Shown here: piece by piece, positions 1 to 44,060 of the stretch
Layout of the letters: each line of letters begins with the position of its first letter
Numbering within the stretch: the stretch's first letter is position 1
Assembly: GCA_014382665.1 (NCBI GenBank)
Contig: JACNJH010000113.1
Coordinates: 1-44,060 of the forward strand
Length of the DNA: 44,060 nt
From: Candidatus Desulfatibia profunda
GTDB taxonomy: Bacteria; Desulfobacterota; Desulfobacteria; Desulfobacterales; UBA11574
Direction: 5' to 3'
The notes under the pieces: model-generated
What the model saw: the letters and a program-made list of their open reading frames with translations, nothing else
Told to the model about the DNA's origin: nothing
The model's database searches: none
Position numbers and translations under genes: made by a program

Positions 1-120
1 CTGAAATATAAAGAAGTGGTTAAGGAAATTGATTTTTTACTCAGGAAAACAAAATGCGAGAATGAAATCACGACAGACACAATCAAACGACTGATTGCAA
101 ATCAGATGCGGTATTATTGA
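1..120 (+). CDS. 3' end of an unidentified gene (5' truncated)
   Basis: An open frame enters the window at base 1 and ends at a TGA at 118-120, giving 39 residues. It is charged and probably helical, ending NQMRYY. I do not recognise the family. The gene sits 19 bp before the preferred holin start, so it is probably an upstream partner in the lysis or DGR neighbourhood if the genome is circular. The fragment is too short to assign a function. Confidence 0.55.
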   Translation: MKYKEVVKEIDFLLRKTKCENEITTDTIKRLIANQMRYY

Positions 121-139
121 AAGAAAAATGAGGAATGAG

Positions 140-562
140 ATGGACTTACTTGGAATAGGTGAAGCAATAAGCAAGGTGATAGACGGAGTTGCCGACAAGA
201 TTATTCCTGATGCGGCAGAACGTGAAAGATTCAAACTGGAAACCCGGAGAATTAACCTTGACGAAACTATCGAACCTCTTAAAATTCAAATGTCGGCGAT
301 TCTTGAGGAGGCCAAAAGTAACGACAAATGGACTTCCAGGGCTAGGCCGTCATTTCTTTACGTTATGTATTGTCTGATCCTTGCAGCCATTCCTATGGGA
401 ATTTTGTCTGTCTTTAAACCGGACATGGCCATTACGATTGCTAACGGCATGAGGGCTTGGCTTGCGGCCATCCCTGATTCATTATGGGCCGTTTTTGGTG
501 TGGGCTATACAGGATACACCGTTGCGCGGTCTGCATGGGATAAGAGGGCAAACGGTAAGTAG
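140..562 (+). CDS. 3TM-type phage holin
   Basis: A 140-residue protein resembling the GTA/phage holin family with up to three membrane segments (PF11351 type). Residues about 1-70 are charged and helical (PDAAERERFKLE). Two clear hydrophobic stretches follow: FLYVMYCLILAAIPMGI at about 77-93 and LWAVFGVGYTGYTVA at about 118-132. Holins form timed pores in the inner membrane that release endolysin. I chose ATG 140 over in-frame upstream ATGs at 95 and 128 because GAGG at 130-133 lies 6 nt before it. No endolysin is visible in the window; it probably lies upstream of base 1. The family call is from sequence pattern only. Confidence 0.75.
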   Translation: MDLLGIGEAISKVIDGVADKIIPDAAERERFKLETRRINLDETIEPLKIQMSAILEEAKSNDKWTSRARPSFLYVMYCLILAAIPMGILSVFKPDMAITIANGMRAWLAAIPDSLWAVFGVGYTGYTVARSAWDKRANGK

Positions 563-592
563 TCTCATCTGCCATGTGTAGAAGGAGCATAC

Positions 593-614
593 GAAGCCGT
601 CGAAGGGCGGCTTC
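593..614. terminator. Hairpin between convergent ends
   Basis: A perfect 7-bp stem (GAAGCCG/CGGCTTC, 593-599 with 608-614) with an 8-nt loop lies 30 nt after the holin stop. The following sequence is only moderately T-rich. The leftward 53-residue gene ends at 621 on the other side, so the hairpin could end transcription from both directions. Confidence 0.45.
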
Positions 615-620
615 AGCCTT

Positions 621-782
621 TCATATTTTCACTGAAAATGTATCTAAGATTTCAAGAGTCAAAAAATAGAAATAATTAAACCTGAGAAGGCGCTCCTCAG
701 CCCAATCACAAAACTCATGCGCCACCTGGTCGTAACATTCACCAACCTCATCGGCAAAACTCGTTGAAATTATACAATACAT
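621..782 (-). CDS. Small hypothetical protein, 53 aa
   Basis: A leftward frame of 53 residues starting ATG at 782 with an excellent SD (AAAGGAG, 7 nt before the start) and ending TGA at 621. The product is acidic and aromatic-rich (EFCDWAEERLLRFNYFYF). I do not recognise it. It would be the last gene of the long leftward early operon, next to the hairpin at 593-614. The strong SD and the agreement with the operon direction are the reasons for calling it real. Confidence 0.6.
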   Translation of the reverse strand: MYCIISTSFADEVGECYDQVAHEFCDWAEERLLRFNYFYFLTLEILDTFSVKI

Positions 783-893
783 TTTGCAACTCCTTTATCC
801 GCGCAGGTTTACGGGTACGATGCCGTAGAATCGCTCAGAATCGACGATCTATGCCTGACTAATAGGGCAGGCCATGTTTTAATCGGAAAAATT

Positions 894-1097
894 TCATTCC
901 GTCCCCACCTTTGGCATTAATTTCAATCGCAACTCAGTTGGTTTTATAGATTTAACACGAAATCTACTGCCTTTTAAGGTTACGATTTCACCAATAGTAA
1001 ATACTCCACCATGATTTGGGAATTTACGATGAGCATTTTTTAGGGTCTCACTCTCTAAATCTTCTAGCATTTTAAACCTGCCCTCTCCATTGTCCAT
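894..1097 (-). CDS. Small hypothetical protein, 67 aa
   Basis: A 67-residue protein with a predicted beta-rich core, GEIVTLKGSRFRVKSIKPTE, that looks like a small SH3- or KOW-like barrel. Comparable short proteins recur in phage early operons without known function. The start at 1097 has GGAGG 9-10 nt upstream, and that SD lies inside the end of the preceding gene (its last codons encode LEGK). This is translational coupling typical of this operon. No catalytic motif is seen. Confidence 0.7.
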   Translation of the reverse strand: MDNGEGRFKMLEDLESETLKNAHRKFPNHGGVFTIGEIVTLKGSRFRVKSIKPTELRLKLMPKVGTE

Positions 1098-1098
1098 T

Positions 1099-1461
1099 TT
1101 ATTTACCCTCCAGTTGGTCGGCTATTTCTGTTAATACTTCCTCAAAACTTTGAGTTTTAATAGTAAGGTAATCTTTATATCTTTGAGATTTATTGGAGCG
1201 CATTCTCATAGTCCATCCAGTTACATTTTTTTGAATTAGAGTTCCAGGTAAAATACTTTCAAACAATTCCATTATCCGCCTTCGCTCGGCGACTATGGAA
1301 TTCTCCCGGATTGATTCAATAGTATGCTTTTCCATCTGCTTGACGGTATCGGCGTAGAGGTATTTAGCCTCTCCGCTATCATCATACCAATAACAATCAA
1401 TTCCTTTAAATCCGGTAATTTTTGTTCTCAAATATATCATGTCTGGAAATTTATCGCTCAT
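1099..1461 (-). CDS. Hypothetical early protein, 120 aa, C-terminal LEGK
   Basis: A 120-residue protein of unknown function. The N-terminal part (YLRTKITGFKGIDCYWYDD) looks beta-rich. The middle (AERRRIMELFESILP) and the C-terminus (EEVLTEIADQLEGK) are helical. The AERRRIME and IADQLEGK patterns recur in the neighbour at 1653-2117 (AERKQIVEKI, IIADRLEGK), so the two share modules. The ATG at 1461 is preceded by CTGGAGG. Its own 3' end supplies the SD for the next gene. Confidence 0.7.
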   Translation of the reverse strand: MSDKFPDMIYLRTKITGFKGIDCYWYDDSGEAKYLYADTVKQMEKHTIESIRENSIVAERRRIMELFESILPGTLIQKNVTGWTMRMRSNKSQRYKDYLTIKTQSFEEVLTEIADQLEGK

Positions 1462-1464
1462 TCT

Positions 1465-1662
1465 CTACCTCCAGCCGATCGTAATAAATATTTTCATATT
1501 AAATAACACTACCATCCAGGATGTTTTAAAACTATATTGGATTAACAAAAGTCCTAACGGAATGCCGTGCCAAATAACTAAAACTCTCCCGAAGCTTCTA
1601 TAACCTCTAATTTTATCATCTATTTCTAGATGATTTTTATGAGTATAAAATCCTATTCGCAT
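1465..1662 (-). CDS. Small putative membrane protein, 65 aa
   Basis: A 65-residue protein with two hydrophobic stretches, VLVIWHGIPLGLLLIQY (about 28-44) and MVVLFNMKIFITIGW (about 50-64). It may be an inner-membrane protein with short loops; the function is unknown. The start at 1662 overlaps the end of the upstream gene by 10 nt, and the upstream gene's CTGGAGGG acts as SD. In this frame the recurrent boundary motif at the 3' end is read as IGWR followed by the stop, not as LEGK. Confidence 0.6.
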   Translation of the reverse strand: MRIGFYTHKNHLEIDDKIRGYRSFGRVLVIWHGIPLGLLLIQYSFKTSWMVVLFNMKIFITIGWR

Positions 1663-2117
1663 TTTCCCTCCAGTCGGTCGGCTATAATTTTAAGCTCGTC
1701 TTCATCAAGCCAGGTATATTCAGCTAATATTGACATAATTTTTTCCACAATCTGCTTGCGCTCGGCTATAGCTCCTTTTGGATACGCATACTGCCAAGTG
1801 TCCCTGCACAACGCTCTCTTACTTGCATCATATTGCAAGGAGTCAAAAAATTCCTCAAAGCCTTTCTCAAATTCTTTATCGTTCATTCTCCCTCCAGCCG
1901 GTTGTATTCTATACCAGCCCGCAATTTCGTTCAAACTCCAATGACCATCAAGTTGGTGGCAGTATATACGCAATTCTCCTGGCAGATTATGGTCTGACAT
2001 AAAACCGACAAACCTCTCGCCATCTATAGAATACATTAGAACTTCTTCTTTTATGGGTGGTAGTTCATCAGAAATTTTAATCCATTCGCAGGTCTGGCTT
2101 TGTTGGTTAGGGGTCAT
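1653..2117 (-). CDS. DUF551-like domain joined to a second small domain, 154 aa
   Basis: Residues about 11-75 match the DUF551 pattern (WIKISDELPP...EVLMYS...HW...AGWYRIQP), a small domain common in phages and of unknown role. DUF551 proteins often end where residue 77 falls. Here the frame continues into a second helical unit beginning MNDKEFEKGFEEFF and ending IIADRLEGKCE. That unit has its own SD and start (ATG 1886), so the locus may make a fused product, a separate 77-residue product, or both. Start at 2117; a GGAG-type SD lies just upstream. The DUF551 call rests on motif resemblance only. Confidence 0.65.
   Translation of the reverse strand: MTPNQQSQTCEWIKISDELPPIKEEVLMYSIDGERFVGFMSDHNLPGELRIYCHQLDGHWSLNEIAGWYRIQPAGGRMNDKEFEKGFEEFFDSLQYDASKRALCRDTWQYAYPKGAIAERKQIVEKIMSILAEYTWLDEDELKIIADRLEGKCE
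1884..1897 (-). promoter_or_regulatory. Internal SD and start for a 77-aa product (1653-1886)
   Basis: CTGGAGGG at 1890-1897 precedes ATG at 1886-1884 by a normal distance, in frame with the DUF551 reading frame. The same boundary sequence starts neighbouring genes in other frames. Initiation here would yield the C-terminal unit alone. Confidence 0.5.
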
Positions 2118-2129
2118 CGGGATGCTCCT

Positions 2130-2375
2130 TTATCTTAATTTATCACATCCTTTTGCCCTTCCTTCTTTCTCACAAGTCAAGGGACAATCTATATATATTG
2201 AAGCAACGTGACATTGCATATAATCAGACCATAATTCTGAATTATAAATAATAACATGGGGACAGAGTCTATCTGGCGTTCCGATATCTCTCTTTCCATA
2301 AAATCTGTCATTTACTCTGCACCACCAAATAAAATATTTGGAATTCATTCTTTTCTTATCAAATTCATCCTTCAT
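2130..2375 (-). CDS. Hypothetical Cys/Trp-rich protein, 81 aa
   Basis: A small protein with YFIWWCRVNDRFYGKRD, followed by cysteines in CPHV, QCHVA, DCPLTC and GCDK, which suggests a metal-binding or disulphide-stabilised fold. No family was recognised. GGAGGG directly abuts a first ATG at 2378, so the second ATG at 2375 is the better start. It overlaps the end of the coiled-coil gene upstream (stop at 2365), consistent with coupled translation in the leftward operon. Confidence 0.6.
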   Translation of the reverse strand: MKDEFDKKRMNSKYFIWWCRVNDRFYGKRDIGTPDRLCPHVIIYNSELWSDYMQCHVASIYIDCPLTCEKEGRAKGCDKLR

Positions 2376-3021
2376 CATCCCTCCACAGGTCGGCCCTTGC
2401 TTGTTGATAACTCATTTCTATTTCCCCATTTGGAGTACACCACGGACAATAATCTTTTCCCTGGATAGCAGATGGGACAAAATGGGAATCCTCGAGGCAA
2501 TAAATATCGGTGCGCTCGAAAAACCAGTGCCTGATTTCTTCGCACTCAAAGTACCAAGCTACCTTTTTTTTCACTGCCCTCAATTCCTCATAGGTTGAAA
2601 TAAACTCCTTTTTATATAGGTCGGCTTCCAGATTAGCCTCCGAAGCTGCATCGGCGTTCAACTTTGCGTATTCATAGGCTTCCACAAGTTCGGCCTTTAA
2701 TTTAGTGTTTGCCTCAATTTCTTTAATAAGTATTTTCTTCTCTGCTTCACGGATGGATTCAGAAGATAGGAGCTCGGCTTGGGCTTTATACAAATCGTTA
2801 CTCAACTGATCGTTTTTCTCAATGTAGTATGATGGGAAATCCGTGATCAGTTTCAAAGTTCGATATTTTTCAATCTCTCTTTTCAGCCGGTCATTTTCAC
2901 GCCGTGAGGCTTCGAGGTCGGCGTAGAGTTCAATAGTTGTTTGCTTTAAGTCGAATAATAATGGATGATTGTGTCCGATAGTTAACGGGAAATCAGACAC
3001 TTGCTTTTTGCTCAGTTTCAT
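2365..3021 (-). CDS. Coiled-coil protein with C-terminal Cys pair, 218 aa
   Basis: Residues about 25-155 are a long charged helical region (ADLEASRRENDRLKREIEKY, AELLSSESIREAEKKILIKE) predicted to be coiled coil. The C-terminal 60 residues are globular, with CEEIRHWFFERTDIYC and CPWC, a possible zinc site. The start at 3021 overlaps the previous stop as ATGA, with GAGAGG upstream. Many phages carry unnamed proteins of this layout. No function can be assigned. Confidence 0.7.
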   Translation of the reverse strand: MKLSKKQVSDFPLTIGHNHPLLFDLKQTTIELYADLEASRRENDRLKREIEKYRTLKLITDFPSYYIEKNDQLSNDLYKAQAELLSSESIREAEKKILIKEIEANTKLKAELVEAYEYAKLNADAASEANLEADLYKKEFISTYEELRAVKKKVAWYFECEEIRHWFFERTDIYCLEDSHFVPSAIQGKDYCPWCTPNGEIEMSYQQARADLWRDDEG

Positions 3022-3179
3022 TGCTCTTTTCCCTCTCTTTCTGCGACGTATTTATCTAACCATTCGATTGCATTTTGTATTCTATAACAATCCTGGGGGG
3101 CTAAACCACAGTCGGGGGAAGGACTGCAACCTTCACAAACCTCATTCCCAATTTGCTGTACCAATTCTATTTTATTCAT
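3018..3179 (-). CDS. Small Cys-rich protein, 53 aa
   Basis: ATG 3179 is preceded by AGGAG with 5 nt spacing and is preferred over upstream in-frame starts that lack an SD. The 53 residues contain CEGC, PDCGLAPQDC and a C-terminal helix ending AEREGKEQ. Four cysteines within 20 residues suggest zinc or iron binding. It overlaps the next gene as ATGA. No family was recognised. Confidence 0.65.
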   Translation of the reverse strand: MNKIELVQQIGNEVCEGCSPSPDCGLAPQDCYRIQNAIEWLDKYVAEREGKEQ

Positions 3180-3295
3180 TTTGGCTCCTGATTTCGGCGT
3201 CAAAATCATCAATAGTTTGATATCCTCGACAATTACAATCCCACCAATCACCAACACCAGAACACTGGCCTATACCATGGGCACAGTCAATCCAT
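3172..3295 (-). pseudogene. Frameshifted small Cys-rich gene
   Basis: Upstream of the 53-aa gene there is a second protein-like frame ending TAA at 3172, reading DCAHGIGQCSGVGDWWDCNC and then RGYQTIDDFDAEIRSQNE. It has no start codon in its own frame. An ATG at 3295 with a good SD (GAGG, 7 nt) is out of phase with it, and a single-base difference just after that ATG would join the two. It is therefore a one-base frameshift, a sequencing or assembly error, or an unusual start. Overlap with the next gene as ATGAATAA supports past translation. Confidence 0.4.
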
Positions 3296-3349
3296 ACTTA
3301 TTCCTCATACTTTAACAAAAATTCAGGGTTAATTGCCTTAAAACTCAAA

Positions 3350-3406
3350 GGCGCTGGCTGCCCGGAGGTGGTAGGCTGCGGGAAAGGAAGAAACCGCACC
3401 AGCGCC
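3350..3406 (-). terminator. 8-bp stem-loop after the 59-aa gene
   Basis: GGCGCTGG (3350-3357) pairs perfectly with CCAGCGCC (3399-3406). A smaller inner stem TGCGG/CCGCA lies inside. Read leftward, it follows the stop at 3411 by a few bases and is followed by TTTGAGTTTT. It could be an intrinsic terminator, a transcript-processing site, or the leader of the downstream Cys-rich genes. Confidence 0.4.
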
Positions 3407-3410
3407 AGGG

Positions 3411-3590
3411 TTAATTAATCTTTAACCATCGCTTAATCTGATAAAACCATGCGTGCTTACGGGCTTCGTCGGCTTCTTTTTGGTCTAACGCCTGTAGGTA
3501 TGTCGCAAGGCCCTCGCGAATAGCGTCAAGCTGACCATCGTGCCGCTTCTTGAACACGACCTCTTCAAGTTGTTTTAGTTCGGGTGTCAT
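3411..3590 (-). CDS. Small helical protein, 59 aa
   Basis: A 59-residue frame, ATG at 3590 to TAA at 3411, three bases after the stop of the upstream 337-aa gene, with AGGGG as SD. The sequence is amphipathic and helical (LEEVVFKKRHDGQLDAIREG, ADEARKHAWFYQIKRWLKIN). The basic, aromatic C-terminus might contact nucleic acid or membrane. I do not recognise it. The tight spacing and SD are the evidence for expression. Confidence 0.65.
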   Translation of the reverse strand: MTPELKQLEEVVFKKRHDGQLDAIREGLATYLQALDQKEADEARKHAWFYQIKRWLKIN

Positions 3591-3593
3591 TGG

Positions 3594-4607
3594 CTATTCC
3601 CCTTTCTCTAAAATTACCCCCATTCCATCACAATGTTTACATTCAATTAGCGGATCGTTTATCCTTGCCATTAAATCGTCAAGAAATTTATCAATATTCT
3701 TTTTGAGGTCTTGATGGTCTTTCCCTGTAAAGCTTGGTATTGGCGTATATCCCCTATAGTTTTCAGGCGCATATGTCATTTCAAATACTTTTTTAATCAC
3801 TCGGTTTTTTACCAACGAATGAGAATATCTTCTTTTTCTGTATGACCTACCTCTGGCGCTTTTTAGCTCTCTTTGCGTTTCTATCGGGGTTGCCAGCGGA
3901 ACAACTTTTGCAACCTCAAAGCAAAACTCATAGTCCGATGTAATTTGTGCGTATCGTTGATCTATGTTTTGTTTAACGTGCTGTCGAATAATTGCGTATG
4001 TGTCAGCAGAAGACATAGCGCTCGGTAGCGATGGCAACACAACCCACGGAAAAACAATCTTATCAATCGTTTGATGAACTATTTTATCCATTTTTATGTC
4101 GTATGTTTTTTGATCGCTACCCCATGCACCTGTTTGTTGAACTGTGTATTTAAAATCAGGCTCGATTTTAATTTCCGGTATTTCAAGAATGACGGAAAAT
4201 GAAAACTCTATCGGCTCGATTTTGGGCGGTTGCTGATCGCTTTTCAGTTCATAGAACGTTTGCAGGTGTTTAAATTCATATTTCCATTGGCAATACTTAC
4301 CATCCTCATCGAGTTCCATAACCTCGTCTTTCGGCATAACTTTCGGGAGTTCAACCCCTTCAATAAACGGAAGGTCGTCTTTGAGTTCATACCGATGGTT
4401 TATGTTCGGTTGTGAAACCTTTTTCTCAACAGTCGTTACTTCCGAATCAACAAAAAACCACTGGCTGTCGAAAGTTTTTTTTGGATGTTTGCCATTGAAT
4501 AAAAGATAAATCAGGTCTTTTGGATAAGGGCTTGCATCCTCTCGGCCTTGGATGTAAAATCCCTTGTTGGTTTTAACGGCCAATATGTTCAGCTTGCTTT
4601 CGGTCAT
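3594..4607 (-). CDS. Hypothetical protein, 337 aa, C-terminal CxxCxGxG
   Basis: A soluble protein with alternating beta-rich segments (ILAVKTNKGFYIQGRED, IEFSFSVILEIPEIKIEP), a basic stretch KSARGRSYRKRRYSH at about residue 245-260, and a final CKHCDGMG that resembles half of a DnaJ-type zinc module. I do not recognise the family. Its place just downstream of the exonuclease, ATPase and helical-protein genes suggests a role in recombination or early DNA metabolism, but that is inference. SD AGGAG, 7 nt before ATG 4607. Confidence 0.65.
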   Translation of the reverse strand: MTESKLNILAVKTNKGFYIQGREDASPYPKDLIYLLFNGKHPKKTFDSQWFFVDSEVTTVEKKVSQPNINHRYELKDDLPFIEGVELPKVMPKDEVMELDEDGKYCQWKYEFKHLQTFYELKSDQQPPKIEPIEFSFSVILEIPEIKIEPDFKYTVQQTGAWGSDQKTYDIKMDKIVHQTIDKIVFPWVVLPSLPSAMSSADTYAIIRQHVKQNIDQRYAQITSDYEFCFEVAKVVPLATPIETQRELKSARGRSYRKRRYSHSLVKNRVIKKVFEMTYAPENYRGYTPIPSFTGKDHQDLKKNIDKFLDDLMARINDPLIECKHCDGMGVILEKGE

Positions 4608-4622
4608 GGCTTCGCTCCTATA

Positions 4623-5081
4623 CTACTCCGTTATCTCACCAAAAAATTTAACGAGTCGTCTCCATTGGTCATCAGACAAAAGCGATAACTTCTCTGCCAC
4701 TTCAACAAGGCGTTCCAATTCGTACACGCTTGTCTTAAATTTTAAGTCCGGCAACTCCTTGAGCTTAGATGCCACGGCTTTGTGTTTTTCCAAGGCTTGA
4801 CCGTATTTAATCCACAGGTCTTCACCAAAATGTTCGAGTTGTTTATTGAGTTTTATAACACTTTCAATTAATGTTCTTTGTGAAGAAAGGATGGTGGTTG
4901 CTGTACTTTCAAGCATTGATTTACTATCTTCATCTATGGCTTTTAGTATAGACATCGGCATAGCTTCAAACAGCTTACCGAGATGCTGGAGGATTGACCC
5001 AAGATGATAGACAGAAACCTCGTTTTTGTCAAAAACTCCTGTTATCTCAATTTTTGCTTGGTTTAGCTTGTATATATCCAA
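4623..5081 (-). CDS. Helical hypothetical protein, TTG start, 152 aa
   Basis: The best start is TTG at 5081: GGAGG lies 6 nt upstream, and the preceding ATPase gene stops at 5083. The in-frame ATG at 5126 lies inside that gene and has no SD. The product begins LDIYKLNQAKIEITG and is almost entirely helical, with several leucine and isoleucine heptads (LGSILQHLGKLFEAMPMSIL). It is likely oligomeric. Function is unknown. Coupling to the ATPase suggests they act together. Confidence 0.65.
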   Translation of the reverse strand: MDIYKLNQAKIEITGVFDKNEVSVYHLGSILQHLGKLFEAMPMSILKAIDEDSKSMLESTATTILSSQRTLIESVIKLNKQLEHFGEDLWIKYGQALEKHKAVASKLKELPDLKFKTSVYELERLVEVAEKLSLLSDDQWRRLVKFFGEITE

Positions 5082-5082
5082 T

Positions 5083-6186
5083 TTATACCTCCTCGGTTTG
5101 CTCCCTGGCCTCAAGAAAGCGGTCAAATATTGTTGGAAAGCCGTGAATTAACGCTTGCCCGGCTTCGTAGGTGCGCCCGCCGTGGTCGTTGTTGGCTGAG
5201 TACCAATCGATGACCTCCTTGGTCTCGGCCATGCTTAGCGGTGGTTCGTTATTTGCGGTTATTTTACAGATTTCCCCGGCTTGTACGGTGGTAAGTGGCC
5301 TACCTGAAAGTTTTTTTTCTTGCTTTTCAGATTCCTTTTTGGTCGATTTCTGAACTTGGCTACTCGACGCCCATGCAAGCAACTTTCGGCCGGCCTCCTC
5401 GTCTAACGGCTTTGACAAATCAATCGCCGCTTTGTGCTGCTCCTGTAGTTTTATCGGTTGTGGGTATCCAGGCTTATCCGGTGTCAACAGAAATGACATT
5501 GTCAATTCATAAGGCATGTTCTTTTCACAAATCGGTTGCCAGCCCTTTTGTCTTATTATCATTTTATTAGGGAGTTCATCGCCTGGGGTTGGTTTTTTTT
5601 CTGACTGATCAGCATCAAGCCATTTCTCCATTGTTTCCCTTCGCCTATGCCACAACTCTAAAGATTCACGATATGGATTAACCATTTCAGTTTTTTCTTC
5701 TGCCCGAAAACAAAGGATCAGATGCGCCTTGACCTGGAGAAGTTTTTGAACCATCTGCTTATGTGACATCTTAGGCTTTATCCATGATGCCATTTTGCAA
5801 GTTTCACGTTTTTTCCAATCATCGCCGGCCATGCGTGTTAGTTCTTCTTCCTGCCAATCAAGGATGCCGCCATCGCCAGCCCATTCATGGGAACATGAAT
5901 CAACGATAATAACCGAGTATTCAGAAACATCGGCAATCTTAATAGCATTGGCGTAGGTGTCCGGCCTGAACGGTGGCATCAATTCTCCGTGGTCAAATTT
6001 GAACTGGTCGGCGTAATGTTTCATTCTGCAAGCCTCTGTATCGATTCCTGCGGGCTTTTTACCGCCGGATAGCCCAATGGCAAGCCTCAACGCCGAATAC
6101 GTTTTACCGCTACCAGACGGGCCTATAAGCCCGATTATCAATCCGACATTTTCCCTCACCGCCGGCCTGAACGAAAAATTACTCAT
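5083..6186 (-). CDS. Phage AAA/RecA-core ATPase (Sak4-like recombinase candidate)
   Basis: A 367-residue protein. Walker A is GPSGSGKT at 22-29 and Walker B is YSVIIVDS at 90-97. An SHEW motif follows, and a long charged C-terminal part may bind partners. This layout fits phage RecA-fold ATPases (AAA_24 or Sak4-like) that assist single-strand annealing with an SSB. The start at 6186 has GGGGG 5 nt upstream and overlaps the exonuclease stop; a longer frame to 6306 lies inside the exonuclease gene. Together with the RecE-like nuclease it forms a lambda-Red-like recombination pair. Sak4 membership is plausible but not proven. Confidence 0.75.
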   Translation of the reverse strand: MSNFSFRPAVRENVGLIIGLIGPSGSGKTYSALRLAIGLSGGKKPAGIDTEACRMKHYADQFKFDHGELMPPFRPDTYANAIKIADVSEYSVIIVDSCSHEWAGDGGILDWQEEELTRMAGDDWKKRETCKMASWIKPKMSHKQMVQKLLQVKAHLILCFRAEEKTEMVNPYRESLELWHRRRETMEKWLDADQSEKKPTPGDELPNKMIIRQKGWQPICEKNMPYELTMSFLLTPDKPGYPQPIKLQEQHKAAIDLSKPLDEEAGRKLLAWASSSQVQKSTKKESEKQEKKLSGRPLTTVQAGEICKITANNEPPLSMAETKEVIDWYSANNDHGGRTYEAGQALIHGFPTIFDRFLEAREQTEEV

Positions 6187-7039
6187 CAGTCCCCCTTTCC
6201 TCAACTTCGGCCATTTGCCATGGCGGTACATCAGCCCACGCAATCCTTGTGTCGTAGGCAGGCCACTTGTTAAATTCCAGGCACCATTTCCACTTGTGCA
6301 GGGCATACCGGAACTTCTTTTTGCCGGAGTCGATCACGGACGGCCCCGCACCCACAAGCGAACAGGCGTAAGGCTTCGTGTTTTCCTGTACCAGAAATAT
6401 GAATTTTGCGTTTGGTGGACCTCCGGTCAGCTCATTCATAAGCGGATAGTGATAGACCTGAATGTCATAATTCATATTGAAAAGTTGTCGTCTTATCCAT
6501 TGTTCGGGTTTGGAACTCCCGCCGGTGGATTTGTAATCAAGAATAATCAGGCGGTCATTTGCAAGCCAATCGAGACGACTGCGTAACATTGCGCCTTCAT
6601 AATCAGCTATCAGGGTTTGTTCCGGCTTCCCATTGTCGAATATGCCTGCAAGTTCTGTTTCAGCAATAAACCCTTTGGCAACATCAGCCATTTCTTTGAC
6701 GTTTATCCAATCCTTAGACAACACCGGAACTTTACCGAGCGCATAAAGAGCATCGCGCTTTTCTTGCGTTTCCTTTTTGCGATAATCAGATGCATCTATG
6801 ACAACAATTTTCAAACCGTCACCTTCTAATAGGTGCGCATGGGCAGCATTTCCAATATCAAACTGGGTCTTATTTTTCGGTTCATAATCAGGGTTTAACT
6901 TCGGATGCGCCAACCATGCGTGTTTAGGCGATTTCTCCCAAATTATCTTTGCGATACTTGACGATAACGAAGGAATGTCAGAAGGGTCTTTGTGATAATC
7001 TTCCTCTGAAATATCCGTATATATCCCCGGTTCGGCCAT
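6179..7039 (-). CDS. RecE-like PD-(D/E)XK exonuclease
   Basis: A 286-residue protein of the exodeoxyribonuclease VIII / PDDEXK_12 type. Key features are GNAAHAHLLEG at 63-73, the acidic pair in RSRLDWLAND (D157) and the core LDYKST (D168, K170). A downstream QVYHYP segment matches the family's Q-x3-Y helix. Such enzymes resect double-strand ends to give single strands for annealing. It overlaps the next gene (ATPase) by 8 nt. The start at 7039 overlaps the preceding stop as TAATG. Confidence 0.88.
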   Translation of the reverse strand: MAEPGIYTDISEEDYHKDPSDIPSLSSSIAKIIWEKSPKHAWLAHPKLNPDYEPKNKTQFDIGNAAHAHLLEGDGLKIVVIDASDYRKKETQEKRDALYALGKVPVLSKDWINVKEMADVAKGFIAETELAGIFDNGKPEQTLIADYEGAMLRSRLDWLANDRLIILDYKSTGGSSKPEQWIRRQLFNMNYDIQVYHYPLMNELTGGPPNAKFIFLVQENTKPYACSLVGAGPSVIDSGKKKFRYALHKWKWCLEFNKWPAYDTRIAWADVPPWQMAEVEERGTDE

Positions 7040-7281
7040 TATGCCACCTCCACGTCCGCAGCCATCGGAACAAAAACGGCAGGTAGTTCAATGTCGGTTT
7101 CGTCGATCATCCTGAATTGGATATCGGTCTCCTTGATCTTGTATTTCGGGCCATCCGGGGAATACGTTTCGCTGACCCGCACAAGGTCGGAAAGAAAATC
7201 AAGGGCCTCTCCGGTCGTAACGTGCGCAGATTTCGGCAGCAAAAACTGGTCATTACCTATCTTGATTATAATACGCTTCAT
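7039..7281 (-). CDS. Small hypothetical protein, 80 aa
   Basis: An 80-residue acidic protein (MKRIIIKIGNDQFLLPKS...). ATG 7281 has AAGGAG 6 nt upstream. It shares a TAATG junction with the exonuclease, so the two are co-translated. Short beta strands alternate with one helix (GEALDFLSDLVRV). No motif was recognised. The position suggests an accessory factor to recombination or simply a leader gene of this cassette. Confidence 0.65.
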   Translation of the reverse strand: MKRIIIKIGNDQFLLPKSAHVTTGEALDFLSDLVRVSETYSPDGPKYKIKETDIQFRMIDETDIELPAVFVPMAADVEVA

Positions 7282-7408
7282 AATTACTCCTTTCCTTGAT
7301 TAATCTTATTTCCCAACACTCCCCCAAGATTCCCCCACGGAAACCAAGCGCCGTCAGAACGGCTATTAAAATTCCTAAAGCGAATAACAAGGCGGTTAGA
7401 TTATTTAT
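7253..7408 (-). CDS. Possible small membrane peptide with non-standard start
   Basis: In the same frame as, and just after, the Lar-like gene stop there is a frame encoding a clear membrane helix (LTALLFALGILIAVLTALGF) and a basic tail, ending at 7253 inside the next gene. It lacks ATG. Options are an ATA at 7408 placed 8 nt after GAGG, or TTG at 7390 without an SD. ATA is a one-base change from ATG, so this may be a recently lost start. Confidence 0.35.
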   Translation of the reverse strand: MNNLTALLFALGILIAVLTALGFRGGILGECWEIRLIKERSNYEAYYNQDR

Positions 7409-7411
7409 GGC

Positions 7412-7591
7412 TTAATCCTCATTATCAAACCTCCATTGTCTCCACGCTTCCCGCCGGTATGCCCAACTAACGGTTGACCGACCGCATCCGGCACAGACGA
7501 CATTCCAGGGACCTTCTGTGTCAAGATGATCCGCGCCGTGGGCCTTGGGCATCCATCCGCATATTTTACATGCAATATCTTTTGCTTTCAC
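7412..7591 (-). CDS. Lar-like zinc-ribbon protein, GTG start, 59 aa
   Basis: 59 residues with two cysteine pairs (CKIC and CAGC) and a C-terminal EAWRQWRF helix. This is the arrangement of the restriction-alleviation Lar family (CxxCG, about 20 residues, CxxCG, then EAxxxWN). Lar of the Rac prophage modulates host type I restriction. GTG 7591 is chosen because AAAGGA lies 7 nt upstream and no ATG is in frame. The fold call is from spacing only; it could be a generic zinc ribbon. Confidence 0.6.
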   Translation of the reverse strand: MKAKDIACKICGWMPKAHGADHLDTEGPWNVVCAGCGRSTVSWAYRREAWRQWRFDNED

Positions 7592-8183
7592 GGCTTGATC
7601 CTTTTATACACCCCACCTCCTTGTTACCGGGGGGGCCGGTTTTTCACCAGCAGACCGTCACTGACGGCCCATGGACTTCCCCGGCGGTTGTTTTGGAATG
7701 CCCGGTGTCTCAACTGCCTCCCTTTTATTGGGCTGTCAACCGTTCTACACTCAGCCGGGCATTCCAATAAATTAAAGAATTGTTTGCGACTCGACTCCGA
7801 CTTGAACGGAATTCAGGGCTTTTATATTGATGCCTGGAGCGCTTCATCTACGCACATCCCCTTGCGAGTCGCTGTTTTGGCAGGGTATTGGACTGCTTTT
7901 TCCGTGGCTATCATAACGCAGGAGCATGTTTACTGTGTGCCGATTATGATATCCTAATCGCAGCGACCAACAAGTTGTGTTGCCGAAGCGCCTATTCGCA
8001 GTAGGCCGCACCCACCATCCAAATACCCCGCCAAAATTGTAAAAGAACATTTGTTGATAAGTTGCCCCATTCCGCGTTTATCACTACCGATAACCTCTGC
8101 CTGCTGTTACTCAGACGATATTTTCACAGCGCCCTTCCCGGCTTACAGGCAATCAAGCCATTGCGGGACCGGCTGGCTTGGGG
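7592..8183. other. Gene-free stretch with several perfect stems
   Basis: No convincing gene in about 590 nt; open frames here lack SD sequences and give unlikely proteins. Inverted repeats: TTGGAATGCCCGG at 7693-7705 with 7755-7767 (13 bp), GCGACTCG at 7786-7793 with 7865-7872 (8 bp), a bulged 7-bp hairpin at 7988-8009, TGATAA at 8055-8060 with 8078-8083, CAAGCC at 8154-8159 with 8175-8180, and CTGGCTT at 8173-8179 with 8193-8199. This suggests a structured RNA or a long leader for the Lar-like and recombination genes. Confidence 0.45.
7626..7645 (+). terminator. Possible short rightward terminator hairpin
   Basis: ACCGG and CCGGT flank a 5-nt G loop and are followed directly by TTTTT. It looks like an intrinsic terminator for rightward transcription, although no rightward gene lies upstream. 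Confidence 0.35.
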
Positions 8184-8774
8184 TTATCCTAAAAGCCAGT
8201 CCGGCTTGACTTCCTCGATGTAACCTTTGTCGAGCAGGAAGTTCTTGAAACAAGTATGCTCTATTGCGTAATTGATAAGCTTGTCATTAAAATCGATAGT
8301 TTCTTTTTTAAGCAAAACAAAGTATCGATTATCAAACCATGTTATAATGTTAAATAAGTCTGATATGCTTGCGTTGCTTTCATTAGCAATATCAAGCCAA
8401 GTCAGCGGCTTGCCCGTCCAGCGGTAGGTAGGTTTGGGTTCTAAAGTATTGCCACGCATTTTGTTATATATTTGCATCCTATCAATCGGGAGATATTCGA
8501 GGTCTGTTAAAAGACAATGAACGACAAGACGACCACTTTTGTCATAAACTTTGGCACTTTCATTATTGTAGGTTAATTCATTAATTTCCCCGACATCGCC
8601 AAGTAGAGTCCGCACCCGGTCGCCCACCCGAAGCCGATACGGGACGCAGGCGGGGCAACCATGAGGACTTTGAGGGCTTGCCGCACATCCTGCATATTTA
8701 ATGTGTGGCTTTTGATGTGAGCTCCAACCACAGCCTTTACACTCATCAGCCTTCGGGCAGATATAATAGGTCAT
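8184..8774 (-). CDS. Cys-rich N-terminal hypothetical protein, 196 aa
   Basis: First gene of the leftward early operon. The N-terminal 45 residues hold six cysteines (C6, C12, C15, C30, C40, C43) in CPKADECKGCGW and GCPAC, likely a zinc- or cluster-binding domain. Next comes a beta-rich segment LRVGDRVRTLLGDVGEINE that resembles a KOW/SH3 strand pattern, then a helical C-terminal half. No family was recognised. SD AAGGA precedes ATG 8774. Its place right after the leftward promoter suggests an early, possibly host-directed or antitermination role, but that is inference. Confidence 0.6.
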   Translation of the reverse strand: MTYYICPKADECKGCGWSSHQKPHIKYAGCAASPQSPHGCPACVPYRLRVGDRVRTLLGDVGEINELTYNNESAKVYDKSGRLVVHCLLTDLEYLPIDRMQIYNKMRGNTLEPKPTYRWTGKPLTWLDIANESNASISDLFNIITWFDNRYFVLLKKETIDFNDKLINYAIEHTCFKNFLLDKGYIEEVKPDWLLG

Positions 8775-8830
8775 GGCTTATCCTTTCTAATTGGATTTGA
8801 AAGATTTGGGGATTCGCATTGCATGATTAC

Positions 8831-8859
8831 TTTTTAGCATGCGTAAAACAGGCTGTCAA
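8831..8859 (-). promoter_or_regulatory. Leftward early promoter (PL-like)
   Basis: On the leftward strand: a perfect -35 TTGACA (8859-8854), a 17-bp spacer, and a -10 TAAAAA (8836-8831, 4 of 6 consensus). It would drive the 8774-to-621 operon. Confidence 0.65.
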
Positions 8860-8916
8860 GCGGTTTTTTTACAATCCTAAAAGATTTTTTTAGACTATCT
8901 GAAAACTGTAAAAAAA
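8832..8916. promoter_or_regulatory. Operator-like dyads between divergent promoters
   Basis: Between and overlapping the two promoters are dyads of the form TTTTA-N6/7-TRAAA at 8832-8848, 8867-8882 and 8888-8904. A 17-bp palindrome lies at 8877-8893 (CTAAAA-N5-TTTTAG), and a 10-bp inverted pair TTTTTTTACA / TGTAAAAAAA at 8864-8873 and 8907-8916. This is the expected layout of operators for the XRE protein encoded just to the right. Confidence 0.45.
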
Positions 8917-8920
8917 GGGC

Positions 8921-8949
8921 TTGACTTTCTCATTTATGGATTATATATA
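8921..8949 (+). promoter_or_regulatory. Rightward promoter giving a leaderless transcript
   Basis: -35 TTGACT (8921-8926), 17-bp spacer, -10 TATATA (8944-8949). Transcription should begin near 8956-8957, which is the A of the next ATG. No SD is present, so the mRNA appears leaderless, as lambda cI is from PRM. Confidence 0.65.
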
Positions 8950-8956
8950 GATAACT

Positions 8957-9145
8957 ATGAAACTTAATGTCAAGAAGATTCGACAACTAAAAAAGGCCAA
9001 GGGTTTGACTTGGAATGAAATCGCACGTTTGGCAGGGCTAAATAGCCGTCAAGCAATTTTTCACTTTGTGCGATACGAGCGTATATCCGGCGCCGAACTA
9101 TTTGCCAAGGTATTTAAAATTAATCCAAAGGATCTTATAAAATGA
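8957..9145 (+). CDS. XRE-type HTH repressor (Cro/CI-like), 62 aa
   Basis: A 62-residue single-domain helix-turn-helix protein. The HTH spans about residues 7-40: IRQLKKAKGLTWNEIARLAG (first helices, turn) then LNSRQAIFHFVRYERI (recognition helix region). It has no C-terminal peptidase or dimerisation domain, so it is Cro-sized. The likely role is control of the divergent early promoters by binding the AT-rich dyads upstream. Translation is probably leaderless. It overlaps the methyltransferase start by 4 nt (ATGA). Confidence 0.8.
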   Translation: MKLNVKKIRQLKKAKGLTWNEIARLAGLNSRQAIFHFVRYERISGAELFAKVFKINPKDLIK

Positions 9146-10104
9146 GCAAATTAGAAAAACAAGAGGCGTGCCAACTATTTATTGAACAGGAAATCGAAAC
9201 AGGATTAGCCGAAGGAAAAACCAAATATCTCATTGGTAAGGAAATCGCCGGATGGATTGAGAAATTATTTGGTGCCGAAGTTAATATAGATACTATAGAA
9301 AAGAGAGCATTTAGATATGAGCAAAAAATAGTTGATTTAGGGACAAATGTCCCTAATCTTGACATCGAAAACCTCACCGAATCACAAAAGCAGATAATTG
9401 AATTATATAAAAAAAGAAAGCGAGAAAATAAGAAAATAAGAGCTGAAATAAACCAGGCCGACCTCGAAAAAGCACAGACACAAATAACAGAGGAATTAAG
9501 CGCATCGTTAGAGTCTGTTTGTGATATTAGGACTTGCTCTTGTGCCGAACTATTTGCAAGCGGGATTAAGCCAGACGCCGTAATTACAGACCCGCCTTAT
9601 CCTAAAGAGTTTCTGCCTGTCTTTACGGAACTGGCCGAATCTTGCAAGGCGGCGGATGTCCCTTTGGTAGCTGTAATGTCTGGAATGCTATTTCTCCCAG
9701 AAGTTATGCAACGATTATGTAAGCATCTAAAATGGAGATGGATTCTTGCGTACCTAACACCGGGCGGCCAGGCATCTCAAATATGGCCGTCGAAAATAAA
9801 TCAGTTTTGGAAGCCGGTCTTACTTTTCGGGGAATCAGCCCATTGGTTGGGAGACGTGGCAACATCTAAGATAAACGATAATGATAAGCGATTTCACAAC
9901 TGGGGCCAAAGTGAAAGTGGTATGATTGATTTGGTAGAGCGTTTGACAAAACCAGGTCAGCTTGTCTGCGATCCCTTTGGTGGTGCGTTCACGACAGGTT
10001 TGGTTTCACTTAAACTTGGGCGGCGTTTTGTAGGATGTGATATTGATTCTGGTTGTGTTGAAAAAGGTTTATTAAGGATTAAAGCGGCTTATGCTCAAAG
10101 TTAA
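9142..10104 (+). CDS. Orphan DNA methyltransferase with N-terminal helical domain
   Basis: A 320-residue protein. Residues about 1-125 are helical and charged, perhaps a DNA-reading or partner domain. The methyltransferase domain follows with motif IV DPPY at 150-153 and motif I CDPFGGAFTTG at 276-286. DPPY before the AdoMet motif is the order of beta-class N6-adenine/N4-cytosine enzymes. VGCDID at 297-302 fits motif II. It probably protects phage DNA or marks a regulatory site. No SD is obvious; translation is coupled to the XRE gene. The following gene, a nuclease-like protein, overlaps by 14 nt. Confidence 0.85.
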   Translation: MSKLEKQEACQLFIEQEIETGLAEGKTKYLIGKEIAGWIEKLFGAEVNIDTIEKRAFRYEQKIVDLGTNVPNLDIENLTESQKQIIELYKKRKRENKKIRAEINQADLEKAQTQITEELSASLESVCDIRTCSCAELFASGIKPDAVITDPPYPKEFLPVFTELAESCKAADVPLVAVMSGMLFLPEVMQRLCKHLKWRWILAYLTPGGQASQIWPSKINQFWKPVLLFGESAHWLGDVATSKINDNDKRFHNWGQSESGMIDLVERLTKPGQLVCDPFGGAFTTGLVSLKLGRRFVGCDIDSGCVEKGLLRIKAAYAQS

Positions 10105-10510
10105 AAATGAACGTACTGGATGGCGCGATCTTGCTTTAAGTGAAAGACATCGTAAGTGGGGCTGGGATTGTCCGGCAATAGATTTAGATTTTCTATTTCT
10201 TGAATATGACAAAGGTCAACCTGTTGCCATTGTCGAATATAAACATGAAAGAGCTGCACCACAATATGCAAGCCATCCGACTTATCAGGCAATGATAAAC
10301 TTAGGGACACGCGCAGGGATCCCAGTATTTTGTGCCAGGTATAAATCAGACTTTTCAAGTTGGATTATCATTTCACTAAATAATTACGCCCATTCATGGT
10401 TGCCCGAAAGAACAGAAATGACCGAACGTGAATGGGTGACTTTTCTGTATAAAATTCGAGGTTATATCCCGCCAGAAGGATTGTTCGAAGGCGCGTTAAT
10501 AAAAATTTAG
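10091..10510 (+). CDS. PD-(D/E)XK-like nuclease, 139 aa
   Basis: Residues 25-52 (WDCPAIDLDFLFLEYD, then VAIVEYKHE) have the spacing of a PD-(D/E)XK core: acidic residues D30/D32 on one strand, E49-Y-K51 on the next. A SERHRKWGWDCP lead-in recurs in phage proteins I remember but cannot name. The reading frame overlaps the methyltransferase by 14 nt, so the two are co-translated. It may be a small nuclease of recombination or the cutting half of a compact modification-linked system. The active-site assignment is from motif spacing. Confidence 0.65.
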   Translation: MLKVKNERTGWRDLALSERHRKWGWDCPAIDLDFLFLEYDKGQPVAIVEYKHERAAPQYASHPTYQAMINLGTRAGIPVFCARYKSDFSSWIIISLNNYAHSWLPERTEMTEREWVTFLYKIRGYIPPEGLFEGALIKI

Positions 10511-10668
10511 CCCAAACCCCGGGGACTCCCGCTGCTTAATAGTGGTTCAGGCATGGCAGGAGCGCGGGCCACGCCCCGGATTTTACCGAAAAACAACATG
10601 GGTTAGTAGTAGAGCCTGATTTATCAGGAGGGCGCCGTGAGTAGGGGAAGCTCACAAAATAAAAGGAA

Positions 10669-10791
10669 ATGGGAACCAAACTAAAGCGCCGGAAAAAAAC
10701 CAGGAAAGACAAGATCCGGGAAAAGCCCACGTTTAGCCGAATGCCCAAAGAGCTGCGGGACGAGCTGAATAAAATGAAAGTTGGGGATTAA
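10669..10791 (+). CDS. Small basic protein, 40 aa
   Basis: A lysine/arginine-rich 40-residue frame (KLKRRKKTRKDKIREKPTFS, then RMPKELRDELNKMKVGD). ATG 10669 follows AAAAGGA closely. It is nested in the end of a 15-codon leader starting GTG 10637, which has a strong AGGAGGG SD, so translation may be coupled. Probably nucleic-acid binding by charge. The flanking 10511-10668 holds only short GC-rich inverted segments and no other gene I can support. Confidence 0.5.
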   Translation: MGTKLKRRKKTRKDKIREKPTFSRMPKELRDELNKMKVGD

Positions 10792-10844
10792 GTGAATTTT
10801 AATAACGATTAGAGGGTTGATTTGATACACTTTGGAGGTTTTAG

Positions 10845-11057
10845 ATGAGATTTAATTGCTTTTCCTTACAATTATCGAACAGGATTCCAGACGGCTATCA
10901 ATTAATCGAAGCATACGCAAACGGCGACGATATTGTTATTCCGATTATGGATATCGAAGACCAAAACGATTTACATAATTGCGATCTGGAAGGGTGTTCA
11001 TCAGTAGATCACGTTGTTAGGTTTAATATTCGAGATAAATACAAGTCGGCCAGCTAA
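10845..11057 (+). CDS. Small hypothetical protein, 70 aa
   Basis: A 70-residue acidic protein with a GGAGG SD 6 nt before ATG 10845. The sequence DGYQLIEAYANGDDIVIPIM suggests a small alpha/beta fold, and the C-terminal half has cysteines in NCDLEGC. I do not recognise it. It is a member of a run of small rightward early genes between the methyltransferase and the replication genes. Confidence 0.6.
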   Translation: MRFNCFSLQLSNRIPDGYQLIEAYANGDDIVIPIMDIEDQNDLHNCDLEGCSSVDHVVRFNIRDKYKSAS

Positions 11058-11123
11058 CCCGATGTTAAACTGGCTCCCTTTTCCCGGCCAGGAGCAGGGG
11101 CCCTGACCCGAATCAGGACAGCT

Positions 11124-11186
11124 ATGAGCGATAAGAATTTGGCAAGTTTTGAATATTACCGGCCGGAAAACGGGGTTTTGATATGA
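11124..11186 (+). CDS. Possible 20-aa coupled leader peptide
   Basis: ATG 11124 (SD AGGA, 5-nt spacing) opens a 20-codon frame ending TGA at 11186, overlapping the next gene's start as ATGA. The next gene has no good SD of its own, so translation of this peptide may deliver ribosomes to it. Confidence 0.4.
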   Translation: MSDKNLASFEYYRPENGVLI

Positions 11187-11467
11187 AATGCAGAGAGTGC
11201 GGCACAAAATCTAAAGAGGCTGAGGTACTTGCGATCACATCATACTGGTCGTGCGGCGGTAGGGGTGTTCACGATTTTAACTGGATTAAAATCGACGATG
11301 ACAATCTACCGCTGTGTATAGATTGCGAATCTAATCAATTTTTATACTGTGATAACTGCGGGGATTTAATCAGCAATGACTGTATTGTTGGGATGGAGGA
11401 GTACGACGACGATAGTGAACGTTTGAGATTAAAGTGCCCCGGTTGCGAAAAATACACAGATTGGTAG
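11183..11467 (+). CDS. Zinc-ribbon protein, 94 aa
   Basis: Four CxxC knuckles (CREC at 3-6, CIDC at about 45-48, CDNC at about 56-59, CPGC at about 85-88) suggest one or two zinc ribbons. Acidic loops (EEYDDDSERL) separate them. Zinc-ribbon proteins of this size are common in phage early operons as transcription or anti-host factors, but none is recognised here. Start chosen by coupling to the 20-aa frame upstream. Confidence 0.65.
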   Translation: MKCRECGTKSKEAEVLAITSYWSCGGRGVHDFNWIKIDDDNLPLCIDCESNQFLYCDNCGDLISNDCIVGMEEYDDDSERLRLKCPGCEKYTDW

Positions 11468-11468
11468 T

Positions 11469-11642
11469 ATGAAGAAAATACCAAAGTGGATTACGTTAAA
11501 ATACGACATCACCCCGAATGTTTTCGAGTGTGAGCGCTGCGGCGAAAAACGGGAGGTCTACCTACCTGCCGCGATAGATGATTTTGTTCTACAGGGGCAG
11601 GCTTTTGCCGAAACCCACAAATATTGCAAAGAGGCTGAATGA
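11469..11642 (+). CDS. Small zinc-binding protein, 57 aa
   Basis: A 57-residue frame starting two bases after the previous stop and ending as ATGA overlap with the next gene. It contains CERCG and a lone later cysteine in HKYCKEAE, so a zinc site made of one CxxC plus H/C is possible. The SD is poor. It is part of the same coupled run of zinc proteins. Confidence 0.6.
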   Translation: MKKIPKWITLKYDITPNVFECERCGEKREVYLPAAIDDFVLQGQAFAETHKYCKEAE

Positions 11643-12028
11643 ATCCCGAATATTTCATGGTCGATTGCCAGGAAAAGCGCGAAGGTTGCGAAGGACAGCG
11701 CAAAATATATTTCAAGGCCCGAAAACGAACTCCGCCAATGTGTAAGTCATGTATGAAAATCCGTACAAACGAACACAACAAAAAAAGGAACTACCAAAAA
11801 AAATGCGGCAAGGTTGTTAAAAACAACGACAGCCTGAGAATCGCCCAAAAGCGCAGCAAAGAAGTCTATAAATGCGCCAAAATAAAACCAAAAAGGTCAA
11901 CACGAACATGCCGGCGGTGCGGTGAAGATCCGGCGCCAAACTATTTCTTCTGTCCTTCATGCCATATGGAAGTTAGCCAGCAGGCCGGCGACACCGAAAG
12001 CTGCTCGGTTAACCTGGGTATACAATAA
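11639..12028 (+). CDS. Basic zinc-finger-like protein, 129 aa
   Basis: A lysine-rich 129-residue protein with several cysteine pairs: DCQEKREGCEG near the N-terminus, CKSCMK at about 35-40, and a C-terminal ribbon CRRCG...FFCPSCHME at about 91-110. The long basic linker (NEHNKKRNYQKKCGKVVKNN) suggests nucleic-acid binding. No family was recognised. The start overlaps the previous gene's stop. It is the last gene before a promoter-like TTGACA and a long stem-loop. Confidence 0.65.
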   Translation: MNPEYFMVDCQEKREGCEGQRKIYFKARKRTPPMCKSCMKIRTNEHNKKRNYQKKCGKVVKNNDSLRIAQKRSKEVYKCAKIKPKRSTRTCRRCGEDPAPNYFFCPSCHMEVSQQAGDTESCSVNLGIQ

Positions 12029-12031
12029 AAC

Positions 12032-12060
12032 TTGACATCGATATGGAATCTGTGTATGGA
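12032..12060 (+). promoter_or_regulatory. Weak promoter candidate
   Basis: TTGACA at 12032-12037, a 17-bp spacer and TATGGA at 12055-12060. The -35 is perfect but the -10 is poor. It would serve the HNH and replication genes. Confidence 0.3.
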
Positions 12061-12120
12061 TGGGAAATCAATCCTTAAATGGTTAGGCAGAACCAATGAC
12101 TCAATCATGCTTTAAAAATT

Positions 12121-12188
12121 TAATAGGCTCTCGACGAAACACAACCGCCAGGTTGTTAGGGCTGCCTCCCGCTGTCGAGGGCCTATTA
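12121..12188 (+). other. Long stem-loop in the leader of the HNH gene
   Basis: TAATAGGCTCTCGAC (12121-12135) pairs with GTCGAGGGCCTATTA (12174-12188): 15 pairs, 14 Watson-Crick and one G-U. Inside is a second hairpin ACAACC/GGTTGT (12141-12146 with 12151-12156). It ends 21 nt before the HNH start and just before that gene's SD. It could be a terminator of the upstream operon, a processed leader RNA, or a cruciform. Confidence 0.55.
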
Positions 12189-12209
12189 TGCTTTTAAGGA
12201 GATTTTTTA

Positions 12210-12677
12210 ATGGATATTATCGAAGATTTTAGAAAACCCACTAAATCATATATTGAGAAACTTAAAGATCCCCGTTGGCAGAAAAAACGGCTAGAAATTC
12301 TTAAAAGAGACAATTGGGCTTGCCAAAGATGTTTTGATACAGACTCAACCCTTCACGTACATCATCGGTATTATTTAAAGAATCATGATCCTTGGGATTA
12401 TACCGGAGATGTTTTAATTACACTATGTGAAGACTGCCATAATTCTGAAAAAAAAGATCGCCCACTAGAAGATAAGTTGTTGTTATGTTATGTTAATCAT
12501 CATTTTTTAATTCACGAATTAAAAATATTATCTGATGGTTTACGCAATGCAAAATTTTGTCATTCAAAAGAAATTGTTTTAGATACTATAAAATGGATTT
12601 TGCAAGATGAATACGAACAAAAGTTATTGATAGAAAAGTTTTTTGATAATCTTCCTAAAATACGGGGAAAGAAATGA
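12210..12677 (+). CDS. HNH endonuclease, 155 aa
   Basis: The HNH core lies at about residues 24-90: CQRC, HVHHRYY (catalytic histidines), NHDPWDYTGDVLITLCEDCH. The two CxxC pairs bind a structural zinc. A C-terminal helical extension of about 65 residues (HHFLIHELKILSDG...) is of unknown role. HNH enzymes act as free-standing homing endonucleases or aid DNA packaging in phages. AAGGAG lies 8 nt before ATG 12210. The base composition is more AT-rich than the late genes, shared with the next gene. Confidence 0.85.
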   Translation: MDIIEDFRKPTKSYIEKLKDPRWQKKRLEILKRDNWACQRCFDTDSTLHVHHRYYLKNHDPWDYTGDVLITLCEDCHNSEKKDRPLEDKLLLCYVNHHFLIHELKILSDGLRNAKFCHSKEIVLDTIKWILQDEYEQKLLIEKFFDNLPKIRGKK

Positions 12678-12678
12678 A

Positions 12679-13371
12679 ATGGCATCCCCGCAACTTGAAA
12701 ATGGCTACACTAAAATTGCAAATGAAATTATGGATGCTTTAATCGCATACAGGCTACCAGGTGAACAAAGGCAAGTTTTAGATTTTATTTTACGCAAAAC
12801 ATACGGGTATAATAAAATATGGGATTCAATTTCCAATTCTCAATTTGTCAAAGCAACCGGATTAAAAAAACCTAATGTTTGCCGAGCCATTAATGAATTA
12901 ATTGCCAAGCGGATTGTTATCAAAATTGATAACAAGGCCATACCAACATACCGATTTAACAAAGATTATCGTTTATGGCAAAAGTTATCAAAAATGATAA
13001 CAAAAAAACAGGAATCAAGCAATAATGAGCATCCGGGCGAATCTGTTATCAAAATTGATAACGAAAAACTGTTATCAAAATTGATACCCACAAAAGACAA
13101 TAATATATATAATAATAAAACCGATTTTAAATTTGAAAAATTAGTTCCTATTCCTAAAGATATTTTTTTAACCGATAGAATGAAAGAGTATGTTCAAAAA
13201 CAAGGTTGTGATGATTTAAATCATGCCAAAAATCTTTTTGAAGACTTTTGTATCAACCATAAAAAGCGTGGAACAAAATGGAAAGATTGGACAGCTACTT
13301 TTTATACATGGGTTAGAAATGATAAAAAGATATACCATCCTAATCATTATAAACAAAAGGAATATATATGA
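12679..13371 (+). CDS. Replication initiator, phage protein O-like
   Basis: A 230-residue protein. Residues 1-95 match the N-terminal domain of phage replication protein O (ENGYTKIANEIMDALIAYRL, then LRKTYGYNK, SNSQFVKATGLKKPNVCRAI), a winged-helix that binds origin iterons. The central region is low-complexity and encodes the iterons themselves as repeated VIKIDN. The C-terminal region is acidic/basic mixed and should recruit the helicase gene product downstream. ATG 12679 was chosen over an upstream ATG inside the HNH gene because it overlaps the HNH stop (ATGAAATG). Confidence 0.88.
   Translation: MASPQLENGYTKIANEIMDALIAYRLPGEQRQVLDFILRKTYGYNKIWDSISNSQFVKATGLKKPNVCRAINELIAKRIVIKIDNKAIPTYRFNKDYRLWQKLSKMITKKQESSNNEHPGESVIKIDNEKLLSKLIPTKDNNIYNNKTDFKFEKLVPIPKDIFLTDRMKEYVQKQGCDDLNHAKNLFEDFCINHKKRGTKWKDWTATFYTWVRNDKKIYHPNHYKQKEYI
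12916..13140. other. Putative replication origin: four iterons plus AT-rich unwinding region
   Basis: Inside the O-like gene are four copies of an 18-bp sequence, GTTATCAAAATTGATAAC, at 12916-12933, 12984-13001 (one change), 13045-13062 and 13071-13088 (degenerate right end). The two 8-bp arms are inverted repeats. A strongly AT-rich tract (AATAATATATATAATAATA and onward) follows at about 13097-13140. Lambda places its origin in gene O with four palindromic iterons followed by an AT-rich segment; the match in layout is close. Confidence 0.8.
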
Positions 13372-14234
13372 GTGCCGTATTCCCGGAACCGTTATTCGAA
13401 TATTGGGTGGGGCTTTCACCCGGAGCTTTTTCTGTAAACGACCTAAGCAACCAAATCGATGTTAGGCAAATTTACATCGATATGTGTGAGAAGTTGGTTT
13501 CTAAGGGAATACTTGATCGTTATAGAGACCGTCGTGGATGGTACATACCGAAACAATCCGAACTTATTGAATTGGATTTTAAAAAAGCGGAGGTAAAACC
13601 CGTTGATATTTGGCTGCCGTTTAACCTTTCGGATCTTGTTGAAATTCATCCTGGGAATATAATTATCTTTTCAGGGATCCCAAACTCCGGCAAATCGGCC
13701 ATGTTTTATAATATTATCTATGAGAATCAAGAAAAGGGTTGGGATATTCATTTGTTTAATTCCGAATCCGGGGCCGGCGAATTAAAAAAGCGATTAAACA
13801 AATTCCCTCATCGGGCTATTGAAGATTGGAATTTTAAAGCGTGGCAAAGATCAGAACGTTTTGCCGATGTTATCAAGCAGGGTGAAAATAGCCTGAATGT
13901 TATAGATTTTTTAGAAGTGCACGATGAATTTTATATTGTTGGCAAACGTATCAAAGAGATCCATGACCGCCTAAACGGGGCTATCGCAATCATCGGCCTA
14001 CAGAAAAATCCGGGGAGGGATACCGGGTTGGGTGGATATCGAATGCTCGAGGTTACTCGGCTTGCTGTGGCCCTGGAATCCGGTACTGTAAAAATAATCA
14101 AAGCCAAAAACTTTAAACGGCCAGATATAAACCCCAACGGATTGGTTAAAGACTTTAATATTATAGACGGTTATCAAATTATAGACCGGCATGGTTGGTA
14201 TCGGCAAAAGGATAAAAAAGATGACACCGATTGA
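13368..14234 (+). CDS. RecA/DnaB-fold replication ATPase (helicase-like)
   Basis: A 288-residue protein. The N-terminal 75 residues look like a winged helix (VRQIYIDMCEKLVSKGILDR). The ATPase domain carries Walker A GIPNSGKS at 103-110, an acidic glutamate region LFNSESGAGELKKR, a Walker B-like strand LNVIDFLEVHDE, and AIAIIGLQKNPGRDTGLGG in the position of the DnaB/KaiC H3-H4 region. It probably acts as replicative helicase or loader beside the O-like initiator, the job of lambda P. SD AAAGG 7 nt before ATG 13368. Confidence 0.75.
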   Translation: MSAVFPEPLFEYWVGLSPGAFSVNDLSNQIDVRQIYIDMCEKLVSKGILDRYRDRRGWYIPKQSELIELDFKKAEVKPVDIWLPFNLSDLVEIHPGNIIIFSGIPNSGKSAMFYNIIYENQEKGWDIHLFNSESGAGELKKRLNKFPHRAIEDWNFKAWQRSERFADVIKQGENSLNVIDFLEVHDEFYIVGKRIKEIHDRLNGAIAIIGLQKNPGRDTGLGGYRMLEVTRLAVALESGTVKIIKAKNFKRPDINPNGLVKDFNIIDGYQIIDRHGWYRQKDKKDDTD

Positions 14235-14361
14235 ATTTTTAGAGCGCAAGATTGAGTTGAAGAAACAATTTATTGAGATTATTATGGATGAAATTAGGGT
14301 TTTGCAGGACGAAATTAGACATCTTGTGGAATTAAAGTCCGATTGGCTGGTGGTGAAATAA
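14221..14361 (+). CDS. Small coiled-coil protein, 46 aa
   Basis: ATG 14221 lies within the last codons of the ATPase gene and the frame ends TAA at 14361 (TAATG with the next gene). The 46 residues form an almost continuous amphipathic helix (FLERKIELKKQFIEIIMDEI). Function unknown. The compact overlap on both sides is the main evidence. Confidence 0.55.
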   Translation: MTPIEFLERKIELKKQFIEIIMDEIRVLQDEIRHLVELKSDWLVVK

Positions 14362-14528
14362 TGGGTAAAAATAAAATTATCGGTCGCGGTATCCGTGTTG
14401 GACAGTACAAAATCAGTTGTTTTGGTAACGATGCTTTTTTAGTCCAGCACAAGGACGGCGAGGGTATGGAGGTGTCAGCCGAAAGGCTGGAAAAGCTGAT
14501 TGACGATTTTTTTAAGGAGGAATTTTAA
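14361..14528 (+). CDS. Small hypothetical protein, 55 aa
   Basis: ATG 14361 is chosen because it forms a TAATG junction with the upstream stop; an in-frame ATG at 14343 lies inside that gene. The protein has a beta-rich start (IIGRGIRVGQYKISCFG) and a helical end (AERLEKLIDDFFKEEF). No family was recognised. Co-translated with the replication genes. Confidence 0.55.
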   Translation: MGKNKIIGRGIRVGQYKISCFGNDAFLVQHKDGEGMEVSAERLEKLIDDFFKEEF

Positions 14529-14541
14529 AAAGAGGTGGAGC

Positions 14542-14718
14542 ATGAGAATTAGAGTTGAGATAAAAAATGAAATCCTTGGCGATAGCCTTTTTTGGGAAGG
14601 CGATGAATCCAAAATTGAAGAAATCCGTAATTTGCCAGCCAAGATGACTGCGCGAAAAGTCGCCAAGGACGGCAAAACCCGTATTTTTGGGATGTGGGTT
14701 GTATCGGAGGTGGAATGA
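14542..14718 (+). CDS. Small hypothetical protein, 58 aa
   Basis: ATG 14542 follows GAGGTGGAG and is preferred over an upstream ATG at 14500 that lies in the previous gene. The 58 residues (MRIRVEIKNEILGDSLFWEG...) look like a small alpha/beta fold ending MWVVSEVE. Not recognised. Its end overlaps the next start (ATGA). Confidence 0.55.
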   Translation: MRIRVEIKNEILGDSLFWEGDESKIEEIRNLPAKMTARKVAKDGKTRIFGMWVVSEVE

Positions 14719-14873
14719 TTAATAAACCAAGAAAAGTATCATGGCTAAGGATGTTATTTTGTAGAGTATTTCATTCCCAGAGTGTTTTTTTTACAACAGA
14801 TCCCTGGTTTGGCTACGTGCTGAAATGTGAAAAGTGCCAGATCGAATACTATGCTGAGAATATTTGGCGTTAA
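14715..14873 (+). CDS. Small protein with one CxxC, 52 aa
   Basis: ATG 14715 has GGAGG just upstream, inside the end of the preceding gene. The 52 residues include CEKC near the C-terminus and an aromatic N-terminal half (WLRMLFCRVFHSQSVFF). It resembles short phage zinc-knuckle proteins but has only one clear cysteine pair. Function unknown. Confidence 0.55.
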   Translation: MINKPRKVSWLRMLFCRVFHSQSVFFTTDPWFGYVLKCEKCQIEYYAENIWR

Positions 14874-14894
14874 TAACACAGAAGGGGGGTAAGT

Positions 14895-15284
14895 ATGATA
14901 AGAAAAATGCAACATTGTGATTGGTGTGGCGTAGAATTGGGCGTTTCTATTAATCCTGGAAATAATCCCAAAAGTTGCGAAGATCCGGAGTGCGACCAGG
15001 GGATAAACGCTATTTATGAAAGCGAACAGGCAGAAGCGAACAGGCAGAAGCGGAGGGGCGATGGAGTGAGAGACCAGGCGAAACAGGCTAGAGGGTTGAT
15101 TGCGGCATTGAGAGAGCTTAACACCGAGGGGATGGTGTGTGATTCGGTTATGCCGTGCCACTGGTGGGAAAAATATTATCCAGAATGGAAAAATCTCTGC
15201 TGTACGTTCACCTATTGTCCAGGCTGCGGAAAAACTCTTGATTGGCAAAACTGGAAGAGGTTAAGATGTGGTGGAAATTTATAG
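14895..15284 (+). CDS. Double zinc-ribbon protein, 129 aa
   Basis: An N-terminal knuckle CDWCG (8-12) with CEDPEC (28-33) and a C-terminal CTFTYCPGCG (103-112) suggest two zinc sites joined by a charged helical linker (EQAEANRQKRRGDGVRDQAK). Within the linker the DNA carries an exact 14-bp tandem duplication (15021-15034 and 15035-15048). GGGGGG lies 5-10 nt before ATG 14895. Family unknown. Confidence 0.6.
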   Translation: MIRKMQHCDWCGVELGVSINPGNNPKSCEDPECDQGINAIYESEQAEANRQKRRGDGVRDQAKQARGLIAALRELNTEGMVCDSVMPCHWWEKYYPEWKNLCCTFTYCPGCGKTLDWQNWKRLRCGGNL

Positions 15285-15379
15285 CGATATTTTTTGCGAT
15301 ATTGGCCGTAGTACTTATTTGTCTCCGGTCGTACGAACCGGGATACGATCGGAATATGCCGGGGCAGGATGATATTTAA
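15266..15379 (+). CDS. Single-pass membrane peptide, 37 aa
   Basis: A 37-residue frame, ATG 15266 preceded by GGAAGAGG. One strong membrane helix (FIAIFFAILAVVLICL) with basic residues on one side and an acidic C-terminus (PGQDDI). It overlaps the zinc protein gene by 19 nt. Small single-pass peptides in phage early regions may be membrane anchors or exclusion factors; nothing more specific can be said. Confidence 0.5.
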   Translation: MWWKFIAIFFAILAVVLICLRSYEPGYDRNMPGQDDI

Positions 15380-15389
15380 CCATAAAACT

Positions 15390-15457
15390 GGGCCGCTCCG
15401 TTTTTATTAACCCAAAAAATCTAAAGGAGTCTAATCGGAAGCCAGGCGGGGCGGCCC
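15390..15457 (+). other. Leader stem-loop, 11 bp
   Basis: GGGCCGCTCCG (15390-15400) pairs with CGGGGCGGCCC (15447-15457), 10 Watson-Crick pairs and one G-U, with a 46-nt loop that contains AAAGGAG. It lies 20 nt before ATG 15477. It may control ribosome access or end transcription from upstream. Confidence 0.4.
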
Positions 15458-15476
15458 CTAAACGAAAGGGGGATTT

Positions 15477-15674
15477 ATGGAAACTTTTTTTATGATTTTG
15501 AAGGACCAGGCGCAGGATTACATGGGCAAGCGGCACCAGAGCGAAATCAATGCCCGGCTGGAAGCAGAGCGATTGGCCCGGAAAGAAGTTGGGCAGAAGT
15601 TCTTTTTAATGAAGGCGGTTGATCGCTGTATGGTCGAAGCTCAACCGGTAACCTGGGATAAGGGTGAAGGGTAG
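15477..15674 (+). CDS. Small hypothetical protein, 65 aa, KEVGxxFFLMK motif
   Basis: A 65-residue helical protein, SD GGGGG before ATG 15477. Residues 36-45 read KEVGQKFFLM, a motif repeated near the start of the protein at 16252 (KEVGSRFFLMK). This suggests shared ancestry or a shared binding partner. Otherwise unrecognised. Confidence 0.6.
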   Translation: METFFMILKDQAQDYMGKRHQSEINARLEAERLARKEVGQKFFLMKAVDRCMVEAQPVTWDKGEG

Positions 15675-15717
15675 ATCGTTGAACCTGGAACGAATCAGGT
15701 GGCAAGAAAGGGGATAA

Positions 15718-16182
15718 ATGATCATAAGCGCGATTGATCCAGGAACATTTCAAAGTGCCTATGTCGAGTGGGATGGTAAAAAGATCACCGATATGGTGAT
15801 TTGGCCGAATGAAGATCTCCTTCATTTTTTGAGCAAATCAAGCAGAACATCTCCGCTTGTAATCGAAATGATGAAATCATACGGCAATGCAATCGGCCAA
15901 AGTACCCTGGACACAATCTTTTGGTCTGGCCGGTTTGCGCAGGCGTGGGGAAATTTCCATCTACTAGCCCGGATGGAGGTCAAGAAGCACCTCTGTAATA
16001 ATCATCGGGCAAAGGATAGCAATATCATCCAGGCGCTTGTGGATCGGTTTGCATACGGGCAGCCGAACAGGGGTAAGGGGACGAAAAAGCATCCGGGCTT
16101 TTTTTATGGGTTCAATAAGGATATTTGGCAGGCGTTTGCCCTGGCTGTTACGTTTTATGATTTGAATTATGGGAAAAAATAA
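15718..16182 (+). CDS. RuvC-like Holliday junction resolvase, 154 aa
   Basis: RNase H-fold resolvase pattern: ISAIDPGT (D7) on the first strand, VIEMMKSYG (E50), KDSNIIQAL (D100) and KDIWQAFALAV (D135) supply the expected acidic residues. Such phage enzymes cut branched DNA before packaging or during recombination. AAAGGGG lies upstream of ATG 15718. Length is typical of RuvC (about 150-170). It completes the early recombination set with the RecE-like nuclease and the ATPase on the other strand. Confidence 0.82.
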   Translation: MIISAIDPGTFQSAYVEWDGKKITDMVIWPNEDLLHFLSKSSRTSPLVIEMMKSYGNAIGQSTLDTIFWSGRFAQAWGNFHLLARMEVKKHLCNNHRAKDSNIIQALVDRFAYGQPNRGKGTKKHPGFFYGFNKDIWQAFALAVTFYDLNYGKK

Positions 16183-16251
16183 AGACTTAAAAAATAAAGT
16201 TTTTGGCAGTTTTGTTGTCATAACAGTTTCAAGAAGGTATGGAGTGGAATC

Positions 16252-16485
16252 ATGATCGACAAAGAAGTTGGGAGTAGATTTTTTTTGATGAAGAAAGACA
16301 CAGAAATAAAAAATTTAACGGCCAAACTTCGGAACATCGAGAGTGATTACGTATATTTGGGTGCGCTGATGGATGCTGTTGGATTGGCGTTGGATGGGGA
16401 AGAGCCATCCGACTTTATGCTGTCTTTTCCTATTGTTAGGCGGGTTTATGACCTAGTTTTATCGAAAAACAAGGAGGTGTTATGA
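16252..16485 (+). CDS. Small hypothetical protein, 77 aa, KEVGxxFFLMK motif
   Basis: A 77-residue protein beginning MIDKEVGSRFFLMKKDTEIK, then a helical segment and a C-terminal FPIVRRVYDLVLSKNKEVL. It shares its N-terminal motif with the 65-residue protein upstream. GGAG lies 7 nt before ATG 16252. It overlaps the next gene as ATGA-type junction. Not recognised. Confidence 0.6.
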   Translation: MIDKEVGSRFFLMKKDTEIKNLTAKLRNIESDYVYLGALMDAVGLALDGEEPSDFMLSFPIVRRVYDLVLSKNKEVL

Positions 16486-16595
16486 AACGAAAATACACAG
16501 GCCCGGAGCGCAGAAAAATCAAGCGCGAGCCTAAGGAAATTTATTATCAAAAACTACGTTGGGAACAAAAGAACCGGCGCGAGCTTGAAAAATAA
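16482..16595 (+). CDS. Small basic protein, 37 aa
   Basis: A 37-residue, highly basic frame (KRKYTGPERRKIKREPKEIY). SD AAGGAGGT is near-perfect, 3 nt plus before ATG 16482. It is the last rightward gene before the terminator at 16677. Charge suggests nucleic-acid binding. Confidence 0.6.
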   Translation: MKRKYTGPERRKIKREPKEIYYQKLRWEQKNRRELEK

Positions 16596-16676
16596 GTAGG
16601 CCTAGGGTGGTATTAATATACTCATACGTTTGTATTGCACAAAGGTAAATATTAGGTATTTTGGTAAAACCACTTT

Positions 16677-16718
16677 AAGGCCATAATCTTTAAGCAGATT
16701 AAGGCCTTTCTGGTTTTT
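16677..16718. terminator. Bidirectional intrinsic terminator
   Basis: AAGGCC (16677-16682) pairs with GGCCTT (16703-16708), and inside it AATCT pairs with AGATT. TTTCTGGTTTTT follows on the rightward side. It lies between convergent genes ending at 16595 and 16809. Confidence 0.6.
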
Positions 16719-16721
16719 GAT

Positions 16722-16804
16722 ATGAGCAACGTTTGTGTATGTGTTGAGACGGCTTATGGGCAACATAAACATATGAGTGTATGGGCAACGTTTTCGTATG
16801 CGTT
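16722..16804. repeat. Direct repeats ATGRGCAAC between convergent genes
   Basis: A 24-bp unit ATGRGCAACGTTT-N2-GTATGYGTT occurs at 16722-16745 and 16781-16804 (20 of 24 identical). A partial copy starts at 16756, and an inverted relative lies near 16621-16640 (15 of 18 identical to the partial copy's flank). Function unknown; they could be protein-binding sites. Confidence 0.5.
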
Positions 16805-16808
16805 AATT

Positions 16809-17213
16809 TTACTTTGGCGTTCTAAAGCCTCTCTTAATCCCATCTTTTAGCCGGGTAAAGATTATCATTCCCGGTTGCCACAAAACCCACTGATCTGAAA
16901 AAGCATATACCGACTTGTCTTGTTTACACGCTCCGCCGGCGTGCTTGCACTCCAAAAAACCTTTGGCTAACAGATCATCTATTGCCCGTGTTAATCTTGG
17001 TTGAGTAATGCCGTAACTGTTTTCATATTCCACATAGGAAATATTAAGGCTGTTGCAATTAACACAAACATACTTTTTTGATTTTTTAATTCCAATTCGA
17101 TTAAATTTTCTTTTGGTGAAAAGGATTAAAAGTAGGGTGCTTGCGAAGCCTGAAAGTGAGATAAAAGCGGGTGATAAAATTAATTCGGTGTCTATCCAAG
17201 TTTTGTTTGACAT
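16809..17213 (-). CDS. Winged-helix protein with N-terminal anchor-like segment, 134 aa
   Basis: The start at 17213 has GGAGG 4 nt upstream. Residues about 10-35 (LILSPAFISLSGFASTLLLI) are hydrophobic but may be buried helices rather than a membrane span. The central EYENSYGITQPRLTRAIDDL and LLAKGFLECKHAGG give a winged-helix. This layout (SPAF.SL...LL.F..KR, then winged helix) recurs in small replication or regulatory proteins of mobile elements. It is transcribed from its own strong promoter. Exact function unknown. Confidence 0.6.
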   Translation of the reverse strand: MSNKTWIDTELILSPAFISLSGFASTLLLILFTKRKFNRIGIKKSKKYVCVNCNSLNISYVEYENSYGITQPRLTRAIDDLLAKGFLECKHAGGACKQDKSVYAFSDQWVLWQPGMIIFTRLKDGIKRGFRTPK

Positions 17214-17249
17214 AATGCCTCCCATTTAGGCGATGAGGGCAAAAGCGGG

Positions 17250-17272
17250 ATATGAAGAAATGGGCTTCATAT
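17250..17272 (-). promoter_or_regulatory. 5' UTR hairpin of the winged-helix gene
   Basis: ATATGAAG and CTTCATAT (8 bp, 7-nt loop) in the leader of the leftward gene, about 40 nt before its start. A second hairpin (GGTTGG/CCAGCC) lies further upstream in the same leader. Confidence 0.45.
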
Positions 17273-17318
17273 ATTACGGCTGGCCTGCCAACCGCTTCTG
17301 CGCTGGAATGTTCCGATA

Positions 17319-17347
17319 ATAATACACGGAATAAAGCATGATGTCAA
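17319..17347 (-). promoter_or_regulatory. Strong leftward promoter
   Basis: TTGACA (17347-17342), 17-bp spacer and TATTAT (17324-17319) on the leftward strand. It reads into the winged-helix gene with a leader of roughly 100 nt. Confidence 0.75.
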
Positions 17348-17366
17348 GTCACATAGAGATTATGAA

Positions 17367-17594
17367 TTAATCTCGTTTCATCCCTGCCAGGATTTCAGCG
17401 GGTTCGAGTTTGACACAATCCGGGCAAAGCACGATGTTAACGATACCGTACCCGTCCGGCATTGTCGCTTTGTGTGTCGCTGTCTTTTTCCGGCAACACA
17501 TACAGGCAAAATGCACCTCATTTTTGCCGAAAATCTGCGGCCAGTCGGCAGGTTCGCCGAGCTTCCATTCTATTTTTTCAATACTTTCTAACAT
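17367..17594 (-). CDS. Zinc-ribbon protein, 75 aa
   Basis: CMCC (about 31-34) and CPDC (about 57-60) form a likely zinc ribbon around HKATMPDGYGIVNIVL. GGAGG lies 6 nt before ATG 17594, inside the end of the ribbon-helix-helix gene upstream. Function unknown; the operon context (RHH regulator plus small proteins) suggests an accessory regulatory or anti-host role. Confidence 0.6.
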   Translation of the reverse strand: MLESIEKIEWKLGEPADWPQIFGKNEVHFACMCCRKKTATHKATMPDGYGIVNIVLCPDCVKLEPAEILAGMKRD

Positions 17595-17595
17595 T

Positions 17596-17733
17596 TCAAT
17601 CCTCCGTATTAACCGCTTTTTCCAATAAAATTACAATCATCTGTGACCGACTGCGCCTTTCTTTCTGGGCCAGCCGGTCGATGATCTCAATAAGCTCCGG
17701 TCGTGCTGAAAACGTAATCGATTTCTGTAGCAT
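17596..17733 (-). CDS. Ribbon-helix-helix DNA-binding protein, 45 aa
   Basis: A 45-residue protein matching the Arc/CopG pattern: strand KSITFSARPEL, helix IEIIDRLAQKERRS, turn RSRSQMIV, helix ILLEKAVNTED. RHH dimers bind palindromic operators through the N-terminal strands. GGGAGG lies upstream of ATG 17733. An 18-bp perfect palindrome sits before the first gene of this operon (18279-18296) and is the natural candidate for autoregulation. Confidence 0.75.
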   Translation of the reverse strand: MLQKSITFSARPELIEIIDRLAQKERRSRSQMIVILLEKAVNTED

Positions 17734-17762
17734 GGTTAGTCCTCCCGTTTAGTTATTGGTTA

Positions 17763-18050
17763 TTAGATAGATTTCACAACTTTCTCAACAATATCCCACA
17801 ATTGAGACTCATTAATTTCCTTGTTTTCGTATCGTTGTAATGCCGCGTTGCGGAACGGTTTAATGGCCCCCCCTAAAATGCGTTGTGCCTCGCGTGATTT
17901 GCACAAATCGTTTAGTGTCGGGATGGGGTCAAAATTAGGATGCGCCGTCCTGGTTGTGAGCATTTCCATTGCCTCAATAATTTCAAATTCATTCGGCAAT
18001 ATTATTTTTGATGTTGTTATTAACTCATCATATCCGTATAAATGTTTCAT
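17763..18050 (-). CDS. Hypothetical protein, 95 aa
   Basis: A helical 95-residue protein (PNEFEIIEAMEMLTTRTAHP; IKPFRNAALQRYENKEINES). AGGAGG lies 7 nt before ATG 18050. It lies in the RHH operon between the 52-aa gene and the RHH gene. It might be a partner in an RHH-controlled pair, but no toxin motif is visible. Confidence 0.6.
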   Translation of the reverse strand: MKHLYGYDELITTSKIILPNEFEIIEAMEMLTTRTAHPNFDPIPTLNDLCKSREAQRILGGAIKPFRNAALQRYENKEINESQLWDIVEKVVKSI

Positions 18051-18104
18051 CTCTCGACCTCCTGCTTGGTTAGTGGTTATTGTTTAAACCCTCACTATCA
18101 GGGA

Positions 18105-18263
18105 TTAATAATTTTTCAAATCCTCCCGGGCACTTTTCGCCGTGAAATATTCGCCCGTGCTGTATTCGGTATCGTGCTCGATATAATGGATTTTCCAACA
18201 ACCATCGTGTTTTTGAATCCATTTGCCTTTGGCTTCTTTCCATTCCTGTGAGTATTTTTTCAT
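18105..18263 (-). CDS. Small hypothetical protein, 52 aa
   Basis: A 52-residue frame, ATG 18263 with GGAGGG upstream, ending TAA at 18105. It is rich in aromatic and charged residues (KKYSQEWKEAKGKWIQKHDG; ARE at the end of the FTAKSA helix). It looks like a small AP2-like or integrase arm-type three-strand/helix fold, but that is speculative. First gene of the RHH operon. Confidence 0.55.
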   Translation of the reverse strand: MKKYSQEWKEAKGKWIQKHDGCWKIHYIEHDTEYSTGEYFTAKSAREDLKNY

Positions 18264-18278
18264 TTTCAACCCTCCGTT

Positions 18279-18296
18279 TAGGTTAATATTAACCTA
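18279..18296. promoter_or_regulatory. 18-bp perfect palindrome, probable operator
   Basis: TAGGTTAATATTAACCTA is a perfect palindrome 8 bp upstream of the SD region of the leftward 52-aa gene. Position and symmetry suit binding by the RHH protein of the same operon. Confidence 0.6.
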
Positions 18297-18604
18297 TATT
18301 AAAGCAAATTACGTGCCAGCAAATCACATAAAAGAGAACAAACAGGTAAACAAGCGAAATCATAGCAAAACTATTTTGTAGCGGGGAAAAAACAGCGCTG
18401 AATCTCATTCATTTTCAACCAAATATGTAAAGAATCCTGACACCTACCTAAAAATTAAATCACAAGTAAAACAAACACTTATAAAAACACATGGGCAAAT
18501 TATCTAATAATTACAGCAATGTCGATATTCTTTACAACTTGTAAAAAAACCCGACATACTCCTTGTGCTACCCATCACCAAAAAACACAATATGCATTTT
18601 TATC

Positions 18605-18634
18605 TTGACGTACCGCAAAAATCTCATATATTAT
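18605..18634 (+). promoter_or_regulatory. Rightward promoter candidate before the gene-free stretch
   Basis: TTGACG (18605-18610), 18-bp spacer, TATTAT (18629-18634). It would produce an RNA with about 570 nt before the first late-side gene at 19216. Confidence 0.45.
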
Positions 18635-19057
18635 ACCATATGATCAACCCTACCCCTATCGCCCGGCCCTCGAACATCCTATACAATCCAATAGATTATA
18701 ATCACAACAGCGCGGAGTCCGGGCAAGGGCAGGATAAACAACGATATCATGATATCTATCGGCAGGGCTCGCTAGGTCTAACGTCGCGATGACAGTGAGA
18801 TCTCCCGGCCCCGTGTGCAGCCCCGGCCAGGGCACGCAGCACAAAAAAGCACGGATGCCAAAAATCGGCATCATTTAGACTTGCGGTGTGGGATATCGCA
18901 AGCCATGGACACGACAATATACCATCAGAGCCATGATTGTAACCTGCTGACAATAGCCGACAGCTCTATTATGATAATGACCATAGGCCAAAAAAAAACA
19001 TAAGCCACGGGGATAAATACCAATAACCCTAATGTAATTACAATGTAATCACTAACA

Positions 19058-19116
19058 GTCGTTTTGGGTCCTTCCTGGGGGGAAACGACCGCGGGTAGCC
19101 GCGGCGAGTTTTCCCC
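19058..19116 (+). promoter_or_regulatory. Two mutually exclusive hairpins (attenuator-like)
   Basis: GTCGTTT (19058-19064) pairs with AAACGAC (19083-19089). Alternatively GGGGAAA (19079-19085) pairs with TTTCCCC (19110-19116) around a perfect CCGCGG-GTAG-CCGCGG hairpin (19089-19104). Bases 19083-19085 are needed by both. This is the signature of a conformational switch, 100 nt before ATG 19216. Confidence 0.4.
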
Positions 19117-19215
19117 GTAGTTAGAGGAAGTCAAAACCTGTTAACGTTTGCGCGCACCACAGAGCGTATGCGATGAGAAAAAAAATTACTGCTACCTTGC
19201 TATGGGTGAAAAAAC

Positions 19216-19557
19216 ATGGGCCTTAAATCGCACCACAGGCGGCTACCGAGGAAGCGTACTCATACAAAATCTATATGCGTTGATGTTGATGGCACGTTAA
19301 TTTCTAAGCGCGGAATTTTGAACGATTTGATAGTTGAATATTGCCGAGCTAAAAAAGCCGATGGTTTTGATATCGTTTTGTGGAGCGCAAGGGGGCGGGT
19401 TTATGCCGAGAGGGTTGCCGAACGATTTAATATTACAGAACTATTTACGGCTATAATTGGGAAGCCGGGATACATTCTTGATGATATTGGATGGGAGTGG
19501 GCGCGCGAAGTTGTGCATATTAAGTATGAGAATATAGTGGATATTTTCAATGGATGA
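19216..19557 (+). CDS. HAD-superfamily phosphatase, 113 aa
   Basis: Motif I is CVDVDGTLIS (nucleophile D23, acid D25). LWSARG supplies motif II (S), IIGKPGY the lysine, and ILDDIGWEW the final acidic pair. The protein is small and capless, so the substrate could be a nucleic-acid end or a nucleotide. The SD is weak. It overlaps the next gene by 8 nt. It starts a short metabolic-looking set with a phosphoribosyltransferase. Confidence 0.8.
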   Translation: MGLKSHHRRLPRKRTHTKSICVDVDGTLISKRGILNDLIVEYCRAKKADGFDIVLWSARGRVYAERVAERFNITELFTAIIGKPGYILDDIGWEWAREVVHIKYENIVDIFNG

Positions 19558-19744
19558 TTTTAAACCCCCAAAGATCGATTTTTCCAGACCGGACAATTTT
19601 CAGTGGGATGAAGATGTCACTCAAAAAAAACTAATCAAATCCGCACAGTTTGATTGTTTGCCGGCGCATGTCGGTCTTGCGGTCGCAATGCGTAATTTTT
19701 GGATTTTTTATTATGATCTCATTACGGACAAGAAAATACACTAA
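19550..19744 (+). CDS. Hypothetical protein, 64 aa
   Basis: A 64-residue acidic/aromatic protein (DDFKPPKIDFSRPDNFQWDE). It starts inside the end of the HAD gene and overlaps the next gene by 32 nt. No recognised domain. The overlaps suggest it is translated as part of this set. Confidence 0.5.
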   Translation: MDDFKPPKIDFSRPDNFQWDEDVTQKKLIKSAQFDCLPAHVGLAVAMRNFWIFYYDLITDKKIH

Positions 19745-20180
19745 TTTTATTTTAAACTTCGAAAACCATCAACGGGTAATTGATTGGAAAATACAATCAA
19801 AAAAAGAAACCAAGGGTTTGCCGGCGGATATTTATTTAGAGCTTTCTCAGACCGTTTCGAAGTATTTTGCGGGGTTTGATATTTTAACGGTTCCGGCGCC
19901 GTCTTTTCATAAGTATTCAAACTATCCGGTTTGGGAAATTGCAAAAGACTTGAGCCTCAACATCGGTATTGAATTAATAAAACTATTTCCGAACCCATCC
20001 GGTAAAACAAAAATGCACACATTTTCAAGCGCCGGCAAAGAGGTGCAGGATGTTAAATGCGATCCGGGCAAATTCGTTTTGATTCTGGATGATATTTATA
20101 CCACGGGGCACACAATGCGCGTAACTTGCGAAGCGATTATCAGAAAGGGGAGCTTCCCTTGTGGGTTGGCTATAGCTTAG
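19713..20180 (+). CDS. ComF-like phosphoribosyltransferase, 155 aa
   Basis: The PRPP-binding loop FVLILDDIYTTGHTMR at about 121-136 (acidic pair D126-D127) is diagnostic of type I phosphoribosyltransferases; LTVPAPSFHKYSNYP at about 58-72 resembles the ComF VPVP segment. The substrate is unknown. The start is uncertain: ATG 19713 is the first that gives a plausible N-terminus but its SD is poor. It may work with the HAD phosphatase on a nucleotide or ribose-phosphate intermediate (inference). Confidence 0.7.
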   Translation: MISLRTRKYTNFILNFENHQRVIDWKIQSKKETKGLPADIYLELSQTVSKYFAGFDILTVPAPSFHKYSNYPVWEIAKDLSLNIGIELIKLFPNPSGKTKMHTFSSAGKEVQDVKCDPGKFVLILDDIYTTGHTMRVTCEAIIRKGSFPCGLAIA

Positions 20181-20407
20181 AAGATATATCAAGAAAAAGC
20201 CCTGAATACATACAGTTTGTTAATTCGGTTTTATTAAGGGATGGTAACAAGTGTAAGTTTTGTAATAGTTTAAAAGATATTTGCGTCCATCATTTATACC
20301 CGTATGCAAAAATAAAAACATTACAGATAGATCCATCGAACGGGGTTGCGGTTTGTATTGATTGTCACGGGGTTATTCATGGCCGAAGATTTAAAAGAAA
20401 CGATTGA
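20159..20407 (+). CDS. HNH endonuclease, TTG start, 82 aa
   Basis: TTG 20159 is preferred: GGGGAG lies 6 nt upstream and the frame overlaps the transferase end. HNH core: CKFC, ICVHHLYPY (histidines), NGVAVCIDCHGVIHG. The compact size is typical of phage HNH proteins next to terminase genes, where some HNH proteins assist DNA cutting during packaging. It overlaps the next gene by 29 nt. Confidence 0.75.
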   Translation: MWVGYSLEDISRKSPEYIQFVNSVLLRDGNKCKFCNSLKDICVHHLYPYAKIKTLQIDPSNGVAVCIDCHGVIHGRRFKRND

Positions 20408-20789
20408 GCCCGAAAAGGTGCAGGAAATATGCGGATATGTCAGGACCGGGGTTGATTTTATTACCGCTGCGATTGCTACCGGGTTTACCGTTGACCAGTC
20501 TGAAGATCTTCATTCAAAAATCGATGGAGATCCCCAGGAAAATTTTTACATCGAGTTTAAAGCTGCGGTTGTCAGGGCGATGGCACATTTTGAGATTTTA
20601 CAATTACAGCGGATTATCCAGGAGGGCGGGGCCTCCGGCGCAAAATGGATACTAGAAAAAAGATTGCCAGGGCGGTATGGTAAACAAAGAAAACAACTTC
20701 CTGGGCCTGGCGATTTTTTAGAGATTGAAGATGGCGAACCTTGCCAAAAAGCGGCGAAGATAGGTAAAGATGATTTTAAGGCTGGATAA
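20379..20789 (+). CDS. Small terminase-like DNA-binding protein, 136 aa
   Basis: ATG 20379 gives MAEDLKETIEPEKVQEICGY. An HTH-like segment ITAAIATGFTVDQSEDLHSK and a C-terminal ASGAKWILEKRLPGRYGKQ resemble small terminase or terminase-associated proteins that carry a WxLE-R motif. It sits one gene upstream of a Nu1-like small terminase, so one of the two may have another role. Its 3' end overlaps the convergent SLOG gene by 14 nt. Confidence 0.55.
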   Translation: MAEDLKETIEPEKVQEICGYVRTGVDFITAAIATGFTVDQSEDLHSKIDGDPQENFYIEFKAAVVRAMAHFEILQLQRIIQEGGASGAKWILEKRLPGRYGKQRKQLPGPGDFLEIEDGEPCQKAAKIGKDDFKAG

Positions 20790-21135
20790 TAAAAACCTTT
20801 TTACCGAGTTTTTCAGCGTGCTTGATTGTGTGTTCAGTTCCGCCCTTCCGGTCAGGCGAAACAAAAGCATAAAGGATGTCGGAGTTTTCAGCGATCAGGC
20901 GGTTTCTGGCGTAAAAGGCTTTTGTAAACTCGTGCCGAGGAGATCCTTTGTGCGGCAAGGCAGGCAGAAATATCAGAACATCGAGCTCGGCGGATCGAGC
21001 GGCTTCCTCGGCCCAGGTATCAGGCCCAACACAGCCACCGGAAACAACAATATCATTTTGCGAAAACATTTTTACAAGATCATAAACCGCTTGCTTGTCG
21101 GTTCGTTTTCGAGATCCTATGATTCCAATTTTCAT
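20776..21135 (-). CDS. SLOG/DprA-like nucleotide-binding protein (moron), 119 aa
   Basis: YspA/DprA-type Rossmann motifs: IGIIGSRKRTD (3-13), VSGGCVGPDTWAEEAA (30-45), RNRLIAENSDILYAF (77-91) and GGTEHTI (98-104). SLOG domains bind nucleotides or nucleotide-like ligands. It is the only leftward gene in the late region and has its own promoter, so it looks like a moron. No SD is present; the predicted transcript starts at the ATG, so it is probably leaderless. Its role could be host metabolism or counter-defence; this is inference. Confidence 0.75.
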   Translation of the reverse strand: MKIGIIGSRKRTDKQAVYDLVKMFSQNDIVVSGGCVGPDTWAEEAARSAELDVLIFLPALPHKGSPRHEFTKAFYARNRLIAENSDILYAFVSPDRKGGTEHTIKHAEKLGKKVFIIQP

Positions 21136-21141
21136 AATTAA

Positions 21142-21170
21142 ATCAAAACATACTTTTAACTATTTGTCAA
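21142..21170 (-). promoter_or_regulatory. Leftward promoter of the SLOG gene
   Basis: TTGACA (21170-21165), 17-bp spacer and TTTGAT (21147-21142). The -10 ends 6 nt before ATG 21135, so the transcript should be leaderless. Confidence 0.6.
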
Positions 21171-21187
21171 GAAAAAAGTGAGGTTTT

Positions 21188-21643
21188 TTGATAAAAGATG
21201 TTGAATATCCGGTCGAAGTTATTGCCTTTATCTTCGGAGTAACAAGATCGAGAATCAGGCAATATGTAAAAGAGGGACTGCCGAAATCAACCAGAAACTC
21301 CTATCCTTTGGCCTTGTGTGTCCAATGGGTTATCGAGTTTTGGAAAAAAAGAGCAGTTGTAACCGACAATGCGATAAAGCAGCATAAAAAAAGACTATTA
21401 AAGGCTAATGCAGACAAGGTTGAACGCGAAAATAAAACGGCGACCAAAGAATTAATTCCCGCCGAACAAGTCAAGCGCGACGCTGAACGCGCAGCCCGGA
21501 TCGTTAAAGAGAAAGTCACTTCATGGCCTGGGCGTGTTGCTGCATTAGTAGCGGTGGAGCCAGACCCGTTTAAATGTGACCAGATTTTAAGGCAGGAGTG
21601 CAATCAACTTTTGGATGAAATTGCAAAGGAGGTATTGCGATAA
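21188..21643 (+). CDS. Terminase small subunit, Nu1-like, TTG start
   Basis: A 151-residue protein. The N-terminal winged HTH is VIAFIFGVTRSRIRQYVKEG; a long helix follows (HKKRLLKANADKVERENKTA) and ends in KELIPAEQVKRDAERAARIV, the typical Nu1/terminase small subunit signature. It recognises packaging sites and partners the large subunit, which starts one base after its stop. TTG 21188 has GAGG 4 nt upstream. Confidence 0.85.
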   Translation: MIKDVEYPVEVIAFIFGVTRSRIRQYVKEGLPKSTRNSYPLALCVQWVIEFWKKRAVVTDNAIKQHKKRLLKANADKVERENKTATKELIPAEQVKRDAERAARIVKEKVTSWPGRVAALVAVEPDPFKCDQILRQECNQLLDEIAKEVLR

Positions 21644-23539
21644 GTGTATCTTGAAACTTTCTCACAAACCGTAAAGCCCGACCCCTACATTCTGATGTCC
21701 GAATGGGCAGAGGAAAAGTTTCAACTGGCCGAATACTCAGCGGAACGTGGAAGTTATCGGCTAAACAGAACGCCGTTCATGCGGGAAATCCTTGAGGTTT
21801 TGTCGCCTCAGCACCCGGCGCAGGATATCGTTTTAATGAAACCTACCCAGCTAGCCGGCACGACAGGGAGCCTCATCATAATTTGTTTTGGGATTGATAC
21901 CGGCCTGGGCGACATGCTGATGATGATGCCAACTGATGCCATGGCGAAACGGTTCTCAAAGAAAAGGCTGGCAAAAACAATCGAGCTTATGCCCGATCTG
22001 AAAGGAAAGATCAGTCCGGCGAAAAGTAGGGATTCGGCAAATACGATTTTAGATAAAGTTTATTCCGGCGGATCAATTACGCTATCCGGATCAAATTCCG
22101 GTGCCTCTTATCGCTCTGACACTTACCGAGTTGTTATCGGTGACGATCTAGACGGTTTTGAAATGGATATCGGCGGCGAAGGCGATCCTGGGGAGCTTCT
22201 TGACGCTCGTACCGGTTCAATCGCAAATTCCAAAGTATATAAAAATTCGACTCCAACTTTGAAAGAAACAAGTCTAATCTATCGAGAGTATCAATCATCA
22301 AGCCAAGGCAAGTTTTATGTGCCGTGTCCTTATTGTGAAGAATTCCAATATTTTAAATGGGGCGGTCTTGATGCGAATTTTGGGATTAAGTTCACCCGGG
22401 ATGAGGACAGAGACATTACAGATGTTTGGTATCAGTGCGAATTTTGCCGGGCCCGGATCGATGAGTACAAAAAACCGTCCATGATCGAAAAGGGAAAGTA
22501 TGTTCACAAGTATCCGAACCGGAAAAAACGCGGATTTCAATACAACGCTCTTTACACGCCTATCGGTTGGAAAAATACCTGGACCCGGTTAGTTGAAAAA
22601 TTTCTGATAGCGAAGAAGGAATTGAAAACCGGGCAGCCTCAAAAAATGGTTACTTTTACCAACACGATGATGGCCGAACCGTGGGAGGGCCTGGGCGAAA
22701 GACCATCATGGGAAATGTTAGCGCAAAGAGTTGAACCGTATCATCCTCAAACTGTCCCAAGCCTTGGGCTAATTTTAACCTGCGCCGTTGATACCCACGA
22801 CACCCGGCTTGATGTTTTGGTTAAAGCATGGGGTAGGGATGAAGAAAGCTGGCTGATTTATTATACTAAACTTCATGGAGATCCAAACAGCCCAGAAGTT
22901 TGGACTGCGCTCGATATGATTATCAACGCTGGATATCAACACGTAGATGGTCATATATTACACATTTTGTCTATTTGTATTGATTCCGGTGGCCACAGAA
23001 CGCCGGCGGTTTATAATTATTGCCGGACTCGATTTCCGAAGGTGGTTGCGATTAAAGGGAGTACAAGGGATACCGCGCCCATAATTGGCATAAAGCCGTC
23101 AACGGTTGACGTAACCTTTGGAGGTCAAACAATCAAAGGGGGCTGCCAGCTTTGGACGGTGGGCGGATATCAGGCAAAGACAACGATTTATTCTCGGTTG
23201 AACCTAGCCGGCCGGGGCGGCGGTGTCTATCACTGGCCGGAGGGCACGCCAGATGATTATTTCAAGGAATTAACAGCAGAAAAGTTGAAATTACGATACG
23301 TCAAGGGCTACCCGGTTTACGAATGGACAATGGAGGCAGGCCGCGCGAACCATGCGTTTGACTTAGAGGTGTACGCCTATGCCGCAGCTATCCGGGCGGG
23401 GATGAACAGGCCCGGATTTTGGGATAGTATTGAGCGAGATTTCAAGAAAAAACAGGTAGAAAGACCGAAAAGTGAGGAAAAAACTGAGAAAAAGAACGGA
23501 TTTATACCTCAAGATGCGGGGAAGGGATGGTTTAGATGA
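21644..23539 (+). CDS. Terminase large subunit, GpA type, GTG start
   Basis: A 631-residue packaging motor. The ATPase part has an atypical Walker A KPTQLAGTT (66-74) as in GpA proteins and Walker B RVVIGDDLD (162-170). A zinc knuckle CPYC...CEFC lies near 230-270. The nuclease part starts near 380 with TCAVDTHDTRLDVLV. The C-terminus is basic. It cuts concatemeric DNA at cos-like sites and fills heads. It follows the Nu1-like gene directly (GTG start; GGAGG lies inside the previous gene). The lambda A-type terminase predicts cohesive-end packaging. Confidence 0.93.
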   Translation: MYLETFSQTVKPDPYILMSEWAEEKFQLAEYSAERGSYRLNRTPFMREILEVLSPQHPAQDIVLMKPTQLAGTTGSLIIICFGIDTGLGDMLMMMPTDAMAKRFSKKRLAKTIELMPDLKGKISPAKSRDSANTILDKVYSGGSITLSGSNSGASYRSDTYRVVIGDDLDGFEMDIGGEGDPGELLDARTGSIANSKVYKNSTPTLKETSLIYREYQSSSQGKFYVPCPYCEEFQYFKWGGLDANFGIKFTRDEDRDITDVWYQCEFCRARIDEYKKPSMIEKGKYVHKYPNRKKRGFQYNALYTPIGWKNTWTRLVEKFLIAKKELKTGQPQKMVTFTNTMMAEPWEGLGERPSWEMLAQRVEPYHPQTVPSLGLILTCAVDTHDTRLDVLVKAWGRDEESWLIYYTKLHGDPNSPEVWTALDMIINAGYQHVDGHILHILSICIDSGGHRTPAVYNYCRTRFPKVVAIKGSTRDTAPIIGIKPSTVDVTFGGQTIKGGCQLWTVGGYQAKTTIYSRLNLAGRGGGVYHWPEGTPDDYFKELTAEKLKLRYVKGYPVYEWTMEAGRANHAFDLEVYAYAAAIRAGMNRPGFWDSIERDFKKKQVERPKSEEKTEKKNGFIPQDAGKGWFR

Positions 23540-23793
23540 TAAGAGAGATTGCAGAAGCCAGGATTAAAAGCAAACTCGATAAATTGTTTCATGATCACGG
23601 CATGGTTGTCAGCGTTGTTTTTTATAACTCAGCAACGCGCATGTTTACCGATGCGATTATGGATGCCTATGAGCGAGGTAAAAAAGATTTAGTAAATGGC
23701 ATGGCGGGGCCTGGCAAGGCGAGGCATGGCTCGGCAAGGCGAGGCGGGGCAAGACAAGGCAAGGATAATTATAAAAAAAGAGCACAGAGTTAA
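23536..23793 (+). CDS. Small hypothetical protein with repeat-derived tail, 85 aa
   Basis: Overlaps the terminase stop as ATGA. Residues 1-55 are a helical domain (AEARIKSKLDKLFHDHGM; MFTDAIMDAYERGKKDLVN). The last 30 residues come from a GGCAAGGCGA-like DNA repeat and read as Gly/Ala/Arg-rich. The repeat tail is probably unstructured and length-variable between relatives. Function unknown. Confidence 0.55.
   Translation: MIREIAEARIKSKLDKLFHDHGMVVSVVFYNSATRMFTDAIMDAYERGKKDLVNGMAGPGKARHGSARRGGARQGKDNYKKRAQS
23698..23765. repeat. GGC-rich short tandem repeat
   Basis: Imperfect 5-bp and 10-bp units (GGCAAGGCGA, GGCATGGC, GGCGGGGC) repeat through about 68 bp with strong purine/G bias. Units of 5 bp would shift the frame when copy number changes. 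Confidence 0.65.
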
Positions 23794-24033
23794 TTGACCA
23801 AGACCAAAGAAATCATAATAATCAAAGGGCTTGATGATCTTGTCGAATGGCTACGGTCGATAGGGTTTACTGTTACCCGGCCTACATTAACAAAGTATAT
23901 CGAAAAGGGTTTGCCTCACTGGTACGAATTTGGAGCGTATCATTTTCATACTGAAAACGTGTTGAATTATTTTAAGGGCATGTGCATGCAAACGAGAAGA
24001 GGCGAAGTGCCAGACGAAAAAAACGAGGTTTAA
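23794..24033 (+). CDS. Small HTH protein, TTG start, 79 aa
   Basis: Residues 10-62 look like a short winged HTH (LDDLVEWLRSIGFTVTRPTL, TKYIEKGLPHWYEF), as in excisionase or terminase-associated DNA-binding proteins. No ATG is in frame; TTG 23794 follows the preceding stop, but the SD is weak. Position between terminase and the gpW-like gene suggests a packaging or head-assembly accessory. Confidence 0.5.
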   Translation: MTKTKEIIIIKGLDDLVEWLRSIGFTVTRPTLTKYIEKGLPHWYEFGAYHFHTENVLNYFKGMCMQTRRGEVPDEKNEV

Positions 24034-24059
24034 TTAATGAGCACTTGTCAAGTAAAATT

Positions 24060-24113
24060 TCGGTCAATCTGTATATTGTTTAGGTAAAGAATCGGTCAAT
24101 CTGTACCCTGTTT
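24060..24113. repeat. 22-bp direct repeat, 32-bp period
   Basis: TCGGTCAATCTGTA-N3-TGTTT occurs at 24060-24081 and 24092-24113 in a non-coding gap. Paired repeats of this type occur at ends of IS21-family elements and also as tandem operator sites. Confidence 0.55.
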
Positions 24114-24123
24114 GCATCATTTG

Positions 24124-24178
24124 AAAAAACCCGGCCTTATAATGGAAAAAACAAACCATTATTTAGCGGGGTTTTTTT
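24124..24178 (+). terminator. Terminator-like hairpin abutting the next start
   Basis: AAAAAACCC pairs with GGGGTTTTTTT around an inner perfect stem ATAATGG/CCATTAT (24139-24145 with 24156-24162). The T-run ends at 24178 and ATG 24179 follows directly, so termination and translation start would compete. Confidence 0.6.
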
Positions 24179-24478
24179 ATGTCAAAATGTAACGGACTAA
24201 AAGCAGACGGGTCACCTTGTAAAAGTATTCGTGCCCTTGAAAACGGTTTTTGCGCTGCCCACCAAGATCAATTCATTTCCGAACCAACCAAAGAAGTTTC
24301 TGTAATTCCCGAAATTCACACCACAACCTTAATGCCAGAAAACCGTATTTTGAATTACGGCAAGAATCCGCCTTGCCCGGAGTGCGGGGCACATCCAACC
24401 GTTTGTATGCTTAAAAATGTTGGCTACATGCTTCGCAGATGCCGCGCTTGCGGTCATAGATTTGAGGTTAAGAGATAA
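24179..24478 (+). CDS. Zinc-finger protein, 99 aa
   Basis: An N-terminal CNGLKADGSPC...GFCAAH unit (C4, C14, C26, H29) is a typical short phage zinc finger. A C-terminal zinc ribbon CPECGAHPTVC...RRCRACG lies at 66-92, similar to Ogr/Delta-type ribbons. Two zinc units joined by a linker suggest a nucleic-acid-binding, perhaps late transcription, role. It has no ordinary SD; the T-run of a terminator precedes the start. It overlaps the gpW-like gene by 1 nt. Confidence 0.65.
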   Translation: MSKCNGLKADGSPCKSIRALENGFCAAHQDQFISEPTKEVSVIPEIHTTTLMPENRILNYGKNPPCPECGAHPTVCMLKNVGYMLRRCRACGHRFEVKR

Positions 24479-24711
24479 TGGCTTTTTCAACATGGGCTGC
24501 ATTAAGAACTGCAATCAAGGACGCAATTGCTAACCATGTTGCCGGTACGCCTTGCACTGGGTCTTACTCAATCGGCAACCGTAGCATTTCCTATCGCTCT
24601 TTTGATGAACTTTGTCAACTTCTTGAGAGAACTTATACCCTTGAATCAATCGAGTCAAGGGGCGACCGGACACAGATGGTTTCATACGGTAGACACCGGA
24701 GGTTTAGTTAA
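24478..24711 (+). CDS. gpW-like head-tail joining protein, 77 aa
   Basis: Position between the large terminase and the portal, length and pattern (SISYRSFDELCQLLERTYTL...YGRHRRF) match the gpW family of lambda, which closes the head before tail joining. A helix, a short beta hairpin (GSYSIGNRSISY) and a second helix are predicted in order. 1-nt overlaps with genes on both sides. SD weak. Confidence 0.7.
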   Translation: MAFSTWAALRTAIKDAIANHVAGTPCTGSYSIGNRSISYRSFDELCQLLERTYTLESIESRGDRTQMVSYGRHRRFS

Positions 24712-26381
24712 TGAGCTGGTTTTACAAACAATATACAAAATTCTTTCCCGAAAGGGCGCTAAAAAGTTTTATTGCATCGAGACGGATTGCCAGACTTACA
24801 GAACTTCAAGAGAATCGGGATAATTTCATTGATGGCTTTCGAAGTTTTGAATCCGTTGCCAAGGGCCGGGGCCGGTTTGATTTAACATCCGATTCTCGCA
24901 ATATGGATGCCTCGATAGCTGACTCCGGCGAATCGCTTCGCAATCATGTTCGGCAGCTTGAGCAAAACAACGGCCATGTGTCCGGCCCTATCAGGCGGAT
25001 TGTAAATAACTATATCGGCCAGGGTATTAGATTTCAATCGGCGGTTATGGCAGATGCCTCTGGTAAGAAGGCTGGATTTCCGAAGATCAACGAGTCGATG
25101 GCCGACCTCGCGGTCTATTTTTTTGAAAAGCATTTTGCGGCCTGGAACAAACAGGCGGACGTTAGACTTTTGCAAAGCTTCTATGAACAACAAAAGACAA
25201 TCGGCGGGGCATTAGAGCGTGATGGTGAAAGTCTTGTAATCGGCAGGATCAGTAATCGGCGCGGTCGGATCATTCCGTATTGTTTGGAAGTTCTGGAAAT
25301 TGACCGCCTGCAAACCCCTCCAGGTGAAATCACGAATCCAAAGATCAGGCGCGGTATTGAGTATGACGATGAGGGAGTGCCAAAAACTTATTTTATTCTC
25401 AAGGCGCACCCGGGCGAGAGAATCACCTTTGCTGTAGATAATTGGGAGTTTGACGCGGTGCCCGCTTATTTTGACACACCCGGCGAAGGTAAACTCCAAA
25501 AAGTGTTCCATTTGTTTAACCCTTTTCGCAGGCCGGAACAGACAAGAGGTTTTTCAGAATTTGCACCTGGTTTAAAAGACCTTCACGATCTTGACCGCTA
25601 TATGGAGGCCGAAAAGCTAGCAGCACTTGAAGATGCTTGTATGACCGGGATTGTAAAGACCACAGATCCGACCGGATTCGCCAATAATTACACGGAAGCA
25701 AGCGGGGGCGAGGGTTATGAGCGCATCCACGAATTTGCACCCAATAAGGTTCATTATCTTAGAGCTAATGAAGATTTTAACGTTCATGGACCAACACGGC
25801 CCAATACCGCCTTCGCGGAGGTAATTAATCAGTGGTTAAGAGGTCCGGCCAACGCTTTAGACATACCGCCGGAAGTTTTTACTCAAAACTGGCAGGGTTT
25901 GAACTACAGTAATGCCCGCACAATCCTGCTGAATTTTTATATGTCCCTAAACGCGAGAATAGCCTACTTGCGCGATCATTTATGCATTCCGGTTTGGGAA
26001 AATGTCGGTACATGGCTGGTTATTAAGGGCCTGGTTCCGGCATTGGGTTTCGACAGGCGGCGCGATGACTACCTATCAAGCACCTGGATACCAGCGGTTT
26101 ATCGGAAATGGGTTGACCCAACCAAGGAGGCCCAGGGAAAGCAGATTGATATGGAAAATTTGATTGAAAACCTTGGTGATGTTTTGGCTGAACGCGGAAT
26201 TGATTTTGATACTCATATCGAAAAGAGGGCGCGGGAAGTTAAAAAAATCCAAGAAGTCGAGAAAAAGCACGGTGTGAAGTTAACAAAAACAGTCGAAAAA
26301 CCAGCAGAAGTTACACCGAACAAGGATGAAGTTGAGGTTGAAGATGAAAATGGAAAAAGGTCCTTTTTATCGGTCGTTTGA
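24711..26381 (+). CDS. Portal protein, lambda gpB type
   Basis: A 556-residue portal. Conserved portal features: SESLRNHVRQLEQNNGHVSG-like N-terminal signature (GESLRNHVRQLEQNNG), INYIGQGIRF-like strand, DGESLVIGRIS, LEVLEIDRLQTP, and a C-terminal clip/crown rich in charged helices (EKRAREVKKIQEVEKKHG). It forms the dodecameric vertex through which DNA enters. The last 38 bases overlap the protease gene. Preceding gpW-like and following protease are as in lambda W-B-C. Confidence 0.93.
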   Translation: MSWFYKQYTKFFPERALKSFIASRRIARLTELQENRDNFIDGFRSFESVAKGRGRFDLTSDSRNMDASIADSGESLRNHVRQLEQNNGHVSGPIRRIVNNYIGQGIRFQSAVMADASGKKAGFPKINESMADLAVYFFEKHFAAWNKQADVRLLQSFYEQQKTIGGALERDGESLVIGRISNRRGRIIPYCLEVLEIDRLQTPPGEITNPKIRRGIEYDDEGVPKTYFILKAHPGERITFAVDNWEFDAVPAYFDTPGEGKLQKVFHLFNPFRRPEQTRGFSEFAPGLKDLHDLDRYMEAEKLAALEDACMTGIVKTTDPTGFANNYTEASGGEGYERIHEFAPNKVHYLRANEDFNVHGPTRPNTAFAEVINQWLRGPANALDIPPEVFTQNWQGLNYSNARTILLNFYMSLNARIAYLRDHLCIPVWENVGTWLVIKGLVPALGFDRRRDDYLSSTWIPAVYRKWVDPTKEAQGKQIDMENLIENLGDVLAERGIDFDTHIEKRAREVKKIQEVEKKHGVKLTKTVEKPAEVTPNKDEVEVEDENGKRSFLSVV

Positions 26382-27318
26382 AATCGAAGTAAGATCCATC
26401 GATGAGAAAAAGAGAAGTGTTGATCTTTCTTTTTCGTCTGAAATCCCTGCTCTACCGAGGCCATGGTCCGAGATTCCAGAGATCCTGCTTCATGGTGAGG
26501 ATAATGTTGATTTATCCTATTTGAAAACGACAGGCAGCGTTTTACTGAACCACCAGCCGAGCGGTCCAGGGCAACCTGTTGTTATCGTCGGCAAGCCCAC
26601 GAATGTGAGGCTTGAAAATCGACGTGGGGTTGCGACGGTTGTTTTCGATACAGACGAAGAAAGCGACAAGACGTTTAAAAAAGTGATTTCTGGAAGTTTG
26701 CGCGGCGTTTCGGTCGGAGCGCAAATTGTCCGAATGGTGGAAGTTAAGGCCGGGGACACTCTTGAAGGTTTTGCCGGGCCTGCATATTTGGCTACAAAAT
26801 GGAGGCCAGTCGAGATTTCGTTGAGCCCTATCCCGATTGATTACAGCGTTGGAGTGAACAGATCCCTTTCAGATATGAAAACAATAACAGATACGGAGGA
26901 CAAAACCATGACAAAAGAAGAAGTTCAGGCAATTATTAACGAGTCCATCGGGAAGTTGAACATTCCCAAAGCCGAAGATATCGTAACGGCGGTACGGGCA
27001 ATGCTAACAGAGGATGCCAAGCCTAAAATGAAGATCGACACGGCGGTTTTTGTTGATTTGTTAGGCAGGGCCGGTGCCGTATCAATGGAATTAAAGGCCA
27101 AGGTTGCTGACATGGCCGTTGACGGAAAGACGGAGATCGAGATTTTAAGGGCCATTACCGAAGCGACATCTCCGCCGCCGGATACGACTGACAAAGGTGA
27201 TATTGGCGATGGTCTGAAAAAGAAACAAACTCAACGAGCGACTATCACGACATTTAAGGGCGTTGAGGACAAAGACTTTTTTGCCTCATTGAGTTCCCCT
27301 GGAATTTCATTGAGCTAA
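26344..27318 (+). CDS. Prohead protease with C-terminal scaffold region
   Basis: A 324-residue protein. Residues about 10-150 form an HK97-family (U35-like) prohead protease: catalytic histidine in VLLNHQPSG (H70) and serine in ISGSLRGVSVG (S116/S118). The C-terminal half is helical and scaffold-like (TKEEVQAIINESIGKLNIPK). ATG 26344 has GAGG 6 nt upstream; an earlier in-frame ATG does not. An internal start with its own SD at 26908 probably makes scaffold alone, as lambda C and Nu3 do. Confidence 0.82.
   Translation: MKMEKGPFYRSFEIEVRSIDEKKRSVDLSFSSEIPALPRPWSEIPEILLHGEDNVDLSYLKTTGSVLLNHQPSGPGQPVVIVGKPTNVRLENRRGVATVVFDTDEESDKTFKKVISGSLRGVSVGAQIVRMVEVKAGDTLEGFAGPAYLATKWRPVEISLSPIPIDYSVGVNRSLSDMKTITDTEDKTMTKEEVQAIINESIGKLNIPKAEDIVTAVRAMLTEDAKPKMKIDTAVFVDLLGRAGAVSMELKAKVADMAVDGKTEIEILRAITEATSPPPDTTDKGDIGDGLKKKQTQRATITTFKGVEDKDFFASLSSPGISLS
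26908..27318 (+). CDS. Internal scaffold protein (Nu3-like), 136 aa
   Basis: GGAGG at 26895-26899 lies 8 nt before an in-frame ATG (26908), at the boundary between the protease domain and the helical C-terminal region. The product would be a 136-residue helical scaffold containing MLTEDAKPKMKIDTAVFVDL. In lambda, scaffold Nu3 is made the same way inside gene C. Expression is inferred from the SD. Confidence 0.6.
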   Translation: MTKEEVQAIINESIGKLNIPKAEDIVTAVRAMLTEDAKPKMKIDTAVFVDLLGRAGAVSMELKAKVADMAVDGKTEIEILRAITEATSPPPDTTDKGDIGDGLKKKQTQRATITTFKGVEDKDFFASLSSPGISLS

Positions 27319-27353
27319 CAATCAAATAAAAACGATAAACGGAGGACAACAAG

Positions 27354-28193
27354 ATGGCAACAAACAAAGATCCTTTCGTGTACTCACGAAACAAAGACGG
27401 GAAACCGGTTATGTTCAAAGGGTTGGTTCAGGCCGGGAGTACCCAGGCGATTAAGCGCGGCGAACTTTGCACGTGGAACGAAACCACGGGTTATTTTATC
27501 CCGGTTAATGCCGTAGCCGACCATCGTTACTGGCTGGCGATTGCGGCTGAGGAGCAAAAGGCGAGCGGGCGCCACGAATTGACCGCAATTCGGTACATTG
27601 ATTTCTATGCCTTGCACCCAAACGATATCTTTGAGTTTGCGCTGGCGGCGGCCGCTGCGATTGCCTACGGCGATCCTTACACCCTGACCGCTTCCGATTC
27701 CCAAAAACTGACGGCGGCAGCCGGCGCCTTCGCGGTTGCGATTTCGGTTGGTGACGGTAACTATCCCCAGGAAGAAGATACCACGCTTAGGAATCAATCT
27801 TACGGCCTGTTTTCTTTTAACCCGGCGGTGACTTGGTGGGGGAATCGGATGTCTCAGGAAGTGCGGGGCGGACGGAAAGTGATTGCGGTAGCAGCTACCG
27901 AGACCCTGAAAGAAAGCGATATGTATAATTCGCTTATCCTGATTTCAGGTACGACAGTCGTAACACTTCCAGCAGTCAAGCCTGGTATGGATGCAGTTTT
28001 TATCAGTGCCGATGGTGCAGACCAGAGTATTGATCCGAATTCCGCCGATAAAATCAGGCTCGACGGCGCACTCTTAGATGATGGCGACAAAATTTCGCAA
28101 ACAACCATCGGATATTATTGCAATCTGATTACCGAAAATGCTGATGGCTTCTGCTGCATCGCTCCTGTCGGAACCTGGACAGACGGTTCTTAA
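27354..28193 (+). CDS. Capsid decoration-like protein, 279 aa
   Basis: Located between protease/scaffold and major capsid gene, as lambda D. Residues about 1-160 (QAIKRGELCTWNETTGYFIP; EFALAAAAAIAYGDPYTL) resemble decoration proteins that package a small beta-tulip. The C-terminal 120 residues add a beta-rich domain (TTVVTLPAVKPGMDAVFISA; NSADKIRLDGALLDDGDKI), similar to domains that decorate capsid surfaces. GGAGG lies before ATG 27354. Function is inferred from position and composition. Confidence 0.65.
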   Translation: MATNKDPFVYSRNKDGKPVMFKGLVQAGSTQAIKRGELCTWNETTGYFIPVNAVADHRYWLAIAAEEQKASGRHELTAIRYIDFYALHPNDIFEFALAAAAAIAYGDPYTLTASDSQKLTAAAGAFAVAISVGDGNYPQEEDTTLRNQSYGLFSFNPAVTWWGNRMSQEVRGGRKVIAVAATETLKESDMYNSLILISGTTVVTLPAVKPGMDAVFISADGADQSIDPNSADKIRLDGALLDDGDKISQTTIGYYCNLITENADGFCCIAPVGTWTDGS

Positions 28194-28225
28194 TTTTAAT
28201 TTAAACTATATGGAGGAAATAGAAA

Positions 28226-29443
28226 ATGCGACAATTAATCACTACAAACCTTGTGAAAATCGGGAAGGGTTTGTCAATCGGCGACCTGCGGGCGCTGGCC
28301 ATATCCGAGCCTGAACTGTTCGTTGCGAAAATTCAGCAGGGCGCGGATGACGGCCATATTCGGCTGGAAAAGCTGAAAGACCTTAGATCTCTTTATCTGG
28401 GATTGTGCGATATCGAGGTGCCGGTGATGGCTGATGTTAATGGCGTTATAAGGTCGATCACGACTTCCGCTTTTCCGGTGCTGACCGGTACGGCTACTAT
28501 TGCCCAGGTTAACGATGCTTATATGGCTGTCGAAACCATTGGCCAGGACCTTGTAACCGATTTCGACGACTCAAAAAAAGTCACAACTATTGCCCAGGTC
28601 AACCCGATGGATAATCAGGTTGATGAAGTTAAGGAAAAAGGAGACTTCCCCGAGATCGGCGTTGATGAGGAAAAAGTCGAGATTCGCCACAGAAAGAATG
28701 GCCGGAAAATTACTTTTTCCGTTGAGTCGATTCTTGAAAATCAGCTTGCCGACATCGTTTCTAGGGCTAATGCTCTTGGAGAGTTCGCGGCTGATGCCAT
28801 TGAAGTACAAACCTTAAAAAGGGTAACGGATTATGACGGTTCGCAATCTACCCCGGCTGAACCATATGTTTATCGGCCCAACGGAACTGGTACGGCCATT
28901 TTTAGCGCCACTGCAAACACACCCGGCACCAGGGCTCCCAGCGGAACCCGGATCAATTCAAACGCTTTTGTAGATGAGTCTGATCTTGAAAACGCGCGGG
29001 TACGCATGGCCACCATGAAGAATCAGTCCGGTTCGAGAATCACGATTCCGAGATCACTGATTCAGATTCTGGTTCCTGATGCGCTTCTCGGTGCGGTTTC
29101 CAAAGTTCTGAACTCTGAATATGTACCCGGTGTTGAAAATGAGCTTTCTAACTGGGGACCGCGCGGTCGTTTTAACATCCCTGCGGTTCGGTTGCTTTCA
29201 AGCCCAAAGCTCGACGATCTTTCTGCAGCAACCTGGTATTACGGCGCGTTTAAAAAGCAATACAAACGGAAATGGAAAATGCGGTTTGAGTATGTGACCC
29301 TTGGGACAGACACCCAGGCTTATCTTAACAGTCAGATTGCTTTTCAAGCACGCCTTGCCTACGACGTTGAAATCGGAGCAACGGATTATATTTTTGTACT
29401 CCAGAATTTGGCAGCAACAACTTCTCCTGCCGATGGCGGATAA
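28226..29443 (+). CDS. Major capsid protein
   Basis: A 405-residue protein in the position of the major capsid protein with HK97-fold style features: an N-terminal helical arm, a long acidic loop (DEVKEKGDFPEIGVDEEKVE), an FSVESILENQLADIV spine helix and a C-terminal KKQYKRKWKMRFEYVTLGTD strand. GGAGG precedes ATG 28226 with good spacing. The next gene is an HNH inserted before the connector genes. High expression would be expected. Confidence 0.8.
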   Translation: MRQLITTNLVKIGKGLSIGDLRALAISEPELFVAKIQQGADDGHIRLEKLKDLRSLYLGLCDIEVPVMADVNGVIRSITTSAFPVLTGTATIAQVNDAYMAVETIGQDLVTDFDDSKKVTTIAQVNPMDNQVDEVKEKGDFPEIGVDEEKVEIRHRKNGRKITFSVESILENQLADIVSRANALGEFAADAIEVQTLKRVTDYDGSQSTPAEPYVYRPNGTGTAIFSATANTPGTRAPSGTRINSNAFVDESDLENARVRMATMKNQSGSRITIPRSLIQILVPDALLGAVSKVLNSEYVPGVENELSNWGPRGRFNIPAVRLLSSPKLDDLSAATWYYGAFKKQYKRKWKMRFEYVTLGTDTQAYLNSQIAFQARLAYDVEIGATDYIFVLQNLAATTSPADGG

Positions 29444-29455
29444 GGAAGAAAAATT

Positions 29456-29998
29456 ATGCCTGTTGAATGTATTTGTATCCAATGTGGGTTGCAATTTTTT
29501 ATAAAGCCTTCTGGCCCCAAGAGAGGAAGGGGCAAGTTTTGTTCTCGTCTTTGCCAAGGCAAGTATCATTTTGCGGGTGAACGAAACCCCAAATATAAAG
29601 CTGCCGTTAAATCTGTTTTTTGCTTGCAATGCAATAAAATGTTTGGAGTTTATGCAAGCCGAATAAAAAATGGTGGCGGCAAGTTTTGTTCATATTTTTG
29701 TAAATTTAAGTTTGAAAATTCTGGCGAAAAAAATCATAACTGGAAAGGTGGAAAATTCGCAGCAGATGGCTATATGGCCCTTTCAGGTTATGGCCGAAAA
29801 CGATTATATAAACATACTTTTGTAGCGGAAGCAGTTCTTGGCCGGAGATTAAAGGGTGGTGAAGTTGTTCATCATATTAACGGCAACAAAGGCGACAATA
29901 GAAATTGCAATCTTATTATTTGCGAAAAATCATATCACCATTGGTTGCATCACAGGATGGCAAAGCTATATCAACAGGAACATTTTTCCTATTTTTAA
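29456..29998 (+). CDS. HNH homing endonuclease with zinc fingers, 180 aa
   Basis: Two N-terminal CxxC...FCSxxC fingers (CIQC...FCSRLC, CLQC...FCSYFC) precede an HNH_3-type core: GYMALSGYGRKRLYKHTFVA, VVHHINGNKGDNRNCNLI, and YHHWLHHRM. The finger plus HNH layout is that of free-standing homing endonucleases. It interrupts the compact capsid-connector gene order and is itself AT-richer than its neighbours, consistent with insertion. SD AAGGAAG before ATG 29456. Confidence 0.85.
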   Translation: MPVECICIQCGLQFFIKPSGPKRGRGKFCSRLCQGKYHFAGERNPKYKAAVKSVFCLQCNKMFGVYASRIKNGGGKFCSYFCKFKFENSGEKNHNWKGGKFAADGYMALSGYGRKRLYKHTFVAEAVLGRRLKGGEVVHHINGNKGDNRNCNLIICEKSYHHWLHHRMAKLYQQEHFSYF

Positions 29999-30010
29999 TG
30001 GAGGTTTAAA

Positions 30011-30321
30011 ATGAAAAAGTTTAAATATTTGCAGTTGGCGCCAAAACTCATAGCGTAGTAATCCAGGTTGCTGATCCTGGCGCTACTGCTCCCACAACAC
30101 TATATGATATCACCCTTACGGATTCTGATGGTGTAGACATTATGGGCGGCGAGCTTGCGGATCGGCATACCTCTAATTCTGAGCAGGCGTTTCCATTAAT
30201 GAGCGGTTCGACTGATTTCTTTGGCGGGCGCTTTGTGGCAGGAGTCCTAACACTAAACGTTACCAATAATTCCGTAAACAGCGCAACTGGAACAGTGGTT
30301 ATTTATATCTCAAACGAGTGA
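30011..30321 (+). pseudogene. Small structural gene with a one-base frameshift near its start
   Basis: ATG 30011 has GGAGG upstream, but its frame stops after 15 codons. The downstream sequence to TGA 30321 encodes a good 90-plus-residue structural-type protein (THSVVIQVADPGATAPTTLY; VLTLNVTNNSVNSATGTVVI) with no start codon. One extra A in the AAA run at 30023-30025 would join the parts into MKKFKIFAVGAKTHSVV. So either one base was lost (in the phage or in the assembly) or transcriptional slippage restores the frame. It lies just after the homing endonuclease. Confidence 0.55.
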
Positions 30322-30324
30322 TCT

Positions 30325-30651
30325 ATGACATTTTCATCCCAACTTACCACTGATTTGGCGGTATTTTTTAATACTGACGAATTTGCCGAAACGGTGACTT
30401 ATACGGCGACCGGCGGAGTAGCGGCGAGCATAACGGCGATTGTAACCCGGGAAGGTGAAGGTCAAGAGCCGTATGTACGCGGGATATTTACCGCAACCGC
30501 CCTTGCGTTGGTAAAGAAGTCCGACGTTGCTACCCCACGCCATGGCGATACCTATGCTTTTGATTCTCAAACATGGGAACACGATCCAGGACGCGGGGTT
30601 GTTTATGAAGATGCACAGCTTCATGAAGTGGCTTTAAGGCGGGTTGACTGA
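30325..30651 (+). CDS. Head-tail connector, lambda FII-like, 108 aa
   Basis: A beta-rich 108-residue protein (AETVTYTATGGVAASITAIV; TPRHGDTYAFDSQTWEHDPG) ending in EVALRRVD. This length and pattern match head-tail joining proteins of the lambda gpFII family that provide the interface for tail attachment. It sits between the decoration/capsid block and the gpZ-like gene. 1-nt overlap with the next gene. Confidence 0.65.
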   Translation: MTFSSQLTTDLAVFFNTDEFAETVTYTATGGVAASITAIVTREGEGQEPYVRGIFTATALALVKKSDVATPRHGDTYAFDSQTWEHDPGRGVVYEDAQLHEVALRRVD

Positions 30652-31163
30652 TGATCAGTATTAAAATCGACGATAGCCAGATTCAGAAGTTTTTCAAAGA
30701 ATCTCCGAAACGTGCTGAATGGGCGATGAAAGAGGCTTTGTCAATGGCCGGCGGTCATATCCGTAAGGAATTAAAAGCGTATGTCGAAACTCAGACCGCG
30801 GGCATGGCTCCGCTGCATCCTGTAACGCTTAAGGGACGTACTGGAGGGAGTGCTCCTTTGCACAACATAGGCAAGTGGGTTTCGTTTAAATACGGCAAGC
30901 GTGGCGGCGTTCAGCAAGTACAAATTGGATGGCTCGGGAAAGGGCAACCGACTTTAATCAGGAAATTGTTTTATGGGAAGCGATTCAGGGCGACCGATAG
31001 GATTCGGGCCTTGTTTCATAGGCGTGGAGTGCATTTAAAGAAAAACACTCGGATGTTGGAAGTTCCGCCACGACCGGCGCTTGATGCGTTTTGGACAAGG
31101 AAGTCAAAAGAAATTCCGGCCTATGTTGAAAGAAACTTTTTTGAAAAGTTTTTTAGGAAATAA
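30651..31163 (+). CDS. Minor tail / tail completion protein, gpZ-like, 170 aa
   Basis: A basic 170-residue protein with helical N-terminal region (ESPKRAEWAMKEALSMAGGH) and TPRPALD-like end (VPPRPALDAFW), the pattern of lambda gpZ and HK97 gp10-type tail completion proteins. These terminate the tail tube and join it to the head. SD weak; starts within the previous stop. Confidence 0.65.
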   Translation: MISIKIDDSQIQKFFKESPKRAEWAMKEALSMAGGHIRKELKAYVETQTAGMAPLHPVTLKGRTGGSAPLHNIGKWVSFKYGKRGGVQQVQIGWLGKGQPTLIRKLFYGKRFRATDRIRALFHRRGVHLKKNTRMLEVPPRPALDAFWTRKSKEIPAYVERNFFEKFFRK

Positions 31164-31168
31164 TAGCC

Positions 31169-32206
31169 ATGAAATTAACAGGCAAAGACGGTGTTTTACG
31201 GGTATTTGATAGTAGCATAAACATCCTTGGCACGGCACCACGGGCAGATGCCACGGTGGATATTGTTACTTGGGACGGTGCGACCACTTGGGCCAACGTT
31301 ACTTCAAACGTAACCGCCGACGATACAGACTATGCAAATAATTTCATCGTTGATAGCACCGGAGCTGTTTTTATCGGATCAACGGTAGCGTTTGCTATGA
31401 TCCAGTTCTTAAAAGGCGGTGGGGCTGATTACGCGGCTGGCACCGGTGCGCTCCTGATGTTCTATTTCGATGGAACCGACTTTTCAAATTCAATTACCGA
31501 TTTCACAGATGGATCAAACGACGGCACAGACTGTTTTGCCCAGGATGGTTATATTGGGTTTAAAATTCCGGCAGACTGGGCACTTGGTGCGGCTACAGCG
31601 GTTTCGGCGAATCTTGATGATAATAAATATTATGTCAAACTAATGACAACCAGCAGCGGCACCACAGACCCGGATGCAGACATACTTTGTCCGGTTGATG
31701 CTCAATTTTTTGAGGTTGCTTTTTCCAATATGGACTTTAACGGGCCAATTGGTAGGAAAAGACAGGAAGAAATTCTGATTCTTAATCGAAGCCGGGCAGA
31801 TGCTAATATGCACTTTATTAAGGGGCCCGATTCTCCGTTATATGAACCCCTCCCGATTTCTTTAAGTTGCGCCCTGGACGACACCCTGAATAAAAATGAT
31901 ATTCAGATTGCAATGGCCTGCGGGGACCCGGATAGCACATACTGGACCGCAACCGGCACTACTGCAAAAGGCACGACTCAGAACGACGGCAGTAATAATA
32001 ATCCGGCCTTTGCGGATTCCAATAAAAAAGCGGTTAATATTCAGATCCTGTTCGGCACTATGGGGATTGGCTGGGCTTATTATGAGACTTATTTTCCGGA
32101 AGATCAAATCACCATTACAGAAGGGGAAAACGAAGTCAATTTAACTGCCAATGGCGGTGTTTTCGGAATTATTAAAATGATCCATGGGTTCGGAGTACGA
32201 TATTAA
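31169..32206 (+). CDS. Tail tube-like protein with N-terminal extra domain, 345 aa
   Basis: The C-terminal 165 residues (GPIGRKRQEEILILNRSRAD; PISLSCALDDTLNKND; NPAFADSNKKAVNIQILFGT) are paralogous to the next protein. The first ~185 residues carry an additional beta-rich domain (VDIVTWDGATTWANVTSNVT; FVDST-like FIVDSTGAVFIG) inserted between strand MKLTGKDGVLRVFDSS and the tube core. It may be the major tail tube protein or a decoration-bearing variant. SD before ATG 31169 is weak. Confidence 0.7.
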   Translation: MKLTGKDGVLRVFDSSINILGTAPRADATVDIVTWDGATTWANVTSNVTADDTDYANNFIVDSTGAVFIGSTVAFAMIQFLKGGGADYAAGTGALLMFYFDGTDFSNSITDFTDGSNDGTDCFAQDGYIGFKIPADWALGAATAVSANLDDNKYYVKLMTTSSGTTDPDADILCPVDAQFFEVAFSNMDFNGPIGRKRQEEILILNRSRADANMHFIKGPDSPLYEPLPISLSCALDDTLNKNDIQIAMACGDPDSTYWTATGTTAKGTTQNDGSNNNPAFADSNKKAVNIQILFGTMGIGWAYYETYFPEDQITITEGENEVNLTANGGVFGIIKMIHGFGVRY

Positions 32207-32231
32207 AGATAATTAACAGGAGGTTTTTAAA

Positions 32232-32819
32232 ATGTCAAAAGTAACTCAGCGGGATGCCAAAATCAGGCTTTATGACAGCACACCTACCACTCCGTGGTTT
32301 TTGGAGTTGGATTTCGACGTCGGTAATTTTACAGGACCTATCGGAACACCGAGGCAAGAAGAGATTCTGGTGCTTAACAGAGGTATCGCCGGTTCCGGGA
32401 TGCATTATATTAAGGGAGATGATCACAAATTAATGGGGCCGGTGCCGATTTCGTTTGGGTACTTCCTTCAGGATGTTGTGCAACAAACTTATTTGATTCA
32501 CTGGATTACCGCCATGAACGATGCTCTTACGCAGACGGTCAATGCGCACACCCTGCAATCCACCCATGCCGATTCTAACCGCGACGGATCTACTGCCAAC
32601 CCGGCATTTGCCGACACGAATAAATCAACCTGTGACATCTGTTGGTTATCCGATACCGGCGGGACCGACTTCGGCTGGCGATATAATGGTGTATATTTGC
32701 CGTTTGATCAGCAGACATTCGCCGAAGCCGAAGCGGACATTATACTTTCACTCAATGGCCTTTGTTATGGCACAATTACGGCCATAACAGCATTCCCGAC
32801 AGGCGCAACAGTAGAATAA
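32232..32819 (+). CDS. Tail tube protein, paralogue of its neighbour, 195 aa
   Basis: A 195-residue protein with the compact tube core: AKIRLYDSTPTTPWFLELDF, GPIGTPRQEEILVLNRGIAG, MHYIKGDDHKLMGPVPISFG, NPAFADTNKSTCDICWLSDT. Shared blocks with the upstream gene show tandem duplication. AGGAGG precedes ATG 32232. One of the pair probably forms the tube, the other a tip or terminal ring. Confidence 0.75.
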   Translation: MSKVTQRDAKIRLYDSTPTTPWFLELDFDVGNFTGPIGTPRQEEILVLNRGIAGSGMHYIKGDDHKLMGPVPISFGYFLQDVVQQTYLIHWITAMNDALTQTVNAHTLQSTHADSNRDGSTANPAFADTNKSTCDICWLSDTGGTDFGWRYNGVYLPFDQQTFAEAEADIILSLNGLCYGTITAITAFPTGATVE

Positions 32820-32831
32820 AAAGGGGGATTT

Positions 32832-33344
32832 GTGGATATCGAAACCATATCGGAATTGATTGCAGAGGGGGCCTTGTTTGATTCAAGGGGTTTTTCCATC
32901 GTTAAGGTGACTAAGGACGGGATCAGTCAGAGTAAAAAGCTACCCATTAAAAGCACCGGAGTTGCCGAATTTCAAGAAAAGCTATCCGGTAAAGCCCCGA
33001 AGCCTCCGAGAACATTCGAACGGATTAAAAAGGATTCGGACGAAGGCCGCAAAATGGGATTAAAACACGATCAAATGATGACCGTGTTTGATGTTACAGA
33101 TGATGAATATGTCAATGCTTTGGAAAAGCACACTCAAGAATTTTTATGGCAAATTGCCATTTTTGCCCTTGATCTTAAATGGAAGAAGGCTGATGGGAAT
33201 GAGGCCAAAACCTTTGACGAAAAAAAAGAGATTCTAAAATCTAACGGCATCACTGGGCATCATGTTGATAAAATTTATAACGACGTGATCCTACTTACCC
33301 AATTTGCGGAGGATAGGCAAGATTTTTTATCAAAGAACTCATAG
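32832..33344 (+). CDS. Tail assembly chaperone (gpG-like), GTG start
   Basis: A 170-residue helical protein between tail tube and tape measure genes, the place of lambda gene G. It begins MDIETISELIAEGALFDSRG and has a helix-rich body (YVNALEKHTQEFLWQIAIFA). GTG 32832 follows AAGGGGG. Near its 3' end a T TTT TTA slippery site allows a -1 shift into a second frame (gpGT-like fusion). These chaperones coat the tape measure during tail assembly and are absent from mature virions. Confidence 0.8.
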   Translation: MDIETISELIAEGALFDSRGFSIVKVTKDGISQSKKLPIKSTGVAEFQEKLSGKAPKPPRTFERIKKDSDEGRKMGLKHDQMMTVFDVTDDEYVNALEKHTQEFLWQIAIFALDLKWKKADGNEAKTFDEKKEILKSNGITGHHVDKIYNDVILLTQFAEDRQDFLSKNS

Positions 33345-33643
33345 GGCTTACGGAAGAAGTTGAAAAGAAATTAGCCTCACTCCAAACCAGCGATAAACGA
33401 ACAGTAACGCCGCTCTATTCCGATGTATTAACCATAAAAGAATATGGCTTAAAACCCTCAGACTGGAAGCGGCTTTCTGTTATAGACCGGAAGATTTTAA
33501 AGTACGCGCGGATAATGGAATATTATTATCTCGAATTTTCACCGGAAAGAATCAAGATGCGAGAGCAAATTAAAAAATCCGAGCATGAACAAAAAATGGC
33601 TAAAATCATGGGCAATATGCCGGCACAGCAAAGGCGATTTTGA
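32832..33643 (+). CDS. Frameshift fusion tail chaperone (gpGT-like), 270 aa
   Basis: 166 zero-frame codons are joined by -1 slippage at 33329 to 104 codons of a second frame with no start of its own: FIKELIGLTEEVEKKLASLQ is preceded by the slip, then LYSDVLTIKEYGLKPSDWKR and MEYYYLEFSPERIKMREQIK, ending just before the tape measure start. The second part is clearly protein-like and fills an otherwise empty 300 bases. The layout equals lambda G/GT. Confidence 0.82.
33323..33329 (+). promoter_or_regulatory. Programmed -1 frameshift site, T TTT TTA
   Basis: In the zero frame the codons are GAT TTT TTA, so TTTTTTA at 33323-33329 is a perfect X XXY YYZ heptamer. After a -1 slip the reading continues from 33329 to TGA 33643. 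Confidence 0.85.
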
Positions 33644-35457
33644 TGGCAGATAAGGAAACAAAGGTAATCGTATCAGCCGATACATCTCGCTATGAGAGAA
33701 GTATGCGTGACGCAAAGTCGGCGAGCGACAAGGCTACCAGTGCTATTAAGCAGGGTTGGGATTCTGTAAAGGGGCCGATGATTGCAGCGGCTGCGGTTAT
33801 CGGTGCAGTCACTTATGCTATGTATAAATGTGTCGAGGCTGCGAATGTCCAGGAGGCTGCTGAGAATCGGCTTGGAGCTGTTTTAAAAGCTACCGGAGGC
33901 GCAGCAGGATATAACCTTGACCAGCTTAAAAAAATGGCATCCGCGATGCAGGCCGTCACAACTGTTGGGGATGAAGTTATTCTGTCCGGTATGGCGATTC
34001 TGGCAACATTCAAGCAAATCCGGGGCGAGGGTTTTGAGCGGACTATGATGGCCGCGGCTGATATGTCAGAAGTCATGCAGCAGGATTTGAAATCGTCTCT
34101 TGTTATGCTCGGCAAGGCCATGAACGATCCGATTGCCAATCTTTCAGCGATGACCCGGGCAGGCGTACAGTTCACGATTCAGCAAAAAGATCAAATCAAG
34201 ACCCTTTGGGAATCCGGCAAAACCGTTGAGGCTCAAAACATTATCCTGAAAGAAATGGAATCCCAGTTCGGAGGCGCAGCCAAAGCGGCCAGGGATGTTT
34301 TCGGCGGGGCTGTTAATGCCGCAAAAGGAGTTTTTGGCGATCTTATAGAAGAAATTGGCTTTGGTATTACCAAAAACGAGGCTTGGATACAACTTGTCAA
34401 AGATACCGAAACAGCCATGAAGGGCGCAATTCAAGCCATTAAAGACAATAAAGACGAGATTAAAAAATGGGCTGATGCCGTGGCCGGTTCGCTCGACGTG
34501 GCCTTAAAACTTGCCGAAGGAATCGCAAAGATAGGGACGGCGGCATATAGGGCGACAAAATATGTTGCCGCGCTGGGCATGTCATTAACAACCGAAGTAG
34601 CGGCGATTGATCTGCTTAATGGCATCGAGGGGGGCGGCGGCAGGTTTAGAGGAAAAGGTGTAACCGGATTATGGGAACCGGAAGTGCCTAAAGTGGGTAG
34701 AGTGGTAGGCGGCGACACAACCAAACCAGATCAGGAGAAATTTGACAAGGAACTTGAACGTATAGTTTCGCAAGAAGAGGAAAAATTCCAAATCGCATTA
34801 TATTCTCAGTCTCGCATGGAAGAATTAATGATGGAATCCGGGGCAAGGATTTCACAGATGGAATATGACCGTAGCCAACGCGAGATTAAAATGGCCAAAG
34901 ACGCTCAAGAGCAAAAGCTGGACTTTTATGAAGCGGCAGCGGGAGGCATATCCAAAACATTTATGCAAATAGCCCAGGCGGGCGGAAAACAATCCAAAAA
35001 AGCATTTGAGGTTTATAAGGCATTTTCATTAGTGGAAGCTACCATCTCTGGATATAAAGCAATCTTGCAAGCTATGTCAGCGTATCCGCCGCCGTATTCA
35101 TTTATTATGGCTGGCATTGCGGGAGCAGCGGCTGCGGTGCAAATAGGATTGATATCATCCGCTCAACCTCCATCATACGACAAGGGCGGTATATCAACTA
35201 CGCCTGGGGTTTATTATGCCGGTGTGCCCGAAGCTCATATACCATTACAGGGCGGCAAAGTCCCTGTCAGCATCGATGGGGGCGGTCAAACTTTTATTAT
35301 CCACATGGATAATCCTGTATTCCAGGATACGGAAACGCAACAAAGGGTGTTTGTTCAAATCGCAGAAGTGGTTGCAAAAAGAGTGGCACCGGGGGCGGTC
35401 GTCCAAAATTATCGAGATGATAAAGAAATTCGTGCAATGGTGAGGGGAAAATTATAA
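33643..35457 (+). CDS. Tape measure protein, 604 aa
   Basis: ATG 33643 is preferred over the TTG three bases earlier. The N-terminal region has TKVIVSADTSRYERSMRDAK and a hydrophobic pair AAAAVIGAVTYAM; the centre is helical and repetitive (KAARDVFGGAVNAAKGVFGD); the C-terminal third has hydrophobic segment MAGIAGAAAAVQIGLISS and a globular end. Tape measures set tail length at about 0.15 nm per residue, predicting a tail near 90 nm. Follows the chaperone fusion with a TGATG overlap. Confidence 0.88.
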   Translation: MADKETKVIVSADTSRYERSMRDAKSASDKATSAIKQGWDSVKGPMIAAAAVIGAVTYAMYKCVEAANVQEAAENRLGAVLKATGGAAGYNLDQLKKMASAMQAVTTVGDEVILSGMAILATFKQIRGEGFERTMMAAADMSEVMQQDLKSSLVMLGKAMNDPIANLSAMTRAGVQFTIQQKDQIKTLWESGKTVEAQNIILKEMESQFGGAAKAARDVFGGAVNAAKGVFGDLIEEIGFGITKNEAWIQLVKDTETAMKGAIQAIKDNKDEIKKWADAVAGSLDVALKLAEGIAKIGTAAYRATKYVAALGMSLTTEVAAIDLLNGIEGGGGRFRGKGVTGLWEPEVPKVGRVVGGDTTKPDQEKFDKELERIVSQEEEKFQIALYSQSRMEELMMESGARISQMEYDRSQREIKMAKDAQEQKLDFYEAAAGGISKTFMQIAQAGGKQSKKAFEVYKAFSLVEATISGYKAILQAMSAYPPPYSFIMAGIAGAAAAVQIGLISSAQPPSYDKGGISTTPGVYYAGVPEAHIPLQGGKVPVSIDGGGQTFIIHMDNPVFQDTETQQRVFVQIAEVVAKRVAPGAVVQNYRDDKEIRAMVRGKL

Positions 35458-35831
35458 TGGCTGCCGATGATTTTAGTTTAATGCCGACGTGGGTATATCC
35501 GGAAGAACCGGAGTATCACAATATTATCACCCCATCTGAATCGATGAAGAAAGAATATTTGAATATAAGCGCAACTCCGACCGAGAAATTTAGGCTGGTT
35601 TTTGAGGGTTTATCAGACGCAAATTTTAAAGTACTTCGGGATCATGTAAAAGGTCGGTATGGGGGATATGATAGCTTTGCCTGGTTAAATGCTTACATAC
35701 CAGCTTATGTTCTGGCGTTTTTGGGATTAACAACAGAAAACCTCACCGGCCGGTGGGTTGACGGATCATTTAAGGCAACCCCGAAAGCAAATTATTTCGA
35801 CGTGGAAATCACTTTTGAAAAGGCGGTATAA
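35457..35831 (+). CDS. Minor tail protein, gpM-like, 124 aa
   Basis: A 124-residue beta-rich protein directly after the tape measure (PEEPEYHNIITPSESMKKEY; FKVLRDHVKGRYGGYDSFAW; ANYFDVEITFEKAV). Position and length match lambda gpM / DUF2460-like distal tail proteins that cap the tube at the tip. 1-nt overlap with the tape measure gene. Confidence 0.7.
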   Translation: MAADDFSLMPTWVYPEEPEYHNIITPSESMKKEYLNISATPTEKFRLVFEGLSDANFKVLRDHVKGRYGGYDSFAWLNAYIPAYVLAFLGLTTENLTGRWVDGSFKATPKANYFDVEITFEKAV

Positions 35832-36695
35832 ATGCCGAAGGCCATTCCAGCAGATGTCGTAACTCAAATGGACGCTGTAGGAAAAAGACCAGTTCTTTTG
35901 CTTGAACTGGGGCTGTCCTCTATCCTTCGTTATGCTGCTTATAAATCAAATATAACGTTTGAGGCTACCACGGGAAACCCCTATACCGCAAAAGCAATTG
36001 AAGTGTCTGGATTAAGTCAATCGCTTGAAGGTCAAATCGGAAGAATTACGATAAAATTCGATAATGTTATGAAGGATATGGCGGCTTATGCTGATCATGA
36101 GGATTTCCGGGGTAAAACATTAATTATAAAAAGAATATACCTTGATTCTATTGTAAACGCTACGGATTACAATGAAGTTTTCAACGGCACCATGGAGCGG
36201 CCAAGCGAGATTGGCCCACAATGGCTTACTGTTACGGCGGTATCTGGCAAGCCGTTAAACCGCAAAGTACATGATTTTGCTTATCAGCGGATGTGTCCGT
36301 GGAGATTTGGCGGGACTGAGTGTAATACTGATGGACTCGCCAACTTAGCTGTTTTAACAGCCAGCGGTACGGCTGACAGCGGATCTACTACAACGCTTGT
36401 TGATAATGCACTTACGCAAGCAAGCGATTTTTGGAATAATGGCGAGATCCAAATCACAAAAAGCAGCGTTGTATATTACAGAACCGTAAAAGATTTCGAT
36501 GCCGGAACTGACACTATAACCCTCGATGTGGAAATGCCTTTTGCGATTGATAATACCTGCACTTATGTCGTCAAAAAAGGGTGTGATCAAATATGGGATA
36601 CGTGCGGGGTATCAAGCGCCTGGGGGCCGAGTGGCGATAACTCTGCAAACTTCGGTGGTTGCATACATGTGAGTTCTAAACAAGATGCGGAATAA
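35832..36695 (+). CDS. Tail tip protein, gpL-like, with probable Fe-S site
   Basis: A 287-residue protein in the gpL position. Four cysteines C155 and C164 (CPWRFGGTEC) and C251 and C258 (CDQIWDTC) keep CX8C and CX6C spacing, the same spacing I recall for lambda gpL, whose C-terminal domain holds a [4Fe-4S] cluster. An extra beta-rich domain of about 85 residues (ASGTADSGSTTTLVDNALTQ) separates the pairs. NFGGCIHV follows. It links tape measure to the central fibre. Confidence 0.8.
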   Translation: MPKAIPADVVTQMDAVGKRPVLLLELGLSSILRYAAYKSNITFEATTGNPYTAKAIEVSGLSQSLEGQIGRITIKFDNVMKDMAAYADHEDFRGKTLIIKRIYLDSIVNATDYNEVFNGTMERPSEIGPQWLTVTAVSGKPLNRKVHDFAYQRMCPWRFGGTECNTDGLANLAVLTASGTADSGSTTTLVDNALTQASDFWNNGEIQITKSSVVYYRTVKDFDAGTDTITLDVEMPFAIDNTCTYVVKKGCDQIWDTCGVSSAWGPSGDNSANFGGCIHVSSKQDAE

Positions 36696-36698
36696 ATT

Positions 36699-37091
36699 AT
36701 GATTAAAAAACTTGAGGCGAAAGAGATAGTTCAAATTTTGGATTTTAGTGATCCCATTGAACAGATATTCCCATGCGATAGGGGAGAGTGGGTTCAATTT
36801 TTGATGCAGAATTTTGAACATCCGGAAATTTTTGTAATTGGGCGTGTTGATAAAGATTTATTAACGGCTTATGCCGTGGTTGCCAATATGGTGGGCAAAC
36901 CGTTAAGCAATGCAGTTTCGATTCTTTTTGCTTCTGAATTGGCGATTGAAGATCAGGAAATCAAAGATAATATTATTTCGTGGGCGAAGGAAAAAGGGGC
37001 TCAAAAAGTAATTTTTCAGGCAAGCGATAGAGCGGATTTGGAAAAAATGAAAGTCGATAAAATTTCTTATGTAGGGCACTGGATAGTGTAA
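36699..37091 (+). CDS. Hypothetical tail-tip protein in gpK position, 130 aa
   Basis: Lambda-type phages usually have an NlpC/P60 peptidase (gpK) here; none of its Cys/His motifs appear. The 130 residues look alpha/beta (LTAYAVVANMVGKPLSNAVS; IISWAKEKGAQKVIFQASDR) and faintly resemble a GNAT fold. It could be a truncated or replaced gpK. Ends overlap the tip gene by 1 nt. The SD is not strong. Confidence 0.5.
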   Translation: MIKKLEAKEIVQILDFSDPIEQIFPCDRGEWVQFLMQNFEHPEIFVIGRVDKDLLTAYAVVANMVGKPLSNAVSILFASELAIEDQEIKDNIISWAKEKGAQKVIFQASDRADLEKMKVDKISYVGHWIV

Positions 37092-39169
37092 TGGGCTTAC
37101 TTGGCGGAATAATTGGTGGAATAATAGGGCTTTTTGCTGGACCTGTTGGCGTTGCGGTTGGTTTTACAATCGGTTATGGGGTAACAACTTATGTCGCTAA
37201 AGAAACCATCCTTGAAGATATTCTTTTCAAGATGCCTGATATGCCCGATATGCCCGACTCCCCTACGTATGGAACTGATCGAATTGGTAATACTATTTCA
37301 GAGGGTTATCCCGTTTCCAGGTGTTATGGAAAATGCAAAATCGGCGGTAATAAACTCCGATTTAACGATGCAGCCGATACCGACCTTAGGATTATAGTTG
37401 CCCATTGTCGGGGGCCGGTCAGCGGCATCTTGTCGTGGCAAGTGAATGATATTGACTGGGCATCATTAACAGGTAGCCATACAAAAACCGAATATACCGG
37501 AACACGTGCACAAACAGCAGATGCCAGATTTTCTTCCAGGGCCAGTGCTTATAGAAGCATGGCTTACACAGCATTCACTTTTGCGAAAAATGATCAGCAG
37601 ATCGGTCATGATCCTAATATAACAGTAGTTATGGAGAGTCTGTTATGTGCGCCTTTAGCAGGCGGGGCTGATGCTTTTACTCGTAACAACGCTGTTATCC
37701 TCTACGACTGGTACCTTAATGTCGAGGGATATGCCGCTGGTAGTCTCGATTTAAACGCTTTTAAATCGCTTGAGGCTTTTTGTGATGCGGTGCCTACCGG
37801 CGGATCGCTTCCACGATATCGATTTGATTTTAACATTGATACTGACATCGAAATAAACGATGCAAAAAAGCTAATTTGGCAGTCGTTTAACGGTCGGGTG
37901 ATAATGTCCCAGGGCAAGCTAAAGCCTGTTTGGGATTCCGCTCAAATGGCTAATGGGACTGGGGGCCTGACAGCAAAAACCGTTTCCCATGCGTTCACAG
38001 AAGACAATATCGTCAAAGACTCATTAACCTGGCGGCAACCCGAAAGGCCGAACGTTGTCAGAATTCATTTTAAAGATTCGGCCAAGAATTATAAAAGCTC
38101 GAGTGTTGAGATAAAAGATTCAACCGATATCGATAACAATGGAGAGATTCTGTATGAGGAAAAAGCCTGGTGGATTACAGACCAGGAAATAGCCCGACGC
38201 CGAGCGAAATGTAAATTTGATCGGTTTAAATATGGGGATTGTGAATGTAGTTTAACTGCTTTTTCTGGAGCCGGTGATCTCGAAGTTTATGACCTTACAA
38301 CTGTCACGCATACATTACCTGGCTGGACTACGAAACAGTTTATTGTTACATCAAAAGGTGAAGATCATTTTGGGCGGGTAACCGTAACATTATTCGCGCA
38401 TTATGCTGGCGTTTATGATGATGCTCAGGTAGGCACGCAGGCCAATTACGAATCGACACTCCCGAATCCGTATGATGCGCCGGCGGCTTCTACGAATATT
38501 TCGGCAACGCTTATTTCTCCTGGCGTAACCCATGATTACGATTCTGTGAGAGTGTCCTTTACTCCGCCGGCTGGTGATCCTTTTTATGCCTCAACAGAAG
38601 CGTACATATCAACCGATGATTCGATATATTATTTTGCAGGAAGTTCCAGCGGGGCAAATATTGTTATACAGGGTATGGGGACGTTCTATCAGCCCGGGGA
38701 TACAGTTTACATCAAACTTCGTAGCATAAGCGAAATGGGAGTGAAAGCCTCCCTACCAGGCCCTTATGATGCTTCTGTTGTAATCACAAGTTCAATTCGG
38801 CTGGGTGGGTTTTATGCTGGACTTACCTTTCTTGCAGATAATCCAATAGAGGCCGCTGCAAAAATATATCTTGATAAAACAAATACGCTTTTGAGACTTG
38901 GCCCAACTTCCGGGGATTATCTCATACTTGATGGTGATTATGGCGGGGTGCCTGCTGTTGTTACATCGAATTATGTTTCAGGCTATATGGGGGTAGGACT
39001 TCTTTTAAAATCTGATTTATTAGAAGTCGGCAATATAGCTTGTCGAGGTATATTCAGAACAAATATTTTTCAAAAAGATTCGATCAGTGTGGTAGGAGGG
39101 TCAATTGCAGTTCTTGCGGGGGACGTTCTTAGTGAAAACATGACAATTTATGACACAGCAAGCGATTAA
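37091..39169 (+). CDS. Tail tip attachment protein (gpJ/gpI-like), 692 aa
   Basis: Residues 1-35 are a glycine-rich hydrophobic segment (GLLGGIIGGIIGLFAGPVGV) as in lambda gpI-type proteins that may insert into membrane. Then a tip domain typical of gpJ-like central fibre proteins (GNTISEGYPVSRCYGKCKIG), a baseplate-hub-like core (DTDIEINDAKKLIWQSFNGR; AKCKFDRFKYGDCECSLTAF), a fibronectin-like module near 480-580 and a C-terminal beta region. It mediates host contact with the fibres encoded downstream. Confidence 0.8.
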   Translation: MGLLGGIIGGIIGLFAGPVGVAVGFTIGYGVTTYVAKETILEDILFKMPDMPDMPDSPTYGTDRIGNTISEGYPVSRCYGKCKIGGNKLRFNDAADTDLRIIVAHCRGPVSGILSWQVNDIDWASLTGSHTKTEYTGTRAQTADARFSSRASAYRSMAYTAFTFAKNDQQIGHDPNITVVMESLLCAPLAGGADAFTRNNAVILYDWYLNVEGYAAGSLDLNAFKSLEAFCDAVPTGGSLPRYRFDFNIDTDIEINDAKKLIWQSFNGRVIMSQGKLKPVWDSAQMANGTGGLTAKTVSHAFTEDNIVKDSLTWRQPERPNVVRIHFKDSAKNYKSSSVEIKDSTDIDNNGEILYEEKAWWITDQEIARRRAKCKFDRFKYGDCECSLTAFSGAGDLEVYDLTTVTHTLPGWTTKQFIVTSKGEDHFGRVTVTLFAHYAGVYDDAQVGTQANYESTLPNPYDAPAASTNISATLISPGVTHDYDSVRVSFTPPAGDPFYASTEAYISTDDSIYYFAGSSSGANIVIQGMGTFYQPGDTVYIKLRSISEMGVKASLPGPYDASVVITSSIRLGGFYAGLTFLADNPIEAAAKIYLDKTNTLLRLGPTSGDYLILDGDYGGVPAVVTSNYVSGYMGVGLLLKSDLLEVGNIACRGIFRTNIFQKDSISVVGGSIAVLAGDVLSENMTIYDTASD

Positions 39170-39182
39170 AGGGGAGGATAAA

Positions 39183-39752
39183 ATGAACGGAAAAGTAACA
39201 ATAAGCGAAAAAGTTGAAGCTCAAGTGGTAAGGAATTTGACAGTAAAAAGCTGCATTAATTTGACGGCCCATTGGGAGTGGGAGCATTTTAGAGCAGGTA
39301 AACTCATCGACCAATGGGAGTATGATAATGTCTGCACAGCAGAAGGGCTTAATGCTATGCTTGATATTATGTTCCATGCGGCTACGCAGATCACGACGTG
39401 GTATGTTGAGATATTTGAGACAGATACTACACCTGCGGATGGGACTACCTATGCCGTGCCTGTTTATACTCCAAGCACAGCTTATGACGAAGCCACGAGA
39501 CCGGAATATGTTGAGGCAGCGGCGAGCACCAAGTCAATAACAAACAGTGCAAATAAGGCCGTATTTACCATCAGCGCCACAAAAATAATATACGGGGCCG
39601 CTCTTGTGGGCGGGGGAACAGCGCCTACTACAAAAGGTGATGTTGCAGGTGGGGGAACTCTTTTCAGTGGAAGTAAGTTTGCAGCTTCAAAATCTGTTGT
39701 TGATAACGATGTGTTGAATGTGACCATAACCATTACTTTAGCAGACAGTTAA
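39183..39752 (+). CDS. Tail fibre-associated protein, 189 aa
   Basis: ATG 39183 has GGAGG 5 nt upstream; an upstream in-frame ATG at 39150 lies within the previous gene. The protein has EWEHFRAGKLIDQWEYDNVC followed by NAMLDIMFHAATQITTWYVE and a Gly/Thr-rich beta end (GGGTAPTTKGDVAGGGTLFS). Proteins of this kind follow gpJ-like genes in many siphoviruses. Probably a virion fibre or tip component; exact role unknown. Confidence 0.6.
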   Translation: MNGKVTISEKVEAQVVRNLTVKSCINLTAHWEWEHFRAGKLIDQWEYDNVCTAEGLNAMLDIMFHAATQITTWYVEIFETDTTPADGTTYAVPVYTPSTAYDEATRPEYVEAAASTKSITNSANKAVFTISATKIIYGAALVGGGTAPTTKGDVAGGGTLFSGSKFAASKSVVDNDVLNVTITITLADS

Positions 39753-39759
39753 ACTTTAA

Positions 39760-41148
39760 ATGGCAACTTACGAAGGCATAATAGATTTTAGGATTCGTAT
39801 TTCTGAGGCTGGCGATATTCGGATTTCCGAGGCCGGTGATGTCCGTATTGCTGAACAATATTATCCAGAATCATTAACAGTAGATGATGCTGTTCTTGTT
39901 TTTTTGATAACCGAATGCATTCTTTCTGAATCTATTGCCGTAAATGATAGCGTAAGTTGCCAAGTAATTTTTCAGGGCGCCTGTGCAGAATCAAGTTTAG
40001 TAAATGATAATGTTCTTACTTCATTGGTTGCTGAGTGCATATTATCCGAATCAGGGCTTTCGGACGACAGTGTATTGCCTCAATGGGTTGCCGAATGCAT
40101 TCTTGCGGAATCAAGTTTAGTCAGTAGTGTTGCTGATGCTCTTCGCACTATTATTTCAGAATCAATAGCGGTTAGCGATTCGGTATTGGTAGAAGTTGAT
40201 ATATCTATTTCAGAGTCAGTTAATGTTTCTGACGCTACATCTGTTTTGTCTGTAAGTATTTACGCCTGGCTAACCATAGAAGGAAATGAAACTTTTGCTA
40301 TTGGCGATATTCTTAGGATAAAAGATGGCAATGATGATGAATGGCTAGAAGTCTCCAATATAGCTTATGCCCCTCAATATGGGGTCATAAGGGACAAAGG
40401 AGGTAATTACGCAGCAGATTTAAACCCGGCATGGACAAAGGGGGCAGCGGTAGTTAATTATGGTCAATCAGGAGATGGCGGGGTCTATATGACTGCCTCC
40501 GAAACTAACGCTCCTTATCTTTCTGTTTTTACTCATGCCGGTAGTCCGTGGTCTGCTTTAACTACCAGGTTGAGAATTGGAAATCTTAATGGCTTTCTCG
40601 GGTATGCTTCTGATCTGTATGGAATAGCCATAGGAGAAACCGAAAAGTATTTAAAATATGATCCCACCAATGGGTTGAGAATTAAAGGGGATATTACGGT
40701 CACGGGTGGCAGTGGAATTGGTTCTTTTTCTGATGCTGGTACTTTGGTAACCGGGGACTCTCTTGATGACGTTCCTAATGGCGCGACTTACGGCAGGGTA
40801 GCTCTGACTTCGATCAGTGCTGGGAAAATAGTAGTAGCCGGTTTAGATGCCGGCGTCACCGGGAGGATATTTGCAGATTCTACCACTAAAACCAATATCG
40901 AAGCATGGCGACATGCAAGTGATGTAACTACGATTGATGGTGGCGATATTTATACTGGGTCAGTTACTGCTGCTAAAATAACTGTAACCAGCCTTTCAGC
41001 TCTTAATGCTAATCTGGGCACAATAACAGCAGGGTTGGCTAAAAGCTCTGATGATAAGTTACAAGTGGATTTTGATAATAAATGGATTAAGGTATGGGAT
41101 GCACAGGAAACGCCGGTGCTTAGAGTTCATCTGGGGTACATACCGTAA
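39760..41148 (+). CDS. Repeat-containing tail fibre, 462 aa
   Basis: The N-terminal 40 residues repeat RISEAGDI/V. Residues 35-165 hold about six copies of a 20-30-residue unit, each with ESIAVNDSV-, ESSLVNDNV- or ESVNVSDAT-like sequence followed by a hydrophobic strand, probably a fibrous stack. The C-terminal 280 residues are beta-rich (IEGNETFAIGDILRIKDGND; GRIFADSTTKTNIEAWRHAS; ITVTSLSALNANLGTITAGL) and look like a fibre shaft. Overlaps the next gene by 1 nt. Confidence 0.75.
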   Translation: MATYEGIIDFRIRISEAGDIRISEAGDVRIAEQYYPESLTVDDAVLVFLITECILSESIAVNDSVSCQVIFQGACAESSLVNDNVLTSLVAECILSESGLSDDSVLPQWVAECILAESSLVSSVADALRTIISESIAVSDSVLVEVDISISESVNVSDATSVLSVSIYAWLTIEGNETFAIGDILRIKDGNDDEWLEVSNIAYAPQYGVIRDKGGNYAADLNPAWTKGAAVVNYGQSGDGGVYMTASETNAPYLSVFTHAGSPWSALTTRLRIGNLNGFLGYASDLYGIAIGETEKYLKYDPTNGLRIKGDITVTGGSGIGSFSDAGTLVTGDSLDDVPNGATYGRVALTSISAGKIVVAGLDAGVTGRIFADSTTKTNIEAWRHASDVTTIDGGDIYTGSVTAAKITVTSLSALNANLGTITAGLAKSSDDKLQVDFDNKWIKVWDAQETPVLRVHLGYIP

Positions 41149-41444
41149 TGGCTGATTATGGTTTGAAAATATTTGATGCTTCTGGTAATGTAACATTAGA
41201 TTTGACCGATACTATTACAAGATTAAGATATAGTAATGAGGTAGCTGCCGGTGCGTCTGATAATACAACACTTTCGGATATTGATGGACTATTAACTGTT
41301 GAACTTTCTATACAATTAGAAACAGGATATACTAAACTCGGACACCAAATATTGAGGTCTGGTACTACTATAACATGGACAGCATTGAGCGGGACGGGGT
41401 ATTCCTCAGCAAAAAGCCATATATTTGTTTTTTTATATACATAA
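41148..41444 (+). CDS. Small tail fibre protein, paralogue of the next, 98 aa
   Basis: Begins MADYGLKIFDASGNVTLDLT, a start shared by its neighbour (MSDYGLIVKNLSEEIQIDSI). Such short proteins (DUF6453-like pattern) attach to phage fibres. Beta-rich with TTITWTALSGTGYSSAKSHI at the end. 1-nt overlap with the fibre gene. Confidence 0.6.
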   Translation: MADYGLKIFDASGNVTLDLTDTITRLRYSNEVAAGASDNTTLSDIDGLLTVELSIQLETGYTKLGHQILRSGTTITWTALSGTGYSSAKSHIFVFLYT

Positions 41445-41453
41445 AGGAATAGG

Positions 41454-42209
41454 ATGTCTGACTACGGATTAATTGTAAAAAATCTTTCAGAAGAAATACA
41501 AATAGATTCCATTTATAGAAATCTATCATTAAGCCAGTCTGGAGCAAGTGAGACAATATCAAATAATTGGAATGAACTTGATCCTGCCGCTGGCGACTAT
41601 TGGACGAGGATAGCACTTACCTCATCTGCGCTTCCACCGCTTGTATTGTTAAGACCAGATACGGACAATTTTGTGGCAGTAATGGCATTTGTACAATCTG
41701 GAAGCAATTATGTTAATGTAGATATTATTACCGAATATGATAATGGCCCTACAACAATTGACTGGCAGTGCTATAGACAGAATTTGTCCGGTTCAGGGAT
41801 AAACTATGGTATATTGGTATATAACAGTGCTGGCGCTCTCTGTTTCGATTCCGGGTTACAGTACTTTAAAATACATTCTATCCATTCTATTAGTTTGGAT
41901 ACTCCTCCAGTATTACCAGGAGCTTTGCCAACCCCATCATATGGAGATTATGAGGACATATCACATGCTGGAATTTCCAATCCTTATTACATATTATCAC
42001 CTGGATCACAATGGATGCATGCCACAACAGGAGAGCCTCCTTATGTTCCATCGACAGCGATGTTATGGAAAATAGGAGTTAAGAAATTAACAAGCACCTC
42101 TGTTAGAGTTGGATGGTTTGCATACTTATTTGATCAAAGTGACTCAATAGCCGATACAGTAAATGCGGGGTATAACCCAACTATGAAACTTATAGTGTGT
42201 GAACCATGA
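41454..42209 (+). CDS. Tail fibre protein, paralogue, 251 aa
   Basis: MSDYGLIVKNLSEEIQIDSI as in the previous gene, followed by a longer beta-rich body (VAVMAFVQSGSNYVNVDIIT; INYGILVYNSAGALCFDSGL; SVRVGWFAYLFDQSDSIADT). Likely a virion surface protein near the fibre, perhaps a receptor-binding accessory. Overlaps the lipoprotein gene by 4 nt (ATGA). Confidence 0.6.
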   Translation: MSDYGLIVKNLSEEIQIDSIYRNLSLSQSGASETISNNWNELDPAAGDYWTRIALTSSALPPLVLLRPDTDNFVAVMAFVQSGSNYVNVDIITEYDNGPTTIDWQCYRQNLSGSGINYGILVYNSAGALCFDSGLQYFKIHSIHSISLDTPPVLPGALPTPSYGDYEDISHAGISNPYYILSPGSQWMHATTGEPPYVPSTAMLWKIGVKKLTSTSVRVGWFAYLFDQSDSIADTVNAGYNPTMKLIVCEP

Positions 42210-42484
42210 AAAAATTAAAATATTTATTTTTATTACTTTCAATCATTCTTTGTTTTAGCTGTATAACTCCAAAACAGAGATATGGCCCCAAATATATTTC
42301 AACCATGAAAGGTGATTGTGTTGATAGAATGGTAGTTATTCGCAACGATCTTATCAAACAAGGTTATGAAGTTAATCTTGTAGTTGGTACGATAATATTT
42401 CCAGATGGTAAAAGAATAGGACATGCTTGGGTTAAATATAAAGATAAAAAAACAGGGAAATGGATAAGTATTTTTAATTATTAA
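42206..42484 (+). CDS. Lipoprotein with transglutaminase-like Cys/His motif, 92 aa
   Basis: Signal peptide MKKLKYLFLLLSIILCFSC with lipobox LCFSC, so the mature N-terminal cysteine is probably lipidated and the protein is anchored in a host envelope membrane. The mature part has GDCVDRMVVIRNDLIKQGYE and later GHAWVKYKDKKTGKW, a cysteine and histidine arranged like the transglutaminase/papain-like fold. Phage lipoproteins of this size often block superinfection. Lies between fibre genes and the DGR target, so it may alter the receptor side (inference). Confidence 0.65.
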   Translation: MKKLKYLFLLLSIILCFSCITPKQRYGPKYISTMKGDCVDRMVVIRNDLIKQGYEVNLVVGTIIFPDGKRIGHAWVKYKDKKTGKWISIFNY

Positions 42485-42496
42485 ACCAGAGGCACC

Positions 42497-42643
42497 ATGA
42501 ACCAAATAACCCCTGAATATCTATTACAAATTATCGGTGAACTGATAGTCGAGAATAAGCTTTTACGTCTGGACTTAATAAAGACGCAAAACGAATTGCT
42601 TGAAAACAAAAGAATCAAAGAAGGTGAGATAAAGGTGAAATAA
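42497..42643 (+). CDS. Small coiled-coil protein, 48 aa
   Basis: ATG 42497 with AGAGG upstream, 48 residues (LLQIIGELIVENKLLRLDLI; KTQNELLENKRIKEGEIKVK), a probable coiled coil. It ends as TAATG with the DGR target gene, so the pair is co-translated. It could be a chaperone or trimerisation partner of the variable protein. Confidence 0.6.
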   Translation: MNQITPEYLLQIIGELIVENKLLRLDLIKTQNELLENKRIKEGEIKVK

Positions 42644-43842
42644 TGGCTGATGTAAAAATAACAAATTATGATCCGTTAACTACTCCGGCGGCGGCTGATT
42701 TATTTGAAATCGTAGACGATGTGGCAGGTACCCCAACAAGTAAAAAAATAACTTGGGCTGATCTTTTTAAGGCGCCGACGATAATAACCCCCGACCTCGG
42801 CACTCCCTCTGCTGGTGATTTGGCCAACTGCACGGGGTTGCCTGGTAGTGGTCTGGCAAGTGGTTTTCCAGTATTGTATGAAAGATCAACTCAATTAGCC
42901 AGATCAGCAGTTGATACTGTTACAGTCTATGAAGATACGGCAGTCAATGTTGATGGGACAATTTTTATAGTGGCTGCTGATACAGCGCTAGAATTAAACA
43001 CAAACGCAACATGGGATACCGGCACTGCGTTGAATGATGCAGCAAGAGCAGGACATGATTATTATGTATATGCCTGCGATAATTCTGGCACTTTGGTTCT
43101 CTTGGTGTCCGCAGACGGCACAAATCCGACAGGATATACAACAAGCACAAGTAGGAAAATCGGGGGCTTTCATTGTCTTTGTGTAGCTGTCGGCACCATT
43201 GGGGGACACACTCTAACCGATTTTGCCCAGGGAGATGTTCTACCTGCCAGCGTGTGGGATATAAAACACCGGCCCGTATCTTCGCCCGAGGGTATGGTAT
43301 TTTCCGAAGAAGCCGACATTTGGGTAGATATCTATCTGGCAAGCGGCACAGGCGGATCAACAGCGAGTGTTAATGGAGGCACAATTTCAGACACAAGGGA
43401 CTGGAATGATTTTGTTGACGATTTTGGAGCTGTCAAGAAGCAATTATTAGATGACGCTGAATTCCAGTTGATCGCAGCGGGCAGCAATGAAGAAACCAAC
43501 ATCACAGGTAATTCCGACCCAGTTACCACCGGAGGTCACAGTGATTCAGCAGGACGCAGGATGATCAGCAACATCGGCTGTGAAGACTGCGCTGGTGCGA
43601 TGTATCAATGGCTGAGAGACCAATCGGCTAAGTATGACGATGCTGTGGCTGCCGACTGGTATAATCTGCCAGGCTCAAAAGGCTCATTATACCGACCTGT
43701 TGATACCAACGATGTTAAGCTGCTCGCGGGCGGTTCTTGGGTTGCTGCGGCGCTTTGCGGGTCCCGGTGTCGTTATGCGAATCGCTATCGCTGGCTTACG
43801 TCTACGCATTTCGGCGGGCGCGGGCGGAGCCGAAAATTGTAA
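42643..43842 (+). CDS. DGR variable tail protein (receptor-binding, CLec-like C-terminus), 399 aa
   Basis: Residues 1-75 are a fibre-attachment region (MADVKITNYDPLTTPAAADL). The middle is beta-rich. Residues about 260-399 carry the DGR-type C-type-lectin fold pattern: GRRMISNIGCEDCAGAMYQW, GSKGSLYRPVD, then LLAGGSWVAAALCGSRCRYA and NRYRWLTSTHFGGRGRSRKL. The last 40 codons are the variable repeat (43719-43842). It is probably the tip protein that binds the host receptor and is diversified by retrohoming. TAATG overlap with the coiled-coil gene. Confidence 0.88.
   Translation: MADVKITNYDPLTTPAAADLFEIVDDVAGTPTSKKITWADLFKAPTIITPDLGTPSAGDLANCTGLPGSGLASGFPVLYERSTQLARSAVDTVTVYEDTAVNVDGTIFIVAADTALELNTNATWDTGTALNDAARAGHDYYVYACDNSGTLVLLVSADGTNPTGYTTSTSRKIGGFHCLCVAVGTIGGHTLTDFAQGDVLPASVWDIKHRPVSSPEGMVFSEEADIWVDIYLASGTGGSTASVNGGTISDTRDWNDFVDDFGAVKKQLLDDAEFQLIAAGSNEETNITGNSDPVTTGGHSDSAGRRMISNIGCEDCAGAMYQWLRDQSAKYDDAVAADWYNLPGSKGSLYRPVDTNDVKLLAGGSWVAAALCGSRCRYANRYRWLTSTHFGGRGRSRKL
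43719..43842 (+). repeat. DGR variable repeat (VR)
   Basis: 124 bp at the 3' end of the target gene, aligned without gaps to 43884-44007. In the first 110 positions there are 23 differences, all at template adenines (23 of 31 adenines substituted, 79 of 79 other bases unchanged). The last 14 bp also differ at three non-adenine bases, in line with an IMH-type 3' boundary. A GC-rich run CGGCGGGCGCGGGCGG lies at 43812-43827. Confidence 0.95.
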
Positions 43843-43852
43843 CACGATAAGC

Positions 43853-43885
43853 GCAACACGGGCTGATAAGTCGTTAAGTGTTTGC
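43853..43885 (+). other. Hairpin between VR and TR
   Basis: GCAACAC (43853-43859) pairs with GTGTTTGC (43878-43885), seven pairs with one bulged T. A hairpin or cruciform just 3' of VR is needed for target recognition in the BPP-1 DGR. Confidence 0.5.
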
Positions 43886-44007
43886 TGATCGCAGGCGGTA
43901 ATTGGGATAATGCGGCGAATTGCAGGTCACAGTGTCGTAATGCGAATAACTATCGCTGGAATACGAATACGAATATCGGCAGGCGCAGGCGGATACAGGA
44001 ATTATAA
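43884..44007 (+). repeat. DGR template repeat (TR)
   Basis: Non-coding copy of VR 41 bp downstream on the same strand. Read in the VR frame it has nine AAY codons (NWDNAANC, CRNANNYRWNTNTN), which under adenine mutation reach many residues but no stop codon. Its 3' end carries the IMH* counterpart. RNA from this region would template the mutagenic cDNA. Confidence 0.93.
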
Positions 44008-44060
44008 AACTCCTGGCTGAATTCATCGGCCTTCTCGAAAGGGAAAACACAAGACGGAGA

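What the first reader, a model, noticed from the sequence alone, without database searches (positions are those of the whole stretch)
43719..44007. Diversity-generating retroelement: variable and template repeats with adenine-only substitution
The 3' end of the last gene and a downstream non-coding copy align without gaps. In the first 110 bases all 23 differences fall at template adenines, none at C, G or T. The template holds nine AAY codons in the coding frame. The protein end has the lectin-like pattern of DGR targets. This is strong evidence for mutagenic retrohoming acting on a phage tail protein.
Basis: partly seen in the sequence, partly recalled or inferred. Interest (0 to 1): 0.9.

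Follow-up and report, generated by a model that had tools for sequence, protein, structure and literature searches.

The report
Phage tail-tip diversity-generating retroelement, cut short
The end of this phage contig carries a true diversity-generating retroelement that rewrites the receptor-binding tip of a tail protein, the same kind of machine as in Bordetella phage BPP-1, but the contig stops just before the place where the reverse transcriptase gene would start.

Summary
VR (43719-43845) and TR (43884-44010) align without gaps. In the first 110 bases all 23 differences fall on the 31 template adenines (p about 3e-17). The target gene (42643-43842) is a homologue of Mtd, the BPP-1 tropism determinant, at the end of a siphovirus tail module. 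The window is the whole contig; it ends 50 bp after TR, inside a conserved spacer RNA that precedes the reverse transcriptase (RT) in relatives. Relative L205 continues a similar TR end and spacer into an intact RT. No DGR RT is in the binned genome, so the window's own RT is unproven. Relatives L121 and L126 differ at 18 of 3191 bases, all in VR at template adenines: direct evidence of mutagenic retrohoming in this family. This is a new member of a known kind. Two family-level observations are less ordinary: a small OB-fold-like gene follows the RT in 55 of 59 intact loci, in cassettes without avd between VR and TR; and at least eight loci, among them two of the nearer relatives and one genome of the host's order, keep VR and TR but have the RT deleted. 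Whether this element is intact or RT-deleted is open.

The parts
42643..43842 (+). DGR target gene: Mtd-like receptor-binding tail protein, 399 aa; C-terminal C-type-lectin domain carries VR
   Evidence: Pfam mtd_2nd E 2.4e-19; PHROG 11262 tail protein E 7e-58; Mtd 1yu3 E 1.4e-17 by sequence; Foldseek 1yu2 E 7.7e-19
43719..43845 (+). Variable repeat (VR); 43719-43828 differs from TR at adenines only
43823..43832 (+). IMH-like 3' end of VR (GGCGGAGCC...); several relatives of this clade also have GGAGCC in VR against GGATACAGG in TR
   Evidence: function inferred
43843..43883 (.). 41-bp gap between target stop and TR; no avd and no significant stem-loop found here
43884..44010 (+). Template repeat (TR), non-coding, 40 adenines, nine AAY codons in target frame; single copy in the bin
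43988..43999 (+). IMH*-like 3' end of TR (GGCGGATACAGG)
   Evidence: function inferred
44008..44060 (+). Start of the conserved TR-RT spacer RNA (ACTCC...GGAG junction with two inner hairpins; compensatory C-G pair at 44034/44043), cut off by the contig end
33640..39169 (+). Neighbouring tail module: tape measure (33640-35457), baseplate-hub-like (35832-36695), central tail fibre J-like (37091-39169)
21644..29443 (+). Head/packaging module of the same phage: large terminase, portal, major head/protease proteins

Best explanation
The window's right end is the first part of a phage diversity-generating retroelement: target gene with VR, then TR, then the start of the structured spacer RNA. By the established BPP-1 mechanism (inferred here, not shown for this copy), the TR-spacer RNA binds a DGR reverse transcriptase, which primes in the spacer and copies TR with errors at adenines. 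The mutated cDNA replaces VR, starting at the IMH end, and so varies the ligand-binding face of an Mtd-like tail protein and hence which host receptors the phage can bind. The RT gene would start about 60 bp beyond base 44060, by comparison with L113 and L205; it is missing because the contig stops there. Shown: VR/TR pattern, Mtd homology, tail-module context, spacer RNA conservation, and VR-only adenine-site variation in relatives. Inferred: an RT just beyond the contig end, present-day activity, and receptor switching.
For: Adenine-only divergence, 23 of 23, p 2.7e-17. Target homologous to Mtd over 71-394 at the end of a siphovirus tail operon. Blastn homology with vir525 runs to the window's last-but-one base; vir525 has an annotated RT 31 bp further on. 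Across the target family, 925 of 977 VR/TR mismatches sit on TR adenines, although only 24% of TR bases are A (loci were picked by an adenine-tolerant scan, so this pooled figure is somewhat biased). L121 vs L126: 18 mismatches in 3191 bp, all in VR, all at TR-A; L159 vs L160: 4 of 4. The family RT has the IGNYTSQ motif and matches BPP-1 bRT 8ub7 best (E 6e-70). Spacer RNA: 14 of 20 pairs with changes on both sides, above all 500 shuffles; the window keeps helix 2 by a double change and its own fragment folds better than 199 of 200 shuffles. L205 shares the window's 24-base TR end and reads on through a similar spacer into an intact RT and small gene.
Against: No DGR RT in the window or the bin; the two RVT_1 matches read as a group II intron-type RT and an Abi/DRT-like one (types assigned by my reading). 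Relatives L111 and L113 have RT deletions, so this copy could be RT-deleted too. No significant inverted repeat follows VR, unlike BPP-1. No reads were available to test population variation of this VR.
Confidence: 0.96

Rival explanations
1. Same retroelement, but RT-deleted in this phage: VR and TR are left over, and VR is frozen at its present sequence or is varied only when an RT acts in trans.
For: RT deletions with VR/TR kept in L111 and L113 (61-63% target identity), L012, L016, L035, L040/L042, L187 and L201 (a genome of the host's order); the junctions differ and mostly run from TR, spacer or RT start into the small gene. No DGR RT in the 98%-complete bin.
Against: The contig stops before the RT, so the bin's lack of RT is uninformative. 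L205 with a similar spacer has an intact RT. 59 loci of this clade have an intact RT.
Confidence: 0.25
2. Ordinary tandem duplication of the gene's 3' end that has since diverged, without any retroelement.
For: Two adjacent copies of one sequence, one of them non-coding.
Against: Neutral drift would not put 23 of 23 changes on template adenines (p 2.7e-17); the same pattern recurs in dozens of relatives next to an RT.
Confidence: 0.01
3. Assembly or binning artefact that joins pieces of two phages at the contig end.
For: The contig ends at the element, and L205 begins inside TR, so assemblies break here.
Against: Target, VR, TR and spacer occur in the same order and similar spacing in many independent assemblies (165 bp also in L012 and L111; 158 in L113).
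Confidence: 0.02

Closest known systems
Bordetella phage BPP-1 DGR (mtd-avd-TR-brt)
   Same: Mtd-homologous target with a C-terminal VR in a phage; adenine-specific TR to VR transfer; the clade's RT matches bRT 8ub7 best; structured spacer between TR and RT
   Different: No avd between VR and TR, no significant inverted repeat after VR; the clade carries an OB-fold-like small gene after the RT; target only about 27% identical to Mtd
ANMV-1 archaeal virus DGR (adtA; Paul et al. 2015, PMC4372165)
   Same: Mtd-like target (by Phyre in the paper), 114-bp repeats, RT directly followed by a homologue of the same small gene
   Different: Archaeal host; target not matched by tblastn from the window protein at E 1e-5
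Caudoviricetes sp. vir525 (BK063673.1), Methanosarcinales virus
   Same: Same order target-VR-TR-spacer-RT-small gene; 52% target identity; DNA homology up to the window's end
   Different: Different host group; annotated only as tail protein and reverse transcriptase
IMG/VR contigs L205, L113, L111
   Same: Exact 24-base TR end shared with the window; L113 and L205 share the C-G pair in the spacer
   Different: L205 keeps RT and small gene; L113 and L111 have RT and most of the small gene deleted

Membership tests
Diversity-generating retroelement | VR/TR pair differing at TR adenines | tested here: met
   23 of 23 in 110 bp, p 2.7e-17
Diversity-generating retroelement | VR at the 3' end of a target gene with C-type-lectin or similar fold | tested here: met
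   Mtd homologue by sequence and fold
Diversity-generating retroelement | DGR-clade reverse transcriptase encoded nearby | tested here: inconclusive
   Contig ends before the expected place; none elsewhere in the bin; present at that place in L205, vir525 and about 59 relatives
Diversity-generating retroelement | IMH at VR end and differing IMH* at TR end | tested here: met
   VR GGCGGAGCC against TR GGCGGATACAGG; the same contrast in L009, L011, L017; sequence only, function not tested
Diversity-generating retroelement | Structured spacer RNA between TR and RT | tested here: met
   First 53 nt present; family covariation and the window's own compensatory pair
Diversity-generating retroelement | Inverted repeat after VR (enhancing, not strictly required in BPP-1, PMC12875486) | tested here: not met
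   DNA fold z +1.36; no inverted repeat found
Diversity-generating retroelement | Observed VR variation within a population | not testable with these tools
   No reads for this phage; shown for relatives L121/L126 and L159/L160
Avd-type DGR (BPP-1 subtype) | avd gene in the cassette | tested here: inconclusive
   No ORF fits between VR and TR in the window; bAvd model finds nothing in vir525 and ANMV-1 but matches far from the cassette in two other relatives and a weak sub-threshold one in the bin; the part beyond the contig end is unseen
Mtd family | Mtd second domain plus lectin domain | tested here: met
   PF21916 70 bits over a cut-off of 24.6; alignment to Mtd-I1 over 71-394

The most novel reading that the evidence does not exclude
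In this clade the RT together with its neighbouring OB-fold-like gene (a possible stand-in for Avd) is repeatedly deleted while VR, and usually TR and spacer, stay; such phages could be locked variants or be diversified in trans. One pair (L040, L042) shares the same deletion junction and identical flanks (911 and 1095 bp) yet differs at 10 sites in VR, 7 of them on adenines of the remaining TR. The window, ending just before this zone, could be such an element.
Probability: 0.2. Interest if true: 0.65.

Novelty: new member of a known kind. Interest (0 to 1): 0.35.

Why it matters
It adds a well-supported phage DGR with a Mtd-type target, in a clade that reaches across bacterial and archaeal viruses. 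The clade sets two testable questions: whether an OB-fold-like protein does Avd's job, and whether phages switch off, or lend out, their diversification by losing the RT.

Tried and rejected
The two RTs in the bin were read and set aside: C128 has the group II-type motif TPQGG; C252 lies in a 1302-residue frame next to a restriction specificity gene. The contig does not close on itself. An exact spacer 30-mer and a target 26-mer found no same-species phage in IMG/VR. The small gene's profile and an L113 downstream protein found no continuation contig in the bin. The small protein has no Pfam or NCBIfam family; its best structural neighbours are OB folds (RuvBL2 external domain Z 7.3, then SSB-type Z about 6), in the range where common folds match by chance. 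PHROG 19665 (unknown function) matches only two of 15 members. Host taxonomy of the bin was not determined.

Full report
What is there. The window is the whole of contig C113 (44060 bp) in a 3.85 Mb, 293-contig genome. It carries a siphovirus: recombination exonuclease, replication O-like protein, large terminase, portal, head proteins, tape measure, J-like tail fibre. The last gene, 42643-43842, ends in a 127-bp stretch repeated at an offset of 165 bp. In the first 110 bases all 23 differences are at adenines of the downstream copy; chance probability 2.7e-17. The differences that are not at A begin at 43829, where VR reads GGCGGAGCC and TR GGCGGATACAGG. Several relatives show the same contrast, which fits IMH and IMH*.

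The target. Pfam finds the second domain of Mtd (70 bits, cut-off 24.6). phmmer against PDB gives only Mtd variants, best E 1.4e-17. The AlphaFold model (mean pLDDT 70; residues 1-88 unreliable) matches Mtd best by Foldseek, E 7.7e-19, TM 0.59. BPP-1 is among the phage-record matches at 27% identity.

The missing RT. Blastn homology with vir525 runs to base 44059; vir525's annotated RT starts 31 bp after the match ends. In L113 and L205 the RT start codon lies about 50-60 bp beyond the point that matches 44060. The bin has no DGR RT, but the contig ends just before the expected place, so this absence says little. L205, found by an exact 24-base TR end, starts inside TR and reads through a similar spacer (69 of 85 aligned bases) into an RT with IGNYTSQ and YCDD, then the small gene, and an integrase-like frame at its end (the integrase is my reading of the ORF).

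Does the family work as a DGR? Yes, by natural variation. L121 and L126 differ at 18 of 3191 aligned bases, all 18 in VR and all at TR adenines, TR itself identical; L159 and L160 differ at 4, all likewise. Pooled over the family, 925 of 977 VR/TR mismatches are at TR adenines (the scan that found the pairs tolerated adenine mismatches, so this number is supportive, not independent). The RT profile's best PDB match is BPP-1 bRT.

The spacer RNA. Thirty-two TR-RT spacers share ACTCCTGGCTG...GGCCTTGTC..GGCAAAA.ACA..ACGGAGG followed by a long hairpin before the RT. Of 20 pairs, 14 show changes on both sides, 92% of cells pair, no shuffle reaches this, and sliding the partners destroys it. The window holds the first part; its helix 2 keeps pairing through G-C to C-G (44034/44043), shared with L113. 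In BPP-1 the spacer recruits RT-Avd and primes cDNA (PMC12875486).

The small gene. A frame of about 95 codons follows the RT in 55 of 59 intact loci of the clade and in 0 of 17 loci of the more distant clade that has a longer VR-TR gap; in that distant clade four loci were looked at and have an Avd-like ORF in the gap, one confirmed as bAvd. ANMV-1 has the small gene too. AlphaFold gives a confident small beta-rich fold (pLDDT 90), most like OB folds, without a decisive match. A survey paper mentions one further suggested DGR-associated protein without a Pfam family (PMC10053308), so the gene may have been noticed before.

RT deletions. Loci that keep VR and TR but lack a full RT: L012, L016, L035, L040/L042, L111, L113, L187 and, in the host's order, L201. 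L163 keeps an RT start but no recognised TR. Junctions differ; most run from TR, spacer or RT start into the small gene, so both genes go together, which fits joint function. Misassembly of single cases is not excluded. L040 and L042 share one junction and are identical for 911 bp before and 1095 bp after, yet VR differs at 10 sites, 7 on adenines of the truncated TR, 3 beyond its truncation; neither bin shows a DGR RT. This is unexplained: trans action, local recombination or older diversity are all possible.

Verdict. A real DGR with a Mtd-type phage target; new member of a known kind. Intact RT beyond the contig end is the likelier case (about 0.7), RT-deleted the rival (about 0.25).

Noticed in passing
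L012, L016, L035, L040/L042, L111, L113, L187, L201: DGR loci with VR and TR kept but RT, and mostly the small gene, deleted at differing junctions.
   Followed up: partly
L040:8891-8990 and L042:2074-2173: Two phages with the same RT-deletion junction and identical flanks differ at 10 sites only in VR, mostly at template adenines.
   Followed up: partly
L021:7895-8182, L205:1135-1437: Small OB-fold-like gene right after the RT in cassettes without an avd between VR and TR; candidate Avd replacement.
   Followed up: partly
L049-L083 (many Bartonella genomes): Relatives of the target protein in Bartonella with no DGR-type VR/TR pair or RT found, often several per genome.
   Followed up: no
L001 (G000:C128) and L002 (G000:C252): Group II intron-type RT and an Abi/DRT-like RT beside a restriction specificity gene in the host bin.
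   Followed up: no
window 42206-42484: Small ORF before the target with a weak transglutaminase/C93-peptidase-like match (below cut-off).
   Followed up: no
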